Part shown: piece by piece, positions 1-64,000 of the stretch
Layout of the letters: each line of letters begins with the position of its first letter
How positions within the stretch are numbered: position 1 is the stretch's first letter
From: Kitasatospora sp. NBC_01250
GTDB taxonomy: Bacteria > Actinomycetota > Actinomycetes > Streptomycetales > Streptomycetaceae
DNA length: 64,000 nt
Direction of reading: 5' to 3'
Assembly (NCBI RefSeq): GCF_036226465.1
Contig: NZ_CP108476.1
Coordinates: forward strand, 2,294,001 to 2,358,000
Program-made: the position numbers and the translations under genes
The notes under the pieces: model-generated
Databases searched by the model: none
What the model saw: only the letters and a program-made list of their open reading frames with translations
What the model was told of the DNA's origin: nothing

Positions 1-2
1 CC

Positions 3-101
3 GACCTGGCGCTCGCGGAGGGCGGGTTGACGCCGATGGAGTCGTTCATCTCCAACGGCCACCGGCAGCTGCCGGTGGTGCTGCGCCCGGCCGCGAGCTG
101 A
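3..101 (+). CDS. C-terminal end of an unknown protein (truncated by window edge)
   Basis: Only the last 32 codons are inside the window, read in frame from base 3 to a TGA at 99-101. The peptide ends ESFISNGHRQLPVVLRPAAS. The frame is open to the window edge and a perfect GC-rich hairpin follows 9 bases after the stop, which supports a true gene end. I do not recognise the family from this fragment. The next genes on the opposite strand converge on it. Confidence 0.5.
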   Translation, partial: DLALAEGGLTPMESFISNGHRQLPVVLRPAAS

Positions 102-109
102 CGGTCACT

Positions 110-137
110 CGGCCGGCCCGGAGTTCCGGGCCGGCCG
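110..137. terminator. Convergent transcription terminator hairpin
   Basis: A perfect 12-bp inverted repeat (110-121 with 126-137) encloses the 4-base loop AGTT. It sits between the stop of the left-edge gene and the stop of the deacetylase gene on the other strand, so it could end transcription from both sides. There is no clear T tract, as is common in high-GC actinobacteria. Confidence 0.7.
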
Positions 138-148
138 GGTGCACCCGC

Positions 149-862
149 TCAGATCCCGTGGTCGCGCAGCGGGCCGACCGCGAGCCCCCGCTGCTCGCAC
201 AGCTCCAGCAGCCGGGGCAGCGCACCCAGCGTGGCGCGCCAGGACTCGGGCGCGGAGGTGCAGTCCGAGTCGTGCAGCAGCACGGTGCCGCCGGCCAGCG
301 GGGTGCGGGTGAGGGTGCGCAGCACCGACTCGGGCGTGGCCGAGGCGGTCCAGTCCCGTCCCCAGTGGGTCCAGAGCACCGGCGTCAGCCCGTTCTCCTT
401 CGCCGCGTAGAGCGCCGAGGCGCTCAGCACCCCGTACGGCGGCCGGTACCAGCGCGGCTGCTGTCCGGTGACGGAGGCCACCAGGTCGCGGGCCCGCGCC
501 ACGTCGTCGCGGGTGGCCCGGGGCGAGCGGACCAGCAGCGGGCGGTGCTCCCAGCCGTGCACCGCCACCTCGTGCCCGGCCTCGACCAGTTCCCGGCCGA
601 GCTCGGGAGCCCGCTGCAGCATCCGGCCGAGCAGGAAGAAGGTCGCCCTGGTGCCGGTCTTCGCCAGCTCCGCCAGGAAGCGCGGGGTGGAAGCCGGATC
701 CGGGCCGTCGTCGAAGGTCAGCGCGACGTGGCCCGGGTCGCCGGGGCCGCTCAGCCCCGGGGCGAGCAGCGGGCGCAGCGGGCCGAGCGAGGTGAGCGCG
801 GGCAGGCTGTGGCCCACCGCGAGGGCGCCGGCGGTCAGCGCCAGCGTACGGACCGGCTTCAC
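149..862 (-). CDS. Polysaccharide deacetylase (NodB homology domain)
   Basis: A 237-residue protein with a NodB-type deacetylase domain. Visible motifs are TFDDGPDP (first metal-binding Asp pair, about residue 43), HEVAVHGWEHR (the metal-binding histidines) and YRPPYGVLS (motif 3). Such enzymes remove acetyl groups from N-acetylated sugars in peptidoglycan, chitin-like polymers or cell-envelope glycolipids. The N-terminus (VKPVRTLALTAGALAVG) has a hydrophobic stretch suggesting a signal anchor, so it probably acts at the membrane or outside. The GTG start at 862 overlaps the stop of the upstream glycosyltransferase by 4 bases (GTGA), indicating translational coupling and probably a shared pathway. 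The substrate is not known. Confidence 0.85.
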   Translation of the reverse strand: MKPVRTLALTAGALAVGHSLPALTSLGPLRPLLAPGLSGPGDPGHVALTFDDGPDPASTPRFLAELAKTGTRATFFLLGRMLQRAPELGRELVEAGHEVAVHGWEHRPLLVRSPRATRDDVARARDLVASVTGQQPRWYRPPYGVLSASALYAAKENGLTPVLWTHWGRDWTASATPESVLRTLTRTPLAGGTVLLHDSDCTSAPESWRATLGALPRLLELCEQRGLAVGPLRDHGI

Positions 863-1974
863 GAGGCCACCTCCAGGATCGTCGCCGGAGCGGGCAGCCC
901 GCCGGCCAGGTCGGCCACGATCGCGTCGGGCCGGGCGGCGGGCCGCCGGCGCGGCGCGGCGCCCTGGGCGAGCGCATCGGCCAAGGCGGCCCCCAGCCGC
1001 TTCTCCTCGCGTATCCAGTCGGCCAGTCCGGCCTCGTCCAGCGCGGCGGCGTTGGTCACCCCGTGCCCCGGCAGGCAGCGGTAGCTGACCACCGGCAGGC
1101 CGCTGGCCATCGCCTCCAGCGAGGTGAGGCCGCCGGCGTTCTGCACCACCACGTCGCAGGCCCGCAGCAGGTCCGGCATGTCGTCCACCCAGCCGAGCGC
1201 CACGCCGTGGCCGGCGGCGGAGATCCGCTCGCGCATCGCCTCGTTGTGCCCGCAGACGGTGACCGGCACGGCCCGGCCCGAGGCGGCGATCTCGCGGGCC
1301 GTCAGCTCGACCTCGCCGACCCCCCAGGAGCCGGCCGTGACCAGCGCGATCGGTCCCTCGGCGGGCAGCCCGAAGCGGGCCCGCGCGCGCCGCCGCTCGG
1401 CCGCCGAGCGGGCCGGGCGGAAGGCCGGGCCGACCAGCGGGTCGCAGATCTCCACCCGGCGCGCGCCGTGGCGCTGCGCCTGGTCGGCGGCGACCGGGTG
1501 CAGCGCGAGGTGCAGGTCGACGCCCTCGGCCACCCAGAGCGGGTGCACCGACATGTCGGTGAGGAAGGTGGCCACCGGCACCGCCAGCCGGCCGCGCCGG
1601 CGCAGCCGGCCCAGCGCCTGGCTGGCCAGCGGGTAGGTGGAGACCACCGCGGCCGTCCCGGCCCCGGCCAGCTTCGCGGTCCGCCGGCCGCCGGCCACCG
1701 CGAACAGGGCGCCGACCAGCGCCGCGGAGTGCCGGTTCTTCTCCAGGCCGCGCAGCAGCCAGCCCCAGGCCCAGGGCGCGACCTTGAGCTCCAGCGCGTA
1801 GCTGCCGCGCAGCAGCCGCCCGCAGCCGCGCGGCAGCAGGTCGAGGAAGTCGTGGCACTCGGCGTCGAACCCGGCCGTCCGCAGGCGGCGGACCAGTTCG
1901 CGGGCGGCGCCGTCGTGGCCCGCCCCCACGCTCGCGGACACGACGACGATCCGGCGCGGCTGTGTCGACCGCAT
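859..1974 (-). CDS. MGDG synthase/UgtP-like glycosyltransferase (GT28-type)
   Basis: A 371-residue cytoplasmic or membrane-associated glycosyltransferase. The N-terminus, SASVGAGHDGAARELVRRL, matches the nucleotide-independent acceptor half of the monogalactosyldiacylglycerol-synthase family. The C-terminal half carries VVQNAGGLTSLEAMASGLPV, the nucleotide-sugar binding pattern of GT-B enzymes. I chose the ATG at 1974 because the family motif starts within 15 residues of it; an upstream extension reads as low-complexity. It lies just ahead of, and overlaps, the deacetylase gene. Together they look like a two-enzyme step that adds a sugar to a lipid and deacetylates it, but this is inference from neighbourhood. 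Confidence 0.8.
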   Translation of the reverse strand: MRSTQPRRIVVVSASVGAGHDGAARELVRRLRTAGFDAECHDFLDLLPRGCGRLLRGSYALELKVAPWAWGWLLRGLEKNRHSAALVGALFAVAGGRRTAKLAGAGTAAVVSTYPLASQALGRLRRRGRLAVPVATFLTDMSVHPLWVAEGVDLHLALHPVAADQAQRHGARRVEICDPLVGPAFRPARSAAERRRARARFGLPAEGPIALVTAGSWGVGEVELTAREIAASGRAVPVTVCGHNEAMRERISAAGHGVALGWVDDMPDLLRACDVVVQNAGGLTSLEAMASGLPVVSYRCLPGHGVTNAAALDEAGLADWIREEKRLGAALADALAQGAAPRRRPAARPDAIVADLAGGLPAPATILEVAS

Positions 1975-2285
1975 CAGGCTCCTTCCAGAGCGGGTCGCGG
2001 CCGACCGCCGACGGCGGAGACCGCACCCGCGACTCCACTGCGTCTGACGGATGTACCGGGGAGAACGGGGTGTCCGGCGGTGCGCGGGCCGATCCCTGAC
2101 CCGCGCACCGAGCACCCCGACTCCCTTGGCCGGGCTCGGTCGGGAACCTGAGGAACCGCCCCCGGCACACCGGTCCGATCCGGTCGGGCCGGGCGGCCCC
2201 GGTGTCGACGTCCGCCCCACCGCCCCGGTGGGCCGGTCAGGCACGTGACGGTAGGCCGCCCAGCGGGAGTCCATGTGGCGGTTGA

Positions 2286-2304
2286 CCGGACACCAGGTGT
2301 CCGG
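2286..2304. promoter_or_regulatory. 19-bp perfect palindrome, probable operator
   Basis: CCGGACACC and GGTGTCCGG form a perfect 9-bp inverted repeat around a single central A. Near-zero spacing and full symmetry fit a dimeric regulator site better than a terminator. It lies between divergent genes, 312 bases before the glycosyltransferase start and 190 before the response regulator start. Confidence 0.55.
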
Positions 2305-2421
2305 ACCCCGACGGGTCGGCCAACTGCGCACCGAATCGCCCGGGATGACCGGGTTGCCGGTGACCGGCGCCCTGCGTGCACCCGCCCTGTGGACTGCTGC
2401 GGCACAGCATGGGCGGCGGTT

Positions 2422-2460
2422 GCTGAAGCCGGGCTGAAGGCAGCTGAAGCCGTCTTCAGC
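2422..2460 (+). promoter_or_regulatory. GCTGAAG direct repeats, probable response-regulator box
   Basis: GCTGAAG occurs at 2422, 2433 and 2443, spaced 11 and 10 bases, and the reverse complement CTTCAGC follows at 2454-2460. Direct repeats with a spacing close to one helical turn are what OmpR/PhoB-type winged-helix regulators bind. The array ends 33 bases before the start codon of such a regulator, so autoregulation is likely. Confidence 0.6.
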
Positions 2461-2493
2461 AAACGCCTAGGCACGCCTGGGATCCTGGTCGGC

Positions 2494-3171
2494 ATGCGGG
2501 TACTGGTGGTGGAGGACGAGCGGCGACTGGCCGCGGCGCTGCAGCGCGGGCTGCAGGCCGAGGGCATGACCGTCGACGTGGCCCACGACGGGCCTCAGGG
2601 CCTGTGGCTGGCGGGCGAACACGACTACGACGTGATCGTGCTGGACATCATGCTGCCCGGTGTCAACGGCTACCGGGTCTGCGCCCGGCTGCGGGCGGCG
2701 GGCAACGAGGCGGGCATCCTGATGCTCACCGCCAAGGACGGCGAGTACGACGAGGCCGAGGCGCTGGACACCGGCGCCGACGACTTCCTCTCCAAGCCCT
2801 TCTCCTACGTGGTCCTGGTGGCCCGGCTGCGCGCGCTGGCCCGGCGCACCGGGCGGCGGCGCCCGCAGTCGCTGGAGTTCGGCGACCTGGTGCTCGACCC
2901 GGCGCGGCACAGCTGCACCCGCGGCGGCACCCCGATCAAGCTGACCGCCCGCGAGTTCGCCGTGCTGGAGTGCCTGGCGCAGCGGGCCGGCGAGGTGGTG
3001 GCCAAGCGCGAGATCCTGGAGCAGATCTGGGACAGCGCCTTCGAGGGCGACCCCAACGTCGTGGAGGTGCACATCAGCGCGGTGCGGCGCAAGATCGACG
3101 CGCCGTTCGGCCGCAGCGCGCTGGAGACCGTGCGCGGGGTCGGCTACCGGCTGGCGGCCGACGGTGGCTGA
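2494..3171 (+). CDS. OmpR/PhoB-family response regulator
   Basis: A 225-residue two-component regulator. The receiver domain (about 1-115) has the acidic pair in VVEDE, the phosphorylated Asp51 in VLDIMLPG, the Thr in MLTAKDG and the Lys in LSKPFSY. The C-terminal winged-helix domain (about 125-220) contains LTAREFAVLECLA and ends with VRGVGYRL, both typical of the family. I chose the ATG at 2494 because the receiver fold begins there; a long upstream extension in frame lacks domain features. The gene overlaps the kinase by 8 bases. GCTGAAG repeats just upstream suggest it controls its own operon. The signal is unknown; the divergent glycosyltransferase/deacetylase pair is a possible target. 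Confidence 0.92.
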   Translation: MRVLVVEDERRLAAALQRGLQAEGMTVDVAHDGPQGLWLAGEHDYDVIVLDIMLPGVNGYRVCARLRAAGNEAGILMLTAKDGEYDEAEALDTGADDFLSKPFSYVVLVARLRALARRTGRRRPQSLEFGDLVLDPARHSCTRGGTPIKLTAREFAVLECLAQRAGEVVAKREILEQIWDSAFEGDPNVVEVHISAVRRKIDAPFGRSALETVRGVGYRLAADGG

Positions 3172-4618
3172 GGCGGCGGACAGCGCCGCGGACGTGACGG
3201 CCGACGGGGCCCGCCCCACGGTCCGACGGCGGGCCCTCGACCGGCTGCGCCCGATGACGGTGCGGGCCCGCGCCACCCTCGGGGCCAGCGCGGTGGTGGC
3301 CGCCGCCCTGGCCCTCGCCTCGCTCGCGCTGCTCGGCCTGCTGGACGCCAACCTGCTGCACAACGCCGAGAGCGACGCCGAGGCACAGGCCACCACCGTC
3401 GCCCAGCTCGCCGACGCCGGCCGGCTCGACCCGCTGCTGACGCCCACCCACGGCGCGGACTTCCTGCAGGTGGTGGCCGCCGACGGACGGGTGCTCACCG
3501 CCAGCCAGAACCTGCTCGGCCGCCCGCCGGTGGCCGCCCAGCGGCCCACCGTCCCCGGCGTCGTGCGCACCACCTGGGACACCGGACCGCTCGGCCGGGA
3601 CAACCGCCAGCGGGTGGTGGAGGTCACCACGCGGACCGGCCAGGGTCTGGTCACCGTCTACGCCGGCACCTCGCTGCGGGACGCCGACGCCGCCGACTCG
3701 ACCACCGCCGCCGCACTCGCCGTGGGCGGGCCGCTGCTGCTGCTCACCGTGGCCTGGGTCACCTGGTGGGTGACCGGGCGGGCGCTGCGCCCGGTGGAGG
3801 CGATCCGGGCCGAGGTCGCCGAGATCAGCGACCGGGACCTGCACCGCCGGGTCTCGGTGCCGCGCACCCACGACGAGATCGCCCGGCTGGCCGTCACCAT
3901 GAACAGCACCCTGGACCGCCTGGAGTCCTCCGGGCAGCGCCAGCGCCAGTTCATCGCGGACGCCTCGCACGAGCTGCGCAGCCCGATCGCGGTGCTGCGC
4001 ACCCAGCTGGAGGTGGCCCTCGCGGTGCCCGACCCGGCACTGCGGCCCGAGCTGATCAGCGGCGCGCTGGAGGACACCGACCGGCTCCAGCAGCTGGCCG
4101 CCGACCTGCTGCTGCTGGCCCGGATCGACGCCGCCGAGCCCGCACCGCGGGCCGAGCTGGACCTGACCGAGCTGGTCGAGGAGGCGATCGGCCAACGGCG
4201 CGGCGACCCGCTGCCGATCCGCGCGCAGCTGGCCCCGGGGGTCGCGGTGACCGGCAGCGGCCTGTGGCTGACCCGGGTGGTGACCAACCTGCTGGACAAC
4301 GCGCAGCGCTTCGCGGTGCGGGAGGTCACGGTGCTGCTGCGGCCCACCGAGGACGGGCGCTGCGCCGTCCTGGAGGTGCGCGACGACGGCCCCGGCATCC
4401 CGGCGGCGGACCGCGAGCGCGTCTTCGAGCGCTTCACCCGGCTGGACGACGCCCGCAGCCGCGATCACGGCGGCAGCGGCCTGGGCCTGGCGATCGCCCG
4501 CGACCTGGCCGCCCACCACGGCGGCACGCTGACCGCCGAGCCCGCCGACCAGGGCGCCCGCCTGGTGGCGCGCCTGCCGCTGGCCGCCCCACGCCCCCGG
4601 GCGGTTCTCGCGCGCTGA
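3164..4618 (+). CDS. Sensor histidine kinase (HAMP, HisKA, HATPase)
   Basis: A 484-residue membrane sensor kinase starting at a GTG that overlaps the response-regulator stop. A first transmembrane helix (ASAVVAAALALASLALLGLL, about 45-65) is followed by an extracellular domain of roughly 125 residues and a second helix near 190-208. A HAMP linker leads to the H box, FIADASHELRSPI, with the phosphorylated histidine near residue 269. The ATP-binding region shows the N box NLLDNAQRFA, DDGPGIP and the glycine-rich GGSGLGLAIA. The kinase should phosphorylate the upstream regulator. The extracellular domain has no motif I can assign, so the signal is unknown. Confidence 0.92.
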   Translation: MAEAADSAADVTADGARPTVRRRALDRLRPMTVRARATLGASAVVAAALALASLALLGLLDANLLHNAESDAEAQATTVAQLADAGRLDPLLTPTHGADFLQVVAADGRVLTASQNLLGRPPVAAQRPTVPGVVRTTWDTGPLGRDNRQRVVEVTTRTGQGLVTVYAGTSLRDADAADSTTAAALAVGGPLLLLTVAWVTWWVTGRALRPVEAIRAEVAEISDRDLHRRVSVPRTHDEIARLAVTMNSTLDRLESSGQRQRQFIADASHELRSPIAVLRTQLEVALAVPDPALRPELISGALEDTDRLQQLAADLLLLARIDAAEPAPRAELDLTELVEEAIGQRRGDPLPIRAQLAPGVAVTGSGLWLTRVVTNLLDNAQRFAVREVTVLLRPTEDGRCAVLEVRDDGPGIPAADRERVFERFTRLDDARSRDHGGSGLGLAIARDLAAHHGGTLTAEPADQGARLVARLPLAAPRPRAVLAR

Positions 4619-4733
4619 GCGTCCCTAGGATTCTCTGCCGTCAGGCCGGATTCGCGAGAAGGTTTTCGTTATCGGCCGGCACCGGACGCGTCTCCCAAGG
4701 TGGACAGGCCGTTGGACGGAGAGGGTGGGCACG

Positions 4734-6425
4734 GTGGACAGGGCAGTGGACGAGGACGTGGTGGACCGGGCACGGACCGGCGACGAGCGTGCCCGCCAGG
4801 AGCTGATCTCCGGGCACCTGCCGCTGGTCTACAACATCGTGGGCCGCGCGCTCAACGGGCATCCGGACACCGACGACGTGGTCCAGGAGACCATGCTGCA
4901 CGCGGTGGACGGGCTGCCCGAGCTGCGCGAGCCGGGCGCCTTCCGGTCCTGGCTGGTGGCGATCGCGATGAACCAGGTGCGCGACCGGCACCGCGCGCAG
5001 CAGGCCGCCCAGGCCGGCGGCGGTCTCGACGAGGCGCGCGAGATCGCCGACCCGGCCAGCGACTTCGTGGCCCTGACGATCGTCCGGCTGGGCCTGTCCG
5101 GCCAGCGCCGCGAGGTCGCCGAGGCCACCCGCTGGCTGGAGCCCGCCGAGCGCGAGCTGCTGGCGCTGTGGTGGCAGGAGGCCGCGGGCGAGCTGAACCG
5201 GGCCGAGCTGGCGGCGGCGCTGGAGCTGACGCCGCAGCACACGGCGGTGCGGGTGCAGCGGGCCAAGGAGCGGCTGGACACCGCCCGGGTGGTGGTCCGG
5301 GCGCTGGCCGCCACCCCCGCCTGCCCCGAGCTGGCCGCGCTCACCGCCGACTGGGACGGGCAGCCGGGGGCGCTGTGGCGCAAGCGGATCGCCCGCCACG
5401 CGCGGGACTGCGCCACCTGCCAGGGCCGGGCGGACGACCTCGTCCCGGCCGAGGGGCTGCTGGCCGGGCTCGCCCTGCTGCCGCTGCCCCGCCGGCTGCA
5501 CGCCCGGCCCACCGCGAGCGCCACCGGCACCGGCGCGAGCGCCACCGGCACCGGCACCGGACACGGCACCGGACACGGCACCGCTCACGGCGGCCGGGCG
5601 GCGGCCCGTTCCGGCGCGGCCCACCGCCCCACCGCAGGCCACGGCTCGCGGCAGCGCCCCGGCGCAGGCCGGCGCCGGTCCACCCGCCCGCGTGGTCGCC
5701 GCCGCGTGACGGTGCTGGCCCTCGGGGCGCTGGCCGCGCTGGTGGCGGCCGGGCTGGTCTGGGACGGGCTGCAGCCGTCCCCGCGGACCGCCGGCGCGGC
5801 GGGCGCACCGCCCAGGACCTCGGCCGAGCCGGCCGGCCTGCTGATCCCGGGCGCGGGGGTGGTGCTGGACGCGGTCTCCGGAGTGGCCTCCCCGAGCCCC
5901 ACCGCCGCGCCGTCGTCCTCCCCGTCCCCGTCCCCGTCACAGGCGCCGTCCGCCGCGCCCTCGACCCTCCAGGCGGCGCCGCCGACCACCGCCCCGGCGG
6001 CCACGCCCACCACCACCGCCCCGCGCGCGGGCGCCGCCGCCGGCAGCGACGTCCAGCAGGTGCTCAGCCTGGTCAACACCCAGCGCGCGCAGAACGGTTG
6101 CGGCCCGCTCAGCGCGAACAGCAAGCTCCAGGCAGCCGCCCAGGGCCAGTCCAACGACATGGCGGCTCGTCAGTTCTTCGACCACACCAACCCGGACGGC
6201 GCCGGCCCGCAGCAGCGGATCGACGCGGCCGGCTACCAGTGGAGCAGCTGGGGCGAGAACATCGCCAAGGGACAGGGCAACGCCTCTTCGGTGATGGAGA
6301 GTTGGATGAACAGCCCGGGCCACCGCGCGAACATCCTCAACTGCTCCTTCAAGGAGATCGGCATCGGCGTCCACTACGGCAGCGGCGGCCCCTGGTGGAC
6401 CCAGGACTTCGGCTCCCCCGCCTGA
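4734..6425 (+). CDS. ECF sigma factor fused to anti-sigma zinc motif, membrane helix and extracellular CAP/SCP domain
   Basis: A single 563-residue protein with an unusual order of parts. Residues about 10-90 are a sigma-70 region 2 (DTDDVVQETMLHAVDGLPEL, then FRSWLVAIAMNQVRDRHR). Residues about 140-198 are region 4 (LEPAERELLALWW, TPQHTAVRVQRAKERL). Next comes a zinc-type anti-sigma motif HARDCATC near 222, a Gly/Thr/His-rich linker encoded by short repeats, one transmembrane helix (VLALGALAALVAAGLVW, about 327-343), a long Pro/Ser/Thr-rich stalk, and a CAP domain from about 440 (LVNTQRAQNGCGPL, FFDHTNP, WGENIA, SPGHRANIL). The GTG at 4734 is preferred over the one at 4725 because GGAGAGGG at 4718-4725 then sits 8 bases away. 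It reads as a one-protein envelope sensor, with the sigma part held at the membrane and possibly freed by proteolysis. Confidence 0.85.
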   Translation: MDRAVDEDVVDRARTGDERARQELISGHLPLVYNIVGRALNGHPDTDDVVQETMLHAVDGLPELREPGAFRSWLVAIAMNQVRDRHRAQQAAQAGGGLDEAREIADPASDFVALTIVRLGLSGQRREVAEATRWLEPAERELLALWWQEAAGELNRAELAAALELTPQHTAVRVQRAKERLDTARVVVRALAATPACPELAALTADWDGQPGALWRKRIARHARDCATCQGRADDLVPAEGLLAGLALLPLPRRLHARPTASATGTGASATGTGTGHGTGHGTAHGGRAAARSGAAHRPTAGHGSRQRPGAGRRRSTRPRGRRRVTVLALGALAALVAAGLVWDGLQPSPRTAGAAGAPPRTSAEPAGLLIPGAGVVLDAVSGVASPSPTAAPSSSPSPSPSQAPSAAPSTLQAAPPTTAPAATPTTTAPRAGAAAGSDVQQVLSLVNTQRAQNGCGPLSANSKLQAAAQGQSNDMAARQFFDHTNPDGAGPQQRIDAAGYQWSSWGENIAKGQGNASSVMESWMNSPGHRANILNCSFKEIGIGVHYGSGGPWWTQDFGSPA

Positions 6426-6489
6426 CCCGACCCGGCCCGGCCCGCCACCGGTCCGGCCCAGCCGCTCGGTGGCGGCGGACACAGGAAAG

Positions 6490-6515
6490 GTCCTGCTCCG
6501 ACCCCGGAGCAGGAC
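6490..6515. terminator. Terminator hairpin between convergent genes
   Basis: A perfect 11-bp stem (6490-6500 with 6505-6515) closes on the 4-base loop ACCC. It lies 64 bases after the sigma-CAP stop and just beyond the stop of the small gene on the opposite strand, so it can serve both. Confidence 0.75.
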
Positions 6516-6527
6516 CCCGACCGACCC

Positions 6528-6884
6528 TCAGCTCGCCCGCGTCACCCCGCCCGCCCCGGGCGGCGCCCCGAGATCCGGGACCGCGGCGGGCACGGCGCCC
6601 GCCGCGTTCGCCTGGGCGGCCTGGGCCGCCTGCACTTCGGCGCGGCCGAGCGCGAGGTGGGCGGCGCAGGCGACCACCACCCAGGCGAGGCCGCCGCTGT
6701 GGGTGTAGGCGTGCCCGGCAGTGTGCAGCTGCTGCTGATCGGTGCCGCAGTAGAGGCAGGCGTCGGCGTGCAGCTGCTCACCACTGACCAGCAACTGCTG
6801 GGCGGGGCCGTCGATCGGGTGGTAGTCGATCGCGATCGGCGGCCGGGCGGCGGTGAGCTGGTGCGGTGTCAGGTCCGAGGTCAT
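6528..6884 (-). CDS. Small conserved-type hypothetical protein with a Cys-x2-Cys-like site
   Basis: A 118-residue cytoplasmic protein of unknown function. The centre has ACLYCGTDQQQL followed by HTAGHAYTHSGG and VVACAAHLALGR, so two cysteines and several histidines could form a metal site. The C-terminal 35 residues are Ala/Pro/Gly-rich and probably disordered. The ATG at 6884 gives the natural start. It converges on the sigma-CAP gene with a terminator between them and is divergent from the MarR gene. I have no family assignment. Confidence 0.6.
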   Translation of the reverse strand: MTSDLTPHQLTAARPPIAIDYHPIDGPAQQLLVSGEQLHADACLYCGTDQQQLHTAGHAYTHSGGLAWVVVACAAHLALGRAEVQAAQAAQANAAGAVPAAVPDLGAPPGAGGVTRAS

Positions 6885-7067
6885 CGGTTCAGCTCCAGGG
6901 TGAGATCTCCAGTGTTCTGGGCGGATCGACCTCGGTCACCCTGTGTGGCCGCTCGACTCCGCCCATGTGCTCAGACTGGCCCCGCTGGGCCGCCCGCGCA
7001 CCCCGGATGGCCAGATTGGCCGCCCTGTGCGACCCACGGGGCGAACGGGGCCCACCTCACCCGGCAC

Positions 7068-7090
7068 AACCGTTCCGCTGGCGAACGATT
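7068..7090. promoter_or_regulatory. Imperfect inverted repeat upstream of marR-type gene
   Basis: AACCGTTCC (7068-7076) and CGAACGATT (7082-7090) form a near-palindrome: seven of nine pairs match. The site ends 23 bases before the MarR start codon, a usual place for an autorepressor operator. Confidence 0.45.
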
Positions 7091-7113
7091 TCCTCCCTGA
7101 TACCGTTCCTGCC

Positions 7114-7560
7114 ATGAATGCCGCTGCCCGGGCGCCACTGACCGCCACCACCACCTACCGGCTCGGCCTTCTCGGCGCGCTCGCCCACGCCCGCTTCACC
7201 GAGCGGATCGGCTCGCTCGGCCTCAAGCCCAAGGACGTCGCCCTGCTCGGCCTGCTCCACTCCGAGGGCCCCACGACCCAGCTGGCGGTGGCCCGGCGCC
7301 TGGCCGTGGCCCCCAGCCTGGTGGTCACGGTGGCCGACCGGCTCGAGGCACTGGGCGCCGTGCGCCGCCTGCGCGACCAGAGCGACCGGCGCCGTCAGCA
7401 GCTCGTCCTCACCGACACCGGCCAGGAGCTGCTGACCCGCTGCACCGCCATCGCCCGGGAGCTGGACGAGGAGCTGACCGCCGGCCTGGACCCGGCCGCC
7501 CGCCAGGCCCTGGACGCGGCTCTCGCCACCCTCACCACCACGCTCGGGCTGATGAACTGA
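7114..7560 (+). CDS. MarR-family transcriptional regulator
   Basis: A 148-residue regulator with the MarR winged-helix fold. Visible pieces are LKPKDVALLGLLHSEG (helix leading in), TQLAVARRLAVAPSLVVTVADRLEALG (recognition helix-turn-helix) and RRLRDQSDRRRQQLVLTDTGQELL (the wing with the family's D-x-R-D-R-R pattern). The ATG at 7114 is chosen because the fold starts about 15 residues after it. An inverted repeat sits directly upstream. The peptidase gene starts 74 bases downstream on the same strand, so this regulator may control it or simply itself. Confidence 0.85.
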   Translation: MNAAARAPLTATTTYRLGLLGALAHARFTERIGSLGLKPKDVALLGLLHSEGPTTQLAVARRLAVAPSLVVTVADRLEALGAVRRLRDQSDRRRQQLVLTDTGQELLTRCTAIARELDEELTAGLDPAARQALDAALATLTTTLGLMN

Positions 7561-7634
7561 CGGCCCGTCGAGTCCCGCGCCACCACCGGGCCCCGGCGGC
7601 CGCAGGGCGCGCGGCGGGTGCGAGAGTGTCCGGC

Positions 7635-9725
7635 ATGCCGATGATCTCGCTGCCCCACCAGCTGTCCCGGACCCGTGGTTTCACCCTCGGCGCCGTCGAT
7701 CAGGCCACCGTGACCCCCGACGGCGCCACCGTGCTCTTCCTGCGCAGCCGGGCCGGGGACGACCCGGTCAACTGCCTGTGGGCGTTGGACCTCGACAGCG
7801 GGCACGAGCGCCTGCTGGTCGACCCCGCCGAGCTGCTGGGCGGAGCCGCCGAGCAGCTGTCGGACGAGGAGCGGACCCGCCGCGAGCGCAGCCGCCGGCT
7901 GACCCGCGGCATCGCCTCCTACACCACCGACGCGGCGGCCGAGCTCGCCGTCTTCGCCCTCTCCGGCAGCCTGTGGACGGTGGACACCGGCACCGGCGCC
8001 GCCCGCCGGCTGCCCGCCGAGGGCGCGGTGGTCGACCCCCGTCCCGACCCCACCGGGCGCCGGATCGCCTACCTGAGCGGCGCCACCCTGCGCGTGATCG
8101 CCGCCGACGGCACCGGGGACCGGGCGCTGGCCGCCCCCGACGGCCCGCAGGTGACCTTCGGCGCCCCCGAGCACGTCGCCGCCGAGTCGATGCACCGCGA
8201 CCGCGGCTACTGGTGGGCCCCCGACGGCGAGCGGCTGCTGGTCGCCCGGGTCGACGAGTCCGAGGTGCAGGTCTGGTACATCGCCGACCCGGCCAACCCG
8301 GACCGCCCGCCGCGCGCCATGCGCTACCCGGCGGCCGGCAGCCGCAACGCCGAGGTCACCCTCTGGCTCACCGAGCTGGACGGCACCCGGCGCGAGGTCC
8401 CCTGGGACCGGACCGCCTTCGAGTACCTGCCGGCCGCCGGCTGGGACCGGCACGGCCCCTTCGCCGCCGTGCAGAGCCGTGACCAGCGCACCGTGCGGGT
8501 GCTGGCCATCGACCCCGCCGACGGTTCCACCACCGTGCTGCACGAGCAGCGCGACGACCACTGGGTCCAGCTGGTGGCCGGCCTGCCCGCGCGCACCGCC
8601 GGCGGCGCGCTGCTCGGGCACCTCGACGAGGGGGACACCCGGCGCCTGACGGTGGCCGGCACCCCGGTCACCGAGCCCGGCCTCCAGCTGCGCGCAGTGC
8701 TCGGCACCGACGGCGAGACGGTGCTCTTCACCGGCGGCAGCGAACCGACCGAGATCCACCTGTGGTCCTACCACCCGGAGCGCGGCACCGAGCGGCTGAC
8801 CACCGAGCCGGGCGTGCACACCGGGCGGCTCAGCGGCGGCACCCTGGTGCACACCGCCCGCACCCTCGACCAGGCCGGCCCGCGCACCACCGTGCGGCGC
8901 CCGGGTCGGCCCGCCGTGCCGATCGCCGCGTTCGTCGAGACCCCGGTGCTGACGCTGCGCGTCATACCGGCCGCCGTCGGGCCGCGCGAGCTGCGCACCA
9001 TGCTCTACCTGCCCTCCTGGCACCGGCCCGGCGACCCGGCGCTGCCCGTGCTGCTCGATCCGTACGCGGGACCGGCGGGGCAGAAGGTGCTCGCCCAGCA
9101 GGCCGGGCACACCCTGGCCTCGCAGTGGTTCGCCGAGCAGGGCTTCGCGGTGCTGGTCACCGACGGCGCCGGGGTGGGCGGGCACGGCCCGGCCTGGGAG
9201 CGGGAGATCCACGGCGACACCTTCGGTCGGGTCCTGGACGACCAGGTGGACGCGCTGCACGAGGTGGACCGGCAGCACCCCGGGCTGCTGGACCTGGGGC
9301 GGGTCGGCATCCGGGGCTGGTCGTTCAGCGGCGGCCTGGCCGCCCTGGCCGTGCTGCGCCGCCCCGACGTCTTCCACGCCGCGGTGGCCGGTGCCCCGGT
9401 CGGCGACCAGAGCCTGTACGACACGCACTGGCGCGAGCGGTTCCTGGGCGACCCCGCCGAGCACCCCGAGCGCTACGAGGCGTGCTCACCGCTCGCGGAG
9501 GCGCCGAATCTGAGCCGTCCGCTGCTGCTGATCCACGGGCTGGCCGACGACAACGTGTTCGTCGCCAACACCCTGCGGCTGTCCACCGCGCTGCTGGCGG
9601 CCGGACGGCCGCACGAGGTGCTGCCGCTCAGCGGGGTGAGCCACTCCGGGCTCGCCTCGCCGCTCTACCCGCAGCTGCTCGGGCACCAGCTGGAGTTCCT
9701 CCAGCGGCACCTGGGCCTGGGCTGA
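7635..9725 (+). CDS. Prolyl oligopeptidase/dipeptidyl-peptidase IV family serine peptidase (S9)
   Basis: A protein of about 696 residues with an N-terminal DPP-IV-type beta-propeller (about 1-430) and a C-terminal alpha/beta hydrolase (about 440-696). The catalytic serine is in GIRGWSFSGGLAALAVLRRP, the aspartate in GLADDNVF and the histidine in SGVSHSG. The elbow reads G-W-S-F-S-G instead of the usual G-x-S-x-G, so position five is Ser. No signal peptide is visible, so it is probably cytoplasmic and cleaves short peptides, often after proline. I prefer the ATG at 7635 because GAGAG at 7622-7626 is well spaced from it; a GTG at 7626 is an alternative. It follows the MarR gene. Confidence 0.85.
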   Translation: MPMISLPHQLSRTRGFTLGAVDQATVTPDGATVLFLRSRAGDDPVNCLWALDLDSGHERLLVDPAELLGGAAEQLSDEERTRRERSRRLTRGIASYTTDAAAELAVFALSGSLWTVDTGTGAARRLPAEGAVVDPRPDPTGRRIAYLSGATLRVIAADGTGDRALAAPDGPQVTFGAPEHVAAESMHRDRGYWWAPDGERLLVARVDESEVQVWYIADPANPDRPPRAMRYPAAGSRNAEVTLWLTELDGTRREVPWDRTAFEYLPAAGWDRHGPFAAVQSRDQRTVRVLAIDPADGSTTVLHEQRDDHWVQLVAGLPARTAGGALLGHLDEGDTRRLTVAGTPVTEPGLQLRAVLGTDGETVLFTGGSEPTEIHLWSYHPERGTERLTTEPGVHTGRLSGGTLVHTARTLDQAGPRTTVRRPGRPAVPIAAFVETPVLTLRVIPAAVGPRELRTMLYLPSWHRPGDPALPVLLDPYAGPAGQKVLAQQAGHTLASQWFAEQGFAVLVTDGAGVGGHGPAWEREIHGDTFGRVLDDQVDALHEVDRQHPGLLDLGRVGIRGWSFSGGLAALAVLRRPDVFHAAVAGAPVGDQSLYDTHWRERFLGDPAEHPERYEACSPLAEAPNLSRPLLLIHGLADDNVFVANTLRLSTALLAAGRPHEVLPLSGVSHSGLASPLYPQLLGHQLEFLQRHLGLG

Positions 9726-9749
9726 GGCTCCGCGCGCTTTGGTCTTGCC

Positions 9750-10100
9750 CTACGGCTGGACGTCGCTGCGCCCGGAGACCCAGGCGATCGCGTCGTGCAC
9801 CCCGCGCGCGTACTCGCGCACCTCGGCGTCCAGTCGCAGGTCCAGGTGGCGCACCTGGGCGGCCTGCTGCTCGGCGCCGAGCTGCGCCGGGCAGGGGCCC
9901 TCGGGTCCGCTGGCGACACTCGCGGTGACCGGGGCGAGCCGGCCTCGGCCGAGCGCCCAGCGGTAGCCGTCCAGGGCCCCCTCGCGGGCGTGCGAGGGTT
10001 CGAAGGGGGTGTCGCCGATGTACTCCAGGCGCGCGAGCGCGCTCTCAACCTGCTCCCGGGAACGCGCCCCGACTCGGGACGTCACATCGTGGCTGGTCAT
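9750..10100 (-). CDS. Hypothetical protein
   Basis: A 116-residue soluble protein convergent with the S9 peptidase, their stops only 24 bases apart. It starts MTSHDVTSRVGARSREQVESALARLEYIGDTPFEPSHAREGALDGYRWALG and contains a charged helical C-terminal half with LDLRLDAEVREYARGVHDAIAWV. No signal peptide or membrane helix. Codon use is typical of the window, so I take it as a real gene, but I do not recognise the family. Confidence 0.55.
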   Translation of the reverse strand: MTSHDVTSRVGARSREQVESALARLEYIGDTPFEPSHAREGALDGYRWALGRGRLAPVTASVASGPEGPCPAQLGAEQQAAQVRHLDLRLDAEVREYARGVHDAIAWVSGRSDVQP

Positions 10101-10292
10101 GACCGCAGACTAAGCACGCCGCCGTGGCCGGGGCGCCTTCGAGGGGGCCAAGGGGGCGAACACCCGCGAAGACCCTTCACGAAGTTCGTACCGATTCATC
10201 CCCTCTCGGAGGTGCGCGGAGGGCCACTTCGGTTCCACACTCGTGAGAGCAGGGCCATCCGGCCGACCACGCCCCGAACAACGGAGGCATTC

Positions 10293-10481
10293 ATGTCCGA
10301 GCCCATCGACAGCGAGTCGCCCACCCCTGACCGCCTGCTGCACACCGGAGCCGAGCGCCCGATCGACCCGGTGGACCTGGTGATGGCCTCCGGCCAGGAC
10401 CCGACCCCGGCGCTGATCGAGAAGGCGCGCCAGGCCATCGCACGGGACGGCGCGGCCGCCGTCGAGCGCGTGCTCCCCTGA
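10293..10481 (+). CDS. Small acidic hypothetical protein (62 aa)
   Basis: A 62-residue protein beginning MSEPIDSESPTPDRLLHTG and ending IARDGAAAVERVLP. The ATG at 10293 is preceded by the good ribosome-binding sequence ACGGAGG, and the gene is followed 24 bases later by one of the strongest terminators in the window, so it is probably transcribed alone. The N-terminus looks disordered and the C-terminus forms one amphipathic helix. No function can be assigned. Confidence 0.6.
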   Translation: MSEPIDSESPTPDRLLHTGAERPIDPVDLVMASGQDPTPALIEKARQAIARDGAAAVERVLP

Positions 10482-10505
10482 CGCCGAACGGGCGCCGTCA
10501 CCTCG

Positions 10506-10548
10506 CGACGCCGCCGCTTCCGGGCCTGGCCCGGGAGCGGCGGCGTCG
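10506..10548 (+). terminator. Strong terminator hairpin
   Basis: A 20-bp stem (10506-10525 with 10529-10548) with one G-T wobble pair and a 3-base loop CTG. It follows the stop of the 62-residue gene and precedes the penicillin-binding protein gene. Confidence 0.8.
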
Positions 10549-10708
10549 GCGTGCGCGGGCCAGGCCCGATGGCCCGCCCGACAGCGCTGCGAACACGAAC
10601 GGCCCGGACCGCCCAGCACCCGTGGGTGCACGATTGTCGCAGGCTTGTGACAGATCCCGCTCGCCGATTGGTCCGATTTACTCATTTTTAGTGCTTAGGC
10701 TTCAGTGC

Positions 10709-12751
10709 ATGTCTTCGTCGCACTCGGGCTCGTTCGTCCACAAGACCAAGCTCACCGCCACCTTCCTCGGTGTCAGTGTGGTGGCCGGCGCACTCACCGC
10801 GGGGCTCGCGCTGCCCGCCGTCGGTGGGCTCGGGCTGGGCGCCAAAAGCGCCGTGGGGGACTTCAACAGCCTGCCCGACGACTTCACCACACCCCCGCTC
10901 AGCCAGGCGTCGACGATCTACGACGCCAACGGCGGGGTGATCGCCACCGTCTTCGACCGCGACCGCACCGTGGTCCCCAGCGACCAGATATCCCCGCTGA
11001 TGAAGTCGGCGCTGGTGGACATCGAGGACAACCGCTTCTACCAGCACGGCGCGATCGACGTGAAGGGTGTGCTGCGCGCACTGAGCAGCAACGCCTCGGG
11101 CGGCGGCACCCAGGGCGCCTCCACGCTCACCCAGCAGTACGTGAAGAACGTCTTCGTCGAGGAGGCCGGCAACGACTCGGCGGCCGTCCAGGCGGCGCAG
11201 GCGCAGGACGTGGGCCGCAAGGTCAAGGAGATGAAGTACGCGATCAAGGTCGAGCAGACCCTGACCAAGGACCAGATCCTGACCAACTACCTCAACATCA
11301 CCTTCTTCGGTGAGCAGGCCTACGGGATCCAGGCCGCCTCCCAGCGCTACTTCGGCGTCGACGCCAAGGACCTCAGCCTGCCGCAGGCCGCACTGCTGGC
11401 CGGCCTGGTGCAGTCCCCCTCCGGGTACGACCCGATCGTCAACCCGAAGGCCGCCAAGGAGCGCCGGGACACCGTCCTGAAGAAGATGGCGCAGTACGGC
11501 ACGATCACCCAGGCCCAGGCCGACCAGGCGATCGCCACCCCGGTCACGCTGAACGTCAACAAGCCGAACCAGGGCTGCATCACCGCCCAGCAGGGCGAGG
11601 GCTTCTTCTGCGACTACGTGAAGAACCAGGTGCTCAACGACCCGGCGTTCGGTGCCAGCTCGGCCGACCGGGCGGCGCTCTGGAAGCGCGGCGGCCTGCA
11701 GATCCACACCACCCTGGATCCCACGGCCCAGACCGCCCTGCAGAAGTCGGTCACCGGCCACGTGTACGCCACCGACAAGGCGGCGACCGCGATGACCATC
11801 GTGCAGCCGGGCACCGGGAAGATCATCGCGATGGGCCAGAGCCGCCCGTACGGGGTGAACGCCAACCAGACGCAGATCAACTACAACGTCACCAAGTCGA
11901 TGGGCGGCGGCATCGGGTTCCCGACCGGCTCGACCTTCAAGCCGATCGTGGCGGCGGCGGCGCTGGAGAACGGGATCAACCCCTCGCAGTCCTACCCCTC
12001 GCCGTACAGCATGGCCTGGCCGAAGATGAAGGACTGCCAGGGCCAGGGCTTCCGCCCCGCCCAGGTGCACAACGACGCCACCTCGCTGGTCGGCCCCTTC
12101 ACCATGGCGCCGGCCATGGCGCAGTCGGTGAACACCTACTTCGCCTCGCTGGAGGCGGACGCCGGGCTGTGCAACGTGGCGCAGATGACCAACAAGCTCG
12201 GGATCACCCAGCAGGCCGGCAACGAGCCGCTGCAGGTGGTGCCGGCGATGGCGCTGGGCAGCAACGACCTGACCCCGCTGGAGATGGCGAACGTCTACGC
12301 GACCTTCGCCGCGCACGGCACGTACTGCACGCCGACCGCGATAGCCAGCGTCACCGGCCCCGACGGCAAGCCGCTGAACGTGCCGCAGAGCCAGTGCAGC
12401 CAGGCGATGTCGGCCACCACCGCGGACGAGATCACCACGATGCTCAAGGGCGTGGTGCAGGACGGCACCGGCAGCCCGGCCGGCCTCACCGACCGGGACA
12501 GCGCCGGCAAGACCGGCACCACCAACGACAGCGAGCAGGTCTGGTTCGTCGGCTACACGCCGGAGCTGGCGGGCGCCACGGTGGTCACCGACACCGACAA
12601 CCCGACCTCGCTGGACGGACAGCGGATCGGCGGCAAGTACGTCGACCAGGCCTTCGGCGGCACGCTGTCCGGGCCGATCTGGCGGGACGCGATGAGCGGC
12701 GCACTGCAGAACACCCCGCCGTCCTCGCTCGCCTCGGTGCCGCTGCCGTAG
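10709..12751 (+). CDS. Class A (bifunctional) penicillin-binding protein
   Basis: A 680-residue membrane enzyme that polymerises lipid II and crosslinks peptidoglycan outside the membrane. An N-terminal signal anchor (LTATFLGVSVVAGALTAGLA, about 13-32) leads to the GT51 glycosyltransferase, with the catalytic motif EDNRFYQHGAID near 106 and QGASTLTQQYVKN. The transpeptidase has the serine motif GSTFKP near 408, SVNTYF near 473 and KTGTTND near 600. The length fits actinobacterial class A enzymes and there is no C-terminal PASTA extension. ATG 10709 is chosen because the cytoplasmic head begins there; the ribosome-binding site is weak. It is flanked by terminators on both sides and is therefore monocistronic. 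Confidence 0.93.
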   Translation: MSSSHSGSFVHKTKLTATFLGVSVVAGALTAGLALPAVGGLGLGAKSAVGDFNSLPDDFTTPPLSQASTIYDANGGVIATVFDRDRTVVPSDQISPLMKSALVDIEDNRFYQHGAIDVKGVLRALSSNASGGGTQGASTLTQQYVKNVFVEEAGNDSAAVQAAQAQDVGRKVKEMKYAIKVEQTLTKDQILTNYLNITFFGEQAYGIQAASQRYFGVDAKDLSLPQAALLAGLVQSPSGYDPIVNPKAAKERRDTVLKKMAQYGTITQAQADQAIATPVTLNVNKPNQGCITAQQGEGFFCDYVKNQVLNDPAFGASSADRAALWKRGGLQIHTTLDPTAQTALQKSVTGHVYATDKAATAMTIVQPGTGKIIAMGQSRPYGVNANQTQINYNVTKSMGGGIGFPTGSTFKPIVAAAALENGINPSQSYPSPYSMAWPKMKDCQGQGFRPAQVHNDATSLVGPFTMAPAMAQSVNTYFASLEADAGLCNVAQMTNKLGITQQAGNEPLQVVPAMALGSNDLTPLEMANVYATFAAHGTYCTPTAIASVTGPDGKPLNVPQSQCSQAMSATTADEITTMLKGVVQDGTGSPAGLTDRDSAGKTGTTNDSEQVWFVGYTPELAGATVVTDTDNPTSLDGQRIGGKYVDQAFGGTLSGPIWRDAMSGALQNTPPSSLASVPLP

Positions 12752-12775
12752 GCGGTACCGCCGCAGGCGATGCCA

Positions 12776-12814
12776 CGGCCCGGGCCCGGCGGTCATTCCG
12801 CCGGGCCCGGGCCG
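12776..12814. terminator. Strong terminator hairpin after the PBP gene
   Basis: A perfect 17-bp stem (12776-12792 with 12798-12814) with loop TCATT, followed by a short TTT run. It separates the PBP gene from the converging small membrane-protein gene. Confidence 0.85.
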
Positions 12815-12844
12815 TTTCCGTTCAGCCGCCTCCGTTCGGCCGGC

Positions 12845-13318
12845 TCAGTCCGCGAGCAGCTCGGTCACCGGGCCGGTGGTGCGCACCCCGCCCGCGGCCA
12901 GCTGCCGGCGCAGCACGGCGCGCAGCTGGGCCAGTCCGGCCGGGCGCAGGCCGGAGAGCATCAGGTGGCAGCCGTGGCCGTCGCGGTCGGTGATCCTCAG
13001 CACCGGGCCACCGCGGGTCCGCGGCAGGGCACGTGCCTCGGCCAGCCGGTCGAGCGCGACGGTCTTCCAGACGACGAAGAGCCGCACTACCAGGCGATCG
13101 CCGTCCAGCGCCAGCAGCACCCTGGTCCGCACCAGGACGAGCAGCGCGACCGCCACCCCGAAAGCGAGGCAGATGCCCCGGCCCGCCGACGCCCGGACGA
13201 ACACGGCCACCAGCCCGGCGACGGCCAAGGGGATCACCGCGGCCCACTGCCACCGGCCGGAGGGCGTCAGAGCGATGGCGCCGGCGCTGATCGGCGGGCG
13301 GCGCAGAGAGTAGTACAT
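12845..13318 (-). CDS. Small two-helix membrane protein, PH-like; possible immunity gene
   Basis: A 157-residue protein with two adjacent hydrophobic segments (WAAVIPLAVAGLVAVFV and GICLAFGVAVALLVLV, about residues 27-65) and a C-terminal cytoplasmic region resembling bacterial PH-like domains (LLALDGDRLVVRLFVVWKTVALDRLAEA). The ATG at 13318 is preferred because GGAAGG lies 5-6 bases before it; a GTG at 13336 is possible. It is 103 bases downstream of the giant RHS gene on the same strand. In polymorphic-toxin loci this is where the immunity gene sits, and a membrane protein would suit a membrane-active toxin end. That role is inference only; a plain housekeeping membrane protein is the alternative. 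Confidence 0.65.
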   Translation of the reverse strand: MYYSLRRPPISAGAIALTPSGRWQWAAVIPLAVAGLVAVFVRASAGRGICLAFGVAVALLVLVRTRVLLALDGDRLVVRLFVVWKTVALDRLAEARALPRTRGGPVLRITDRDGHGCHLMLSGLRPAGLAQLRAVLRRQLAAGGVRTTGPVTELLAD

Positions 13319-13421
13319 GAGGTCCTTCCCTATCACGGGGTCGGGGAGACGCAGGGCCGAGCGCCGGGGTGCGGCCCGTTCGGCGGAACGGGCCGCACCC
13401 CGACCGGTCAGGGCGCGGACA

Positions 13422-16400
13422 CTACTGCTGGTGGCATCCCTGGTTGATCAGCCCTGGCGGGTCGATGCCGGCGAACATGCCGCCGACCCCGAGGCCGGGG
13501 ATGTTGGAGATGACGGAGGTCACGGCGGGGCCCCAGGGAGAGGTGGTGCTGATCCGACCGCCGAGACCGCCGGTCACACCACCGATGATCCCGTTGAAGG
13601 CGGCTTCGCCACCGGCCAGCCCCCAGTCGACCTTTCCGAGGCCTCCGTTGTCGTGCCATTGGGTGCCGACACTTGTGACGAAGCCGTCGGCTGCCCCGGA
13701 GACCGCGCCGGTCACCGCCGAGGCCGCGACGGTCGCACCGCACGGACCGCAGGCGCCGACCGCGGCACCGATGACCGCGCCGGCACCGGCGTCGATCGCG
13801 ACATCTCCCCAGTTGATGTGACCGCTGGCCGCACCGCTGACGATGCCGCCAATGGCACCGGCCGCACCACCGATCACCGCGCCGATCAGCGCGGTGCACC
13901 ATGGGAAGCACAGGCCGGTCCGGTCGGTGATGTTGACCGGACTGTCGTCGGTGTAGCCGTAGGCACTGTGGGTCGCGGCGATCGCCGGGTCCACCGTGAT
14001 GAACTGCGCGGTGGACGGGTCGTAGTAACGGGCTCGCAGGTAGACCAGACCCGACTCGCTGTCGTTGTAGTCACCACCGAAGCGGAGCGGCGTCCCGGCG
14101 ACGCCTGTGTGGCTGGTCTGGTTGCCGAAGGCGTCGTAGGCGTAGCCGGCGGCCGCCACGCCCGTGCCGTCCAGCAGCGCTCTGGTGGATCCGAGGGCGT
14201 CATGGAAGTACCAGAGGCTGCCGGTGGAGTTGATCTGCTCGATGGCCAGACCGCCAGGCCCATAGAGGTAATTGGTGGTGCCGTCACTGAGCAGGTCGGC
14301 GGCGGCCGCCGCGTCCCAGGTGAAAGCAGTGCTGACACCGCCGACGGTCTTGCTGATGCGCAGGCCCTGACCGTTGTATCCGTACGTGGCGGTGCCACCC
14401 GGGCCGCTGTAACCGGTGAGCTCGTCGGCCTGGTTGTAGGTGTAGCTCGTTGCCGTCCCGGTGATCGGGGTGGCGGCGGTGCGGTCTCCCTGGCTGTTGT
14501 AGGTGTAGGTGGTCGCGCCGACCGGCGGCGTGCCGCAGGCGGCGCTGCCGGTGGCGGCGCCCGGCAGGGTCCAGCACAACTGGCCGGCCGGGTCGAAGGC
14601 CTGGGCCGTGCCGGCGTTGGAGGTGGGACGTCCGGCCGCGTCGTAGCCGTACGCGGTCGTGGTCGACCCGGTGGTCGCCGAGTTCAACTCCTCACGCGGG
14701 CTGTACTGGTAGCTCTGCGCGGCGTCCGGCAGACCGGTCGGCGAGGTGCCCGAGAGCTGACCGGAGTTGTCCCGCGTGTAGCCGAGCGAGGCCAGCTGAG
14801 TCGTGCCGTGCGCCGCCGCCGCGCCGGTGATGCTGTCGGTGTCGTCGTAGGTGCTGCTGATGGTGTCACCGTTGGGATAGGTCACCGAAGTCACGTTGCC
14901 GTCGGCGTCGTAGCCGAAGCCGGTGGCGGCGTTGTTCCAGTCGGTCACGCCGGTGAGGTGGTTGGCCTTGTCGAAGGCCTGCGCGACCGGGGTCGTCTGC
15001 CCCGGGTAGCTGACCGAGGTCTGGTTGCCGTTGCTGTCGTAGCCGTAACCGACACTCGCTCCAGCGCCGTTGACCTCCTTGAGGACCTCGCCGAAGGCGT
15101 CGTAGGACCACGTCGTCGAGCCGGTGCCGTCCGTCATGCCGGTACGCCGGCCTCCCGCGTCGTAGCCGAAGGTGACTGCGGGTGTCCTGCCGTCGGAGTA
15201 GCTGATCGAGGTGACCTGTCCTGCCGGGTTGTAACCGTAGGTGGTGGTCTGGCCGGCCGGGTTGGTGACGGTCAGTACCTGGCCGAGGGTGTTCAGCGTG
15301 TAGGCGGTCTTCTGCTGGTCGGCATTGGTCTGGCTGTTCCGGTGGCCCTGCCCGTCATAGCCGTAGGACAGCTTGGCGCCGGTGGCGTCGACGGTGTCGG
15401 CCACCGTGCCGTCGGGGTTGTAGTCGGTGTGCGAGACGGTGTGGTCCGGCTTGGTGACCGAGGTCTCCCGGTCGTCCGCGTCGTAGGCGTAGCCGGTGGT
15501 CCGGTTGTTGCCGTCCGTGCTGGTGGTGCGGTTGTTGTCGGCGTCGTACGTCGCCAGGGTGGTGTGCCCGAGCGGGTCGGTGGTACTGGTGCGGTTGCCA
15601 TGGGCGTCGTACTGGTAGGTCGTGCAGCCCCTGGCGGGCGGGGTGCAGCCCGGGGCGGTGCCCGCTGCGGTGCCGACGGGGCTGACCGTGGAGCTCAGCA
15701 GGCCGCGGGCGGTGTCGTAGCCGTTCTTCGTCGTGTTGCCGAGCGGGTCGGTGACGCTGATGACGTCGCCCATCGCGTCATAGCCGGTCGTGGTGGTGTT
15801 GCCGCGGGCGTCGGTGGTCCGGGTGGCGTCGCCGGGGTGGGCCGGATCGTCATGGGAGACCGTGCTGGTGCGGGCGGGGGTGACGCCGTCGGTGGGCGTC
15901 TGCGTGGTCCCGGTGAGCTGGAGGGTGGTGGGGTCGTAGGTGTAGGTGGTCTGGAGACCGGCGGGGTCGGTGGTGGACATCAGGTTGTCGTTGGCGTCGT
16001 AGGCCTTGACCGTGGTGAACCCTCGGGGGTCACTGGCCGAGGTCTGGTTGCCGTGGTCGTCGTAGGTGAAGGTCTGCAGGCCGCCATTGGGGTCGGTGAT
16101 GCCGATGACGCCGAGGCTGACCGGGTCGTAGGAGTAGCTCCAGGTGCCCGCGGCGGAGCTGCCGTAGCCCTTGGTCTCGGTGACCAGCAGGCCGTTCTGG
16201 TAAGTGTCCAGGGTCTTGTGGCCGGCCGGGTCGGTGACCAGGGTCTGGCCGGCGACCAGCTGGGTGGTGCTGTCGGGGCCGTAGGTGAACCGGGTGGTGG
16301 CGCCGACCTGGTCGGTCTGGGTCAGGACGCGCTCGTTCGCGTCGTAGGTCGTCGAGACGACCGGGGAGGGGGTGGCGGTGCTGCCGAACTGGGCCGGCCT

Positions 16401-19400
16401 GCGGATGGAGTTCATCAGGTGCGCGGCCGTGTAGCCGTACTGCGCGTGGTCGTTGTCCTGGAGCGTCGGGGTGCGGATGGTGCCCACACCGTAGACGTCG
16501 GTCAGATTGCCGTTGCCGTCGTAGCCATAGCTGACCTGGCGGCCGGCGGTGTCGGTCAGCGCGGTGATGTGGCCGCCGGACCAGGTGAGAGTGTAGGCGC
16601 GGCCGGCCGGGTCGGTGATGGTGGACAGGTTGCCGTTGCTGTCGTAGGACAGCTTGGTGGCGTACGGCGGGGCGGCCTTGCTGCCCGCGACGTCGGTCTC
16701 GGCGGTCAGGTGGCCGGTGGCAGTGTCGAAGGTGTAGATCTCCTTCGACTGGCGGGTGAAGATGTAGGAGGAACCGCTGCCGGTCAGCGTGGCGTCGTAG
16801 CGCGGCGCGGACGGCGCGTAGCTGCCGTTCGTGTTCACGAACGTGACCTGGGAGCCGTCCTCCTGGTGGACGGTGACGTTGCCGGTGCTCGGATCGGTCG
16901 TGGTGCTGAGGTTGTAGGAGTCCGTCCAGCCCCAGCCGAACGGGCCGTTGACGGCCAGCGAGCCGTTGGGGCCGTTCGGGTCGGCGAGCGCGGAGGCATA
17001 GCTGCGGGTGAAGTTCAGCGGAATGCCGCGGCCCGGCGTGCTCAGGTCGGTGAAGTCGTCACCGAAGTAGCCGGTGCTGGTGTCGACCGGGTCACCGGCG
17101 GTGCGACGGGCGCAACCGCACTGGATGAAGGCCGGGTTGCTGCCCTTCGGCGCGTCCTGGACGGTCGGCGGGCCGCCGATCGGCTGGCCCGGCGTGCCGC
17201 CCTGCGGGATGAACGCGATCGCGTCGTAGGCGACGTCATAGCTGGAGTAGTCGATGTTGCCGGAGCCGTAGGTGTCACTCTTGTTGGTGAGCTGGACGTT
17301 GCCGCCGCTCTGCATCGCGAAGGTGCCGATGGTGACCCACTGTTCGGAGCCCCAGTCCTGGTTCACCCGGATCTTCCACGGGGCCACGCCCCCACCGGGG
17401 TTGATCGTGTAGACGACGTTGGTGGCCGAGGCGCCGGTGGCCGGCAGGTGCAGCTTGATCTTGTAGTACTGGAGCTTGGGCAGGTTCGGCGTCCAGGTAC
17501 CGGTGTCGACCTGGCTGGGGTCGGAGCCGTCGACCGTGTGGTTGAACAGGATGTGACCGCCGAAGCCGACGCCGAGTTGGTGGGTGTCGATCGCGCCGAG
17601 CGGTGCACCGGCCGCGTTCGTCCCGTAGCTGTAGCTGAAGGTGCCGCCCTGCGTCCAGTTCGGGTTGGCGCAGCCGACCAGGTTCAGGGGTGGATAGCTC
17701 TGCGACTCCGCGACGATGATCGGCGCGCCATTGGACGTGGTGGGGACCTTCGACGGGTCCACGTTGCAGGTCGGCGGGTGCGGGTCGGACTGGGCGGGCT
17801 CGGTCGAGCCGGCTGCCCAGGTGTAGTCACTGGTGGCGCAGGTGGTGGAGCAGTCGGGGATCCAGGTGGTGGGGGTGTGCCACCAGCACTCGCGGTCCGC
17901 CAGCGTGCAGTAGCTGATGTTCGGGTTGGACTGGTTGACGTAGGTCGGGTCGCACTTGCTGTCGGCGGTGCAGAACTGGCTGATCGGCGGGATCTGCGGC
18001 CAGGACTTGCCGCCGTGGTAGGTCGGCTTGGCGAAGGCCGGGGAGTAGGCGGTGCCGGTGTAGCGCAGGATCGGGCTGCCCATCCAGCCCATGATCCGCT
18101 CCTCGTACGGCCAACTGCCCGGGTGCCGGGCGTCGTCGTACGTCGTCGACAGGTACGGGGCGCGGTTGGGCGGGTAGTCCGGGTTCATCGGGTTGTTGCC
18201 CCAGCCCAGCCCCCAGGTGCCGTCGGGCCCCGTGCAGGTCGCGCTCGGCGTGCAGTTGGTGGTGTTGCCGTGCGCGGCATCGGGCTGTATGCCCGAGTTG
18301 TACGCCCAGGCGGCCAGGTACCAGTTCTCCAGGTAGCGCGGGTCGCCGCCATTGACCAGGATGCCCATGGAGTAGAGCTTGTTCCAGGTGTTCTCCAGGT
18401 TCTGCAGGCCCGCGGCGATGTTCTCCTGGTAGTCGACCGCGATCTTCATCTGACCGTGCGCCGAGAAGATGCCGTCACCGGTGGACATGCCCGCGGTGAC
18501 CTGGCCCAGACCGTAGCCGCAGTCGGCCTTGGAGTAGTCCAGCTGCGTCACGGTGCCGCCGGCGCCGTAGTAGTCACCGATCAGCGGGTCGCCGGGGATG
18601 CCGGGCACCGAGTGCCAGGAGGCCTGGCTGAAGTTGCTCTCCTGCGCCACGATCGCCTGGTAGACCGAGCGCGGCACCGAGTCCCAGCTGTCGCCGGCCG
18701 GGTGCTGCAGCGGGATCCGCGGGAAGTCGCCGTTGGGCGCGTAGGCGGCCAGGCCCAGGTTGGCGTAGTTCGCCGGACGGGTGTACTGCGAGCCGGTCAG
18801 CAGGCCCTGCTCGGCCATCTGCACCGCCCACTCCACCTGCGCGGCCGAGGGCTGCATCACCTGACGGTTCTCCGCCAGCCGGGGGACGGAACACTTGGGC
18901 GTCGTCGTGTTCGGCCCGGTGTCGGCCGGAACGGCGGCGGGGACGGTGGCCGGAGCCGCGGCCAGCAGGCCCTCGGAGAGCGCCTTGCCCTGCGTCGTAC
19001 CACCGCCCTGCGGTGCCGCCGGCGGGGCGGCTGAGCCGCCGCCGACCGTGGTGTCCGGCAGCACCGTCGAGGGCGCGGGGGTGTTGGTGGGCTTTGCCGG
19101 CTGCACCTGGGTGTTGCTCGCGGTCGCCACCACCAGCGGCGTGGCGGCATCCGTCTGCGGACCGGCGCCGAGCACGGCACCGCCGTCCAGTGACGCGGCG
19201 GACGCGCCCAGCGGCAGGCTCTTCGCGCTCGCCGCGACCAGACCCGCCTTGGCGTCGAGCTTGTCGGTGCCCACCACCACGGCCTTGCCCGCCCGGCCCG
19301 GCAGCAGTTGCACCGAGGTGCGCGGTCCCGAGCCGACCTGGGTCACCGTGCCGCCGTGCTCCTTCAGCACCGTCGCGTTCTGGTCGTCCTGGTGGACCGT

Positions 19401-20198
19401 CACGAACCCGACGGATCCGTCGGCGAGCGGCCGCAGGTCGAAGGCCGAGCCCGACACCTGGGCCAGCTTCTGCGGCTGCCCCGTCCTGGCGCCGCTCTCC
19501 GGGATCTTCACCAGGTTCGCGCCGACCACGCCGACCGGACCGTCACTCGTCGGCACCACCGAGGTGACCTGGGCGCCGACCGTCGTGATGTGCTGCACCT
19601 TCCCGGCGGCCAGGTCGACGGTGAGGACCTGGGTGGTCTGCTCCTCGACTCCCGGGTTGGAGGTGAAGGCCGCGAGGTCACCGGTGCCACAGCCCGGCGA
19701 GTAGTACTTCAGCGCCACACCGGCGGCCACCGGCCTGACCGTGCCGCTGCGCAGGTCCACCGAGTACGCGAACGCCCCGTGGTCCCGCGCCTCGGTGGAG
19801 TTCGCCGCGGAGGTCGGCAGCACCGTGACCGCCGCGAAGTCCCCGTCACCCGAGGTGCACTGGTAGCCCGTCCAGGAATCGTCGTCGATGCCTGCGGGCT
19901 TCAGCAGCGCCACCTCGCGCCAGCTGTATCCGTTACCGCCCTTGGCCACCGCCAGGTGGTACCCGCTCGCGTCACCCCAGCCGTTGAGCAGCACGTCGTC
20001 GGAGGGGCCGAGCGGCTTGCCGCCGCCGGTGGGCAAGGAGGAGGACGACGAGCCGGGCTTGGCCGGCTGCGCCGGCTTGGTGTCCGCGGTGGCCGGCGAG
20101 ACGACGCCGGCCACCAGAGCGACGGACAGCAGGCCCGCCACTGGTAGGCCGGGCGCCGGCCAGCCGCCGGCCCGGTCGAGAAAACGAGAGAGACGCAC
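13422..20198 (-). CDS. Giant secreted RHS-repeat protein with lysozyme-like and golvesin-like domains
   Basis: A protein of about 2258 residues. A signal peptide (LLSVALVAGVVSPATA) is followed by a beta-propeller-like region (about 40-330), a Pro/Thr-rich linker, and a lysozyme-like transglycosylase segment with the catalytic-type glutamate in VAQESNFSQ near 519 and GYGLGQVTAGM near 562. A golvesin/Xly-type beta domain follows (about 850-970), then RHS/YD repeats from DPVDTSTGYF near 1040 to about 2000. The RHS core closes with GLVYLRARYYDPSTAQFITV. The last 180 residues are Gly/Ala-rich with glycine-zipper helices (IGGAAGAIGGIVSGAASG) and no enzyme motif. I chose the GTG at 20198 because it gives a normal signal peptide; a GTG at 20264 would add 22 charged residues. 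It looks like a wall-crossing toxin-delivery or surface protein, tip function unknown. Confidence 0.85.
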   Translation of the reverse strand: MRLSRFLDRAGGWPAPGLPVAGLLSVALVAGVVSPATADTKPAQPAKPGSSSSSLPTGGGKPLGPSDDVLLNGWGDASGYHLAVAKGGNGYSWREVALLKPAGIDDDSWTGYQCTSGDGDFAAVTVLPTSAANSTEARDHGAFAYSVDLRSGTVRPVAAGVALKYYSPGCGTGDLAAFTSNPGVEEQTTQVLTVDLAAGKVQHITTVGAQVTSVVPTSDGPVGVVGANLVKIPESGARTGQPQKLAQVSGSAFDLRPLADGSVGFVTVHQDDQNATVLKEHGGTVTQVGSGPRTSVQLLPGRAGKAVVVGTDKLDAKAGLVAASAKSLPLGASAASLDGGAVLGAGPQTDAATPLVVATASNTQVQPAKPTNTPAPSTVLPDTTVGGGSAAPPAAPQGGGTTQGKALSEGLLAAAPATVPAAVPADTGPNTTTPKCSVPRLAENRQVMQPSAAQVEWAVQMAEQGLLTGSQYTRPANYANLGLAAYAPNGDFPRIPLQHPAGDSWDSVPRSVYQAIVAQESNFSQASWHSVPGIPGDPLIGDYYGAGGTVTQLDYSKADCGYGLGQVTAGMSTGDGIFSAHGQMKIAVDYQENIAAGLQNLENTWNKLYSMGILVNGGDPRYLENWYLAAWAYNSGIQPDAAHGNTTNCTPSATCTGPDGTWGLGWGNNPMNPDYPPNRAPYLSTTYDDARHPGSWPYEERIMGWMGSPILRYTGTAYSPAFAKPTYHGGKSWPQIPPISQFCTADSKCDPTYVNQSNPNISYCTLADRECWWHTPTTWIPDCSTTCATSDYTWAAGSTEPAQSDPHPPTCNVDPSKVPTTSNGAPIIVAESQSYPPLNLVGCANPNWTQGGTFSYSYGTNAAGAPLGAIDTHQLGVGFGGHILFNHTVDGSDPSQVDTGTWTPNLPKLQYYKIKLHLPATGASATNVVYTINPGGGVAPWKIRVNQDWGSEQWVTIGTFAMQSGGNVQLTNKSDTYGSGNIDYSSYDVAYDAIAFIPQGGTPGQPIGGPPTVQDAPKGSNPAFIQCGCARRTAGDPVDTSTGYFGDDFTDLSTPGRGIPLNFTRSYASALADPNGPNGSLAVNGPFGWGWTDSYNLSTTTDPSTGNVTVHQEDGSQVTFVNTNGSYAPSAPRYDATLTGSGSSYIFTRQSKEIYTFDTATGHLTAETDVAGSKAAPPYATKLSYDSNGNLSTITDPAGRAYTLTWSGGHITALTDTAGRQVSYGYDGNGNLTDVYGVGTIRTPTLQDNDHAQYGYTAAHLMNSIRRPAQFGSTATPSPVVSTTYDANERVLTQTDQVGATTRFTYGPDSTTQLVAGQTLVTDPAGHKTLDTYQNGLLVTETKGYGSSAAGTWSYSYDPVSLGVIGITDPNGGLQTFTYDDHGNQTSASDPRGFTTVKAYDANDNLMSTTDPAGLQTTYTYDPTTLQLTGTTQTPTDGVTPARTSTVSHDDPAHPGDATRTTDARGNTTTTGYDAMGDVISVTDPLGNTTKNGYDTARGLLSSTVSPVGTAAGTAPGCTPPARGCTTYQYDAHGNRTSTTDPLGHTTLATYDADNNRTTSTDGNNRTTGYAYDADDRETSVTKPDHTVSHTDYNPDGTVADTVDATGAKLSYGYDGQGHRNSQTNADQQKTAYTLNTLGQVLTVTNPAGQTTTYGYNPAGQVTSISYSDGRTPAVTFGYDAGGRRTGMTDGTGSTTWSYDAFGEVLKEVNGAGASVGYGYDSNGNQTSVSYPGQTTPVAQAFDKANHLTGVTDWNNAATGFGYDADGNVTSVTYPNGDTISSTYDDTDSITGAAAAHGTTQLASLGYTRDNSGQLSGTSPTGLPDAAQSYQYSPREELNSATTGSTTTAYGYDAAGRPTSNAGTAQAFDPAGQLCWTLPGAATGSAACGTPPVGATTYTYNSQGDRTAATPITGTATSYTYNQADELTGYSGPGGTATYGYNGQGLRISKTVGGVSTAFTWDAAAAADLLSDGTTNYLYGPGGLAIEQINSTGSLWYFHDALGSTRALLDGTGVAAAGYAYDAFGNQTSHTGVAGTPLRFGGDYNDSESGLVYLRARYYDPSTAQFITVDPAIAATHSAYGYTDDSPVNITDRTGLCFPWCTALIGAVIGGAAGAIGGIVSGAASGHINWGDVAIDAGAGAVIGAAVGACGPCGATVAASAVTGAVSGAADGFVTSVGTQWHDNGGLGKVDWGLAGGEAAFNGIIGGVTGGLGGRISTTSPWGPAVTSVISNIPGLGVGGMFAGIDPPGLINQGCHQQ

Positions 20199-20676
20199 TG
20201 GGAAAGGGATCCTGACTTCTTCAGGTGCGCACCGGCGCTCCCCGCGCGCGCTCCGGCGTCGCACGGATGCTGTGAAAAATACGGGGACTGTCCTGCCGAG
20301 GGCAGCAGCGGGCAGGCGGAGGGAGCCTCACCCCTTGGCGAGGTGGGCCCTCGGGTCGACGCCTCGGCTGTCTTCGGACGAGATGGTAGTTCGTCGCCGA
20401 TGGCGCACGGTAGTGCACTTGTTGATTCGTTACCGAATCAGTTGAAGAAAAGAGAGCCAACCGGCGATTGCCATGGCAGCCCGGGGCAAAGCGGACAATC
20501 CCGCTCATTCATTCTCCTGATAAATCATCAGCCATCTTCCAAAATCCGAGATTTGACAACCCTGATTTCTATGTGATGAAAATCCATCACCTCGGTAGCA
20601 CCGCGGCGCCAGCCGCGCCCCGCGCCATCTTGATCATTTTCGGAACGAAATAACAGAGCGACCCAAAGGACCCTCC
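20199..20676. other. AT-richer divergent regulatory region
   Basis: This 478-base gap separates the RHS gene from the divergent lectin gene. Its right half (about 20370-20670) is much richer in A and T than the rest of the window, with runs such as AAAATCCGAGATTTGAC. It holds a TTGACA hexamer at 20553-20558 without a good -10 partner, a 7-bp inverted repeat at 20423-20440 and a 6-bp one (GTGATG/CATCAC) at 20573-20590. No gene is visible. The base composition suggests regulatory DNA or a recently acquired segment. Confidence 0.6.
20423..20440. promoter_or_regulatory. Inverted repeat TGATTCG-N4-CGAATCA, probable operator
   Basis: A perfect 7-bp inverted repeat with a TTAC spacer sits in the AT-rich gap between the RHS gene and the lectin gene. 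Its size and symmetry fit a dimeric repressor site. The regulator is not encoded next to it. Confidence 0.5.
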
Positions 20677-21171
20677 ATGAAGAAAATCACCAAGCGGGTC
20701 GGAACTCTCGCAGTGGCGACCGGCGTGGCGTTCGCCACCCTGCTCACAGGCGCCACCTCGGCGTTCGCCCTCCCTGGCGGCCCGAGCGAGCGCCTGTCCA
20801 CCAGCACGCCGAACTTTGGCTGCGGCGCGGCCTGGTATGCGGCCCAGACCACCCTGAAGTTCCAGTGCGACGGAAACCTGGTGCTGTACCGAAACAGCGA
20901 TGGTCACGCCATGTGGGCCACCGGCACCTACGGCACCACCAACAATCCGACCATCCTCGACTTCTCGCACAACGGCGACATCGAGATGCTCAGGACCGAG
21001 GACTGGGGAACCGGCGTCTTCTGCGACCTCGGAAGCGACAATCCTGCACCGGGCGGCACCGCGGTGATCCAGGACGACGGGAACTTCGTCATCTACAACA
21101 CCGCTGGACAGGCGACCTGGGCGACCGGCACCTACAACAACCAGCAGGGCACGGTGCACGCCTGTCAGTAA
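20677..21171 (+). CDS. Secreted bulb-type mannose-binding lectin domain protein
   Basis: A 164-residue secreted protein. A Sec signal peptide (MKKITKRVGTLAVATGVAF, cleavage near TSAFA-LP, about residue 31) is followed by a single B-lectin domain. The mannose-binding pattern Q-x-D-x-N-x-V-x-Y appears as QCDGNLVLY and again as QDDGNFVIY, each followed by ATWATGTY- or MWATGTY-type turns. Two or more cysteines probably form disulphides. Domains of this kind occur in plant lectins and in lectin-like bacteriocins such as LlpA, though those have two such domains. ATG 20677 has the ribosome-binding site AAAGGA. The gene is divergent from the RHS gene across AT-rich DNA and ends with a strong terminator. 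Role: sugar binding outside the cell; antibacterial activity is speculation. Confidence 0.85.
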   Translation: MKKITKRVGTLAVATGVAFATLLTGATSAFALPGGPSERLSTSTPNFGCGAAWYAAQTTLKFQCDGNLVLYRNSDGHAMWATGTYGTTNNPTILDFSHNGDIEMLRTEDWGTGVFCDLGSDNPAPGGTAVIQDDGNFVIYNTAGQATWATGTYNNQQGTVHACQ

Positions 21172-21267
21172 TGGCGCGCATTTCTCGCGATACCCGGGCG
21201 CTGGTGAATAGGCGTCAGCATGGGATCCATGGAAATAATGCTGCGTCAGAACTGGATGCATCCCGCC

Positions 21268-21314
21268 GAAGCCGCCGTGGGCACTGACCAGGGGTCAGTG
21301 CCCACGGCGGCTTC
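21268..21314 (+). terminator. Very strong terminator after the lectin gene
   Basis: A perfect 22-bp stem (21268-21289 with 21293-21314) around a 3-base loop, 97 bases after the lectin stop. The rest of the gap up to 21459 holds the promoter region of the next gene and no other structure I can see. Confidence 0.85.
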
Positions 21315-21459
21315 GTGGTACTCCGAGGCACGAGGCCGCCCCAGGGGCACCACGCAGCCAGGATCGAGGGGCACTGTCGGTTGACAGGGCGTCAGCGGTA
21401 GGCCACGATCCTTAGTGGAAATGGATTTCATTTCGCTCACGTGAACGGAGCCCTCCAGC

Positions 21460-21852
21460 ATGTCTCTCACCGTCTCCCCCGAACTGCTCGCCCAGGCCGA
21501 GGCCGGGGAGGTCGCCGAAGCCGACTTCGTCGCCACCGTCCGCGAGTCGCTCCCCTACGCCTACGGGATGGTCGAGCAGCTCAGCATCGAACTGGCCGCC
21601 GGCGGTGTCGCGTTCGCGGACAACCAGGTGGAGCCACCGTCGGACGCCGAGCGCGGGCAGTTGCTGCGCGCGATGGCCAGCGACTCGATCCGGGGCAGCC
21701 TGGAGCGGCACTTCGGCGTGCGGCTGGCGTTCATGAACTGCCACCGGGTGGCGGTCTTCCCGGTCGGTGCGGAGCAGGGCGCGGAGTACCGGGCGTTCGT
21801 CTCGATGCGCGCCCAGCTGCTCAACCAGACACCCGAGCTGCGCAGTTGCTGA
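21460..21852 (+). CDS. SCO5389-family conserved protein
   Basis: A 130-residue cytoplasmic protein with no signal peptide or membrane helix. The sequence MSLTVSPELLAQAEAGEVAEADFV and the block FADNQVEPPSDAERGQLLRAM, with the ending RHFGVRLAFMNCHRVAVFP, resembles what I recall as the SCO5389 family of Streptomyces, whose function is not established. It starts at the ATG at 21460 with ACGGAG upstream and ends before a strong hairpin terminator, so it is its own transcription unit. The family name is from memory and should be confirmed. Confidence 0.7.
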   Translation: MSLTVSPELLAQAEAGEVAEADFVATVRESLPYAYGMVEQLSIELAAGGVAFADNQVEPPSDAERGQLLRAMASDSIRGSLERHFGVRLAFMNCHRVAVFPVGAEQGAEYRAFVSMRAQLLNQTPELRSC

Positions 21853-21875
21853 GGCGGGGGAAGCGGTAGCGGAAA

Positions 21876-21916
21876 CGGGCCCGGCCCGAGCGAGTGACTC
21901 GCTCGGGCCGGGCCCG
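21876..21916. terminator. Convergent terminator hairpin
   Basis: A perfect 19-bp stem (21876-21894 with 21898-21916) with loop TGA, between the stops of the SCO5389-like gene and the 602-residue gene on the other strand. Confidence 0.85.
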
Positions 21917-21950
21917 CTGTTGCGCCTGGTGCTGCACTCGGTGCCGGTGG

Positions 21951-23759
21951 TCAGTCGGTGGGGCGGGCCGCGGCGACGGCTGCGCCCAGCGCCTCCTTGA
22001 TCCGGGGGCCGAGCCGGGCGAACCCGAGCTCCTTCATGGTGGCGCGCAGCAGTTCGTCGTCGGTGCGCTGGACGAAGTCGCCGTCGATCCAGCGGACCAG
22101 GGCGAGCAGCTCCTCGGCGGAGTAGGCGGTGATCGGGCGGCCGGGGGCGAGGTCGGGCTTCTTCGGCCGACGCACCCGCTTGGGGGTGGCAGCGGAGGCG
22201 GGGGCCGCCTCGGGCTCGGGCTCGGAGGCGGGGGCGGGCTCCACGGCAGCGACGGCCTCGGGGGCGGCCTCCAGAGCGGGCTCCGGCTCGGGCTCGGACT
22301 CAAAGGCGGGAGCGGGGGCGGGCTCCACGGCAGCGACGGCCTCGGGGGCGGCCTCCAGAGCGGGCTCCGGCTCGGGCTCGGGGGCCGCCTCGGGCTCGGG
22401 CTCGGACTCTGCGGCGGCCACAGGGGTGGGCTCGGGCTCGGGAGTGAGCTCCGGCTCCGGCTCGCTGGGGAGCTCCTCGGCGACCGGCTCCTCCGCAGCG
22501 GGCTCCTCGACCACCGGCTCTTCGGCGACCGGCTCCTCCGCGGCAGGCTCTTCGGCAGCCGCGTCCGCAGCCTCGGCCTCCTCGGCGTCGACCTCCTCGG
22601 CCGCTGCCTCGGTCACCGGCGCCTCGATCGCCGACTCCTCGACCGCCGGCGCCTCAACCACGGTCACCTCGGTGCGGGCGATGGTCTCGGCGGACGGCTC
22701 GGGCGACGGGGACGGGATGGCGATGTGCGGGACAACCGCCTCCGCCACCTCGGCCGCAGCCTCGACCTCGGCATCAACCTCGGCCTCGGCCTCGACATCC
22801 GCATCCGCATCCGCATCCAGCGCCGACGCAGCCTCCGCCGCGTCCTCGGCCTCCGCCTCCCCCGTGGTGCGCGCGTACGCGAGCAGCACGGCCGAGCGAT
22901 CGGCGCGGGCGGCCGTCAGCTCGGCGAGCAGGTCGTCGAGCCCGCCCTCCTCCAGCCCGGCGCGCAGGGTGCGCAGTTCGGGCAGGCGGTAGAGGGTGCC
23001 CTCGTCGGCGGCCAGCGCGTCCACCAGCGCGGCCAGCTCCTCGAACGGGAGGCCGGTCAGCTCGCGGTCGGCCAGCAGCCGGCCCAGCCCGCGCAGCGCG
23101 CCGGCCAGGGTCTCGGCGGCCTGTCCGGTGACCTCCAGAAGTTCGGCGTCGACCGGGCGGGCGGTGGTGCCGGGGGCCGGCGCGAGCGTCTGCCACTCGG
23201 TGCGCTCGGTGGCGGCGGCGACCAGCGCGGCGTGCAGCGACTCACGGCGCGGGCGGTCGGCGACCGCCAGCCGCTTGGCCTCGGCCCGCAGCTTGCGGCG
23301 TCGGCCCCAGGAGATCTTCAGCCCGCGCTCCTTGCGCCAGCTGCCGTTCGCGGTGGCTGCGGCGAGCGCGTCCAGGTCCGCCTCGTAGGCGCCCGAGCGC
23401 AGGGTGGCGGCGGTCTCCTGGACCCGGCGCAGCAGCGCGAGCAGGGTGAGCACCTCGGCGAGGGTCGTCGGCTCGCGCAGCGCGGCCTCGGCGGCAAGCC
23501 GCTCGGCCGCCTCCTGCAGGACGGCCAGGTCGCCGCCGCGCACCTCGGCCAGCACGGTGGAGGCCGCCCTGGCCTCCTCGGGGTTGGTCACGGTGCCTGC
23601 TGCGGCGTACCAGGCGTGGGTGTCGGCGGCGAGGGTGAAGCCGCCCAGCTCGGCGTACCGGAGCAGGTCCGTACGGAGGTCCGGCGCCCGGTCGGCCGCG
23701 GGACCGGCCGAGCGGTCCTGCGGCGGTACATCGGCGTTCTGCACGGGAAGTACTGTCAT
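21951..23759 (-). CDS. 602-aa protein with Glu/Ala/Pro-rich repeats between two helical end domains
   Basis: The N-terminal 300 residues are helical and include PTTLAEVLTLLALLRRVQETAATL and SWRKERGLKISWGRRRKLRAEAKRL. The middle (about 310-535) is a low-complexity run of Glu, Ala, Pro and Val with internal repeats. The C-terminal 60 residues (ITAYSAEELLALVRWIDGDF...RTDDELLRATMKELGF) resemble the tail of some large bacterial DUF4011/DUF3320-type helicases, and the N-terminal blocks recall the middle of those proteins, but no Walker or helicase motif is present. It may be a helicase-derived accessory protein. That link is from memory and weak. Start ATG 23759. It lies convergent to the SCO5389-like gene. 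Confidence 0.65.
   Translation of the reverse strand: MTVLPVQNADVPPQDRSAGPAADRAPDLRTDLLRYAELGGFTLAADTHAWYAAAGTVTNPEEARAASTVLAEVRGGDLAVLQEAAERLAAEAALREPTTLAEVLTLLALLRRVQETAATLRSGAYEADLDALAAATANGSWRKERGLKISWGRRRKLRAEAKRLAVADRPRRESLHAALVAAATERTEWQTLAPAPGTTARPVDAELLEVTGQAAETLAGALRGLGRLLADRELTGLPFEELAALVDALAADEGTLYRLPELRTLRAGLEEGGLDDLLAELTAARADRSAVLLAYARTTGEAEAEDAAEAASALDADADADVEAEAEVDAEVEAAAEVAEAVVPHIAIPSPSPEPSAETIARTEVTVVEAPAVEESAIEAPVTEAAAEEVDAEEAEAADAAAEEPAAEEPVAEEPVVEEPAAEEPVAEELPSEPEPELTPEPEPTPVAAAESEPEPEAAPEPEPEPALEAAPEAVAAVEPAPAPAFESEPEPEPALEAAPEAVAAVEPAPASEPEPEAAPASAATPKRVRRPKKPDLAPGRPITAYSAEELLALVRWIDGDFVQRTDDELLRATMKELGFARLGPRIKEALGAAVAAARPTD
22228..22381 (-). repeat. Perfect 70-bp direct repeat inside the Glu/Ala/Pro-rich gene
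   Basis: Bases 22228-22297 and 22312-22381 are identical over 70 bases with a period of 84 bases (28 codons). The repeat keeps frame and encodes the low-complexity middle of the 602-residue protein. An exact copy suggests recent duplication or gene conversion and probable length variation between strains. Confidence 0.9.
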
Positions 23760-24011
23760 TGAGAACCGTCCGGTTCGTGGCGGGGAAGGCGGGTTTTCGG
23801 GAAGACTGGGTAAAACTTCGACGGGGCGGGGCGGGACGGCGCCCGGGGCGGGTGGAGCGAGTCCCGCGCACCGGTGTCCGTGCTGGTAGGCCAGGATACG
23901 GGTGGGCGTTCGAGGCTTGCACGCACCTGACCCTGTCCGCTGCCACTGTGGCGCGCCCGGGGCCGCGGCGCCCGCCTGACACGCGCCGCACGGCGAGCCG
24001 ATGGTGCCGCG

Positions 24012-25013
24012 TCACCCGAGGCGATCAGCTGACACATCGTCAGACCGAGAGGCCGCGGTGCGGCCGAACGGGCCGGGCCGGTCGGGATCGAGCAGCCGGG
24101 TGCCGGGCGGCAGTGCGCCCGCCCGGCCGGCCTCGACCAGGTGATCGAGCAGCACCTCGCGCAGCGCCGCAGCCGCGCGGCTGAGCGGCAGTTCGGCACC
24201 GCTGGCCAGCGCGATCACCCGGCCGAGGCCGGACCCGGCGAACGGGGTGACGCTCAGGCCGCTGCGGGCGGCCACCATGCCGGGCAGCACGGCGGGCCCG
24301 AGGCCGGCCCGGACGAAGCCGAGCACGGCGTCCATCTCCCCGCCGGCCACCGCGAGTTCGGGCTCGAAACCGGCGGCCCGGCAGGCCGCCAGGGTGGCCT
24401 CGCGCAGGTCGTAGCCCTCCCGGAACATCACCAGCGGCTGCCCGCGCAGGTCCTCGATCCGGGCCCTGCGCCGCCGCATCGGGGTGGCCGAGACCAGCAC
24501 CAGGTCCTCGTAGAGCAGTTCGGTGACCGCGAGCCCGGGTGCCTCGCCCGCCTGCGGTGTGATGATCAGCGCCAGGTCCAGTTCGCCGGCCGTCAGGGTA
24601 CGGACCAGATCGCGCGAACCGTCCTCGCGCACCACGAGCTCGACGCCCGGGTGCCGGGACCGGTAGGCCCGCAGCACGTCGGGGACCAGGCTGGTGCACA
24701 GGCTCGGCGGGGCACCGAGGCGGACCCGGCCGCGCCGCAGCTGCACCGTCTCCTGGACGGCGAGCCGGGCGCTCTCGGCGTCGGCCAGGATGCGCCGGGC
24801 CAGCGGCAGCAGCGCCGCACCCGCGTCGGTGAGCGCGATGTTGCCGCGCGTCCGGTGGAACAGCTCGGCGCCCAACTCCCGCTCCAGTGAACGGATCTGC
24901 TGGGAGAGCGAGGGCTGGGCGACCCTGGTCCGCTCGGCGGCGCGGGTGAAGTGCCGCAGTTCGGCGACGGCCACGAAGTAGCGGAGCTGGTGGAACTGCA
25001 CAGCTGCCATCAT
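24012..25013 (-). CDS. LysR-family regulator, probably of succinate dehydrogenase
   Basis: A 333-residue LysR-type regulator. The N-terminal helix-turn-helix (about 5-65) reads QLRYFVAVAELRHFTRAAERTRVAQPSLSQQIRSLERELGAELF, the family signature. The rest is the periplasmic-binding-like sensor domain (RVRLGAPPSLCTSLVPDVL, then LDLALIITP). Two start codons lie side by side at 25013 and 25010. An ATAG-N7-CTAT box covers the start itself, so the protein probably represses its own gene. It is divergent from sdhCAB with only 72 bases between starts, which makes that operon the likely target. The ligand is unknown. Confidence 0.88.
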   Translation of the reverse strand: MMAAVQFHQLRYFVAVAELRHFTRAAERTRVAQPSLSQQIRSLERELGAELFHRTRGNIALTDAGAALLPLARRILADAESARLAVQETVQLRRGRVRLGAPPSLCTSLVPDVLRAYRSRHPGVELVVREDGSRDLVRTLTAGELDLALIITPQAGEAPGLAVTELLYEDLVLVSATPMRRRRARIEDLRGQPLVMFREGYDLREATLAACRAAGFEPELAVAGGEMDAVLGFVRAGLGPAVLPGMVAARSGLSVTPFAGSGLGRVIALASGAELPLSRAAAALREVLLDHLVEAGRAGALPPGTRLLDPDRPGPFGRTAASRSDDVSADRLG

Positions 25014-25026
25014 AGCCGCTACCTAT
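25012..25026. promoter_or_regulatory. LysR-type box ATAG-N7-CTAT
   Basis: The sequence ATAGCCGCTACCTAT matches the T-N11-A core and dyad expected of LysR regulators. It overlaps the start of the LysR gene and lies 60 bases before the sdhC start, so one site could govern both directions. Confidence 0.7.
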
Positions 25027-25085
25027 CGTGGTGAGCCGGAAGATGTCTTGGACGGATCACCACTGCGGTTCCTACCGTTCTCGGC

Positions 25086-25801
25086 ATGGCAGTGACAACG
25101 GGAGCGCGACCCCGCGGGTCGACGCGGGAACGGTCCACCCTGGCGGTGCTCTGGGGTTCGACCATCGGCAAGAAGGCCGCGATGGCGGTCAGCGGTGTGG
25201 CGATGCTGACCTATCTGGTCCTCCACATGCTGGGCAATCTGAAGATCTTCTTCGGGGCCGGCGAGCTCAACGGCTACGCGGCCTGGCTGCGCACCATCGG
25301 CCAGCCCTTCCTCGGCCACGCGTGGTTCCTGTGGATCGCCCGGGTCGGCCTGGTGCTCGCCGTGGTGGTGCACGGGGTGGCCGCCTACCAGCTGAGCCGG
25401 CGCGACCTGGCCGCCCGGCCGACCGGCTACCGGCGCACCCGGGCGCGGGCCAGCTACGCGACGCGCACCATGCGCTGGGGCGGGGTGATCCTGGCGCTCT
25501 TCATCGTCTGGCACATCCTGGACCTGACCACCCTGACCGTGAACCCGGTGGCCGACCCCGGGCACCCGTACCAGAACGTGGTGGGTGCCTTCCGCACCTG
25601 GTACGACGGCGGGATCTACTGCGTGGCGATGCTGGCGGTCGGGCTGCACGTGCGGCACGGCTTCTGGAGCGCCGCCCAGACGCTGGGCGTCAACAACCCG
25701 CGCCGCGACCGGGCGTTGAAGCTGACCGCCAACCTGCTGGCGCTGGTGCTGACTGCCGGCTTCCTCTCCGTGCCGCTCGCCGTGATGACAGGAATCGTCC
25801 G

Positions 25802-25805
<4 letters not shown>
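25086..25805 (+). CDS. sdhC: Succinate dehydrogenase cytochrome b subunit
   Basis: A 239-residue membrane anchor of the B-type quinone oxidoreductase. It has about five hydrophobic helices and conserved histidines in helices that bind haem b, for example [15 protein letters not shown] near 42, [11 protein letters not shown] near 95, [12 protein letters not shown] near 140 and [12 protein letters not shown] near 185. It passes electrons between the SdhB iron-sulphur clusters and menaquinone. ATG 25086 is 72 bases from the divergent LysR gene. The stop overlaps the sdhA start (ATGA), so it heads the operon. Confidence 0.93.
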
Positions 25806-27756
<1,951 letters not shown>

Positions 27757-27760
<4 letters not shown>

Positions 27761-28491
27761 ACCTCACCCTGCGGATCTGGCGGCAGGCCGGACCGGACGC
27801 GCCCGGCGCGCTGACCACCTACCAGGTCACCGGGATCAGCCCGGAGATGTCGTTCCTGGAGATGCTGGACACCCTCAACGAGGAGCTGATCCCGCGCGGC
27901 GAGGAGCCGGTGGCCTTCGACCACGACTGCCGCGAGGGCATCTGCGGCGCCTGCGGCATGGTGATCAACGGCCAGGCGCACGGCCCGGAGCGGACCACCA
28001 CCTGCCAGCTGCACATGCGGCACTTCCAGGACGGCGACGTGATCGACGTCGAGCCGTGGCGCTCGGCGGCCTTCCCGGTCGTGCGGGACCTGGTGGTGGA
28101 CCGGTCGGCGTTCGACCGGATCATCGGGGCCGGCGGCTACATCACCGCGCCCACCGGCAGCGCCCCCGAGGCGCACGCCACCCCGGTGCCCAAGGAGGCC
28201 GCCGACCTCGCCTTCGAGCACGCCGAGTGCATCGGCTGCGGGGCCTGCGTGGCGGCCTGCCCCAACGGGTCGGCGATGCTCTTCACCTCGGCCAAGGTGG
28301 TGCACCTCAACGTGCTGCCGCAGGGTGCGCCGGAACGGCGCAGCCGGGCGCGGGCCCTGGTGGGGGCGATGGACGCGGAGGGCTTCGGCGGCTGCACCAA
28401 CACCGGCGAGTGCGCCACCGCCTGCCCCAAGGGGATCGGGCTGAACGCGATCGCGACGCTGAACCGGGAGTTCCTGCTCGGCGGGCGGTGA
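27757..28491 (+). CDS. sdhB: Succinate dehydrogenase iron-sulphur subunit
   Basis: A 244-residue protein with the 2Fe-2S plant-ferredoxin motif [15 protein letters not shown] near 64 (with a later Cys in TTTCQL), then the 4Fe-4S motif [13 protein letters not shown] near 163 and the 3Fe-4S motif [15 protein letters not shown] near 213. It carries electrons from FAD in SdhA to the quinone in SdhC. The ATG at 27757 overlaps the sdhA stop. It is the last gene of the operon; the next gene starts 66 bases later. Confidence 0.95.
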
Positions 28492-28557
28492 CCCGCTCCG
28501 CGCTGCGCCGTACACCCCCTAAGGTATCTGTGCGCGAGACAGCGGCAGGGTGAAGGG

Positions 28558-30702
28558 GTGGACGTGGCAAGGCGAGCGGGCGGCGGGGTGCTCTCGGTCT
28601 GGGCGGAGGCGCAGCGGCAGGAGCAGCGGCGCAGGCAGGCCCAGGAGCGGGCGCAGGTGGCGGCGCAGCGGCAGGCGGCGCAGGCGGCCAGGGCCGCGCA
28701 ACTGGCCGCGGCGCGCGGGGAGCGGGAGGCGGCCAAGGCGTACCAGCAGAGCCGGGAGGCCGAGGCCGGCGAGCTGAGCGCGCGGCTCGAGGAGCGGGTG
28801 GCCGAGCTGGAGGGCCTGCTGCGGGTGGGCCTGGCCCGCCCCGCGTTCAGCCTGGACCCGCTGCTGGCGCCCGCCGCGCTGCCGGCCGCCTTCGACCCCG
28901 GACGGCTCGGGGTGCCCGTCCCGATGCCGGATCCGGCGCGCTACCAGGTGCCGGCCCAGGGCGGGATGCTGCAGCGCCGCCGCTACGAGGAGCAGCGCGC
29001 GCAGGCCCAGGCGCAGTACGAGCGGGACTGGCACCGGGCGCAGGCCGCCGAGCGCGAGCGGCTGCGGCAGCTGACGGAGTACCAGCGCGGCTTCGACGAG
29101 TGGGCGGCCGAGCACCGCCGGCACGACGCCGAGCGGATCGCCCGCACCCGGGAGCTGGCCGAGCGGCTGGGCCGCGGCGAGGACGAGGCGGTGCGCGAGT
29201 ACTTCAGCGCGGCGCTCTACGGCTCCACCGGCTGGCCCGAGGGATTCCCGCACCGGATCAGCCTGGCCTGGGATGTGACGCATCGTCAGCTTGTCGTGGA
29301 GTGGGAGCTGCCCGGGTTCGACGTGGTGCCCGAGCACAGCCGGGTGCGGTACGTGAAGACGGACGACCGGCAGGCCCCGGTGGCCAGGGCGGCGGCCGAG
29401 CGCAAGCGGATCTACCGCGAGGTGCTGGCGCGCGGCACGCTGCGGGTGCTGGACGAGCTGTTCCGGGCCGATCAGCGCGGCCTGGTCGACTCGGTGGCGC
29501 TGAACGGCCTGGTGCAGGGCGTGGATCCGGCGACCGGGCGGGAGACCGGACGGGTGCTGGTGGCGGTGACCGCCACCCGTGCCGCGTTCCGGGCGATCGC
29601 GCTGGACCGGGTGGCGCCGGTGGAGTGCCTGGAGGGCCTGGGCGGGCGGCTCTCGGCCCGCCCCGAGCGACTGGCCGAGGTGCGCGAGGAGCGGCGGCCG
29701 CACGAGGTGGGCGCCCGGGTGCTGGGCCACGGCGAGGACGAGCCGGATCTCTTCACGATGGACCCGATCGCCTTCGAGGAGCTGATCGCCGAGCTGTTCC
29801 GGGCCCGCGGCTACCGGGTGGCGACCACCGCGCGCAGCGGGGACGAAGGCGTGGACGTGGTGGCCGTCGACCCGGATCCGGTGACCGGCGGCAAGATCGT
29901 CATCCAGGCCAAGCGCTACCGCTCGACCGTCTCCCCCACCGCGGTGCGGGACCTAGACAGCACCGTGCGCCACCACGGCGCGATCAAAGGCATCCTGGTG
30001 ACCACGGCGCACTTCGGGCGCGGCTCCTACGACTACATCGAGAACAAGCCGCTGTCGCTGGTGAACGGGCCCGAGCTGGTCGAGCTGCTGGCCGAGCAGG
30101 GGCTGCGCGGACGGCTCGGCCCGGCACCGGCCGCGCCGATGGCCGGGGAGGCGGCAGCCGGAGCGCCGGGAGCCGGGGCGGGCGAGGTCCGGCTGCGGAT
30201 CGAGTGGCAGTCGCGCACGGTGGGCGGCGATCCGGTCGAGCTGGACGTCTCGGCCTTCCTGTGCGCGGGCGGGCGGGTGCTGAGCGACGAGCACTTCGTC
30301 TTCTTCAACAACCCCGCCGATCCGGGCGGGGCGGTCAGGCTCGGCTCCGCGCGCACCGCGGCGGGCGACCGACTGCGCACCGCGACGCTGGCGTTGGCGC
30401 TGGACCGGGTGGGCCCCGAGGTGACGGAGGTGGCCGTGGCCGTCTCCACCGAGGAGGACCCGGGGCCGGCGCTGCCGCTGGGCTATCTGCACGGTCTGGC
30501 CCTGGTGGTCACCGAGCGCGCCTCGGAGCTGGAGCTGCACCGCTGGGCCGAGGGCACCAGCGGGATCGCCGAGAGCGCGCTGGAGCTGGGCGCCTTCCGG
30601 CGCACCGGGCCGGGCGGCGGCTGGCGCTTCGAGGCGGCGGTGCGCCCGGTGCGGGGCGGGCTGGCGGGGCTGGCGACCGGGCGCGGGGTGGCGATCGCCT
30701 GA
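28558..30702 (+). CDS. Mrr-type restriction endonuclease fused to a TerD domain
   Basis: A 714-residue cytoplasmic protein with three parts. The N-terminal third is rich in Ala, Gln, Glu and Arg and has two coiled-coil runs (about 15-80 and 140-215). Residues about 400-510 are an Mrr-type nuclease domain: DPIAFEELIAELFRARGY, GDEGVDVVAVD with the metal-binding Asp, and IVIQAKRYRSTVSP giving the Q-x-K pair. Residues about 530-714 are a TerD stress-response domain (LDVSAFLCAGG, SDEHFVFFNNPADPGGAVRLG, LPLGYLHGLALVV). The start is GTG 28558; GTG 28564 is nearly as good. It follows sdhB on the same strand. Nuclease plus TerD suggests a stress-linked anti-phage or DNA-quality role, which is inference. 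Confidence 0.85.
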   Translation: MDVARRAGGGVLSVWAEAQRQEQRRRQAQERAQVAAQRQAAQAARAAQLAAARGEREAAKAYQQSREAEAGELSARLEERVAELEGLLRVGLARPAFSLDPLLAPAALPAAFDPGRLGVPVPMPDPARYQVPAQGGMLQRRRYEEQRAQAQAQYERDWHRAQAAERERLRQLTEYQRGFDEWAAEHRRHDAERIARTRELAERLGRGEDEAVREYFSAALYGSTGWPEGFPHRISLAWDVTHRQLVVEWELPGFDVVPEHSRVRYVKTDDRQAPVARAAAERKRIYREVLARGTLRVLDELFRADQRGLVDSVALNGLVQGVDPATGRETGRVLVAVTATRAAFRAIALDRVAPVECLEGLGGRLSARPERLAEVREERRPHEVGARVLGHGEDEPDLFTMDPIAFEELIAELFRARGYRVATTARSGDEGVDVVAVDPDPVTGGKIVIQAKRYRSTVSPTAVRDLDSTVRHHGAIKGILVTTAHFGRGSYDYIENKPLSLVNGPELVELLAEQGLRGRLGPAPAAPMAGEAAAGAPGAGAGEVRLRIEWQSRTVGGDPVELDVSAFLCAGGRVLSDEHFVFFNNPADPGGAVRLGSARTAAGDRLRTATLALALDRVGPEVTEVAVAVSTEEDPGPALPLGYLHGLALVVTERASELELHRWAEGTSGIAESALELGAFRRTGPGGGWRFEAAVRPVRGGLAGLATGRGVAIA

Positions 30703-30927
30703 GCTCCGCCCTCCCGGGGAGTCCGGTCATTGACGGGCCGGCGGGGCCGTCCGGTTGCAACCGCGGCGGCATTTCAGGGTCACGTCATACCTGAGGAGGA
30801 GACCCGCCCCCGCCGCCCCTCCGGCCGGGGACCGGGCAACCGTTCGACGGAGCGACGGATCGGCCCGTGGGCGCCACCAGGATGGGACCGAACCTGCACG
30901 AGTCTGTCCGTCCCCGGGAGCCCCCAC

Positions 30928-31689
30928 ATGCCCATGACCCTCGCCCCCGTCAGAGCCGCCGCCACCGCGACCGGGCTGACCAAGGTCTACGGCTCCGGCG
31001 CGACCCGGGTGGTGGCGCTCGACCAGGTCAGCGTCTCCTTCCGGCCCGGGGAGTTCACCGCGATCATGGGCCCCTCCGGCTCGGGCAAGTCGACCCTGAT
31101 GCACTGCATGGCGGGCCTGGACTACGCCACCGCCGGCTCGGCGCGGATCGGGGAGACCGAGCTGGTGGGCCTGCCCGACCGGGCCCTGACCAAGCTGCGC
31201 CGCGACCAACTCGGCTTCGTCTTCCAGTCGTTCAACCTGCTGCCGCAGCTGACCGCGCTGGAGAACATCACCCTTCCGATGGACATCGCAGGGCGCAAGG
31301 TGGACCAGGCCTGGCTGGCGCGGGTGGTGGCGACGGTGGGCCTGTCCGGACGCCTGTCGCACCGGCCCGGCCAGCTCTCCGGCGGCCAGCAGCAACGGGT
31401 CGCCTGCGCCCGCGCGCTGGCCGGCCGACCGGAGATCGTCTTCGCCGACGAGCCCACCGGCAACCTGGACTCCCGGGCCGGCGCCGAGATCCTCGGCTTC
31501 CTGCAGAACTCGGTGCGCGAACTGGGCCAGACCGTGGTGATGGTGACCCACGACCCGATGGCGGCCGGCTACGCGGACCGGGTGGTCTTCCTGGCCGACG
31601 GGCGGATCGTGGACGAGCTGTCGCTGCCCACCCCGGCCACCGTGCTGGACCGGATGCGCCGCTTCGAGGGCGCCGGCCGGACCGTCTGA
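30928..31689 (+). CDS. ABC transporter ATP-binding protein (MacB/LolD type)
   Basis: A 253-residue ATPase with Walker A GPSGSGKST near 50, the Q-loop QLGFVFQSFNLLPQLTALENI, the signature LSGGQQQRVACARALAG near 150 and Walker B IVFADEPTGNLDSRAG. The sequence pattern matches the MacB/LolD/FtsE group, which works with FtsX-like permeases. ATG 30928 is 70 bases before the permease start, on the same strand, so the two form one exporter. Substrates of such pairs include lipoproteins, peptides and antibiotics; none can be named here. Confidence 0.92.
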   Translation: MPMTLAPVRAAATATGLTKVYGSGATRVVALDQVSVSFRPGEFTAIMGPSGSGKSTLMHCMAGLDYATAGSARIGETELVGLPDRALTKLRRDQLGFVFQSFNLLPQLTALENITLPMDIAGRKVDQAWLARVVATVGLSGRLSHRPGQLSGGQQQRVACARALAGRPEIVFADEPTGNLDSRAGAEILGFLQNSVRELGQTVVMVTHDPMAAGYADRVVFLADGRIVDELSLPTPATVLDRMRRFEGAGRTV

Positions 31690-31759
31690 CCCGTCCACCC
31701 CACCCCGACCGCGGACGACCGAACCGGCCGCGCCGAGAAGGACCGAGAGCCCGCAGCCC

Positions 31760-34312
31760 ATGTACCGCACCGCCCTGCGCAACGTCCTGGCCCACAAGGC
31801 CCGCCTGCTGATGACCACCCTGGCCGTGCTGCTGGGCACCGCGTTCGTCTCCGGCACGCTGGTCTTCACCGACACCCTCGGCAGCGCGCTGAAGTCGCAG
31901 AACGCCAGGAGCTTCACCGGCATCGCCGTCTCGGTCAGTGACGACGGCGCGGTCAGCAACGGCTACAGCCGCGGCAGCCGGAAGGGCGTCACCGGCCACC
32001 TGACCGAGCAGACCAGGCAGGCGATCGCCGCGCTGTCCGGCGTCGCCGAGGCCCGCGGCGTGGTCAGCGGCTTCGCCGGCATCGCCGACCACAACGGCGC
32101 CCTGATCGGTGACGGCTTCTCGACCACCGGCACCAACTACGTGCCGGACACGGGCGGTCAGGACACCCGCTACCCGCTCGCCGCGGGCCGTGGTCCGCAG
32201 CACCCCGACGAGCTGGCGCTGGACACCAGGACCGCGCAGAAGGGCGGCTACCGGGTCGGCGACACCGTGCGGGTGGCCGTCAACGGCCCGGTGATGCAGC
32301 TCAAGCTCACCGGCCTGCTGCACGTCAACGACCCGCGGATCACCGCGGGCGGCTCGCTGGCCGCCTTCGACACCGCGACCGCGCAGCAGCTCTACCTGGC
32401 GCAGGGCCGGTTCAACGAGATCGACGTGCGGGCCAAGGCCGGCACCGACGACCAGCAGCTGCTCGACCAGGTCCGCCGACTGCTGCCCGGAGACGGCGAC
32501 TTCACCGCACAGACCGGCGCCGCACTGGCCGCCGAGCAGGACCGCCGGATCACCGAGAGCACCAAGGGGCTGAGCGCCTCGCTGCTGGTCTTCGCCGGCA
32601 TCTCGCTCTTCGTCGGCATCTTCATCATCGCCAACACCTTCAGCATGCTGGTCGCCCAGCGCACCAAGGAGCTGGCGCTGCTGCGCGCGATCGGCGCCAG
32701 CCGCAGGCAGATCACCCGCTCGGTGCTGATCGAGGCGCTGCTGGTCGGCCTGCTGGCGGCCACCGGCGGGCTGGCGGCCGGGGTCGGCATCGCGGCCGGA
32801 CTGCGCGCGATCCTGAACGGCCCCGGGCAGGCCAACCTGCCCGACGGCCCGCTGATCGTCACCGCGAGCACCGTGGCGAGCGTCCTGCTGGTCGGCGTGC
32901 TGGTCACCGTGGTGGCCGCCTGGCTGCCGGCCCGCCGCGCCGCCCGGATCGCGCCGGTGGCCGCGATGAGCAACGGCGACCAGCCCGCCACCCAGAAGAG
33001 CCTGCTGATCCGCAACACCGTCGGCACCCTGATCGCCGCGGCCGGCGCCGGTCTGCTGCTGCGCGGCGCGGGCAGCCACGACACGAACACCGTGGGCCTG
33101 GGCGCCGGCGCCCTGCTGATCGGGGTCTTCGTGCTGACCCCGCTGCTCTCCCGCCCGCTGATCGCGCTGCTCGCCCCGCTGCTCCAGCGCCTCTACGGCA
33201 GCCCCGCCAAGCTGGCCCGGGAGAACGCGCTGCGCAACCCGCGCCGCACCGCCGCCACCGCCTCCGCGCTGACCGTCGGAGTCACCCTGATCACCGCGCT
33301 GACCGTGGTCGGTGCCTCGGTGAACCGCGCCGTCGACCGGGCGGCCGGCAACGACCTGCGGGCCGACTACGCGGTGGCGATGCAGAACTACGCCCAGCTC
33401 GCGCCCGAGGTGGCCCCGCAGATCGCGGCCACCCACGGGGTGAGCGCGAGCAGCGTGCTGCGCCAGGTGCCGGTGTCGGTCGGCGACGACGACCGCTGGA
33501 TCACCGGCGTGAACCCGGCCGCCATCGGCCAGTTGGTGAACCTCACCCAAGTCGGCGGATCTCTCGACGCCTTGACGAAGGGTCAACTGCTGGTCGACCG
33601 CAGCACCGCGACGTACGACCGTCTGTCGGTGGGGGATTCGTTCACCGGCAGCTTCCCCGACGGCAGCACCGGGACGTTCACCGTCGGCGGGATCGTGGCC
33701 GACAACTCGGTGGTGAACGGACTGCTCGCACCCGACGCGCTGCTCGCCCCGCACAGCGCGGGCCAGGGCCCGGACCGGGTACTGGTCAAGGGCGCGCACG
33801 GCGCCGACGCCGCGCTCAAGCAGGCGCTGCAGGACGCGACCGGCGGCAACCCGCTCATCTCGATCAAGGGCCAGGCCGACCTGAAGAAGGAGAACCGGCA
33901 GATGCTGAGTGCGGCGTTGAACATCATGTACGGGCTGCTCGGCATGTCGGTGGTGATCGCGGTGCTGGGCGTGGTGAACACGATGGCGATGTCCGTCTTC
34001 GAGCGGCGCCGGGAGATCGGCATGCTGCGCGCGGTCGGGCTCGACCGGCGCGGGGTGCGGCGGATGGTGCGCCTGGAGTCGCTGCTGATCGCACTGCTCG
34101 GCGGGCTGCTCGGGGTGGGGCTGGGGATCCTGACCGGGTGGGCCGGCAACCGGACCATCGCCGGCAGCTTCAAGGACCTGACCACGGTGGTACCGCCGCT
34201 GCCGATGCTCGGCTTCGTCGCGGCTGCCGCGCTGGTCGGCCTGCTGGCCGCGCTCTGGCCGGCCCGGCGGGCCTCCCGGCTGGACGTGCTGGACAGCATC
34301 CGGGCCAGCTGA
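31760..34312 (+). CDS. FtsX/MacB-like ABC transporter permease
   Basis: An 850-residue permease with two FtsX repeats. There is an N-terminal helix (LLMTTLAVLLGTAFVSGTLVF), a large extracytoplasmic region, four helices in the first half (SASLLVFAGISLFVGIFIIANTF; LAATGGLAAGVGIAAG; VLLVGVLVTVVAAW), then the duplicated set (ASALTVGVTLITAL; GLLGMSVVIAVLGVVNTMAMSVF; LIALLGGLLGVGLGILTGW; LPMLGFVAAAALVGLLAALWPA). The conserved cytoplasmic motif LLRAIGASRRQI and its partner MLRAVGLDRRGV mark each half. It pairs with the ATPase just upstream. About 850 residues is usual for the double-repeat actinobacterial type. Confidence 0.9.
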   Translation: MYRTALRNVLAHKARLLMTTLAVLLGTAFVSGTLVFTDTLGSALKSQNARSFTGIAVSVSDDGAVSNGYSRGSRKGVTGHLTEQTRQAIAALSGVAEARGVVSGFAGIADHNGALIGDGFSTTGTNYVPDTGGQDTRYPLAAGRGPQHPDELALDTRTAQKGGYRVGDTVRVAVNGPVMQLKLTGLLHVNDPRITAGGSLAAFDTATAQQLYLAQGRFNEIDVRAKAGTDDQQLLDQVRRLLPGDGDFTAQTGAALAAEQDRRITESTKGLSASLLVFAGISLFVGIFIIANTFSMLVAQRTKELALLRAIGASRRQITRSVLIEALLVGLLAATGGLAAGVGIAAGLRAILNGPGQANLPDGPLIVTASTVASVLLVGVLVTVVAAWLPARRAARIAPVAAMSNGDQPATQKSLLIRNTVGTLIAAAGAGLLLRGAGSHDTNTVGLGAGALLIGVFVLTPLLSRPLIALLAPLLQRLYGSPAKLARENALRNPRRTAATASALTVGVTLITALTVVGASVNRAVDRAAGNDLRADYAVAMQNYAQLAPEVAPQIAATHGVSASSVLRQVPVSVGDDDRWITGVNPAAIGQLVNLTQVGGSLDALTKGQLLVDRSTATYDRLSVGDSFTGSFPDGSTGTFTVGGIVADNSVVNGLLAPDALLAPHSAGQGPDRVLVKGAHGADAALKQALQDATGGNPLISIKGQADLKKENRQMLSAALNIMYGLLGMSVVIAVLGVVNTMAMSVFERRREIGMLRAVGLDRRGVRRMVRLESLLIALLGGLLGVGLGILTGWAGNRTIAGSFKDLTTVVPPLPMLGFVAAAALVGLLAALWPARRASRLDVLDSIRAS

Positions 34313-34327
34313 GCCGGGGCCTCGCAC

Positions 34328-34379
34328 CGGGGTGTCCAGGCCGGGTGTCCGGTCGGGGTGTCGAGGCGGGGTGTCCAGG
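34328..34379. repeat. Four tandem 13-bp repeats after the permease stop
   Basis: Units beginning at 34328, 34341, 34354 and 34367 share the core GGTGTCC (one unit has GGTGTCG), giving exactly four 13-base copies. The array starts 15 bases after the permease stop codon. It is not coding. Similar 11-15-base arrays follow other stop codons in this window. Confidence 0.85.
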
Positions 34380-34517
34380 CCCTTTCGGGCAGTTGGGCAC
34401 CCCCGGCGCCGAGCACGTTCCTGCGGGTGCTGACAATGTCTGGACCACTGTGCCAAGCTGCACTGCTAGCGGGCCGTCACCGGAATGCGGGCGGACCCGT
34501 ACGGGGGGAGCACGACC

Positions 34518-35528
34518 ATGAGAGCACCGCATGGTTCGGACGACCGGGAACACCCGGAGCGTCCCGGACCGAGCACCGCCCGGCTGCGCCAGACCCTGGC
34601 CGTCATCGCAGTGGCGGGCCTGGGCTTCGCCGCCCTGGAGCTGCGCCCGGGCAGCAGCCTGCTGCAGGGCAGCACCCACGCGCCGCTGAGCGACAAGTTC
34701 GGCCTGGTGGTGCTGATCGGCTTCGGCTGGGTCTTCCTGATCGAACGCACCTATCGGCACTTCCGCGGCCAGGTCCAGCACCTGGCGGACCTGTCGCCGC
34801 GCGCCGAGCGCCTGAAGGACGCGGCGCTGCGGCTGCTCCCGCTGGTGGGCCTGCTGCTGCCGGTCGCCCTGCTGCTGGTCTACCGCGCCGCGAGCGTGCT
34901 GCACGAGCTACCGCCGGTGTCGGTGCTCCGCCCGCCGCCCAAGCTCGACGGGCCCCCGCCGGAGCCGCACAGCGACTCCCCCTCGATGGGCCTGCTGGCC
35001 TTCATCGGGCTGATCGTCGGCCTGGTGGGGCTGATCGTCCTGCTCTGGTTCGTCTTTCGCCAGCTGCGCCGGCCGACCGGGGCCGCGCCGGCGCCCAAGC
35101 GCCGGGTGCGCACCACCGAGCGTGAACTGGCCGAGGCGGTCGGCGAGGCGCGCCGGGCGCTGCTGCACGGCGACGACGCGCGCACCGCCGTGATCGCCTG
35201 CTACCTGGCGATGGAGGAGTCGCTGGCGGCCTCGGGCGTCGAACGGGAGGTCTCGGACAGCCCCACCGACCTGCTGGAGCGCGCGGCAGCCGCCGGGACG
35301 CTGCGCGGTGCGGACGCCACCGAGCTCACCGCGCTCTTCCGCGAGGCCCGGTTCTCGCGTCACCCGATGGACCAGGGCCACCTGGCCCGGGCCGGCGCCG
35401 CACTGGACGCGATCGCCGAGCAGCTCGCGGGGCGGATCGCCGAGCGGGCGGCCGCGGAGGCCGAGGCCGCCGCGGCCCGGGCAGCGGCGGCCGGATCCGC
35501 CTCGCAGTCGACGGGGGTGCACTCCTGA
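34518..35528 (+). CDS. DUF4129 domain membrane protein
   Basis: A 336-residue membrane protein. It has N-terminal helices (LRQTLAVIAVAGLGFAALEL; FGLVVLIGFGWVFLIE; LLPLVGLLLPVALLLVYRA), a helix near 150-170 (GLLAFIGLIVGLVGLIVLLWFVF), and a C-terminal cytoplasmic DUF4129 domain with EARRALLHGDDARTAVIACYLAMEESLAASGVER and ADATELTALFREARFSRHPM. The ATG at 34518 is chosen since GGGGGGAG precedes it by 8 bases. DUF4129 proteins travel with MoxR and DUF58 genes and are thought to belong to one envelope-associated system. The next gene overlaps by one base. Confidence 0.85.
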   Translation: MRAPHGSDDREHPERPGPSTARLRQTLAVIAVAGLGFAALELRPGSSLLQGSTHAPLSDKFGLVVLIGFGWVFLIERTYRHFRGQVQHLADLSPRAERLKDAALRLLPLVGLLLPVALLLVYRAASVLHELPPVSVLRPPPKLDGPPPEPHSDSPSMGLLAFIGLIVGLVGLIVLLWFVFRQLRRPTGAAPAPKRRVRTTERELAEAVGEARRALLHGDDARTAVIACYLAMEESLAASGVEREVSDSPTDLLERAAAAGTLRGADATELTALFREARFSRHPMDQGHLARAGAALDAIAEQLAGRIAERAAAEAEAAAARAAAAGSASQSTGVHS

Positions 35529-36136
35529 TGGACCGGCAACAGTCTCCGGAGCGCGAGAGCATCACCCGCGGCCGGGCCGACCGGAAAGCCGACCGCAAGG
35601 CCGCTCGCCGGGCCGACCGTGCCCCGGCCGCCGCCGGGAGCCCGAAGCGCGCGGTGGAGCTCGGCTCGACCCGGCACACCCTGGTGGTGCTCGGCCAGCT
35701 GGTGCCGATCGCCCTGCTGCTGTTCGGCCTGACCGGCGGCGTCCCCGGGCTGGCCGCCGGGGTCGTCCTGCTGGGCGGCACCGCCCTGGTGCTGGCCCGC
35801 CACGTGATCGGCGCCGACACCGAGAACGGGGGCTTCCGGCGGCGCCAGCGGCTGATGTCCAGCCGGGACCCGAGCCTGGCCGACTGGCACTGGACCGTGC
35901 GCAACGGCCTGAACGCCAAGGACTTCCCGCACCCGCTGCGGACCCGGCTGCGCCGGCTGTACGCCGCGCGGCTCACCGAGCGGCACAACATCTCGTTCTT
36001 CGCCGAGCCGCAGCGGGCCGCGGCCCTGGTCGGCCCCGAGGTCTGGCCGTGGCTCGACCCCGAGGACCCGAGCGCCGAGTCCGAGCTGTCGCCGGCGGTG
36101 CTGACCATGCTGATCGACCGGCTGGAAGCGCTGTGA
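35528..36136 (+). CDS. Two-helix membrane protein of the MoxR operon
   Basis: A 202-residue protein with a basic N-terminus (RGRADRKADRKAARRADR), a hydrophobic hairpin of two helices (TLVVLGQLVPIALLLFGLTG and GLAAGVVLLGGTALVLARHVIG, about 50-95), and a conserved-looking cytoplasmic part with DWHWTVRNGLNAKDFPHPLRTRLRRLYAARLTERHNISFF. I know it only as a frequent hypothetical partner in this gene order. It overlaps the DUF4129 gene by one base (TGATG). Confidence 0.75.
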   Translation: MDRQQSPERESITRGRADRKADRKAARRADRAPAAAGSPKRAVELGSTRHTLVVLGQLVPIALLLFGLTGGVPGLAAGVVLLGGTALVLARHVIGADTENGGFRRRQRLMSSRDPSLADWHWTVRNGLNAKDFPHPLRTRLRRLYAARLTERHNISFFAEPQRAAALVGPEVWPWLDPEDPSAESELSPAVLTMLIDRLEAL

Positions 36137-36242
36137 CCCGCGCACCGGCCTGACGCACCGACGCTTTTCGACTTCCCCGTGCCGGGCGCCCCGCCGGCCC
36201 CGCACCCACCATCGCGAACACTTTCCCTTCTGTGAGGACCCT

Positions 36243-37276
<1,034 letters not shown>

Positions 37277-37280
<4 letters not shown>

Positions 37281-38707
37281 CGACGGGTGCGGCCACCACC
37301 AACGGGCCGGCGGGAGGCTCGGCGGACGGGCCGGCGGACGGGGCCGGCGCCGGGCCGGCGGCCGTCGGCAGCAGCCGGGCCATCGTCACCGGCCGCCCGC
37401 CGCTGACCGAGGAGCGCAAGTGGCAGCTGGCCATGAGCGAGCTGGCGAGCCCGCCGCCGACCGGCTGGCGCGCCACCGCGCGCACCCTGCGGCTGCTCAC
37501 GGTGGGCACGGTCGCGGTCATCGCCGCGCTGGTCACCGGGCACGCCTGGCTCTTCGCACCGGCCGCCGGGGTGGCCGTGCTGCTGGCACTGGCCGCGCCC
37601 GGCCGCACCAGGCCGACCCGGATCGACGCCGAGGCGAGCGTCTCGTCCCGCCGGCTGTTCGAGGGCGAGCGGATCACCGTCACGATCCGGGTCCGCCACG
37701 ACGGCGAGGCCGGACTGCTCGACCCGCGCAGCGTGCTGGGGCACGGCGTCTGCGTCGACTCCGAGCGGATCACCCTCGACACCGTCACCCTGGAACTCAC
37801 CGCCACCCGCTGGGGCCGCTGGACGATCGGCCACGTCGACCTGGACGTCTACGACGCCGGCCACCTGACCAGGTGCACCGTGCGGGTCGACCTGGGCGAG
37901 GCCGAGGTCTTCCCGCTGCCGACCACCGCAGGGCTGACCCCGATCCCGGTCCGGCTGCCGGAGCGGATCGGCGAGCACACCACCCGCCAGCGCGGCGAGG
38001 GCGCCGAGGTCAACGGGGTGCGCCCGCATGTCTGGGGCGAGCGGCAGCGGCGGATCCACTGGCCCTCGACCACCCGGCGCGGCAGCATCCAGCTCAACCA
38101 GTTCAGCGCCGAGCGGGCGGCCGACACCGTGATGCTGCTCGATGCGCTGGGCGACTTCCGGGACCCGGCCAGCGGCACCTCCACGCTGGACGAGTCGGTG
38201 CGCGCCGCCGCCGGACTGACCCGCGCCTACCTGCGCCTGCACGACCGGATCGGCGTGGTCTCGGTCGGCGGCGCCACCCGCTGGCTGCAGGCGGGCAGCG
38301 GCAGCCAGCACTTCTACCGGATCGTGCAGACCGTGCTCGACGTCCGGACCGACCTCGGCTACCGCACGCCCGAGCTGAAACGCCTGCCACCGACCGCGCT
38401 GCCCGCCGGCGCGCTGGTCTACGTCTTCACGCCGCTGGCCGACCAGCGGATGCTGAACCTGCTCGTCGACCTCGCCGACCGGGGCAACCCGCTGGTCGTG
38501 GTGGAGATCCCGGTCGGCGACCCGGTGGTGGAGGAGGACGACGAGATCGGCCCGCCGGCCCTGCGGCTGTGGCGGGCCGACCGCGAGGCGATGCGGTTCG
38601 CGCTGCGCAACCGCGGCATCCCGGTGGTCGCCCACCGTCCCGGCGAGGCGCTCGACCTGGCGCTCGCCCCGCTGTTGCGCAGCCGGATCCAGGGGAGGAA
38701 CCGATGA
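37277..38707 (+). CDS. DUF58 (von Willebrand-like) protein
   Basis: A 476-residue membrane-associated protein. A helical hairpin (LRLLTVGTVAVIAALVTGHAWLFAPAAGVAVLLAL, about 75-112) precedes a beta-rich domain and the DUF58 core: RQRGEGAEVNGVRPHVWGERQRRIHWPSTTRRG and VMLLDALGDF, with a von Willebrand-like fold to the end. It is the usual MoxR partner and overlaps MoxR and the following gene by 4 bases each. Molecular role in this operon is not established. Confidence 0.9.
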
Positions 38708-39357
38708 GCTCCACCGATCAGGTGATGGCCGATCGAGTGGCGGCCGACCGCGCGATGGCCGATCGGAGGGCAGACGGTCACGTGGCGGACGATCGGGTGC
38801 CGGACGATCGGGTGCGCGCCGAGGAGCCCGGGAGCCCGGTCGTCCGCAGGCTCACCGGGCACCTGGCGGCCCGCTGCCTGGGCGTGGCCCTGGTGGTCTC
38901 GGGCACCGTGCCGCTGGCCCTGGGCACCAAGGGCGGCCTCGGGATCGCCCTGTGGCTGTCCGTCGTCGGGGCCGGCTTCGCCTGGTGGGCCGCACCGCCG
39001 GTGCCCGAGGACGCGGCGCAGCCCCGGCTGCGGCTGTTCCGGCAGCTGTCCCGGCACCGCAACACGGTGCTGGCCGCCGTCGCCCTGCTGCTCGCGGCGA
39101 TGGCACCCGCCGCGGCCTGGCTCGCCGCGGCGAGCACCGTGCTGGTGCTGACCTACCTGCTGTACGTGGACACCTTCAGCGACGTCCACCGGCCGCCGGG
39201 GCGCACCACCCTCGCGGTCGCCTACCTGGCGTCCGGCGTGGTGCTGCTCGCCGCGCTCGTGCCGACCGGGCACTCCTCGGCGGCCCGGCTGCTGGCCGCG
39301 CTGGGCGTGGCGGTGGCGGCCGGGGCGGTGGGGCTGACCCTCTACGAGCGGCGCTGA
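38704..39357 (+). CDS. Membrane protein, last gene of the MoxR operon
   Basis: A 217-residue protein. The first 40 residues are a charged run built from Asp-Arg repeats (ADRVAADRAMADRRADGHVADDRV). Six hydrophobic segments follow, for example LGVALVVSGTVPLALGT, LGIALWLSVVGAGFAWWAA and TVLAAVALLLAAMAPAAAWLA. I recognise no family. Its place at the end of an operon with overlapping codons suggests a structural role with MoxR/DUF58. An array of 13-base repeats and a terminator follow at once. Confidence 0.75.
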   Translation: MSSTDQVMADRVAADRAMADRRADGHVADDRVPDDRVRAEEPGSPVVRRLTGHLAARCLGVALVVSGTVPLALGTKGGLGIALWLSVVGAGFAWWAAPPVPEDAAQPRLRLFRQLSRHRNTVLAAVALLLAAMAPAAAWLAAASTVLVLTYLLYVDTFSDVHRPPGRTTLAVAYLASGVVLLAALVPTGHSSAARLLAALGVAVAAGAVGLTLYERR

Positions 39358-39360
39358 GCC

Positions 39361-39395
39361 GACGTACGGCTCCGGCGTACGGCTCCGACGTACGA
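39361..39395. repeat. Tandem 13-bp repeats after the MoxR-operon stop
   Basis: GACGTACGGCTCC (39361) and GGCGTACGGCTCC (39374) are followed by a partial third copy to 39395. The array starts 4 bases after the operon's last stop codon and runs into the terminator. Confidence 0.8.
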
Positions 39396-39399
39396 CGAA

Positions 39400-39432
39400 G
39401 GGGGTGGCCGCTACTGCTCAGCGGTCACCCCC
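39400..39432. terminator. Terminator hairpin between convergent operons
   Basis: A 13-bp stem (39400-39412 with 39420-39432) with one G-T wobble and loop ACTGCTC. It separates the MoxR operon from the drug-exporter permease gene that ends on the opposite strand at 39451. Confidence 0.8.
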
Positions 39433-39450
39433 TCGTCGGTTCGCGGGGTG

Positions 39451-40377
39451 TTACCTCGCCAGCCGTCCCAGCAGGGCCGAGGCGGCGGTGATGCCGAGCG
39501 CCGTGGCCAGCGCCAGCACCGCGAAGTCGGAGACCAGGTGCGCGTGCGTGCCGATCAGCAGGCCGCGCAGCGCGTCCACCTGGTAGCTCAGCGGGTTCGC
39601 CTTGCTGATCACCTGGAGCCAGCCCGGCATCAGCGCCACCGGGTAGAGGGCGTTGGAGCCGAAGAAGAGCGGCATGGTGATCGCCTGGCCGATGCCCATC
39701 AGCCGGTCGCGGGTCAGCACGATCCCGGCGATGGTCATCGACAGGCAGGAGAAGAACGCCGAGCCGAGCAGGACCACCACCACGACGCCCAGCAGCCGCA
39801 GCGGGTTCCAGGTCATCGCGACCCCGAGCGCGGCGGCGATCAGCACCACCACGACGGCCTGGATCACCGCCTTCACCCCGGCGGCGAACGCCTTGCCGGT
39901 GACCAGGGCGGCCCGCGGCGTCGGGGTGACCAGCAGCTTGGTGAGCACCCCGGAGTCGCGCTCCCAGATGATCATGATGCCGTAGAAGATCGCGATGAAC
40001 ATCGCGGACTGCGCGATGATCCCCGGCGCCAGGTAGTCGAGGTAGGGAATCCCGCCGGTGGGGATGGCGTGCAGCTTGGTGAAGGTCTCACCGAAGATCA
40101 GCAGCCACAGGGCCGGCTGGACGGCACGGGTGTAGAGCTCGGTGCGGTCGTGGCGCAGCTTCTGCAGCTCGACCGCGCACATCGCCATTACGCGGGCGGG
40201 TACCAGTCGCCAGCCGGTCCGGGCGCGCGGCGGGACCAGCAGCAGCCCGAGCTCGGGGCGGCGGGCCTGCGACTGCCCGGCGCCGGCCTGGTCGGTGGCG
40301 GCGGCAGTGGCGGTGGCGGTAGCGCCCGCGGCCTGGTCAGCCGACGCGGGAAGCGGTGCGGCGGGTACGGCGGACAT
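39451..40377 (-). CDS. ABC-2 type permease (DrrB-like)
   Basis: A 308-residue exporter permease. An Ala/Gln-rich cytoplasmic head of about 75 residues leads to six hydrophobic segments, for example PALWLLIFGETF, IIAQSAMFIAIFYGIMIIWERDSG, AVVVVLIAAALGVAMTW, LLGVVVVVLLGSAFFSCLSMTIAG and SALLGRLAR at the end. The sequence GIGQAITMPLFFGSNALYPVALMPGWLQVISKANPLSYQVDALR is the ABC-2 signature region. ATG 40377 lies inside the end of the ATPase gene: the two overlap by 41 bases, so they are translationally coupled. Confidence 0.9.
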   Translation of the reverse strand: MSAVPAAPLPASADQAAGATATATAAATDQAGAGQSQARRPELGLLLVPPRARTGWRLVPARVMAMCAVELQKLRHDRTELYTRAVQPALWLLIFGETFTKLHAIPTGGIPYLDYLAPGIIAQSAMFIAIFYGIMIIWERDSGVLTKLLVTPTPRAALVTGKAFAAGVKAVIQAVVVVLIAAALGVAMTWNPLRLLGVVVVVLLGSAFFSCLSMTIAGIVLTRDRLMGIGQAITMPLFFGSNALYPVALMPGWLQVISKANPLSYQVDALRGLLIGTHAHLVSDFAVLALATALGITAASALLGRLAR

Positions 40378-41239
40378 CGCTGAAGTCTCCTTCCGGTGCC
40401 TGGCCACGGCCGAGGTCGCGCCCGGCGAAGTGGCGGAACACGTCATCCAGGGTGGGGTGTTCGAGCTCCGGGTCCTGCTCGCTCACCTGGTCCTTCAGCT
40501 GCTCGGGGGTGCCCAGCGCGCGGATCTTGCCGCGGTCCATCAGGCCCACCCGGTCGCAGTACTGATCGGCCTCGTCCATGTAGTGGGTGGTGACCAGCAC
40601 GGTCATGCCGGTGGCCTGGCGCACCGCGTCGATGCACTCCCAGACGCTGGTCCGGGCGATCGGGTCCAGCCCGATGGTCGGCTCGTCCAGCACCAGCAGC
40701 CGGGGCGCGCTGACCAGGGCCTGCGCCAGCTCCAGACGGCGCACCATGCCGCCCGAGTAGGTCCCGGCCAGCCGGTCGGCCGCCTCGGCCAGGTCGACCG
40801 CCGCCAGTGCCTGGGCCACCCGCGGGCCGCGCTCGCCGCGCGGCACGTCGAAGACCCGGGAGAACAGCTCGACGTTCTCCCGGCCGGTCAGCCCGGCGTC
40901 GGCGGACAGCTGCTGGGGCACGTAGCCGAGCATCCGCCGCACCTCCATCCGGCGCCGGGCGACGTCCTGGCCGAAGACCTGGACCATGCCGGCGGGCACC
41001 GGCAGCAGGGTGGTGATGGCGCGGATCGTGGTGGTCTTGCCGGCGCCGTTCGGGCCGAGCAGACCGAACACCTCGCCGGTGTGCACGGTGAGGTCCACGC
41101 CGTCCACGGCCTTGGTGGGGGCCGAGCCGCGCTTGCCGTGGCCGAAGGAGTACTCCAGGTCGTGGCAGACCACGGCCTCGCCCGGGGCAGGTGGGGCCGC
41201 AGCGCCGGTGGTGTCGGTGTCGGTGCGGGTGTCCGTCAT
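40337..41239 (-). CDS. ABC transporter ATPase (DrrA-like)
   Basis: A 300-residue ATPase with Walker A GLLGPNGAGKTTTIRAI near 62, the Q-loop region GYVPQQLSADAGLTGRENVELF, the signature YSGGMVRRLELAQAL near 160, Walker B LLVLDEPTIGLDPIAR, and the switch His in TTHYMDEADQYCDRV. The C-terminal part (ELEHPTLDDVFRHFAGRDL) is typical of daunorubicin-resistance ATPases. It follows a MarR gene with a 4-base overlap and overlaps the permease gene. Likely exports a toxic small molecule. Confidence 0.92.
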   Translation of the reverse strand: MTDTRTDTDTTGAAAPPAPGEAVVCHDLEYSFGHGKRGSAPTKAVDGVDLTVHTGEVFGLLGPNGAGKTTTIRAITTLLPVPAGMVQVFGQDVARRRMEVRRMLGYVPQQLSADAGLTGRENVELFSRVFDVPRGERGPRVAQALAAVDLAEAADRLAGTYSGGMVRRLELAQALVSAPRLLVLDEPTIGLDPIARTSVWECIDAVRQATGMTVLVTTHYMDEADQYCDRVGLMDRGKIRALGTPEQLKDQVSEQDPELEHPTLDDVFRHFAGRDLGRGQAPEGDFSDVRRTRRTASRVG

Positions 41240-41817
41240 CGGTCGTCCCCTCCGTCGTCGCCGCGGTCGTGGTCACCGCGGTCGCTGTCACGGTCACCGC
41301 GGTCGCCGTCACCACGGTCGTCGTCACCGCGGTCACTGTCACCGCGCTGGAGTCCGGCCGCCAGGCGGCGCAACGCGGGCAGCGCGGCGGCCAGCGCGGC
41401 CCGGTCCTCGGCGGGGAGCCCGGCGACCAGGCCGCCGACCAGCGCCTGGTGGTTGGCCCGCCAGACCTCCAGCCGCTCGGCCGCCGCCGGGGTGACGTGC
41501 AGCAGCGCCGCCCGCCGGTCGGCCGGATCCACCTCGCGGCGCAGCAGACCGTCCGCGACCAGCTGGTTGACCAGGGTGGACACCGAATTGCCCGCGAGGC
41601 ACAGCTCCTTGGCGGCGGCCGAGACCCGCAGACCGGGGTTGGCCGCCACCAGGCGCAGCAGCTCCACCTGGGCACCGCGCAGGCGCGGCACCGTGAGCTC
41701 CTGGCGCAGGCGGCGGCGCACCAGGCGCGGGATGCCCGCGAGGAGGGCGGGAAACTCGTCGATGGGGTCCGGGTCCGAGCTTCGCGCGGCGGGGATCCCG
41801 GGGTCGGTGACAGGCAT
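41236..41817 (-). CDS. MarR-family repressor with Asp/Arg-rich repeat tail
   Basis: A 193-residue regulator and first gene of the exporter operon. The MarR domain (about 20-150) shows LRGAQVELLRLVAANPGL, VSAAAKELCLAGNSVSTLVNQLVADGLLRREVDPADRRAALLHVTPAA. The last 35 residues are a repeat of Asp, Arg and Gly (RGDDDRGDGDRGDRDSDRGDHD), encoded by short tandem DNA repeats at about 41240-41346. The tail is not part of the family and may vary in length. A perfect inverted repeat 11 bases upstream of the start is the probable operator, so this protein should shut off marR-drrA-drrB until a drug binds. Confidence 0.88.
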   Translation of the reverse strand: MPVTDPGIPAARSSDPDPIDEFPALLAGIPRLVRRRLRQELTVPRLRGAQVELLRLVAANPGLRVSAAAKELCLAGNSVSTLVNQLVADGLLRREVDPADRRAALLHVTPAAAERLEVWRANHQALVGGLVAGLPAEDRAALAAALPALRRLAAGLQRGDSDRGDDDRGDGDRGDRDSDRGDHDRGDDGGDDR

Positions 41818-41827
41818 ACGATAATTT

Positions 41828-41846
41828 TAGCTCTCAATAAGAGCTA
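41828..41846. promoter_or_regulatory. Operator TAGCTCT-N5-AGAGCTA of the MarR/exporter operon
   Basis: A perfect 7-bp inverted repeat with spacer CAATA, located 11-29 bases upstream of the MarR start in an AT-rich patch. The adjoining ATAATTTTAG, read on the minus strand as CTAAAATTAT, could be the -10 region. Symmetry and position fit a MarR autorepressor site. Confidence 0.7.
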
Positions 41847-41867
41847 TCTGTCCAGAGGCAACCTTCC

Positions 41868-41932
41868 AGGCACCACCTTTCGGACACCACCTTTCGGACG
41901 CCGCCCTTCAGGCACCGCCCTTCAGGCATCCC
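41868..41932. repeat. Tandem 14-bp repeats (about 4.6 copies)
   Basis: Copies start at 41868, 41882, 41896, 41910 and 41924 (partial) with consensus RGGCACCRCCYTTC. The array abuts the stop codon of the DinB-like gene on the minus strand and separates it from the MarR operon promoter. It is non-coding. Confidence 0.85.
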
Positions 41933-42594
41933 TAGGCCAGCGGCGCGCTGTGCCACTGCTCGAACACGCGGCGCGGCCGTCCGGGCAGTTCGACCCGGCC
42001 GAGCGCCCAGAGCAGGTTGGTCCACTGGTCCGCCACCGCGCCCTCCCGCGGCACCTCGGGGAAGAGCCGCGCCAGCACCCGCTCGCACAACTCCCCCGGC
42101 GGCGCCCAGTCGAGCCCGAGCCCACGCACCACGTCCTCCGTGTGCACCAGGGTCTCCACCACGCCCATCGCGGCGAACCCCTCCGGATCCGCGACCCCGT
42201 ACGAGTGGTGGCCGCGCACCTGCGGATCGGTCGTCCGCACCGCCGAGGCCAGCAACGCGCCACCGGCTTCGAGGAGTTCGAGCAGTGCGGTGGGCCCTTC
42301 CTCGCGCCGGCCCCACACCGCGTTCGCCGGACCGCCCGGCCGCTCCCGATGCCAGCGCAGCGCCAGGTAGCGGTCCAACGGGACCCGCCGGGTGACCACC
42401 TGGGCCGCATAGGCCCACAGGCCGTCCGCGGCGTGCTCCAGCGTCTCCCAGCAGTCCCACTCCAACTCGCCGGCCGGCACCGACCAGTCGGCGTCGACGG
42501 CCCCCGCCAGGGTCGCCAGGGCGAGCCGGACGGCCTGATCGACGTCGTCCGCGGTGACGGGGGCGGGTCGGCGTACTCCATGATCATTGTTCAT
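41932..42594 (-). CDS. DinB/maleylpyruvate-isomerase-like four-helix protein
   Basis: A 220-residue soluble protein. The pattern WDCWETLEHAADGLWAYAAQVV, later HHSYGVADPEGFAAMGVVETLVHTEDVVRGLGL, resembles the mycothiol-dependent DinB/MDMPI four-helix bundle, with histidines that would bind a metal. Members use thiols such as mycothiol in detoxification. ATG 42594 is the natural start. It has no obvious operon partner; a MarR-drug exporter unit follows on the same strand after a tandem-repeat array. Family placement is moderate; substrate unknown. Confidence 0.65.
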   Translation of the reverse strand: MNNDHGVRRPAPVTADDVDQAVRLALATLAGAVDADWSVPAGELEWDCWETLEHAADGLWAYAAQVVTRRVPLDRYLALRWHRERPGGPANAVWGRREEGPTALLELLEAGGALLASAVRTTDPQVRGHHSYGVADPEGFAAMGVVETLVHTEDVVRGLGLDWAPPGELCERVLARLFPEVPREGAVADQWTNLLWALGRVELPGRPRRVFEQWHSAPLA

Positions 42595-42638
42595 GCGGCG
42601 AAAGCTACCAGGGGCCGCCCACCGCGCAGCCGGGCCGA

Positions 42639-43169
42639 TCAGGCGCCCTCGCCTCCCGCGAAGCAGTGCACGGCCACCACCGACCCATTGGGCCAGATCT
42701 GATCGACCGTCAGCATCAGTTCCCAGCCCAGCCGCTGGTACAGCGCGACGGCGGCGGCGCCGGACGTCACCACGTCCAGCACCGGGTGCAGCCCCCACGC
42801 GTGCGCCTGCCCGACCGCCGAGGCCAGCAACCGCTCACCGAGCCCGCGCCCGCGCGCGAGCGGCGCCACGTACAGCCGGCCCACCGCACCCGCCTCCGCC
42901 GCCTCCCGCCCGGCCCGCCGCGCCCAGACCTCGCCGGCCGAGGACCCGGTCCCACGACCGAGCGCGACGTGCCCGACAATCCCCCCGGTCGCCGACACCG
43001 CCACCCAGGAGGCGAGTTGGTCCGACTCGACCAGCCAGCGGGCCGGGTCGGCGGGCCAGTCCACCGGATAGCCGTCGGCCTCGTGCACACCGGCCAGCGC
43101 GGCCACGCAGCCGTCCAGATCCCCGGACCAGCGCCGCCGGACCTCGATCGCACCCGAACTCTCCGGCAT
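42639..43169 (-). CDS. GNAT-family N-acetyltransferase
   Basis: A 176-residue acetyltransferase. The acetyl-CoA site is VGRLYVAPLARGRGLGERLLASAVGQAHAWGL (about 96-128; motif A, with R-G-x-G-L-G), and the end has ALYQRLGWELMLTVDQIW as in many GNATs. The first half includes DLDGCVAALAGVHEADGYPVDWPAD. The acceptor substrate cannot be inferred. It is divergent from the PurN-like gene. Confidence 0.85.
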   Translation of the reverse strand: MPESSGAIEVRRRWSGDLDGCVAALAGVHEADGYPVDWPADPARWLVESDQLASWVAVSATGGIVGHVALGRGTGSSAGEVWARRAGREAAEAGAVGRLYVAPLARGRGLGERLLASAVGQAHAWGLHPVLDVVTSGAAAVALYQRLGWELMLTVDQIWPNGSVVAVHCFAGGEGA

Positions 43170-43312
43170 CGCCGCCCCTTTCGTCGGAGCCCAGGTTAGG
43201 ACCTCCGGCGGCGGGTCGGAACTGCCACAGTCGACGGCGCGACCTCAGGGACACTCCACCGGCATGCACCGGTCGTGGGACGGCGGCGGGTCCCGGCCGG
43301 GACGATCGGGCC

Positions 43313-43936
43313 ATGACGTTTCGGGTCGCGGTGCTCGCCTCGCACACCGGCAGCAACCTGCGGGCGCTGACCGCCGCCGCGGGCCGGCCCGGCGCCGGTT
43401 ACGCCGTCACACTGGTGATCAGCAACAACAGCGGCGCCGGTGCCCTGGCCCACGCACGGGAGTCGGGCATCCCGGCCCGGCACCTGTCCGGCCGCACCCA
43501 TCCGCAGTCCGCCGACCTGGACGCCGCCGTGGTGGCCGAACTGCGCGAGCACGCCACCGATCTGGTGGTCACCGCCGGCTATCTGAAACGGCTCGGGCCC
43601 CGCACCCTGCGCGAGTACGCCGGGCGGATCGTCAACGTCCACCCGTCGCTGCTCCCCCGCCACACCGGGCCCGGGCTGCACGGCCACCGCGTGCACCGCG
43701 CCGTGCTCGCCGCGGGCGAGTGCCTCACCGGTGTCTCCGTCCACCTGGTGGTGCCGGACGGCCGGCCGCACACCGTGCTCGCCGCCCGGCCGGTCCCGGT
43801 GCGCCCGGGGGACACCGTGGAGTCCCTGGCCGGCCGGGTGCTGCCGATCGAGCACGCGCTGCTGCCCGCCACCGTCCAGGCGCTGGCACTGGCCGCCGGA
43901 GCCGCCGGTGCCACCAGTGCCGCCGAGGGCTCCTGA
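43313..43936 (+). CDS. PurN-like formyltransferase-fold protein with altered active site
   Basis: A 207-residue protein matching phosphoribosylglycinamide formyltransferase in length and outline: VLASHTGSNLRALTAAA, LVISNNSGAGALAHARESGIPA, LVVTAGYLKRLGPRTLREYAGRIVNVHPSLLP and TGVSVHLVV. The catalytic Asn and His of NVHPSLLP are present. The region that should hold the catalytic Asp (the D-x-G-P-I/V-I stretch of PurN) reads VVPDGRPHTVLAARPV, and by my alignment that position is Arg. It may be a diverged formyltransferase with another substrate. ATG 43313. Monocistronic between a divergent GNAT gene and a terminator. Confidence 0.8.
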   Translation: MTFRVAVLASHTGSNLRALTAAAGRPGAGYAVTLVISNNSGAGALAHARESGIPARHLSGRTHPQSADLDAAVVAELREHATDLVVTAGYLKRLGPRTLREYAGRIVNVHPSLLPRHTGPGLHGHRVHRAVLAAGECLTGVSVHLVVPDGRPHTVLAARPVPVRPGDTVESLAGRVLPIEHALLPATVQALALAAGAAGATSAAEGS

Positions 43937-43942
43937 AGCGGG

Positions 43943-43977
43943 CCGCCCCGCCCACGCGGGAGTGCGGGGCGGGGCGG
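43943..43977. terminator. Terminator hairpin between convergent genes
   Basis: An 11-bp GC stem (43943-43953 with 43967-43977) lies between the PurN-like stop and the monooxygenase stop. The 13-base interior ACGCGGGAGTGCG could pair further. Confidence 0.6.
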
Positions 43978-43994
43978 TGGGATCGCCGGCCGGA

Positions 43995-45233
43995 TCAGGC
44001 CTGCGGGGTGACCGAGGCCAGGAAGGCGCCGGCCTTCTCCGGGTCGTAGAACCAGTTCTCGAAGTCGGCGGGGTTGTCGAAGCCGTTGGCGAACCGGTGG
44101 GCCACGGCCGGGAGCTGACCCGCCGCGCCGATCAGGTTGAGCACGTGCTCCGGCGGCGGGGCCAGCATCGCGTTGGTCCACTTGGTGACGTGCTGGGCGT
44201 TCTCCCAGTAGCGGTCGAACGCCGCCTGCATGAAGTCCCGGTCGAACGGCTTGTCGCCGTGGGCCAGGATCGCGTCCAGGTAGACGGCCGCGCACTTGGC
44301 CGCGTTGTTCGAACCCTGGCCGGTGATCGGGTCGTTGGCGACCACGACGTCGGCCACGCCCAGCACCAGGCCGCCGCTGGGCAGTTCGCCGATCGGGTTG
44401 CGCACCACCGGGGCGTAGCGGCCGGCCAGCGTGCCGCCCGCGTCGGTGAGTTCGACGCCGCCGCGGGCGCGGTCGTACTCCCAGGGGGTGTAGGTCTTCA
44501 TCAGGTCCAGCGTCAGGCGCAGGTGCTCGCCCGGGTCCTTGACGCCCCCGAAGACGTCCAGCGGGCCGCCGGGGATGCCCTCCCAGAACAGGATGTCGCA
44601 GGCGCCGGAGATGGTCAGCGCGGGGATCACGAACAACTCGCCGACGCCCGGCACCAGGTTGCAGCGCACCGCCTTGAAGTCGTGCTCCGGGCGCGGGCCG
44701 AGGCCGTGCACATAGGAGACCGCGAGGGCGCGCTGCGGCGCGTCGTACGGCGACCGGGCGGCGTCGCGGCCGAACATCGAGACCAACTCGCCCTTGCCGG
44801 CGGCGACCAGGACCAGGTCGTAGGTGCGGGAGAAGTAGTCGAGGTCCGAGACGGCGACGCCGTGGATGACCACCTGGCCGCCGCGCTGGGCGAAGGTCTC
44901 CAGCCAGCCGGACATCTTGATCCGCTGGTCGACCGACTGCCCGTAGCCGTCCAGCTCGCCCACCCAGTCGATCACCCGGGCGGACTCCGGGCCGCTGACC
45001 GAGACGCCGAGCCCCTCGACCTTGGGTGCGGCGTCCTCCCAGAAGTTGATGCCCAGCTCGCGCTCGTGGCCCAGCGAGGTGTGGAACATGCACTGGGTGG
45101 AGAGCACCCGCCCGTCGCGTACCTCGGCCGCGGTGCGGTTGGTCATCACCGTCACGTCGTAGCCGTGCGACTGGAGGCCCAGCGCCAGCTGGAGTCCGGC
45201 CTGCCCGGCCCCGACGATCAGTATCTTGCGCAT
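43995..45233 (-). CDS. StyA-like FAD-dependent styrene/indole monooxygenase family protein
   Basis: A 412-residue flavoprotein, the same length as styrene monooxygenase StyA. The FAD-binding motif is ILIVGAGQAGLQLALGLQSHGY near 4-25; VLVAAGKGELVSMFGRDAARSPYD and ADVVVANDPITGQGSNNAAKCAAVYLDAIL follow, as in StyA. StyA enzymes use FADH2 from a separate reductase (StyB) and epoxidise styrene or oxidise indole. No reductase gene is adjacent. ATG 45233 is chosen because the FAD motif starts directly after it. The gene follows the conservon (cvnD stop 45301) on the same strand with 67 bases between, so it may be a fifth member. Confidence 0.85.
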   Translation of the reverse strand: MRKILIVGAGQAGLQLALGLQSHGYDVTVMTNRTAAEVRDGRVLSTQCMFHTSLGHERELGINFWEDAAPKVEGLGVSVSGPESARVIDWVGELDGYGQSVDQRIKMSGWLETFAQRGGQVVIHGVAVSDLDYFSRTYDLVLVAAGKGELVSMFGRDAARSPYDAPQRALAVSYVHGLGPRPEHDFKAVRCNLVPGVGELFVIPALTISGACDILFWEGIPGGPLDVFGGVKDPGEHLRLTLDLMKTYTPWEYDRARGGVELTDAGGTLAGRYAPVVRNPIGELPSGGLVLGVADVVVANDPITGQGSNNAAKCAAVYLDAILAHGDKPFDRDFMQAAFDRYWENAQHVTKWTNAMLAPPPEHVLNLIGAAGQLPAVAHRFANGFDNPADFENWFYDPEKAGAFLASVTPQA

Positions 45234-45300
45234 CGCTGCCTGCCTTCTTGCTTGGTGGATCACTGACGTGCCTGACGGCTCCACGGCACTTGATGAACTG

Positions 45301-45936
45301 TCAGAATTGGGCGGTCAGAACCGAACCGGCGGACGGCGCCCCGGGGTCGACGGCCAGCGCGCGCGTCACCAGGGCGGTCAGCACCTCGACCGCGGAGGAC
45401 CGCCGGCGGGCGTCGCAGATCAGCACCGGCACCTGCTCCGGCACGGCCAGCGAGTCGCGGACCGCCTCGGGCGTGTAGACCGGCGCGCCGTCGAACTGGT
45501 TGACCGCCACCACGAAGGGCAGCCCGCTTCCCTCGAAGTAGTCCAACGCCGGGAACGAGTCGGCCAGTCGACGGGTGTCGGCCAGCACCACGGCACCGAC
45601 CGCGCCACGCACCAGGTCGTCCCACATGAACCAGAAGCGGCCCTGCCCCGGCGTGCCGAACAGGTAGAGCACCAGGTCGGATTCGAGGGTGATGCGCCCG
45701 AAGTCCATCGCCACCGTGGTGGCGGTCTTCGCCGGGACCGCCGCGGTGTCGTCCACCCCGACGCTCGCCTCGGTCATCACCGCCTCGGTGGTGAGCGGGG
45801 GTATCTCGGAGACCGAGCGGACGAAGGTGGTCTTGCCGACGCCGAACCCGCCCGCCACCACGATCTTGGTGGAGGTCGCGTTCCCCGCGACCAACGGGAC
45901 GCCGGGCGGCACCGCCTCAGAGCTTGCGAAGTCCAC
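45301..45936 (-). CDS. cvnD: Conservon small GTPase-like protein CvnD
   Basis: A 211-residue nucleotide-binding protein of the MglA/CvnD group. The P-loop is VVAGGFGVGKTTFVRSV near 25, the G3-like motif is LYLFGTPGQGRFWFMWDDL, and the G4 position reads VNQFDG rather than NKxD. The GTG at 45936 places its start inside cvnC with a 20-base overlap, and the protein then begins VDFASSEAV. In conservons it works downstream of the CvnA sensor-like protein at the membrane. Confidence 0.9.
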   Translation of the reverse strand: MDFASSEAVPPGVPLVAGNATSTKIVVAGGFGVGKTTFVRSVSEIPPLTTEAVMTEASVGVDDTAAVPAKTATTVAMDFGRITLESDLVLYLFGTPGQGRFWFMWDDLVRGAVGAVVLADTRRLADSFPALDYFEGSGLPFVVAVNQFDGAPVYTPEAVRDSLAVPEQVPVLICDARRRSSAVEVLTALVTRALAVDPGAPSAGSVLTAQF

Positions 45937-46435
45937 CCAGCACCCTCTCCAGCAGATCACGCTTCGACGCACCGGGAAGCTCCCCGGCCAGATCCGTACC
46001 GTCGGCCACGTCCGCACCGTGCACCCGGATCCTGCCCTGGTCGGCGAGGTCACTGACCAGGACCTTCACCACGCCGAGCGGCATGTGCAGCAACGCGGAG
46101 ATCTCCGCGATCGAGCGCATCTGCCCCCGGCAGACATCGCAGATCGCGGTCAGCTCGGGCAGCCCGCGGTCGGCCGGGTCGGCCGGCCGGTTGAGCGCCG
46201 ACACCAGGGTCTCGACCAGCAGCACCCGGCCGAACCTGGTCCGGCCGCGGGTGATCGCGTACGGCCGCACCCGGGACGAACGCCCTTGCCCGGGACGGGC
46301 GGTGTCGGTGCGCCGCCCGTGTCCGGGGCCGACGCCCCCGGGGCCGCTCGGGCCGAACCCACCGTTCCCCGTACTCCCGCTCCCGACGGTGCCAGGCATG
46401 CTCCCGACCTCCTCTGGACTCGTCTCTGCACTCAT
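45917..46435 (-). CDS. cvnC: Conservon DUF742 protein CvnC
   Basis: A 172-residue protein of the DUF742 family. A Gly/Ser-rich head of about 55 residues precedes the conserved part: VRPYAITRGRTR, LPELTAICDVCRGQMRSIAEISALLHMPLGVVKVLVSDLADQGRIRVH, a winged-helix-like fold. It overlaps cvnB by 4 bases (ATGA at 46432-46435) and cvnD by 20. A later ATG (MPGTVGSGS) is possible but leaves the overlap. It acts in the conservon signalling complex; DNA binding is not proven. Confidence 0.9.
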   Translation of the reverse strand: MSAETSPEEVGSMPGTVGSGSTGNGGFGPSGPGGVGPGHGRRTDTARPGQGRSSRVRPYAITRGRTRFGRVLLVETLVSALNRPADPADRGLPELTAICDVCRGQMRSIAEISALLHMPLGVVKVLVSDLADQGRIRVHGADVADGTDLAGELPGASKRDLLERVLGGLRKL

Positions 46436-46980
46436 CGGACGGCCATCGCCCGGTGGAGTTCGCTGCGCACCTGGGGTGTCAGCGCATGTCCGGCGCGCTC
46501 CACGAGCAGCGCCATCTGGTAGGCCAGCACGCCGAGATCGCTGTGCAGCGAGGCGTAGACGCCGAGGCAGGACCCGTCGCTGATGGCCATCACCACCAGG
46601 TGCCCCTCGTCCATGGTGACCATGGTCTGCTTGACCCCGCCGAACTCGATGGCCCGCGCCAGACCGCCGGCCAGGCTGGTCAACGCCGAGACGATGGCGG
46701 CCAGTTCGTCGGAGCGCGTGCTGTGCCGCGCGTCGGCGAGCAGCAGCCCGTCCGAGGAGACCACGACGGCCTCCTCCACGCCGATGACCGAGCCGCAGAA
46801 GTCTCCGAGCAGCCATCGGACGTTGGACGCGCCCTGGCTCACCGGCTGGTGGCTGACGGCGAGTTGACCCTGCCCCGGACCGGCCTGCCCGGTGGCGGGC
46901 TGTCCCAGGGCGTAGGGGGTCGCGTACGAGCTGGACAGCGGGGCGGCTGCCGGGGTGTTCCGGTGGTCGGGCTCGGTCAT
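46432..46980 (-). CDS. cvnB: Conservon Roadblock/LC7 protein CvnB
   Basis: A 182-residue protein. After a Gln/Ser/Pro-rich N-terminal 50 residues comes the Roadblock/LC7 domain (about 52-150): VRWLLGDFCGSVIGVEEAVVVSSDGLLLADA, and VKQTMVTMDEGHLVVMAISDGSCLGVYA. Roadblock proteins regulate Ras-like GTPases such as CvnD. It overlaps cvnA by 4 bases. Confidence 0.92.
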   Translation of the reverse strand: MTEPDHRNTPAAAPLSSSYATPYALGQPATGQAGPGQGQLAVSHQPVSQGASNVRWLLGDFCGSVIGVEEAVVVSSDGLLLADARHSTRSDELAAIVSALTSLAGGLARAIEFGGVKQTMVTMDEGHLVVMAISDGSCLGVYASLHSDLGVLAYQMALLVERAGHALTPQVRSELHRAMAVR

Positions 46981-49061
46981 CGGTCCTGTTCCTCGGCGGC
47001 GGAGTCGCGGGCCGCCTGACGCAGCCCGCTCTGGAAGCCGCCGAGCCTGCGGCGCAGTTCCTCGGCGGAGGTACGGGGCCGGCGCGGCGGCGTGGCGGCG
47101 GTGCCCTGGCCGGTCTCGGGAGCGGTCGGCTCGGCGGCGAGCCGGCGCAGGCCGGAGGTCGGGGTCTCGCCGGTGCCCGGGAGCCCACCGCCTCGGGGAA
47201 CCCGCCTCGGGAGGCCGAGCGCGGTGACCTCGCCGCCCTCGGGGGCCGCGGTGGCCTCAGGGATCGCGGTGGCCTCGGTGGCCTCAGCGGTACCGGCGCC
47301 GGGGGCGGCCTCGGGGAGGACTTCGGCGGCGGACTCGGTGCCTGCCGGGGTCTCGGCGGCTGCCCCGGCCTGGGCGCCGAGCGCCCGGCGGAGATGGCCG
47401 ACCATCAACTGCTGGGTCGGCGGGTCGATCTCGGCGGCCCGGTCGTCCTCGGCGACCGGCGCCGGCCCGGCGGCAGGGTCCGCCGAAGGCGTGCCTGCGG
47501 CGGGCGCGGCAGGGGCGGCGGGCGCCGGCTCGGCGGGGGAGGCACCCGGCGCCGCATGGGCCGGGCGACGGCGCGGCAACGGCGGCAGCTCCGCGTCGGG
47601 AGCCGCCTCGCCGCCCGCACCCGCCTCCGGTCGCGCTGCCGACGGCGCGGGCCACGATGCCGCCGACGGCGCTGCCGACGGCAGCTCGGCCGCGGCGAAC
47701 TCCGCCGCTGTGCGGACCTGTTGCGCCTGAGCGGCGGCGCTGCGTTCGGCGCGCCGCTGGTCGTCCAGGTCGGCCGTGCCCGTCCCGTCCTGGTGCAGCG
47801 CCTCGCGCGGCAGCACCACCATGGCGGTCACGCCGCCGCCCTGCCCGTTCTCGCGCAGCTGCACCCGCACGCCGTGCCGGGCGGCCAGTCGGGCCACCAC
47901 GAACAGGCCCATGCTGCGGCCGGACAGCGCGCCCGAGAGCAGCACGTCCCGGCGGTCGGCTGCCCCGGAGGCCAACGGCTCGGCGAGCTGCCCGTTGATC
48001 GCGTGCAGTCGCTCGGCGGGCAGGCCGATGCCCCGGTCGCTGACCGAGATCATCACCTCGCCGTTGTCGAGCTGCCAGCCGCCGACCTCGACCTGCTCCT
48101 GCGGCGGGGAGAAGGCGGTGGCGTTCTCCAGCAGTTCGGCCAGCAGATGGCTGGTGTCGTCGGCGACCGCACCGGAGAGCCGGACGGCGGCCAGGAAACC
48201 GATCCTGACCCGCTCGTAGCGCTCGATCTCGGAGACCGCGGCCCGCACGACGTCCAGGAGGGTGACGGTCTTGCGGCTGCGCGAGCTGTTCTCCAACCCG
48301 GCCAGCAGCAGCATGTTCTCGCTGTTGCGGCGCATCCGGGTGGCCAGGTGGTCGAGCCGGAACAGGCTCTCCAACTGGGCCGCGTCGGCCTCACGGCTCT
48401 CCAGTGCCTCGATCAGCACCAGTTGGCGCTCGACCAGGGTCAGGGTGCGCATCGCGAGGTTGACGAAGGTCGCGTCGACGCTGCCCTGCAGCTCGTCCCG
48501 TTCCTTGGCCAGGCCGTCCCGCTCGGCCAGCAGCAGCTCGCACTCGCGCAGCAGTTCCTCGACCCGCTCGGCCGACTCGCCGCCGGCAGCCACGGCCTCG
48601 CTCCACTTGCGGTTCAACTCCTGCTGCTGACGCTGGAGTTCCTCCCGCTCCTGGAGCAGCATCCGGCGCTCTCCGGCGAGCGACTGCACCTGACCGCTCT
48701 GCGCGTCGCGTTCGGCGGTCAGCCGGGCGCGCTCCTCCAACAGGCCGCCGCGCTCGTCGAGCAGCGCGGCCAGGTTGCGGGTGGCCAGGTCGCGGGCCTT
48801 CTCCAACGGCCGGGCGGTGACCCTGCGGACCACCACCGCGGTCCCGCCGAGCAGCACCACGGCGGCGGCGCCACCGGCGACCCACAGCTCACTGCCGCCC
48901 TGTCCGTGCCCGGTGTCGCAGCCCGTCAGCGAGGTCAGGGCGGGCAGGGCGACGAGCGTCCCGAGGAGGCGACGCGGCAGCCGCCGGTCCGTCACCCGAG
49001 CCAGGTGGCGGCGCAGCGCGGGTTTCTGACGCGCGGTCCTCTTACGCAAAGGTGCTCTCAA
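46977..49061 (-). CDS. cvnA: Conservon sensor-like histidine kinase CvnA with lipobox-like signal
   Basis: A protein of about 694 residues. The N-terminus contains LGTLVALPALTSLTGCDTG, whose LTGC looks like a lipoprotein signal-peptidase site, followed by a transmembrane helix (ELWVAGGAAAVVLLGGTAVVV), a long coiled coil (about 90-205, rich in Glu, Arg and Leu), and an ATPase domain: LLAELLENATAFSPP, VSDRGIGLPAERL and SMGLFVVARLAARHGVRVQL. The phosphorylated-His box of normal kinases is not seen. The last 270 residues are Pro/Ala-rich. The start is unsure: TTG 49061 is reported; TTG 49049 (with GAGAG) or GTG 48995 would retain the signal region. Confidence 0.85.
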   Translation of the reverse strand: MRAPLRKRTARQKPALRRHLARVTDRRLPRRLLGTLVALPALTSLTGCDTGHGQGGSELWVAGGAAAVVLLGGTAVVVRRVTARPLEKARDLATRNLAALLDERGGLLEERARLTAERDAQSGQVQSLAGERRMLLQEREELQRQQQELNRKWSEAVAAGGESAERVEELLRECELLLAERDGLAKERDELQGSVDATFVNLAMRTLTLVERQLVLIEALESREADAAQLESLFRLDHLATRMRRNSENMLLLAGLENSSRSRKTVTLLDVVRAAVSEIERYERVRIGFLAAVRLSGAVADDTSHLLAELLENATAFSPPQEQVEVGGWQLDNGEVMISVSDRGIGLPAERLHAINGQLAEPLASGAADRRDVLLSGALSGRSMGLFVVARLAARHGVRVQLRENGQGGGVTAMVVLPREALHQDGTGTADLDDQRRAERSAAAQAQQVRTAAEFAAAELPSAAPSAASWPAPSAARPEAGAGGEAAPDAELPPLPRRRPAHAAPGASPAEPAPAAPAAPAAGTPSADPAAGPAPVAEDDRAAEIDPPTQQLMVGHLRRALGAQAGAAAETPAGTESAAEVLPEAAPGAGTAEATEATAIPEATAAPEGGEVTALGLPRRVPRGGGLPGTGETPTSGLRRLAAEPTAPETGQGTAATPPRRPRTSAEELRRRLGGFQSGLRQAARDSAAEEQDR

Positions 49062-49817
49062 TCTCGTCAGGCCTCAAGCATCGACGCCGCGCCCGGCCCC
49101 GATCGCACTCTCAGACAGGCGGCCGCACCCCGTTCCGCCGCTGACACCCGCACGAGTGAAGCGCAGAACACAGTCGAGAACAAGATCAACTCAGTCGGTG
49201 GACTTGGTCGATCCTCCAAGTGCGATGCCCACTGCAGCGCGTTTCCGCAGGTCACAGATGTATCACTGGCCGTCGGACGAAAACCTTCGGGAACGATGAT
49301 GTGACGGAGATCTCATCGCACACAGGGTCATACCGGCCACTCGGCCGACGGAGCATCAGGCGGCTGGCCGCGCCCCGCCCGACGAAGGTCCGGCGCCGCA
49401 TGCTCCGACCATCCGCGAACGGACATGAGGGCAGGCCAGAGGCACTTTGACGGGTCCCTGACGCCTCGTCCGCCCGCACCGTGGGAGCACGCGGGCGGAC
49501 GGCGCGACAGATCGCCGGCCGGAGAATTCGCGGAGCCGCAGACCACCGCCTCGCCGGTTCCGCATCCCTTTCCCGCCGTGTTCCCCGGCCGGGGACGGTG
49601 CGCGAGCGAGCCGAATCCGGCGAGCCCGGCCGAGGTGGGCGGAAAGCGCTTTTCGGATCGGGCGACGATCGCCGTCCACGGTGGGGCGACGAGTGGAGAG
49701 TTCGCCGACGAAGGGAATCCGGATCAGCGCGGCGATTGCGGTCCGTGGCACCTCTTCCGGCAGCAGTCGACGGCACACGGACCGTCAACTACCGCCGGAA
49801 CAGAAACTGGACAGGCC
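49062..49817. other. 756-bp intergenic region upstream of the conservon
   Basis: No convincing gene is seen. Open frames run through on both strands but lack domain-like sequence. The left part must hold the conservon promoter; ACTTGG/CCAAGT at 49202-49221 is a 6-bp inverted repeat. A 14-bp palindrome TCCCCGGCCGGGGA lies at 49582-49595. The right end holds the hairpin at the PNGase gene stop. Confidence 0.5.
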
Positions 49818-49844
49818 CTAATGACAGGAGCGGAGCCTGTCCAG
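49807..49844 (-). terminator. Hairpin at the end of the PNGase A-like gene
   Basis: CTGGACAGGC (49807-49816) and GCCTGTCCAG (49835-49844) form a perfect 10-bp stem whose loop holds the stop codon at 49818-49820. As a terminator it would be unusually close to the coding end. Confidence 0.5.
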
Positions 49845-51644
49845 CGTCAGGTAGCCGTGATCGGAGGCCAACTCGTGGTCGTAGCAGCCGCCGTCGGCCG
49901 TGCGGCCCACGTAGTGCTCGTCCGAGCTGCCGTCGGCCTGCACCATGGTCCCGGACTGGCGCTGCAGCACGCCCTGCGACGACATCCGGTCGTCGGTGCT
50001 CGCCTGCTCGTGCCAGCGCCCGTTGCCGCGGCGCGTCTCGTCCACCAGATGGCGGGCCACCGTGACCTGACCGCGGGCCAGGTAGCTGTCCGCGTCCGAG
50101 CCCGGCACGTAGGTGCTGGTCACGTCGATCGGGTAGGACCAACTGCTGCGCGCCTGCTCCGGGGTTCCGTGGCCGCGGTCGGTGCTGGTCACCGTCCAGC
50201 CGCTGTCCTGCTGCGAGGTGACCTGGTTCTGGCCCTGGCCGGAGATGGTGTCGCTGTTGCGGTACTCGGCGTGGTGATCGAGCCGGGTGGTGATCCGGCC
50301 GCGCGAGGTGTCGACGTAGCCGGCCACCGTCCAGTCGCGGCCGGTGCTCGCGGTGATCAGCTCGCCGCCGTCGGCCTGCGCGGTCTCGGTGGTGGCCACC
50401 TGCGGCGCGGCGGTGATGGTGTCGGTGGTGACCGCGCCGCCGGTCTGTGCGCGCAGCGGGTCGGTGTTCAGGAACAGGCTGCCGTCGAGCGTCCAGCCGT
50501 CACTGATCCCGGCCGGCGGGACCAGTGTGACGGTGTGCGGCTTGCCGTCGGTGAGGGTGCCCGCGAACGGCGTCAGGTCGACGTCGTAGGGCTGGGTGCG
50601 GAACGCGTCGATGCTGGGGATCGGACGCCACATCATCGGGCTGATCCCACCCGTGTAAATGGCCGGGAACGGTTGCACCGTCCCGGCGAGCCGACCGTCG
50701 ACCAGGACCTGCACCTCGCGGTAGGTGCCGCCGCCGCAGAGCCCCCAGGAGGGGTGGGCGGCGGCGTAGTCGTCCGGCACGTTGGAGTACCAGAACTCCT
50801 CGCAGCCGCCCCCGCGGGCGTAGAGCTGGAGGTGGGCGCTGGTGAGGTTGCGCGGGAAGGTCAGCGTCGACGTGGCGGTCTGCCCCTTGGTCAGCGTCCA
50901 CCAGCCCGCGGCGGTGGTCGACTGCGAGACGGGGAGCACCTGGTCGGCCGTGGTGGCCGCCGGGTGGTGCCGGTCGGCCTGGTAGTAGGTGACCGTGAGC
51001 GTCATGTGGTAGACGCCGGTGTAGGTGGAGTTGACCACGTTGCCGAGGTCCACCACGAGCGGCTGCGGGGTGCGCAGCAGCGGGATGAAGCTGGTCAGGT
51101 CCTGGTCCACGTGCCAGCTGATGCCGGCGGGGTCGGGCTCGGGGGTGCTGGTGCGCAGGACCTCGGAGCCGCCGATCCAGACCCCGGCCAGCCGGTCGTA
51201 CTGACGGCCCGCCACGCTGCCGCTCCAGTCCAGCACCACCTTGTTCCACGGTCCCGAGCAGGACGCGGGCGGGGCGAGGGTGCCGGTGAACGGCTGGCCG
51301 TAGCTGTTGGCGAAGTCGTGCTGCATGGCGGTGACCGTGCAGTGCGGGGTGTCCGGCCGGCTGATGGGGGGCAGCGCGGTGGCCGGGTTGCCGTAGTTGG
51401 TCTCCAGGTGCCCGGTGGGGGCGGGGGCGCCGGTGGAGGGCGTGGCCGCGGGGGTGGCCAGGGGTGCGGTCGCAGATGCGGTCGCAGGTGCCGCGAGGGC
51501 GCGGGCGGCGGGGGCGGTCGCCGCCGTGGCGGCGGTGGGGAGGCAGAGTGCGGCGGCGAAAGCCAGCACGAGAGCGGGTACGGCGCGGGCGAGCGGGCGC
51601 CGCAGGGAGGCTGGGGCGGGAGCGGGTATCGGCACGGTTGGCAT
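49818..51644 (-). CDS. Secreted peptide-N-glycosidase A-like protein
   Basis: A 608-residue secreted protein. The signal peptide (LARAVPALVLAFAAALCLPTAATA, cleaved near residue 42) is followed by an Ala/Pro/Thr-rich linker. The mature part has WNKVVLDWSGSVAGRQYDRLAGVWIGG, EVLRTSTPEPDPAGISWHVDQDLTSF and CEEFWYSNVPDDY, which I recognise as the PNGase A (almond-type peptide-N4-asparagine amidase) family. Such enzymes release N-linked glycans from glycoproteins. As a secreted bacterial protein it could help use eukaryotic or fungal glycoproteins, in keeping with the chitinase and lectin in this window. Confidence 0.8.
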   Translation of the reverse strand: MPTVPIPAPAPASLRRPLARAVPALVLAFAAALCLPTAATAATAPAARALAAPATASATAPLATPAATPSTGAPAPTGHLETNYGNPATALPPISRPDTPHCTVTAMQHDFANSYGQPFTGTLAPPASCSGPWNKVVLDWSGSVAGRQYDRLAGVWIGGSEVLRTSTPEPDPAGISWHVDQDLTSFIPLLRTPQPLVVDLGNVVNSTYTGVYHMTLTVTYYQADRHHPAATTADQVLPVSQSTTAAGWWTLTKGQTATSTLTFPRNLTSAHLQLYARGGGCEEFWYSNVPDDYAAAHPSWGLCGGGTYREVQVLVDGRLAGTVQPFPAIYTGGISPMMWRPIPSIDAFRTQPYDVDLTPFAGTLTDGKPHTVTLVPPAGISDGWTLDGSLFLNTDPLRAQTGGAVTTDTITAAPQVATTETAQADGGELITASTGRDWTVAGYVDTSRGRITTRLDHHAEYRNSDTISGQGQNQVTSQQDSGWTVTSTDRGHGTPEQARSSWSYPIDVTSTYVPGSDADSYLARGQVTVARHLVDETRRGNGRWHEQASTDDRMSSQGVLQRQSGTMVQADGSSDEHYVGRTADGGCYDHELASDHGYLTLDRLRSCH

Positions 51645-51969
51645 GTACTCACGGGCCCGCGATCACTGTCAAGGGTTCCGTGTGCCGTGCCTGGCAGGGG
51701 GGTTGATGCTCTGTCGGGGGGACGATGGGGCGATGGGGGCGGGCGTTGGGGCGATGTGGTCAAAGCGCTGGCGGATAGCAGATGGCAGAGAGCGGAGACT
51801 GGATAGTGGATAGTGGATAGCAGATGACGGATGACAGATTCTGAAATCTGTCATCCGTCATCTGCTATCCACCGATTGACCGCTGACGACCGTCGGCTGT
51901 CAGCGGTCAGCGGTCGGCCCTCAGCGATCAGCTGACCGCAGACCGCAAACCGCAAACCGCGCCGCGGGT
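51645..51969. other. Repeat-rich 325-bp intergenic region with a 28-bp perfect hairpin
   Basis: The segment lies downstream of the 77-residue gene and upstream of the PNGase gene. At 51813-51872 a 28-bp perfect inverted repeat (51813-51840 with 51845-51872) encloses the tetraloop CTGA. Just before it GGATAGT is repeated in tandem (51801-51821). Another 10-bp inverted repeat (GACCGCTGAC/GTCAGCGGTC) spans 51878-51908, followed by more copies of CAGCGGTC and ACCGCAA. No gene is visible. Confidence 0.75.
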
Positions 51970-52203
51970 TTAGTGCTTCTCGTGCAGGTGGGCCGCCATC
52001 CCACGGCACCAGCGGGCGAACTCGTCCCGACTGCGCTCCTGGCCACCGCAGAGGGCGCTGACCTGGGCGTCGGTCAGGCGGTTGGGGCCGCCCATGGCCA
52101 GCAGGTGGCCCATCTCATCCAGCAGCACGGCCAGCCGCTCGGCATCCGCGTGCTCGACAGCGGTGACGGCCTCGGTGTGGCCGATCGTGACGGAACCAGG
52201 CAT
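51970..52203 (-). CDS. Small helical hypothetical protein (77 aa)
   Basis: A 77-residue protein, MPGSVTIGHTEAVTAVEHADAERLAVLLDEMGHLLAMGGPN, ending CRGMAAHLHEKH. ATG 52203 has GGAG 7 bases ahead; a TTG at 52215 is a poorer start. It has two cysteines and three helices by eye and no signal peptide. Unknown function. The repeat-rich hairpin region downstream probably ends its transcript. Confidence 0.55.
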   Translation of the reverse strand: MPGSVTIGHTEAVTAVEHADAERLAVLLDEMGHLLAMGGPNRLTDAQVSALCGGQERSRDEFARWCRGMAAHLHEKH

Positions 52204-52330
52204 CAAGGACTCCAATCACTCCTAGCCCCCTCCCCCCCAAGGTACGGCCGCCCCGCGCCCCCTGCCCGCCCGCGCCGGCGCAGCCCGCCCACCCATGCCG
52301 ACACCCTCCGCCCCCCGGGCTCCGCCGGCC

Positions 52331-53299
52331 TCACCGACGCCGTTCCGTGCTCACCACCACACAGACCGCCGCCACCACGATCGCGCCGCCCAGCAGCTCC
52401 GACCCGGTCAGCCGCTCGGAGAGCACCAGCCAGCCGAGGAAGACCGCGACCACCGGGTTCACGTACGCGTACGTGGCGACCAGGCTGAGCGGGGCGGACT
52501 GGAGCAGCCATGCGTAGGCCGTGAAGCCGACCAGCGAGCCGACCACGATCAGGTAGGCCAGCGCGAGCCAGGAGCGGGTGGAGACGGCGCCGAGGTCCAG
52601 GCCGCGCTCCTCGCCCCGGGCCAGCGCCACCAGCAGGCAGCCGAGTCCGCCCGCCAGCATCTCGTACGCGCTCGCCACCAGCGGGTTGGCGGGCATCGGC
52701 AGTCGGCTCGACGCGAAGGAGCCGACCGCCCAGGAGAACGACGCCACCATGATCAGCACGACGCCGCTCAGCGACACGCTGCCGCTGAACCCGGCTGCCG
52801 ACAGCACCCCCAGCCCGACCAGGCCGAGCAGTACCCCGACCAGCGCCGCTCCCCCGGGCCGGTCACCGAAGACGGTGCGCAGCAGCACCACCCACAGCGG
52901 CACCACCGCCACCAGCAGCGCCGCCAGCCCCGACGGGATCCGGCCCTCCGCCAGCACCAGCAGCCCGTTGCCGCCGACCAGGAGCAGCACGCCGACCAGC
53001 ACCGTCGAGCCGAGCCGGCGCCGGGTCACCCGTAGCGCGCCCGGCCCCAGCCGCCAGGCAAGCACGCCGAACAGCAACAGCCCGGCGACCAGGAAGCGGA
53101 CCGCGCCGGAGAGCAGCGCCGGCATGGTCTCCACCGCGATCCGGATGCCGAGGTAGGTGGAGCCCCAGACCACGTAGACCACGGCGAGCGCGGCCCAGAC
53201 GGTGCTGGAAATCCGCACGCCACCCGGTTCGGGCGGGGCGGTGGGGCCCGGACCCGGGTCCGAGGCGGCGGCGGAGCGTTGGGCCCCCATCGATGTCAT
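52331..53299 (-). CDS. EamA/DMT-family transporter
   Basis: A 322-residue membrane protein of the drug/metabolite transporter superfamily with two EamA repeats and about ten helices. The first begins VWAALAVVYVVWGSTYLGIRIAVETMP, the YedA-like signature; the second half has VVLIMVASFSWAVGSFASSRLPMPANPLVASAYEM, then VGFTAYAWLLQSAPLSLVATYAYVNPVVAVFLGWLVLSERLT. It probably exports a small metabolite. ATG 53299 has GGGGAGA well placed upstream. Confidence 0.9.
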   Translation of the reverse strand: MTSMGAQRSAAASDPGPGPTAPPEPGGVRISSTVWAALAVVYVVWGSTYLGIRIAVETMPALLSGAVRFLVAGLLLFGVLAWRLGPGALRVTRRRLGSTVLVGVLLLVGGNGLLVLAEGRIPSGLAALLVAVVPLWVVLLRTVFGDRPGGAALVGVLLGLVGLGVLSAAGFSGSVSLSGVVLIMVASFSWAVGSFASSRLPMPANPLVASAYEMLAGGLGCLLVALARGEERGLDLGAVSTRSWLALAYLIVVGSLVGFTAYAWLLQSAPLSLVATYAYVNPVVAVFLGWLVLSERLTGSELLGGAIVVAAVCVVVSTERRR

Positions 53300-53485
53300 G
53301 CGTGTCTCCCCATGTCGGTGCTGTCCGGCCAGGGGACATCAGAGCGCATCGGAGCCCTGCGCCGCCAGCAGGTATCACGGGCCGATCGGGCCGGGAGGAC
53401 CGAGCAGGCCCCTGTTCCCGGCACCCGGCCAGCGGCGAGAATCGACGGTGCACCACACCCGCGCCACGGAGAAGGAAGGCCCACC

Positions 53486-53959
53486 GTGACCGACCGCTCG
53501 CTGCCGTTCTTCGTCTACGGCACGCTGCGCCCCGGGCAGCGCAACCACGCGCACTTCCTGGGCGGCCACTGCGCGCGGATCCAACCGGCGGTGCTGCCGG
53601 GCGCGCTGCTGCACGAGGGGCCCGGCTACCCGTACCTGGTCGCCGACCCCGACCCCCGGCGCCGGGTGCACGGCGAGCTGGTCACCGTCCGGCCGGGCGA
53701 GTTCGCCCAGGTGCTGGCCGCGCTGGACCTGTTGGAGGAGTGCCGCCCGGACGGGAGCGGGCTCTACGTGCGCCGACCGCTCCCCGTCACGGTCACCACC
53801 GCCGACAGCTCCACCGATACCGGCGCCACCGGCACCCCCGGCCCCGGCCCCACTGAGCAGGTGACCGCCTGGGTCTACCTGGCCGGCCCGGACGAAGCCG
53901 CCCGGTTGCGGGCGAACCCCGCCCCGATCGCCTCCGGCAGCTGGCCGGACCCCCGCTGA
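53486..53959 (+). CDS. Gamma-glutamylcyclotransferase-like (AIG2) protein
   Basis: A 157-residue protein with the fold's opening motif FFVYGTLRPGQRNHAHFLGG and GYPYLVADPDPRRRVHGELVTV. The catalytic-type glutamate may be in LDLLEECRPDGSGLY. The family cleaves gamma-glutamyl peptides to 5-oxoproline, but small bacterial members are often of unknown substrate. A Thr/Gly-rich insertion (STDTGATGTPGPGPT) follows. GTG 53486 has GAAGGAAGG upstream. It is divergent from the EamA gene. Confidence 0.8.
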   Translation: MTDRSLPFFVYGTLRPGQRNHAHFLGGHCARIQPAVLPGALLHEGPGYPYLVADPDPRRRVHGELVTVRPGEFAQVLAALDLLEECRPDGSGLYVRRPLPVTVTTADSSTDTGATGTPGPGPTEQVTAWVYLAGPDEAARLRANPAPIASGSWPDPR

Positions 53960-54054
53960 CCTCCCGCCGACCTCCCACCGCCCCCACCGGCTCCCCCTGG
54001 CGCCCCGCACCCCGCACCCCTGGCGCCCCGCGGCCGTACACGGACCACCCTCTA

Positions 54055-54104
54055 TGCTCGGCTACCGCGCCCGCACGCACCGAAGCGGGCGCGGTAGCCG
54101 AGCA
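54055..54104 (+). promoter_or_regulatory. 20-bp perfect hairpin in the leader of the lipoprotein gene
   Basis: Bases 54055-54074 and 54085-54104 form a perfect 20-bp inverted repeat with a 10-base loop. It ends 19 bases before the ATG and 7 bases before the ribosome-binding run GGGGGAGAAG. It could be an operator, an RNA leader structure, or a terminator of the gene to the left; a TATGCT sequence at 54053-54058 overlaps its edge. Confidence 0.6.
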
Positions 54105-54123
54105 GGCACGGGGGAGAAGCAGC

Positions 54124-54606
54124 ATGGCCACGGTCCCGACATGCACGCACCATCATCTGACGAAGCGTCACATGAGCCTGCTGGCAGTGACCTTGCTGGC
54201 GGTGGCCGGCTGCTCATCGGGGACGCCGCGGCCGGTGCCGGCCCAGACGATCGCCCTCCCCCTGAGCACGAACGCCGACCAGTCCAGCCAAGTCCGGCTG
54301 CACGTCGGCCAACGACTGGGGGTCGCCACCGTCCACAACGCCCAGTCCCACGCCTGGACGACCGGCACCAGCGCCAACTCCCGCATCGTGCACCAGGATC
54401 CGGAGGTCACCACGGAGGGCTGCGCACCCGCCAACGCCGGCTGCGAGAGCGAGGTGCAGGAGCTCTACACCGCCACCGCCGTCGGTGACACCGACCTCAC
54501 CTGGTCCTACCAGAACCTGCCGAGCTGCAGCCCGGCCAAGGACCCTCGCGACCCGACCCCCTGCGTGCTGGGCACCATGACGGTGCACGTGACCGTCGTC
54601 AAGTAG
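54124..54606 (+). CDS. Secreted lipoprotein, possibly chagasin-like
   Basis: A 160-residue lipoprotein with the lipobox LLAVAGC near residue 30, after MSLLAVTLLAVAG. The mature part is about 130 residues and beta-rich: VRLHVGQRLGVATVHNAQSHAWTTG and ELYTATAVGDTDLTWSYQNL, ending TMTVHVTVVK. That order recalls the chagasin/I42 cysteine-protease inhibitor fold, but the diagnostic NPTTG loop is not seen, so I leave the role open. Four cysteines in the mature part may pair. ATG 54124; a strong hairpin lies just upstream. Confidence 0.75.
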   Translation: MATVPTCTHHHLTKRHMSLLAVTLLAVAGCSSGTPRPVPAQTIALPLSTNADQSSQVRLHVGQRLGVATVHNAQSHAWTTGTSANSRIVHQDPEVTTEGCAPANAGCESEVQELYTATAVGDTDLTWSYQNLPSCSPAKDPRDPTPCVLGTMTVHVTVVK

Positions 54607-54642
54607 CCCCCGCTCAGGTGGCCCCGCCCAGGTGGCCCCCGC

Positions 54643-55956
54643 TCACGCGCTCCGCAGATCGATGGCGTGCAGCACCAGGTCGTGCCCGGCGTAGCAGTAC
54701 CGGCCGTCGGTGGTCAGCGACCAGACGTCCACGCCCGGCTCGCCGTCCTGGAAGGTCCAGCGCCTGGCCCCCGTGGCAGCGTCGAGCGCGACCACGCCGC
54801 CGTCCGTCGGCCCCGGCACCAGCACCAGGCCGCCCGCCGACAGCGGCCGGCTGCGGTAGTCCAGCCGGAACGGCAGCTGGCAGGTCCACCGCGTGGGGCC
54901 GTCGGGCGAGTCCAGCGCGGTGACCAGCCCGTCGTCGTTGAAGAGGACGAGCCGCCCGCCGTCGCCCGGCAGCGGGGACAGGTAGCGCCAGGACTCCCCC
55001 GCCCCGGGGCTGATCGTCCGGTGCACGCTGCCGTCCGCCAGGCTGAGCACGCGCAGCCCGGTGCTGCTGTCCGACGCGTAGATCCACTGCTGGTCGGCGG
55101 TCAACCAGCCGATCCCGCCGAGCGTCCAGAGCCGGTGCCCGTCCCGGGCGTCCAGCAGGAACGTGCTGAAGGTGCCCTGGACCAGCAGTCGTCCGCCCGG
55201 GACCACGGCGAGCCGCAGGGCCAGCTCGTTGTGGTCGAGCGGCACCTGCCAGAGGGGCTGGCGGGTGGCGAGCGAGACGGCGATCAGGGTGCTCCCGGTG
55301 AGTCCGGGATCGTTCGGGCCGGGCCCGCCGGAGCTCTCACCGCGGCAGTAGACGGTGGTGCCGTCGCTGTCGAGCGCCCGCAGCTGCCCCGGCCCGCTGC
55401 CGGATCCGCTCGCCGGGAGGGTGTACTGCCAGTCCGAGTCGCCACTGTCCAGGTCGTGGGCGGTGATGCGGTCCAGTTCGGCACCGCCGGCGTCGAGCAG
55501 CAGCGTTCCGCCCACGATCAGCGGCCCCGCGGTGGAGACCGAGAAGTGCCGCAGTGCGCTGCCCGAGGCCGGATCGAGCTGCGCCAGGTCGGCGCCGGAC
55601 AGGAAGAGCGGCGGATGGGTGGGCCCGGCCACCCGGTCGTTCTGGAGCCGCCCGGTGCCGCGATAGGTCCAGCGCGGCTTCGGCCCGCTGGGCGCCGGCC
55701 GGGGAGAGCCCGGGCCGGGCGCGGCGGACGGCAGCGCGGCGGACCGCGCGGGCGGGCTCGCCGAGCCGCGGCTCACCGCCCAGGCGACGCCGCCCGCCAG
55801 CACCACGGCCCCGCCGAACAACAGCTGTCGACGGGTGGGCCCGGGGCGCCGCCCGGGGGACGAGGAGGCGGGGTCGGCCAGCACCTCCATCGGCTCGCCC
55901 GCCGCGCCCTCCTCGTCGTCGAAGCGCCAGGAACCCCCGCTCCCGCCCGTGCTCAC
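54643..55956 (-). CDS. PQQ-type beta-propeller protein with membrane anchor
   Basis: A 437-residue protein. The cytoplasmic N-terminus (SWRFDDEEGAAGEPMEVL) is followed by a helix (RRQLLFGGAVVLAGGVAWAVS, about 45-65), a Pro/Ser-rich stretch, and a propeller of PQQ-like blades to the end: AHDLDSGDSDWQYTLPASG, LATRQPLWQVPL, DARDGHRLWTLGG, DSPDGPTRWTCQLP, DAATGARRWTFQDGEPG. There is no PQQ enzyme motif, so it probably serves as a sensor or scaffold outside the cell. GTG 55956. It is divergent from the PP2C phosphatase gene with 91 bases between; ACCTCGC/GCGAGGT at 56005-56034 is a 7-bp inverted repeat in that gap. Confidence 0.8.
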   Translation of the reverse strand: MSTGGSGGSWRFDDEEGAAGEPMEVLADPASSSPGRRPGPTRRQLLFGGAVVLAGGVAWAVSRGSASPPARSAALPSAAPGPGSPRPAPSGPKPRWTYRGTGRLQNDRVAGPTHPPLFLSGADLAQLDPASGSALRHFSVSTAGPLIVGGTLLLDAGGAELDRITAHDLDSGDSDWQYTLPASGSGSGPGQLRALDSDGTTVYCRGESSGGPGPNDPGLTGSTLIAVSLATRQPLWQVPLDHNELALRLAVVPGGRLLVQGTFSTFLLDARDGHRLWTLGGIGWLTADQQWIYASDSSTGLRVLSLADGSVHRTISPGAGESWRYLSPLPGDGGRLVLFNDDGLVTALDSPDGPTRWTCQLPFRLDYRSRPLSAGGLVLVPGPTDGGVVALDAATGARRWTFQDGEPGVDVWSLTTDGRYCYAGHDLVLHAIDLRSA

Positions 55957-56047
55957 GCCCGCTCCCCCTCGCCCCCGCCCCCGAGATCCGTTGGCCGCGA
56001 CTTTACCTCGCGGTGCGCGGCGGGCAGGCGAGGTGTAGAGAGGAAAG

Positions 56048-57241
56048 GTGCCTCCCCAGCGGCGTTCCGACGACTTCGTCCCCCGGCCCCGGCGATCCGG
56101 CAGTGCCCTGGTGCTGCTTCCCCTCACCCTGATCGTCGTGATCACCACGGTGGACATCCTGAGCCCGCCGCAGATCCACCTCGGTCCGCTGCTCGTGGTC
56201 GCCCCCGCGATCACCGCCTCCTTCGCGGGCACCCGCCTGACCGCGCTGGTCAGCCTGCTGGCCCTGGCCGCGCTGACGGTGATCGGGGTGATGCGCGACG
56301 GCCTGGGCACCTCCAACCACGAGACCCAGCTCGCCGCCCTGGTGGTGGTCTCGGCCACGGTGGTGGCGTTCACGGCGCTGCGCGACCGGCACGCCCGCGA
56401 GCTGGTCCAGGTCCGCTCGGTGGCCACGGCCGCCCAGCAGGTGCTGCTGCGTCCGCTGCCGCCCCGGATCGGCTCGCTGCGGATCGCCTCGGTCTACCTG
56501 CCCGCCGAGGCCGAGGCCCAGGTGGGCGGCGACCTCTACGCGGCGGCCCGCACCGCCTCGGGCACCCGGCTGCTGGTCGGCGACGTCCGGGGCAAGGGCC
56601 TGACCTCGCTGGGCGAGGCCTCGCTGCTGCTCGGCGCGTTCCGGGCCGCCGCGCACCTGCAGGCCTCGCTGCCGGAGCTGGCGGCCTATCTGGACGGCAG
56701 CGTCAGCTGGGACCTGGCGGCGGCCCTGGAGCCCAGCCCGCTGGACGACCCGCAGGATGCTCCGCCGCAGGAGGCCGACCTGCTGCTGGGGGTGGACCAG
56801 CAGCCGACGGAGTCGTTCATCACCGCGGTGCTGCTGGACATCCCCGACAAGGGCGACCGGATCCAGGTCATCAACTGCGGTCACCCGCCGCCGCTGCTGC
56901 TGCACCGGGGCGAGGTGCTGTCGCTGGACGCCGGGTGCCCGGCGCCGCCGCTCGGGCTGGGCAACCTGCTGGAGAGCGCCTACTGCGCGGAGGAGTTCCC
57001 GTTCACGGCCGAGGACCGGCTGCTGATCTACACCGACGGCGTGATCGAGGCCCGCGACGCCACCCGCGCGTTCTACCCGCTCACCGAGCGCCTGCGCGCC
57101 TGGACGGCCGACCGCCCCATGCCCCTGCTCGAACACCTGCGGCACGACCTGCTGGCCCACGCCGGCGGGCGGCTGGGGGACGACGCGGCGATGGTGGCGG
57201 TGGAGCGGGTGCCCGAGGACGGCTCCGCCGGGACGCGGTAG
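56048..57241 (+). CDS. Membrane-bound PP2C (SpoIIE-type) serine phosphatase
   Basis: A 397-residue protein with hydrophobic helices in the first 115 residues (LVLLPLTLIVVITTVDIL; LLVVAPAITASFAG; LVSLLALAALTVIGV; LAALVVVSATVVAF) and a SpoIIE/RsbU-type phosphatase domain (about 150-395). Metal-binding and core motifs are VGGDLYAAARTASGTRLLVGDVRGKGL, LLIYTDGVIEARD and GDDAAMVAVERV. Such enzymes dephosphorylate anti-sigma-factor antagonists and so switch on alternative sigma factors. GTG 56048. Confidence 0.9.
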   Translation: MPPQRRSDDFVPRPRRSGSALVLLPLTLIVVITTVDILSPPQIHLGPLLVVAPAITASFAGTRLTALVSLLALAALTVIGVMRDGLGTSNHETQLAALVVVSATVVAFTALRDRHARELVQVRSVATAAQQVLLRPLPPRIGSLRIASVYLPAEAEAQVGGDLYAAARTASGTRLLVGDVRGKGLTSLGEASLLLGAFRAAAHLQASLPELAAYLDGSVSWDLAAALEPSPLDDPQDAPPQEADLLLGVDQQPTESFITAVLLDIPDKGDRIQVINCGHPPPLLLHRGEVLSLDAGCPAPPLGLGNLLESAYCAEEFPFTAEDRLLIYTDGVIEARDATRAFYPLTERLRAWTADRPMPLLEHLRHDLLAHAGGRLGDDAAMVAVERVPEDGSAGTR

Positions 57242-57321
57242 CCGGTGCGGGGCGGCTGCCGCCGTGCGGGTGAGCGGCCTAGGGTGGCTGGCAGCGATGG
57301 GCGAGCGGAAGGTGGTCGCGG

Positions 57322-58548
57322 GTGAGCGGGGTGGCGGCGCAGGCCGGGCACGAGGGTGGCAACCCACCGGGGGTCGGGCCCGACTTCACACCCGAGCAGC
57401 TGGCCCGCGGGCGCGCGCTGCGGCGGGCGCAGGTGCCCTGGGTGCTCGGCGGGCGGCTGGTGAGCCTGGCAGTGACCCTCGTGCTCGGGCTGACGCCCGC
57501 CGGAGCGCACCTGGTGAACGGGGCCGGCGGGCTGTTCGGCGGCTCGTGGACGGCCCAGCTGCTCGCCGGGACGACGGCGCTGGTGCTGATCGGGCAGCTG
57601 GTCGAGCTGCCGTTCGCCGCCGGGGTGCGGGTGGTGCGGCGCGGCTACGGGCTGGTCACCCAGGGCTGGGCCGGCTGGGCGGTGGACCAGCTGCGCGCCC
57701 TGGCACTGGGCCTGCTCATCGCGCTGCCCACCGTGCTCGGCGTCTACGCGCTCACCGGGTGGTCGACCCGCTGGTGGTGGGCCCCTGCGGCGTTGGCCGC
57801 CGCGCTGCTCACGGTCGCGCTCTCGTTCCTCTTCCCGCTGCTGGTGGAGCCCCTCTTCAACCGCTTCACCCCGCTGCCGCCCGGCGAGCTGCGGAGCACG
57901 CTGCTGGCCCTCGCCGAGCGGGACGGGGTACGGGTGCGGGACGTCCTGGTCGCCGACGCCTCGCGGCGCACCACCGCCCTCAACGCCTATGTCTCCGGGT
58001 TCGGTGCGACCCGCCGGATCGTCGCCTACGACACCCTGCTGCGCACCGCCGAACCGCGTGAGGTGGAGCTGGTGGTCGCGCACGAGCTGGGCCATGTGGT
58101 GCACCGCGACGTGCCGCGCGGCACCGCGCTGGGCGCCCTCGGCGCGGCGGTGGCGGTGGCCGTGCTCGGCCTGCTGGCCTCGCTGCACCCGCTGCTGTCC
58201 GCCGCCGGCGCCCCCGACGTGGCCGACCCGCGCTCGCTGCCGCTGCTCGCGGCCCTCGCCGCGCTGCTCGGCGCGCTGAGCGGGCCGGTGCAGGCGGCGG
58301 TGAGCCGCCGGATCGAGGCCAGGGCGGATCAGCACGCGCTGCGACTGACCGGCGATCCGGAGCAGTTCATCGCGATGCAGCGCCGCCTCGCGCTGACCAA
58401 CGTCGCGGATGTGGACCCGCCGCGGCTGCTGGAGCTGCTCTTCGCCACGCACCCGAGCACGGCCCGCCGGATCGCGGCGGCACGGGCCTGGGCGACAGCC
58501 CAAGCGGCCAAGGCCGCCCAGACAGCCCACGGAGAGGGACAGGGATGA
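57322..58548 (+). CDS. M48-family membrane metalloprotease
   Basis: A 408-residue integral membrane protease of the Ste24/HtpX group. Hydrophobic helices cover about 40-185. The zinc site is VVAHELGHVVHRD near 253 (His-Glu-x-x-His) with the third ligand Glu in SRRIEARADQHAL near 332. ALNAYVSGFGATRRIVAYDTLL is the typical upstream segment. It degrades or processes membrane proteins. GTG 57322. The stop overlaps the cupin start (ATGA). Confidence 0.92.
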   Translation: MSGVAAQAGHEGGNPPGVGPDFTPEQLARGRALRRAQVPWVLGGRLVSLAVTLVLGLTPAGAHLVNGAGGLFGGSWTAQLLAGTTALVLIGQLVELPFAAGVRVVRRGYGLVTQGWAGWAVDQLRALALGLLIALPTVLGVYALTGWSTRWWWAPAALAAALLTVALSFLFPLLVEPLFNRFTPLPPGELRSTLLALAERDGVRVRDVLVADASRRTTALNAYVSGFGATRRIVAYDTLLRTAEPREVELVVAHELGHVVHRDVPRGTALGALGAAVAVAVLGLLASLHPLLSAAGAPDVADPRSLPLLAALAALLGALSGPVQAAVSRRIEARADQHALRLTGDPEQFIAMQRRLALTNVADVDPPRLLELLFATHPSTARRIAAARAWATAQAAKAAQTAHGEGQG

Positions 58549-59012
58549 CGCAACAGCCCTACCGGACCTGGCAGCTCGCCGACGCGGTGGACGTGCCGGC
58601 ACCGGACGGCTCCACGGTCACGCCGCTCGGCGCGCTGCCCGGGGTGGCCAGCATGGCCCGCTTCGAGCTGGCCGCGGGCGCGGTGGCGCGGGCGGTGTCG
58701 CACGCGACGGTGCAGGAGATCTGGCACGTGGTGGCCGGCTCGGGCCGGCTGTGGCGGCGGCAGGGCGACCGGGAGGAGGTCACCGCGCTCCTGGTCGGCA
58801 TCACGGTGAGCATTCCGCTCGGGACCGCCTTCCAGTTCCGCGCGGACGAGGGCGCCGACGCGCTGGTGATCCTCGCCGCCACCGTGCCGTCCTGGCCCGG
58901 CACCGAAACCGAGGCGCGCCCGGAGGCGGGACCGTGGCAGGCTGAGGGCCATGACGAAGATCATCGGCGTGACGCCCAAGGGCCTGGACCAGCACGGCCT
59001 GTTCGTCCGTGA
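58545..59012 (+). CDS. Cupin-domain protein
   Basis: A 155-residue single-domain cupin: GVASMARFELAAGAVARAVSHATVQEIWHVVAGSGRLWRRQG holds the metal-binding histidines and Glu (H-x5-E-x-W-H), and VSIPLGTAFQFRADEGADALVIL the second motif. The natural domain end is near VPSWPGTETEARPEAGPW; the last 20 residues are read through into the next gene, giving a 62-base overlap. This looks like a lost stop codon. It overlaps M48 by 4 bases. Confidence 0.85.
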   Translation: MTQQPYRTWQLADAVDVPAPDGSTVTPLGALPGVASMARFELAAGAVARAVSHATVQEIWHVVAGSGRLWRRQGDREEVTALLVGITVSIPLGTAFQFRADEGADALVILAATVPSWPGTETEARPEAGPWQAEGHDEDHRRDAQGPGPARPVRP

Positions 59013-59775
59013 GGGCGCGCTGAGCAAGGTGCCCGCGGCCTTCGCGCCGGTGGTCGCCGCGGCACGGGAGGGGATCACCGCGGCGTTCGGCCCCGAACTG
59101 CTGGACAGCGCCTACCTCTACGGCAGCATCCCGCGCGGCACGGCCGTCCCCGGGCAGTCCGACCTCGATCTGCTGCTGGCGCTGCGCCGGCCGCCCACGG
59201 CGGCCGACCGCTCGGCCGCCGACGCCCTGCAGGCCGGACTCGACGCGCGGTTCGAGCAGATCAACGGCGCTGGCATCCTGCTCTTCGGCGCCGAGACGCT
59301 GCTCAGCGAGCTGGAGCGGCACGACCTGGGGTGGTTCGTCGCCTGCCTGTGCACCCCGCTGCTCGGCCCCGACCTCGCCGAGCGGCTCCCCCGCTACCGC
59401 GCCGACAGCCTGCTCGCCCGGGAGACCAACGGCGATCTCGGGCGCCTCCTGCCCCGCTGGCAGGCCCGCGCGACGGCCGCCGGCACCGAGGCGGAGCGCC
59501 GCACGCTGAGCCGGGGCGCGGCCCGCACGATCGTGCGGGCCGGCTTCACCCTCGTGATGCCACGCTGGCAGGGCTGGACCAGCGATCTCGCCGAGTCCGC
59601 CGAGGTCTTCGCCCGCTACTACCCCGAGCACGGCGACCGGATGCGCGCCGCCGCCGCGATCGCCCGCGCCGGCAGCACGGATCCACGCGCGCTCGCCCTG
59701 CTGCTCACGGAGCTGGGCCCGTGGCTGGCCGAGGAGTACGCCGCCGTCCACGGGGTGAAGACGCCGCGGCCGTAG
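58951..59775 (+). CDS. MNT-type nucleotidyltransferase-fold protein
   Basis: A 274-residue protein with the nucleotidyltransferase signature YLYGSIPRGTAVPGQ then SDLDLLLAL (G-S-x8-x-D-x-D, about 51-73). A helical C-terminal domain follows (RDLGWFVACLCTPLLGP.. RGAARTIVRAGFTLVMPRW). This outline resembles aminoglycoside- or protein-modifying nucleotidyltransferases and MNT antitoxins, but it lacks a HEPN partner. Start ATG 58951 sits inside the cupin gene. Confidence 0.8.
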   Translation: MTKIIGVTPKGLDQHGLFVREGALSKVPAAFAPVVAAAREGITAAFGPELLDSAYLYGSIPRGTAVPGQSDLDLLLALRRPPTAADRSAADALQAGLDARFEQINGAGILLFGAETLLSELERHDLGWFVACLCTPLLGPDLAERLPRYRADSLLARETNGDLGRLLPRWQARATAAGTEAERRTLSRGAARTIVRAGFTLVMPRWQGWTSDLAESAEVFARYYPEHGDRMRAAAAIARAGSTDPRALALLLTELGPWLAEEYAAVHGVKTPRP

Positions 59776-59834
59776 CCGGCGGGCGGACGGACGGCGGCGC
59801 GGAGGGCGGCGCGGACCCAGCCGAAGCAGCGGTC

Positions 59835-61562
59835 TCAGCCGAAGTAGCTGTGGAAGTTGCCGGAGAACTCGTTGCCGTTGTACTGGTCCCAGTTGATCGA
59901 CCAGGTCATCAGGCCGCGCAGACTGGGCTGCGGTCCGCTGCGCGGCACGTAGCCACCGCAGTTGGTGCCCTTGGTCAGGCAGTCCAGTGCCTGGTCCACC
60001 GCGCTGGGCGCCACATAGCCGTTGCCCGCATAGGTGTTGGCCGGCATGCCGATCGCCACCTGGGAGGGTGCGAGCGGCGGGAACATGTTGTTGGTGTTGC
60101 CCGCCACCGGGAAGCCGGCCAGCAGCATGTCCGTCATCGCGATGTGGAAGTCCGCGCCGCCCATCGAGTGGTACTGGTTGTCCAGGCCCATGATGGAGCC
60201 GGAGTTGTAGTCCTGGACGGTCAGCAGGGTCAGGTCGTTGCGCAGCGCGTAGATCACCGGCAGGAAGGCGCCGGCTCGCGGGTCCTGGCCGCCGTAGGGG
60301 CCGGATCCGTAGTACTGGTAGCCGAGTTGGACGAAGAAGGTCTCCGGGGCCATGGTCAGCACGAACTTGGCGCCGTACTTGGCCCTGAGCTGCTGCAGCG
60401 CCGCGATGGTGTTGACGATGACCGGCGTGGTCGGATTCTTGAAGTCGGTGTCACCGGCGTTGAGCGACAGGGACTGGTTCTCGAAGTCGACGTCCAGGCC
60501 GTCCAATCCCCACCTGTCGATGATCGCCGAGACCGAGCTGACGAACTCGTCGCGGGCCGCGGTGGTGGTGAGTTGGACCTCGCCGTTGGCGCCGCCGATG
60601 GAGAGCAGCACCTTCTTGCCCTGGGCCTGCTTGGCCGCGATGGCCGCCTTGAAGTCGGCGTCGGACTCGGCGGTCGGGCAGTCGGTGACCGAGCAGCGGT
60701 TGAACTGGATGTCGCCGGAGGTCACCGAGGTGGGCTCGCCGAAGGCGAGGTCGATGACGTCCCAGGAGCTGGGGACGTCGGACATCTTCAGGTAGCCGGC
60801 GCCGTTGGCGAAGCTGGCGTGCAGGTAGCCGACCAGGGCATGGGTGGGCAGGCCGTTGTCGGGCGGCGGCGTGGGGCTGCCGGTGGGCGAGGAGGTGGGC
60901 GTCCCCGTCGGCGTCCCCGTGGGACTTCCGGTGGGGCTGCCGGTGGGGCTGCCGGTGGGACTTCCGGTGGGCGAGGACGGCGGCGAGACGGTGGAGGTCG
61001 GCGAGGAGGTCGGGCCGCCGGGTCCACTGAGCGAGACGTCGTCGGCGTAGTAGGTGCCCTCGCCGTACCAGCCGTGCAGGTAGACCGTCGCGCTGGTCTG
61101 GTTCGACGCCGTGGTGAAGCTGACCGAGAGCTGCTGGTAGCCGCCGCCGGTGCTCGGAGTCCAGGTGCTGGTACCGCCGTTGACGCCGAGGTAGACGTAG
61201 GCGCCGTCCACGTAGGCGCTGAGCGTGTACGTGGTGTTCGGCGTGACGGTGACGGTCTGCGTGCACTGGGCGTCGTCCGCCGCGGTGGCCGCACCCGCCA
61301 GCGCGTGACTGCCGCCGTGCACCGGGCTGCTGACGACGCTTCCGGAACTGCCGTCGCAGCTCCACGGATTGAGCGCACCGCTCTCGAAGCCGCCGTTGAC
61401 CAGGTACTCGCCGGCCGAGGCGCTCGGTGCCAGACCGAAGGTGAGGCCCACGGCACCGGCGGCGGCCAGCGCCCAGGCGGTCGTCATGGCGGCCAGACTG
61501 CGGACCCGCGGGCGGGGGCGGGCGTGTTCGTACGGGGAACCTGCTCTGGTGAGACTGCGCAT
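59835..61562 (-). CDS. Secreted GH18 chitinase with carbohydrate-binding module
   Basis: A 575-residue secreted enzyme. A signal peptide (LAAAGAVGLTFGLAPSASA, cleaved near 50) is followed by a beta-sandwich carbohydrate-binding module (about 51-180, starting GEYLVNGGFESGALNPWSC), a Pro/Thr/Ser/Gly repeat linker (PTGSPTGSPTGSPTGSPTG) and the GH18 barrel (about 238-575). The catalytic motif is LDGLDVDFEN near 354, matching D-x-x-D-x-D-x-E. It hydrolyses chitin to chito-oligosaccharides. ATG 61562; two DasR-like sites lie about 100 bases upstream, so GlcNAc-dependent control is likely. Confidence 0.93.
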   Translation of the reverse strand: MRSLTRAGSPYEHARPRPRVRSLAAMTTAWALAAAGAVGLTFGLAPSASAGEYLVNGGFESGALNPWSCDGSSGSVVSSPVHGGSHALAGAATAADDAQCTQTVTVTPNTTYTLSAYVDGAYVYLGVNGGTSTWTPSTGGGYQQLSVSFTTASNQTSATVYLHGWYGEGTYYADDVSLSGPGGPTSSPTSTVSPPSSPTGSPTGSPTGSPTGSPTGTPTGTPTSSPTGSPTPPPDNGLPTHALVGYLHASFANGAGYLKMSDVPSSWDVIDLAFGEPTSVTSGDIQFNRCSVTDCPTAESDADFKAAIAAKQAQGKKVLLSIGGANGEVQLTTTAARDEFVSSVSAIIDRWGLDGLDVDFENQSLSLNAGDTDFKNPTTPVIVNTIAALQQLRAKYGAKFVLTMAPETFFVQLGYQYYGSGPYGGQDPRAGAFLPVIYALRNDLTLLTVQDYNSGSIMGLDNQYHSMGGADFHIAMTDMLLAGFPVAGNTNNMFPPLAPSQVAIGMPANTYAGNGYVAPSAVDQALDCLTKGTNCGGYVPRSGPQPSLRGLMTWSINWDQYNGNEFSGNFHSYFG

Positions 61563-61658
61563 GTGGGGGATGCTCCTGCGTCTCTGCTGCCGGACGGATG
61601 GGGTGGGAGGGCCCGTCGGGGCAGCACGGGGAGCGACCCCGCAGCGCGCAGCGACCCC

Positions 61659-61692
61659 GTTGGACTAGACCACTGAAGCGGTCCGGGCCAGT
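61659..61692. promoter_or_regulatory. Two DasR-responsive-element-like sites
   Basis: Bases 61659-61674 (GTTGGACTAGACCACT) match the known 16-base DasR site ACTGGTCTAGACCACT at 13 positions. Bases 61677-61692 (AGCGGTCCGGGCCAGT) match a weaker version at 11. The centres are 18 bases apart, and the pair lies 97-130 bases upstream of the chitinase start, where DasR normally represses until glucosamine-6-phosphate accumulates. Confidence 0.7.
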
Positions 61693-61697
61693 CCGTG

Positions 61698-62921
61698 TCA
61701 ATGACCGGCGCGCCACCGGATCCAGCCGGCCGTCAGCAGCAGCGCGACGCCGGCACCGGCCATCGCCCCAGCGGCGGAACCGAGTTGCGCGAGGCCGCCG
61801 AAGAGGGCAGGACCGAGCCCCTGCGCGGTCATCGCCCCGGCCGAGAGCAGCCCGAACGCCTGCCCCTGTCGCTGCGCCGGCAGCACGGCCAGGAAGCGGC
61901 GCTGCACCCCGAGCCCGTACGAGAACCCGCCGCCGGACGCCGCCAGCAGCAGGACAGCCACCAGCACGCCCGGATGCAGCGCGAAGCCGAGCAGCGGCAT
62001 CCCGAGCAGGCCGACCAGCGGCGCGACCAGCCGCTCGCGCAGCGCCGGGCGCAGCAGGCGGCCCACCACGAGATCGCCGGCCAGCATCCCCACCGGGAGC
62101 GCCCCGAGGAGCAACGCCGCGTAGCCGGGCGGCAGTCCGCGCTCGCCGGTGTACGCCACGATCAGCCCCTCGGCGCCCGCCGCGAAGGCGGGCGGCAGCC
62201 ACTGGACCAGCAGCAGCCGGCGCACCGCACGGTCGGCGAGCAGCGCGCGGTTGCCCGTCCAGCTGTGCCGCAGCACCGCCGCTCCCCTGCCGTCGCCCGA
62301 CGACGAGGGCAGCGCCGGCAGCCGCAGCCGGACCAGCAGCGCCGCCGCCAGATACCCCGCCGCACTGACCAGCAGCGCACCGCGTGCCCCGAGCACGGTC
62401 ACCGCGGCCCCCGCGCCCGCCAGCCCGAGCAACTGCCCGCCCGAGCTGGCGACATTGCTCAACGAGCGGCCCAACACATAGGCGTCGCCCGTCAGTTCAA
62501 TCGCGATCAGTCGACTGCTCGCCGCGCCGAAGACCGGGGTCAGGCAGGAGACGGCGCCGACCAGTGCGAGGGTGGCCGCCGTCGGCAGCCACACCAGCGC
62601 CGGGGCTGCCGCGGCGAGCGCCGGCAGCAGGTGGCCCGCGACGATCAGCGGGCGTGGGCGGCCCCGGTCGGCGAGCGCGCCGAGCAGCAGGGTGCCGAGC
62701 AGCTGCGGCGCGAAGCCGACGCCGAAGGCCAGGGCGCCGAGCAGCGGTGACCCGGTGGTGGCGTAGATCAGCACCGAGAGGGTGGTGATCCGCAGGCTGT
62801 CCGCCACCACGGCGAGCGTCCGGGTGACGAAGAGCAGGCGGAACAGCGGGCGGGCCAGGACCTCCCGGTAGCCGGCCGGGCCCGCGGGGGTCGTGGTGGT
62901 GTCGGTGGCGGCAGCGGTCAT
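61698..62921 (-). CDS. MFS transporter
   Basis: A 407-residue major-facilitator protein with twelve or so hydrophobic segments. The helix 2-3 loop has LLLGALADRGRPRPLIVAG, the family's G-x-x-x-D-R-x-x-R motif. The rest runs from LARPLFRLLFVTRTLAVVADSLRI to AGVALLLTAGWIRWR. It is probably a drug or metabolite exporter. ATG 62921. It is divergent from the ArsR-type regulator (67 bases between starts), so that regulator is the likely controller, and is followed by the chitinase gene with its own promoter. Confidence 0.88.
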   Translation of the reverse strand: MTAAATDTTTTPAGPAGYREVLARPLFRLLFVTRTLAVVADSLRITTLSVLIYATTGSPLLGALAFGVGFAPQLLGTLLLGALADRGRPRPLIVAGHLLPALAAAAPALVWLPTAATLALVGAVSCLTPVFGAASSRLIAIELTGDAYVLGRSLSNVASSGGQLLGLAGAGAAVTVLGARGALLVSAAGYLAAALLVRLRLPALPSSSGDGRGAAVLRHSWTGNRALLADRAVRRLLLVQWLPPAFAAGAEGLIVAYTGERGLPPGYAALLLGALPVGMLAGDLVVGRLLRPALRERLVAPLVGLLGMPLLGFALHPGVLVAVLLLAASGGGFSYGLGVQRRFLAVLPAQRQGQAFGLLSAGAMTAQGLGPALFGGLAQLGSAAGAMAGAGVALLLTAGWIRWRAGH

Positions 62922-62988
62922 GCGCGGCAGCCTCCCGCAGGGTGCCCGGCCCGGCCCACTCATTCGTCGCTGGACGTAAGCTCGGTGC

Positions 62989-63990
62989 ATGCCGCGTTTC
63001 GAGGTGGGCACCGAGGACCTGCTGCACAGCCGCTTCGCGCTCTCCCCCTCCTTCGAACTCTGCGCCCTGCTGCGCCTGTTGGAGGGAGTACCGGGCCGCC
63101 GGCTGCCCGCCGGCTGGGCGGCCCGGCTGCGCCCGGTCTTCGAAGAGCTGCGAGTCCGCACCGAGTTGGACGCGGTGCTCAGCCTGCAGAACCCGTCCTT
63201 CGGCGCGAACTTCATCGCGCCGCCGCCCACCGGCCTCGCCCAGAGCTGGGCCGACGACCTGGCCGCGATCCGGCGCACCGCGCCCGCCACGGCCCGCGCG
63301 GACATCGCGCGCTGCCTCACCGCCCGGCCGACCGTGCGCCCCGCCCGCCCCGCCGTGCGGGCGGTGCTGGCCGCGCCGGACGCGGTCGACCGGATCGCCA
63401 CCGCGCTCGACCAGGCCTGGCACGCGCTGCTCGCCCCGGACTGGCCGCAACTGCGGGCCATCTGCGAGCGCGACGTGGTGCACCGGGCGGGACTGCTGGG
63501 GCGGCACGGCTGGGCGGCGGCGCTGGAGGGGCTGCACCCGCGGCTGAGCTGGCGCGACGGCGGGATCGAAGTGGCCGGCCGCACCACCGAGCCGGCCGTC
63601 CCGCTGGCGGGTGAGGGGCTGCTGCTGGTCCCCTCCGTCTTCGTCCACCCGGAGATCGCGGCGTACGTGGACGACCCGTGGCCCAAGGCGATCGTCTACC
63701 CGGCCCGGGGGATCGCGGCGCTGTGGGAGGAGCGGCCACAGGCGGCGCCCGAGGCGCTGGCCGCCCTGCTCGGGAGCTCCCGGGCCCGTCTGCTCGCCGC
63801 GCTCGACCAGCCGGCCGGGACCACCCAGCTCGCCCGCAGCCTGGCCATGACCACCGGCGCGGTCGGCGACCACCTCGCCGTGCTGCGCCGCGCCGGCCTG
63901 CTCCACCGGGCCCGGTCCGGCCGCACGGTGCTCTACTGCCGCACGCCGCTGGCCGAGGCCCTGCTCGGTGGCGCGGCGGCGGCCGACTGA
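62989..63990 (+). CDS. ArsR-type winged-helix regulator with large N-terminal domain
   Basis: A 333-residue regulator. The C-terminal 90 residues are the ArsR winged helix: LLGSSRARLLAALDQPAGTTQLARSLAMTTGAVGDHLAVLRRAGLLHRARSGRTVLYCRTP. The first 240 residues are a domain of unknown function seen in many Streptomyces regulators of this length (DUF5937-like, from memory). There is no metal-binding Cys/His pattern typical of SmtB. ATG 62989. Divergent from the MFS gene, which it probably represses. Confidence 0.85.
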   Translation: MPRFEVGTEDLLHSRFALSPSFELCALLRLLEGVPGRRLPAGWAARLRPVFEELRVRTELDAVLSLQNPSFGANFIAPPPTGLAQSWADDLAAIRRTAPATARADIARCLTARPTVRPARPAVRAVLAAPDAVDRIATALDQAWHALLAPDWPQLRAICERDVVHRAGLLGRHGWAAALEGLHPRLSWRDGGIEVAGRTTEPAVPLAGEGLLLVPSVFVHPEIAAYVDDPWPKAIVYPARGIAALWEERPQAAPEALAALLGSSRARLLAALDQPAGTTQLARSLAMTTGAVGDHLAVLRRAGLLHRARSGRTVLYCRTPLAEALLGGAAAAD

Positions 63991-64000
63991 CACCGCCCTG

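What the first reader, a model, noticed from the sequence alone, without database searches (positions are those of the whole stretch)
13422..21171. Possible polymorphic-toxin/lectin block: giant RHS protein, small membrane protein, divergent lectin
A secreted RHS protein with a lysozyme-like domain, which could open a path through the wall, ends in a glycine-zipper tail without a recognisable toxin. Directly downstream is a two-helix membrane protein in the usual immunity position, and divergently a secreted bulb-lectin. The intergenic AT-rich DNA differs from the surrounding chromosome. Together they could form a contact-dependent antagonism or surface-binding module, with the tail acting as a membrane-active tip.
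Basis: partly seen in the sequence, partly recalled or inferred. Interest (0 to 1): 0.7.

Follow-up and report, generated by a model that had tools for sequence, protein, structure and literature searches.

The report
Secreted Rhs toxin with membrane-type tip
A soil bacterium carries an inserted weapon-like gene whose giant secreted protein has a swappable tip; here the tip looks membrane-attacking and sits beside a small membrane protein that probably protects the producer, and relatives show the same body with other tips and matching partners.

Summary
Window 13422-20264(-) is an Rhs protein (SLT-like, golvesin, Rhs body) with a 162-aa glycine-zipper tail, followed by P0002 (12845-13318), a two-helix protein with a PH-like domain. 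In ten aligned members body identity is 0.55-0.85, then 0.21-0.30 right after the D(P/R)xGL junction: the tail is swapped. One relative carries a colicin-E3-type RNase there. Among 23 loci, the window included, 12 of 16 hydrophobic tails but 0 of 7 hydrophilic ones have a small neighbour with two or more TM segments (hand-picked); a fixed rule gives 9 of 16, 0 of 7, and 3 of 139 control genes. P0002 is homologous to partners of an unrelated tail type, and displaced tail/partner remnants exist. Most likely this is a polymorphic toxin with a membrane-active tip and P0002 as immunity protein: Tse5/Tsi5-like in action, on a secreted actinobacterial chassis. The lectin shares the 8.6-kb insertion but not the Rhs gene's distribution. 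Toxicity is untested; the genome's second copy of this Rhs gene lacks a P0002-like neighbour.

The parts
12755..21370 (.). Insertion holding P0002, the Rhs gene and the lectin, between a PBP gene (10622-12751) and a PF20704 gene (21460-21852)
   Evidence: Empty site in L178, L179, L180: blastn matches stop at 12751-12759 and resume at 21370-21375
13422..20264 (-). Rhs protein P0001, 2280 codons from the first GTG; by eye the true start may lie 16-22 codons further in, before a signal-peptide-like stretch
   Evidence: signal peptide judged by eye only
18279..18677 (-). SLT/lysozyme-like region (residues 530-662)
   Evidence: Pfam SLT below cut-off; E72-S73, G115/Q118 and A184-Y185-N186/G188 of the alignment invariant in 10 of 10 (that these are SLT motifs is recalled)
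17268..17516 (-). Golvesin_C domain PF25275 (residues 917-999)
   Evidence: 10 of 10 members
16839..17096 (-). DUF6531 (residues 1057-1142)
13911..16838 (-). RHS/YD repeats and Rhs-associated core, ending at the junction DRTGL (13911-13925)
   Evidence: junction Asp pair in 23 of 23 loci
13425..13910 (-). Variable tail, 162 aa, hydrophobic, glycine zippers: proposed membrane-active toxin tip
   Evidence: found only in the own genome, two copies
13365..13402 (.). Perfect hairpin (17-bp arms) between the Rhs stop and the P0002 start
12845..13318 (-). P0002, 157 aa, two TM helices and a PH-like domain: proposed immunity protein
20677..21171 (+). Single-domain B-type lectin with a signal-peptide-like start (by eye); in the insertion but probably not part of the toxin module

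Best explanation
A polymorphic toxin-immunity module on a secreted Rhs chassis. The protein is exported through a Sec-type signal (inferred by eye). Its SLT-like domain may loosen peptidoglycan (inferred). The Rhs shell would hold the C-terminal tip and release it by the Asp-pair cleavage known from other Rhs proteins (motif seen here, cleavage not shown). The glycine-zipper tail would then insert into the target cell membrane and depolarise it (inferred). P0002, a two-helix membrane protein with a PH-like domain, would block the tip in the producer's membrane (inferred from position, homology and co-variation).
For: Body identity 0.55-0.85 drops to 0.21-0.30 right after the junction in ten members. 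PF09000 at 1.5e-33 in the tail of L175, whose body is 59.5% identical, with an 89-aa gene 0 nt downstream. Hydrophobic tails: 12 of 16 with a small neighbour of at least 2 TM segments; hydrophilic: 0 of 7; Fisher P 0.0013. Fixed rule: 9 of 16 against 3 of 139 control genes, P 2e-8, and against 0 of 7, P 0.019. Of 11 locus pairs with strongly similar tails (over 80 bits), 7 have similar neighbours at E<1e-3. TM-TM-PH genes follow tail B in 3 of 4 Rhs loci and one orphan tail. The P0002 pair and the tail-B partner pair are homologous (hhalign 95.4%, E 2e-8); tails A and B are not detectably so (1.1%). Displaced remnants in L080 and L150. Zippers exceed shuffles.
Against: No toxicity data, and the tail resembles no known toxin family. 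The paralogue with the same tail type has no P0002-like neighbour. L083 has no same-strand partner (a convergent two-TM-like frame at 10734-11192 was not counted), and L079's hydrophobic tail has a soluble neighbour. Four of the 11 pairs with similar tails do not have similar neighbours at that limit (L005/window, L045/L165, L048/L082, L081/L166). Of the four TM-TM-PH family hits that were not used to build the profile, two stand apart from such genes. Zippers are not enriched in most other hydrophobic tails. The tail model is poor (pLDDT 42). A hairpin separates the Rhs gene and P0002.
Confidence: 0.7

Rival explanations
1. The tail is only a hydrophobic linker left after loss of an enzymatic toxin domain, and P0002 is a leftover or unrelated gene.
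For: Relatives with charged tips also have a hydrophobic stretch after the junction (L081, L162, L166, L175). No tail domain recognised. No P0002-like neighbour for the paralogue.
Against: Both own-genome copies keep intact 2280- and 2291-codon frames and are 42% identical over the tail. Hydrophobic tails occur in 16 of 23 loci, 12 of them with a small neighbour of two or more TM segments.
Confidence: 0.17
2. The protein is a surface adhesin or wall-remodelling protein; the tail anchors it in the producer's own membrane or wall, and P0002 helps placement.
For: The SLT-golvesin half also occurs without an Rhs body (26 such proteins examined: 7 with a GDSL hydrolase match, 2 NucA/NucB-like, 7 with 30 aa or less after golvesin, 10 unassigned).
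Against: An anchor should be conserved, yet the tail is the most variable part of the aligned proteins, together with the N-terminal 100 residues (0.34); a colicin-E3-type RNase takes the same place in L175.
Confidence: 0.08
3. Rhs, P0002 and lectin act together, the lectin aiming the toxin at mannose-bearing cells.
For: All three lie in one insertion; two QxDxNxVxY-like motifs in the lectin (motif recalled).
Against: No lectin homologue at E<=1e-10 in the other three Rhs-bearing genomes of the genus, nor in the nine other Rhs loci compared (E 1e-4). The two nearest homologues lie beside ftsX-like and hemC-like genes (names by eye).
Confidence: 0.05

Closest known systems
Tse5/Tsi5 of Pseudomonas aeruginosa (PMC9637101, passages read; PMC10684867, abstract and section list read)
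   Same: Rhs protein with a DPxGL-type junction, a non-enzymatic C-terminal membrane-acting tip, and an immunity protein with two predicted transmembrane regions.
   Different: Tse5 is delivered by a type VI system with a PAAR-like N-terminus; here a signal peptide (by eye), SLT-like and golvesin domains, and a PH-like domain on the partner. Pore formation is not shown here.
WapA secreted Rhs toxins of Bacillota (PMC12704120, passages read)
   Same: Large Rhs proteins with a signal peptide and swapped C-terminal toxins in Gram-positive bacteria.
   Different: No wall-anchoring domain was matched here; different N-terminal module and tail type.
Glycine-zipper depolarising toxins EsxX and TelE (PMC12744356, passages read)
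   Same: C-terminal extended glycine zipper; membrane immunity proteins against toxin coming from outside.
   Different: LXG proteins of type VII secretion; six-TM and soluble immunity proteins.
CDI ionophore toxins (PMC11630599, passages read)
   Same: Polymorphic membrane-depolarising tips with highly variable cognate immunity proteins.
   Different: CdiA two-partner secretion in Gram-negative bacteria.

Membership tests
Rhs polymorphic toxins | RHS/YD repeats and Rhs-associated core | tested here: met
   PF05593 2.3e-70, TIGR03696 5.5e-18
Rhs polymorphic toxins | Asp-pair junction before the tip | tested here: met
   Both Asp in 23 of 23 loci; the window has DRTGL instead of DPxGL
Rhs polymorphic toxins | Conserved body with variable C-terminal tip | tested here: met
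   Identity profile on 10 members; tails of 23 loci listed
Rhs polymorphic toxins | Small neighbouring gene that changes with the tip | tested here: met
   Hand-picked same-strand neighbour within 400 nt in 18 of 23, convergent in 3, none credited for L005 and L083; 7 of 11 similar-tail pairs have similar neighbours
Rhs polymorphic toxins | Toxic tip neutralised by its partner | not testable with these tools
   Needs expression
Tse5-type Rhs pore-formers | Two-TM immunity protein | tested here: met
   Helices 22-40 and 44-65 in a pLDDT 85 model; that it is an immunity protein is inferred
Tse5-type Rhs pore-formers | PAAR/T6SS N-terminus | tested here: not met
   No such Pfam or NCBIfam match in P0001
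Tse5-type Rhs pore-formers | Pore formation | not testable with these tools
   Needs a bilayer or depolarisation assay
WapA | Wall-anchoring or wall-binding N-terminal domain | tested here: not met
   Not among the four Pfam matches of P0001 at E<=0.05; that Pfam holds a WapA model is recalled
Bacterial PH domain proteins | PH-like fold of the partner | tested here: inconclusive
   PF10756 below cut-off in 3 of 8 members, not in P0002 itself. Most top structural rows are PH domains, but Z is at most 7.3 and the best Foldseek E is 0.0064
Putidacin-type lectin-like bacteriocins | Protein over the curated family cut-off | tested here: not met
   P0003 scores 50.4 bits against a cut-off of 275

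The most novel reading that the evidence does not exclude
An undescribed secreted weapon platform of Actinomycetota: an SLT-golvesin wall-passing half that accepts Rhs-caged toxin tips (and, without Rhs, hydrolase or DNase-like payloads), with a new immunity class in which a two-helix hairpin plus PH-like domain guards the producer's membrane against unrelated membrane-active tips.
Probability: 0.4. Interest if true: 0.75.

Novelty: new variant of a known kind. Interest (0 to 1): 0.58.

Why it matters
How Gram-positive bacteria pass Rhs proteins of over 300 kDa through their walls is described as unsolved (PMC12704120, passage), and the membrane-acting Rhs tip I found described in print belongs to a type VI system (Tse5). 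A natural set of 23 loci with one body, nuclease or membrane-type tips, and soluble or membrane neighbours would make delivery and immunity testable in soil bacteria and laboratory strains.

Tried and rejected
Lectin as part of the module: rejected as above. TM-TM-PH proteins as an immunity-only family: not supported, since some stand alone. A class-wide search for P0002 relatives (394 genomes) gave, besides the own genome, only weak matches (E 1.3e-7 to 4.7e-7) in 5 genomes, not followed up. The tail was found in 1 of 394 class genomes, the own one. A first genome-contig scan with the tail confirmed nothing; that collection may leave out the window's own genome. P0002 has no match in the plasmid collection. 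The N-module profile matched no PDB chain. The tail model is too uncertain to search. The all-against-all comparison at E<1e-3 is inflated by Gly/Ala-rich tails (both similar 7, tail only 55, neighbour only 2, neither 167), so I use pairs over 80 bits. The neighbour list was picked by hand with the idea known; one search repeats it by a fixed rule, written after the loci had been seen, which picks another frame for L045, L046, L165 and L173. The promoter/terminator scan found no promoter-like site and about the chance number of terminators. L163 and L164 repeat L045 and L046 and were dropped before counting. L176 is frame-broken; only its last frame was used. L169 is counted from a late start. 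A1 was built from P0002, the G029 orphan and the L046 and L048 partners, so those four hits are not independent, and the L082 partner was not recovered there at E<=0.001.

Full report
Check. P0001 carries RHS repeats, DUF6531, Golvesin_C and an Rhs-associated core; its SLT-like region is below Pfam's cut-off here but matches at E<=0.1 in 8 of 10 aligned members, the window among them. The last 162 residues match no family in Pfam, NCBIfam or PADLOC and hold more glycine-zipper patterns than shuffles of the same composition.

Surroundings. A PF20704 search found matches in 25 of 25 genomes, the own one included; four neighbourhoods were fetched. In L178, L179 and L180 the PBP gene and the PF20704 gene are neighbours and nothing resembling window 12755-21370 lies between; L181 matched only the PF20704 gene. 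P0002, Rhs and lectin are therefore one inserted block or stacked insertions.

Distribution. The SLT-golvesin half is found in 14 of 70 genomes of the genus at E<=0.001, in one of them (G051) by the golvesin part only, and in 90 of 394 of the family at E<=1e-30. Ten places, in nine genomes, carry the Rhs body; places not fetched were judged by identity and open-frame length, at most 1895 aa. A second collection gave 15 named loci: Streptomyces, Luteimicrobium, Actinokineospora, Specibacter, Curtobacterium, Amycolatopsis, Galbitalea and an Arthrobacter plasmid. Two repeats were dropped, leaving 23 loci with the window and its paralogue included. The own genome has nine Rhs_assc_core places in all.

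Tip swapping. In ten members, mean pairwise identity per 100 residues is 0.55-0.85 from residue 501 to 2100 and 0.21-0.30 in 40-residue steps beyond 2119; the N-terminal 100 residues are also variable, 0.34. In L175 the tip is PF09000 Cytotoxic, E 1.5e-33. L081, L162 and L166 have charged tips; most others are hydrophobic. The tail of this window was found only in the own genome, 1 of 70 in the genus and 1 of 394 in the class, the second copy being the paralogue (55% identity over the protein; tail 42%).

Partners. Hydrophobic means that the last 110 residues have mean hydropathy above 0. By hand-picked neighbours, 12 of 16 hydrophobic and 0 of 7 hydrophilic tails have a neighbour of at most 200 aa with two or more TM segments (P 0.0013); among other small genes of these loci it is 10 of 150. 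By a fixed rule it is 9 of 16, 0 of 7 and 3 of 139 control genes. Exceptions: L005 (none), L083 (no same-strand one), L079 (soluble), L046 (one segment at this threshold, although homologous to two-helix partners). Tail B loci L046, L048 and L082, and an orphan tail-B fragment in L150, are followed by TM-TM-PH genes; L083, the fourth tail-B-like locus, is not. Tail C loci L045, L080 and L165 are followed by 64-72-aa two-helix proteins. Of 11 pairs with tails similar at over 80 bits, 7 have similar neighbours; the two pairs with similar neighbours but unlike tails are the window with L046 and with L048.

P0002. One match in the own genome. Modelled at pLDDT 85 as two helices, six strands between residues 68 and 120 and a C-terminal helix. 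Most structural matches are PH domains, but none is strong. Profiles of the P0002 pair and of the tail-B partner pair match at 95.4% probability; tails A and B do not. Of eight family places with E<1e-14, four were in the profile itself (own, G036, G052, G029). Of the other four, G151 follows the orphan tail B, G087 is one gene away from an SLT-golvesin gene, and G084 and G113 stand apart, as does G029.

Displacement traces. Behind its tail-C pair, L080 holds a short Rhs fragment (21 aa, 67%), a homologue of L079's neighbour (47.8%) and a 278-bp piece 99% identical to the orphan tail-B/partner region of L150. Such leftovers are expected of tip exchange.

C-terminal Cys. In 19 of 23 tails a Cys lies within the last 8 residues; the four without are L081, L162, L166 and L175. 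Its role is unknown.

Mechanism. Shown: chassis, variable tip, linked neighbour type, junction Asp pair. Inferred: secretion, wall cutting, cleavage, membrane insertion, immunity. Tse5/Tsi5, with its two-TM immunity protein and an Asp-pair junction, is the nearest working model.

Literature. Searches on Rhs with glycine zipper, Streptomyces polymorphic toxins, golvesin, Rhs with Tse5, Rhs with WapA and Streptomyces, bacterial PH domain with immunity protein, Rhs with transglycosylase, Kitasatospora Rhs toxin, and Rhs toxin with Actinomycetota listed no paper whose title or start of abstract describes this chassis or PH-type immunity proteins. Two listings were cut (20 of 21, 10 of 24), and the library lacks most subscription journals. 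PMC3482391 has no occurrence of PH domain or SLT in the held 300,000 of 357,715 characters.

Noticed in passing
L005:3222-11584: Full-length paralogue near the chromosome end without a P0002-like neighbour; the next same-strand gene, 353 nt on, is a NucA/NucB-like protein (PF14040, E 4.2e-7).
   Followed up: partly
L047, L049-L054, L084-L098: The SLT-golvesin half without Rhs carries other payloads: of 26 proteins, 7 GDSL hydrolase, 2 NucA/NucB-like, 7 with 30 aa or less, 10 unassigned.
   Followed up: partly
L175:14888-15646: Colicin-E3-type RNase tip with an 89-aa gene starting right after it.
   Followed up: yes
L168:15346-16375: Two tandem homologous small genes (38.6% identity) behind one Rhs gene.
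   Followed up: partly
L080:10784-12146 and L150:8962-9731: Displaced tail and partner remnants; a transposase-like gene (by eye) lies near them in L150, and a 93% identical copy of that stretch in L080.
   Followed up: yes
L155:8127-8810 and L183:11151-11630: The two closest lectin homologues stand singly among unrelated housekeeping-like genes (names by eye).
   Followed up: yes
21460-21852: A PF20704 (NucS shadow) gene; a second copy lies at G000:C1:5796364.
   Followed up: no
tails of 19 of the 23 loci, window 13425-13910 included: A Cys within the last 8 residues in every tail except L081, L162, L166 and L175, often with an earlier Cys pair.
   Followed up: no
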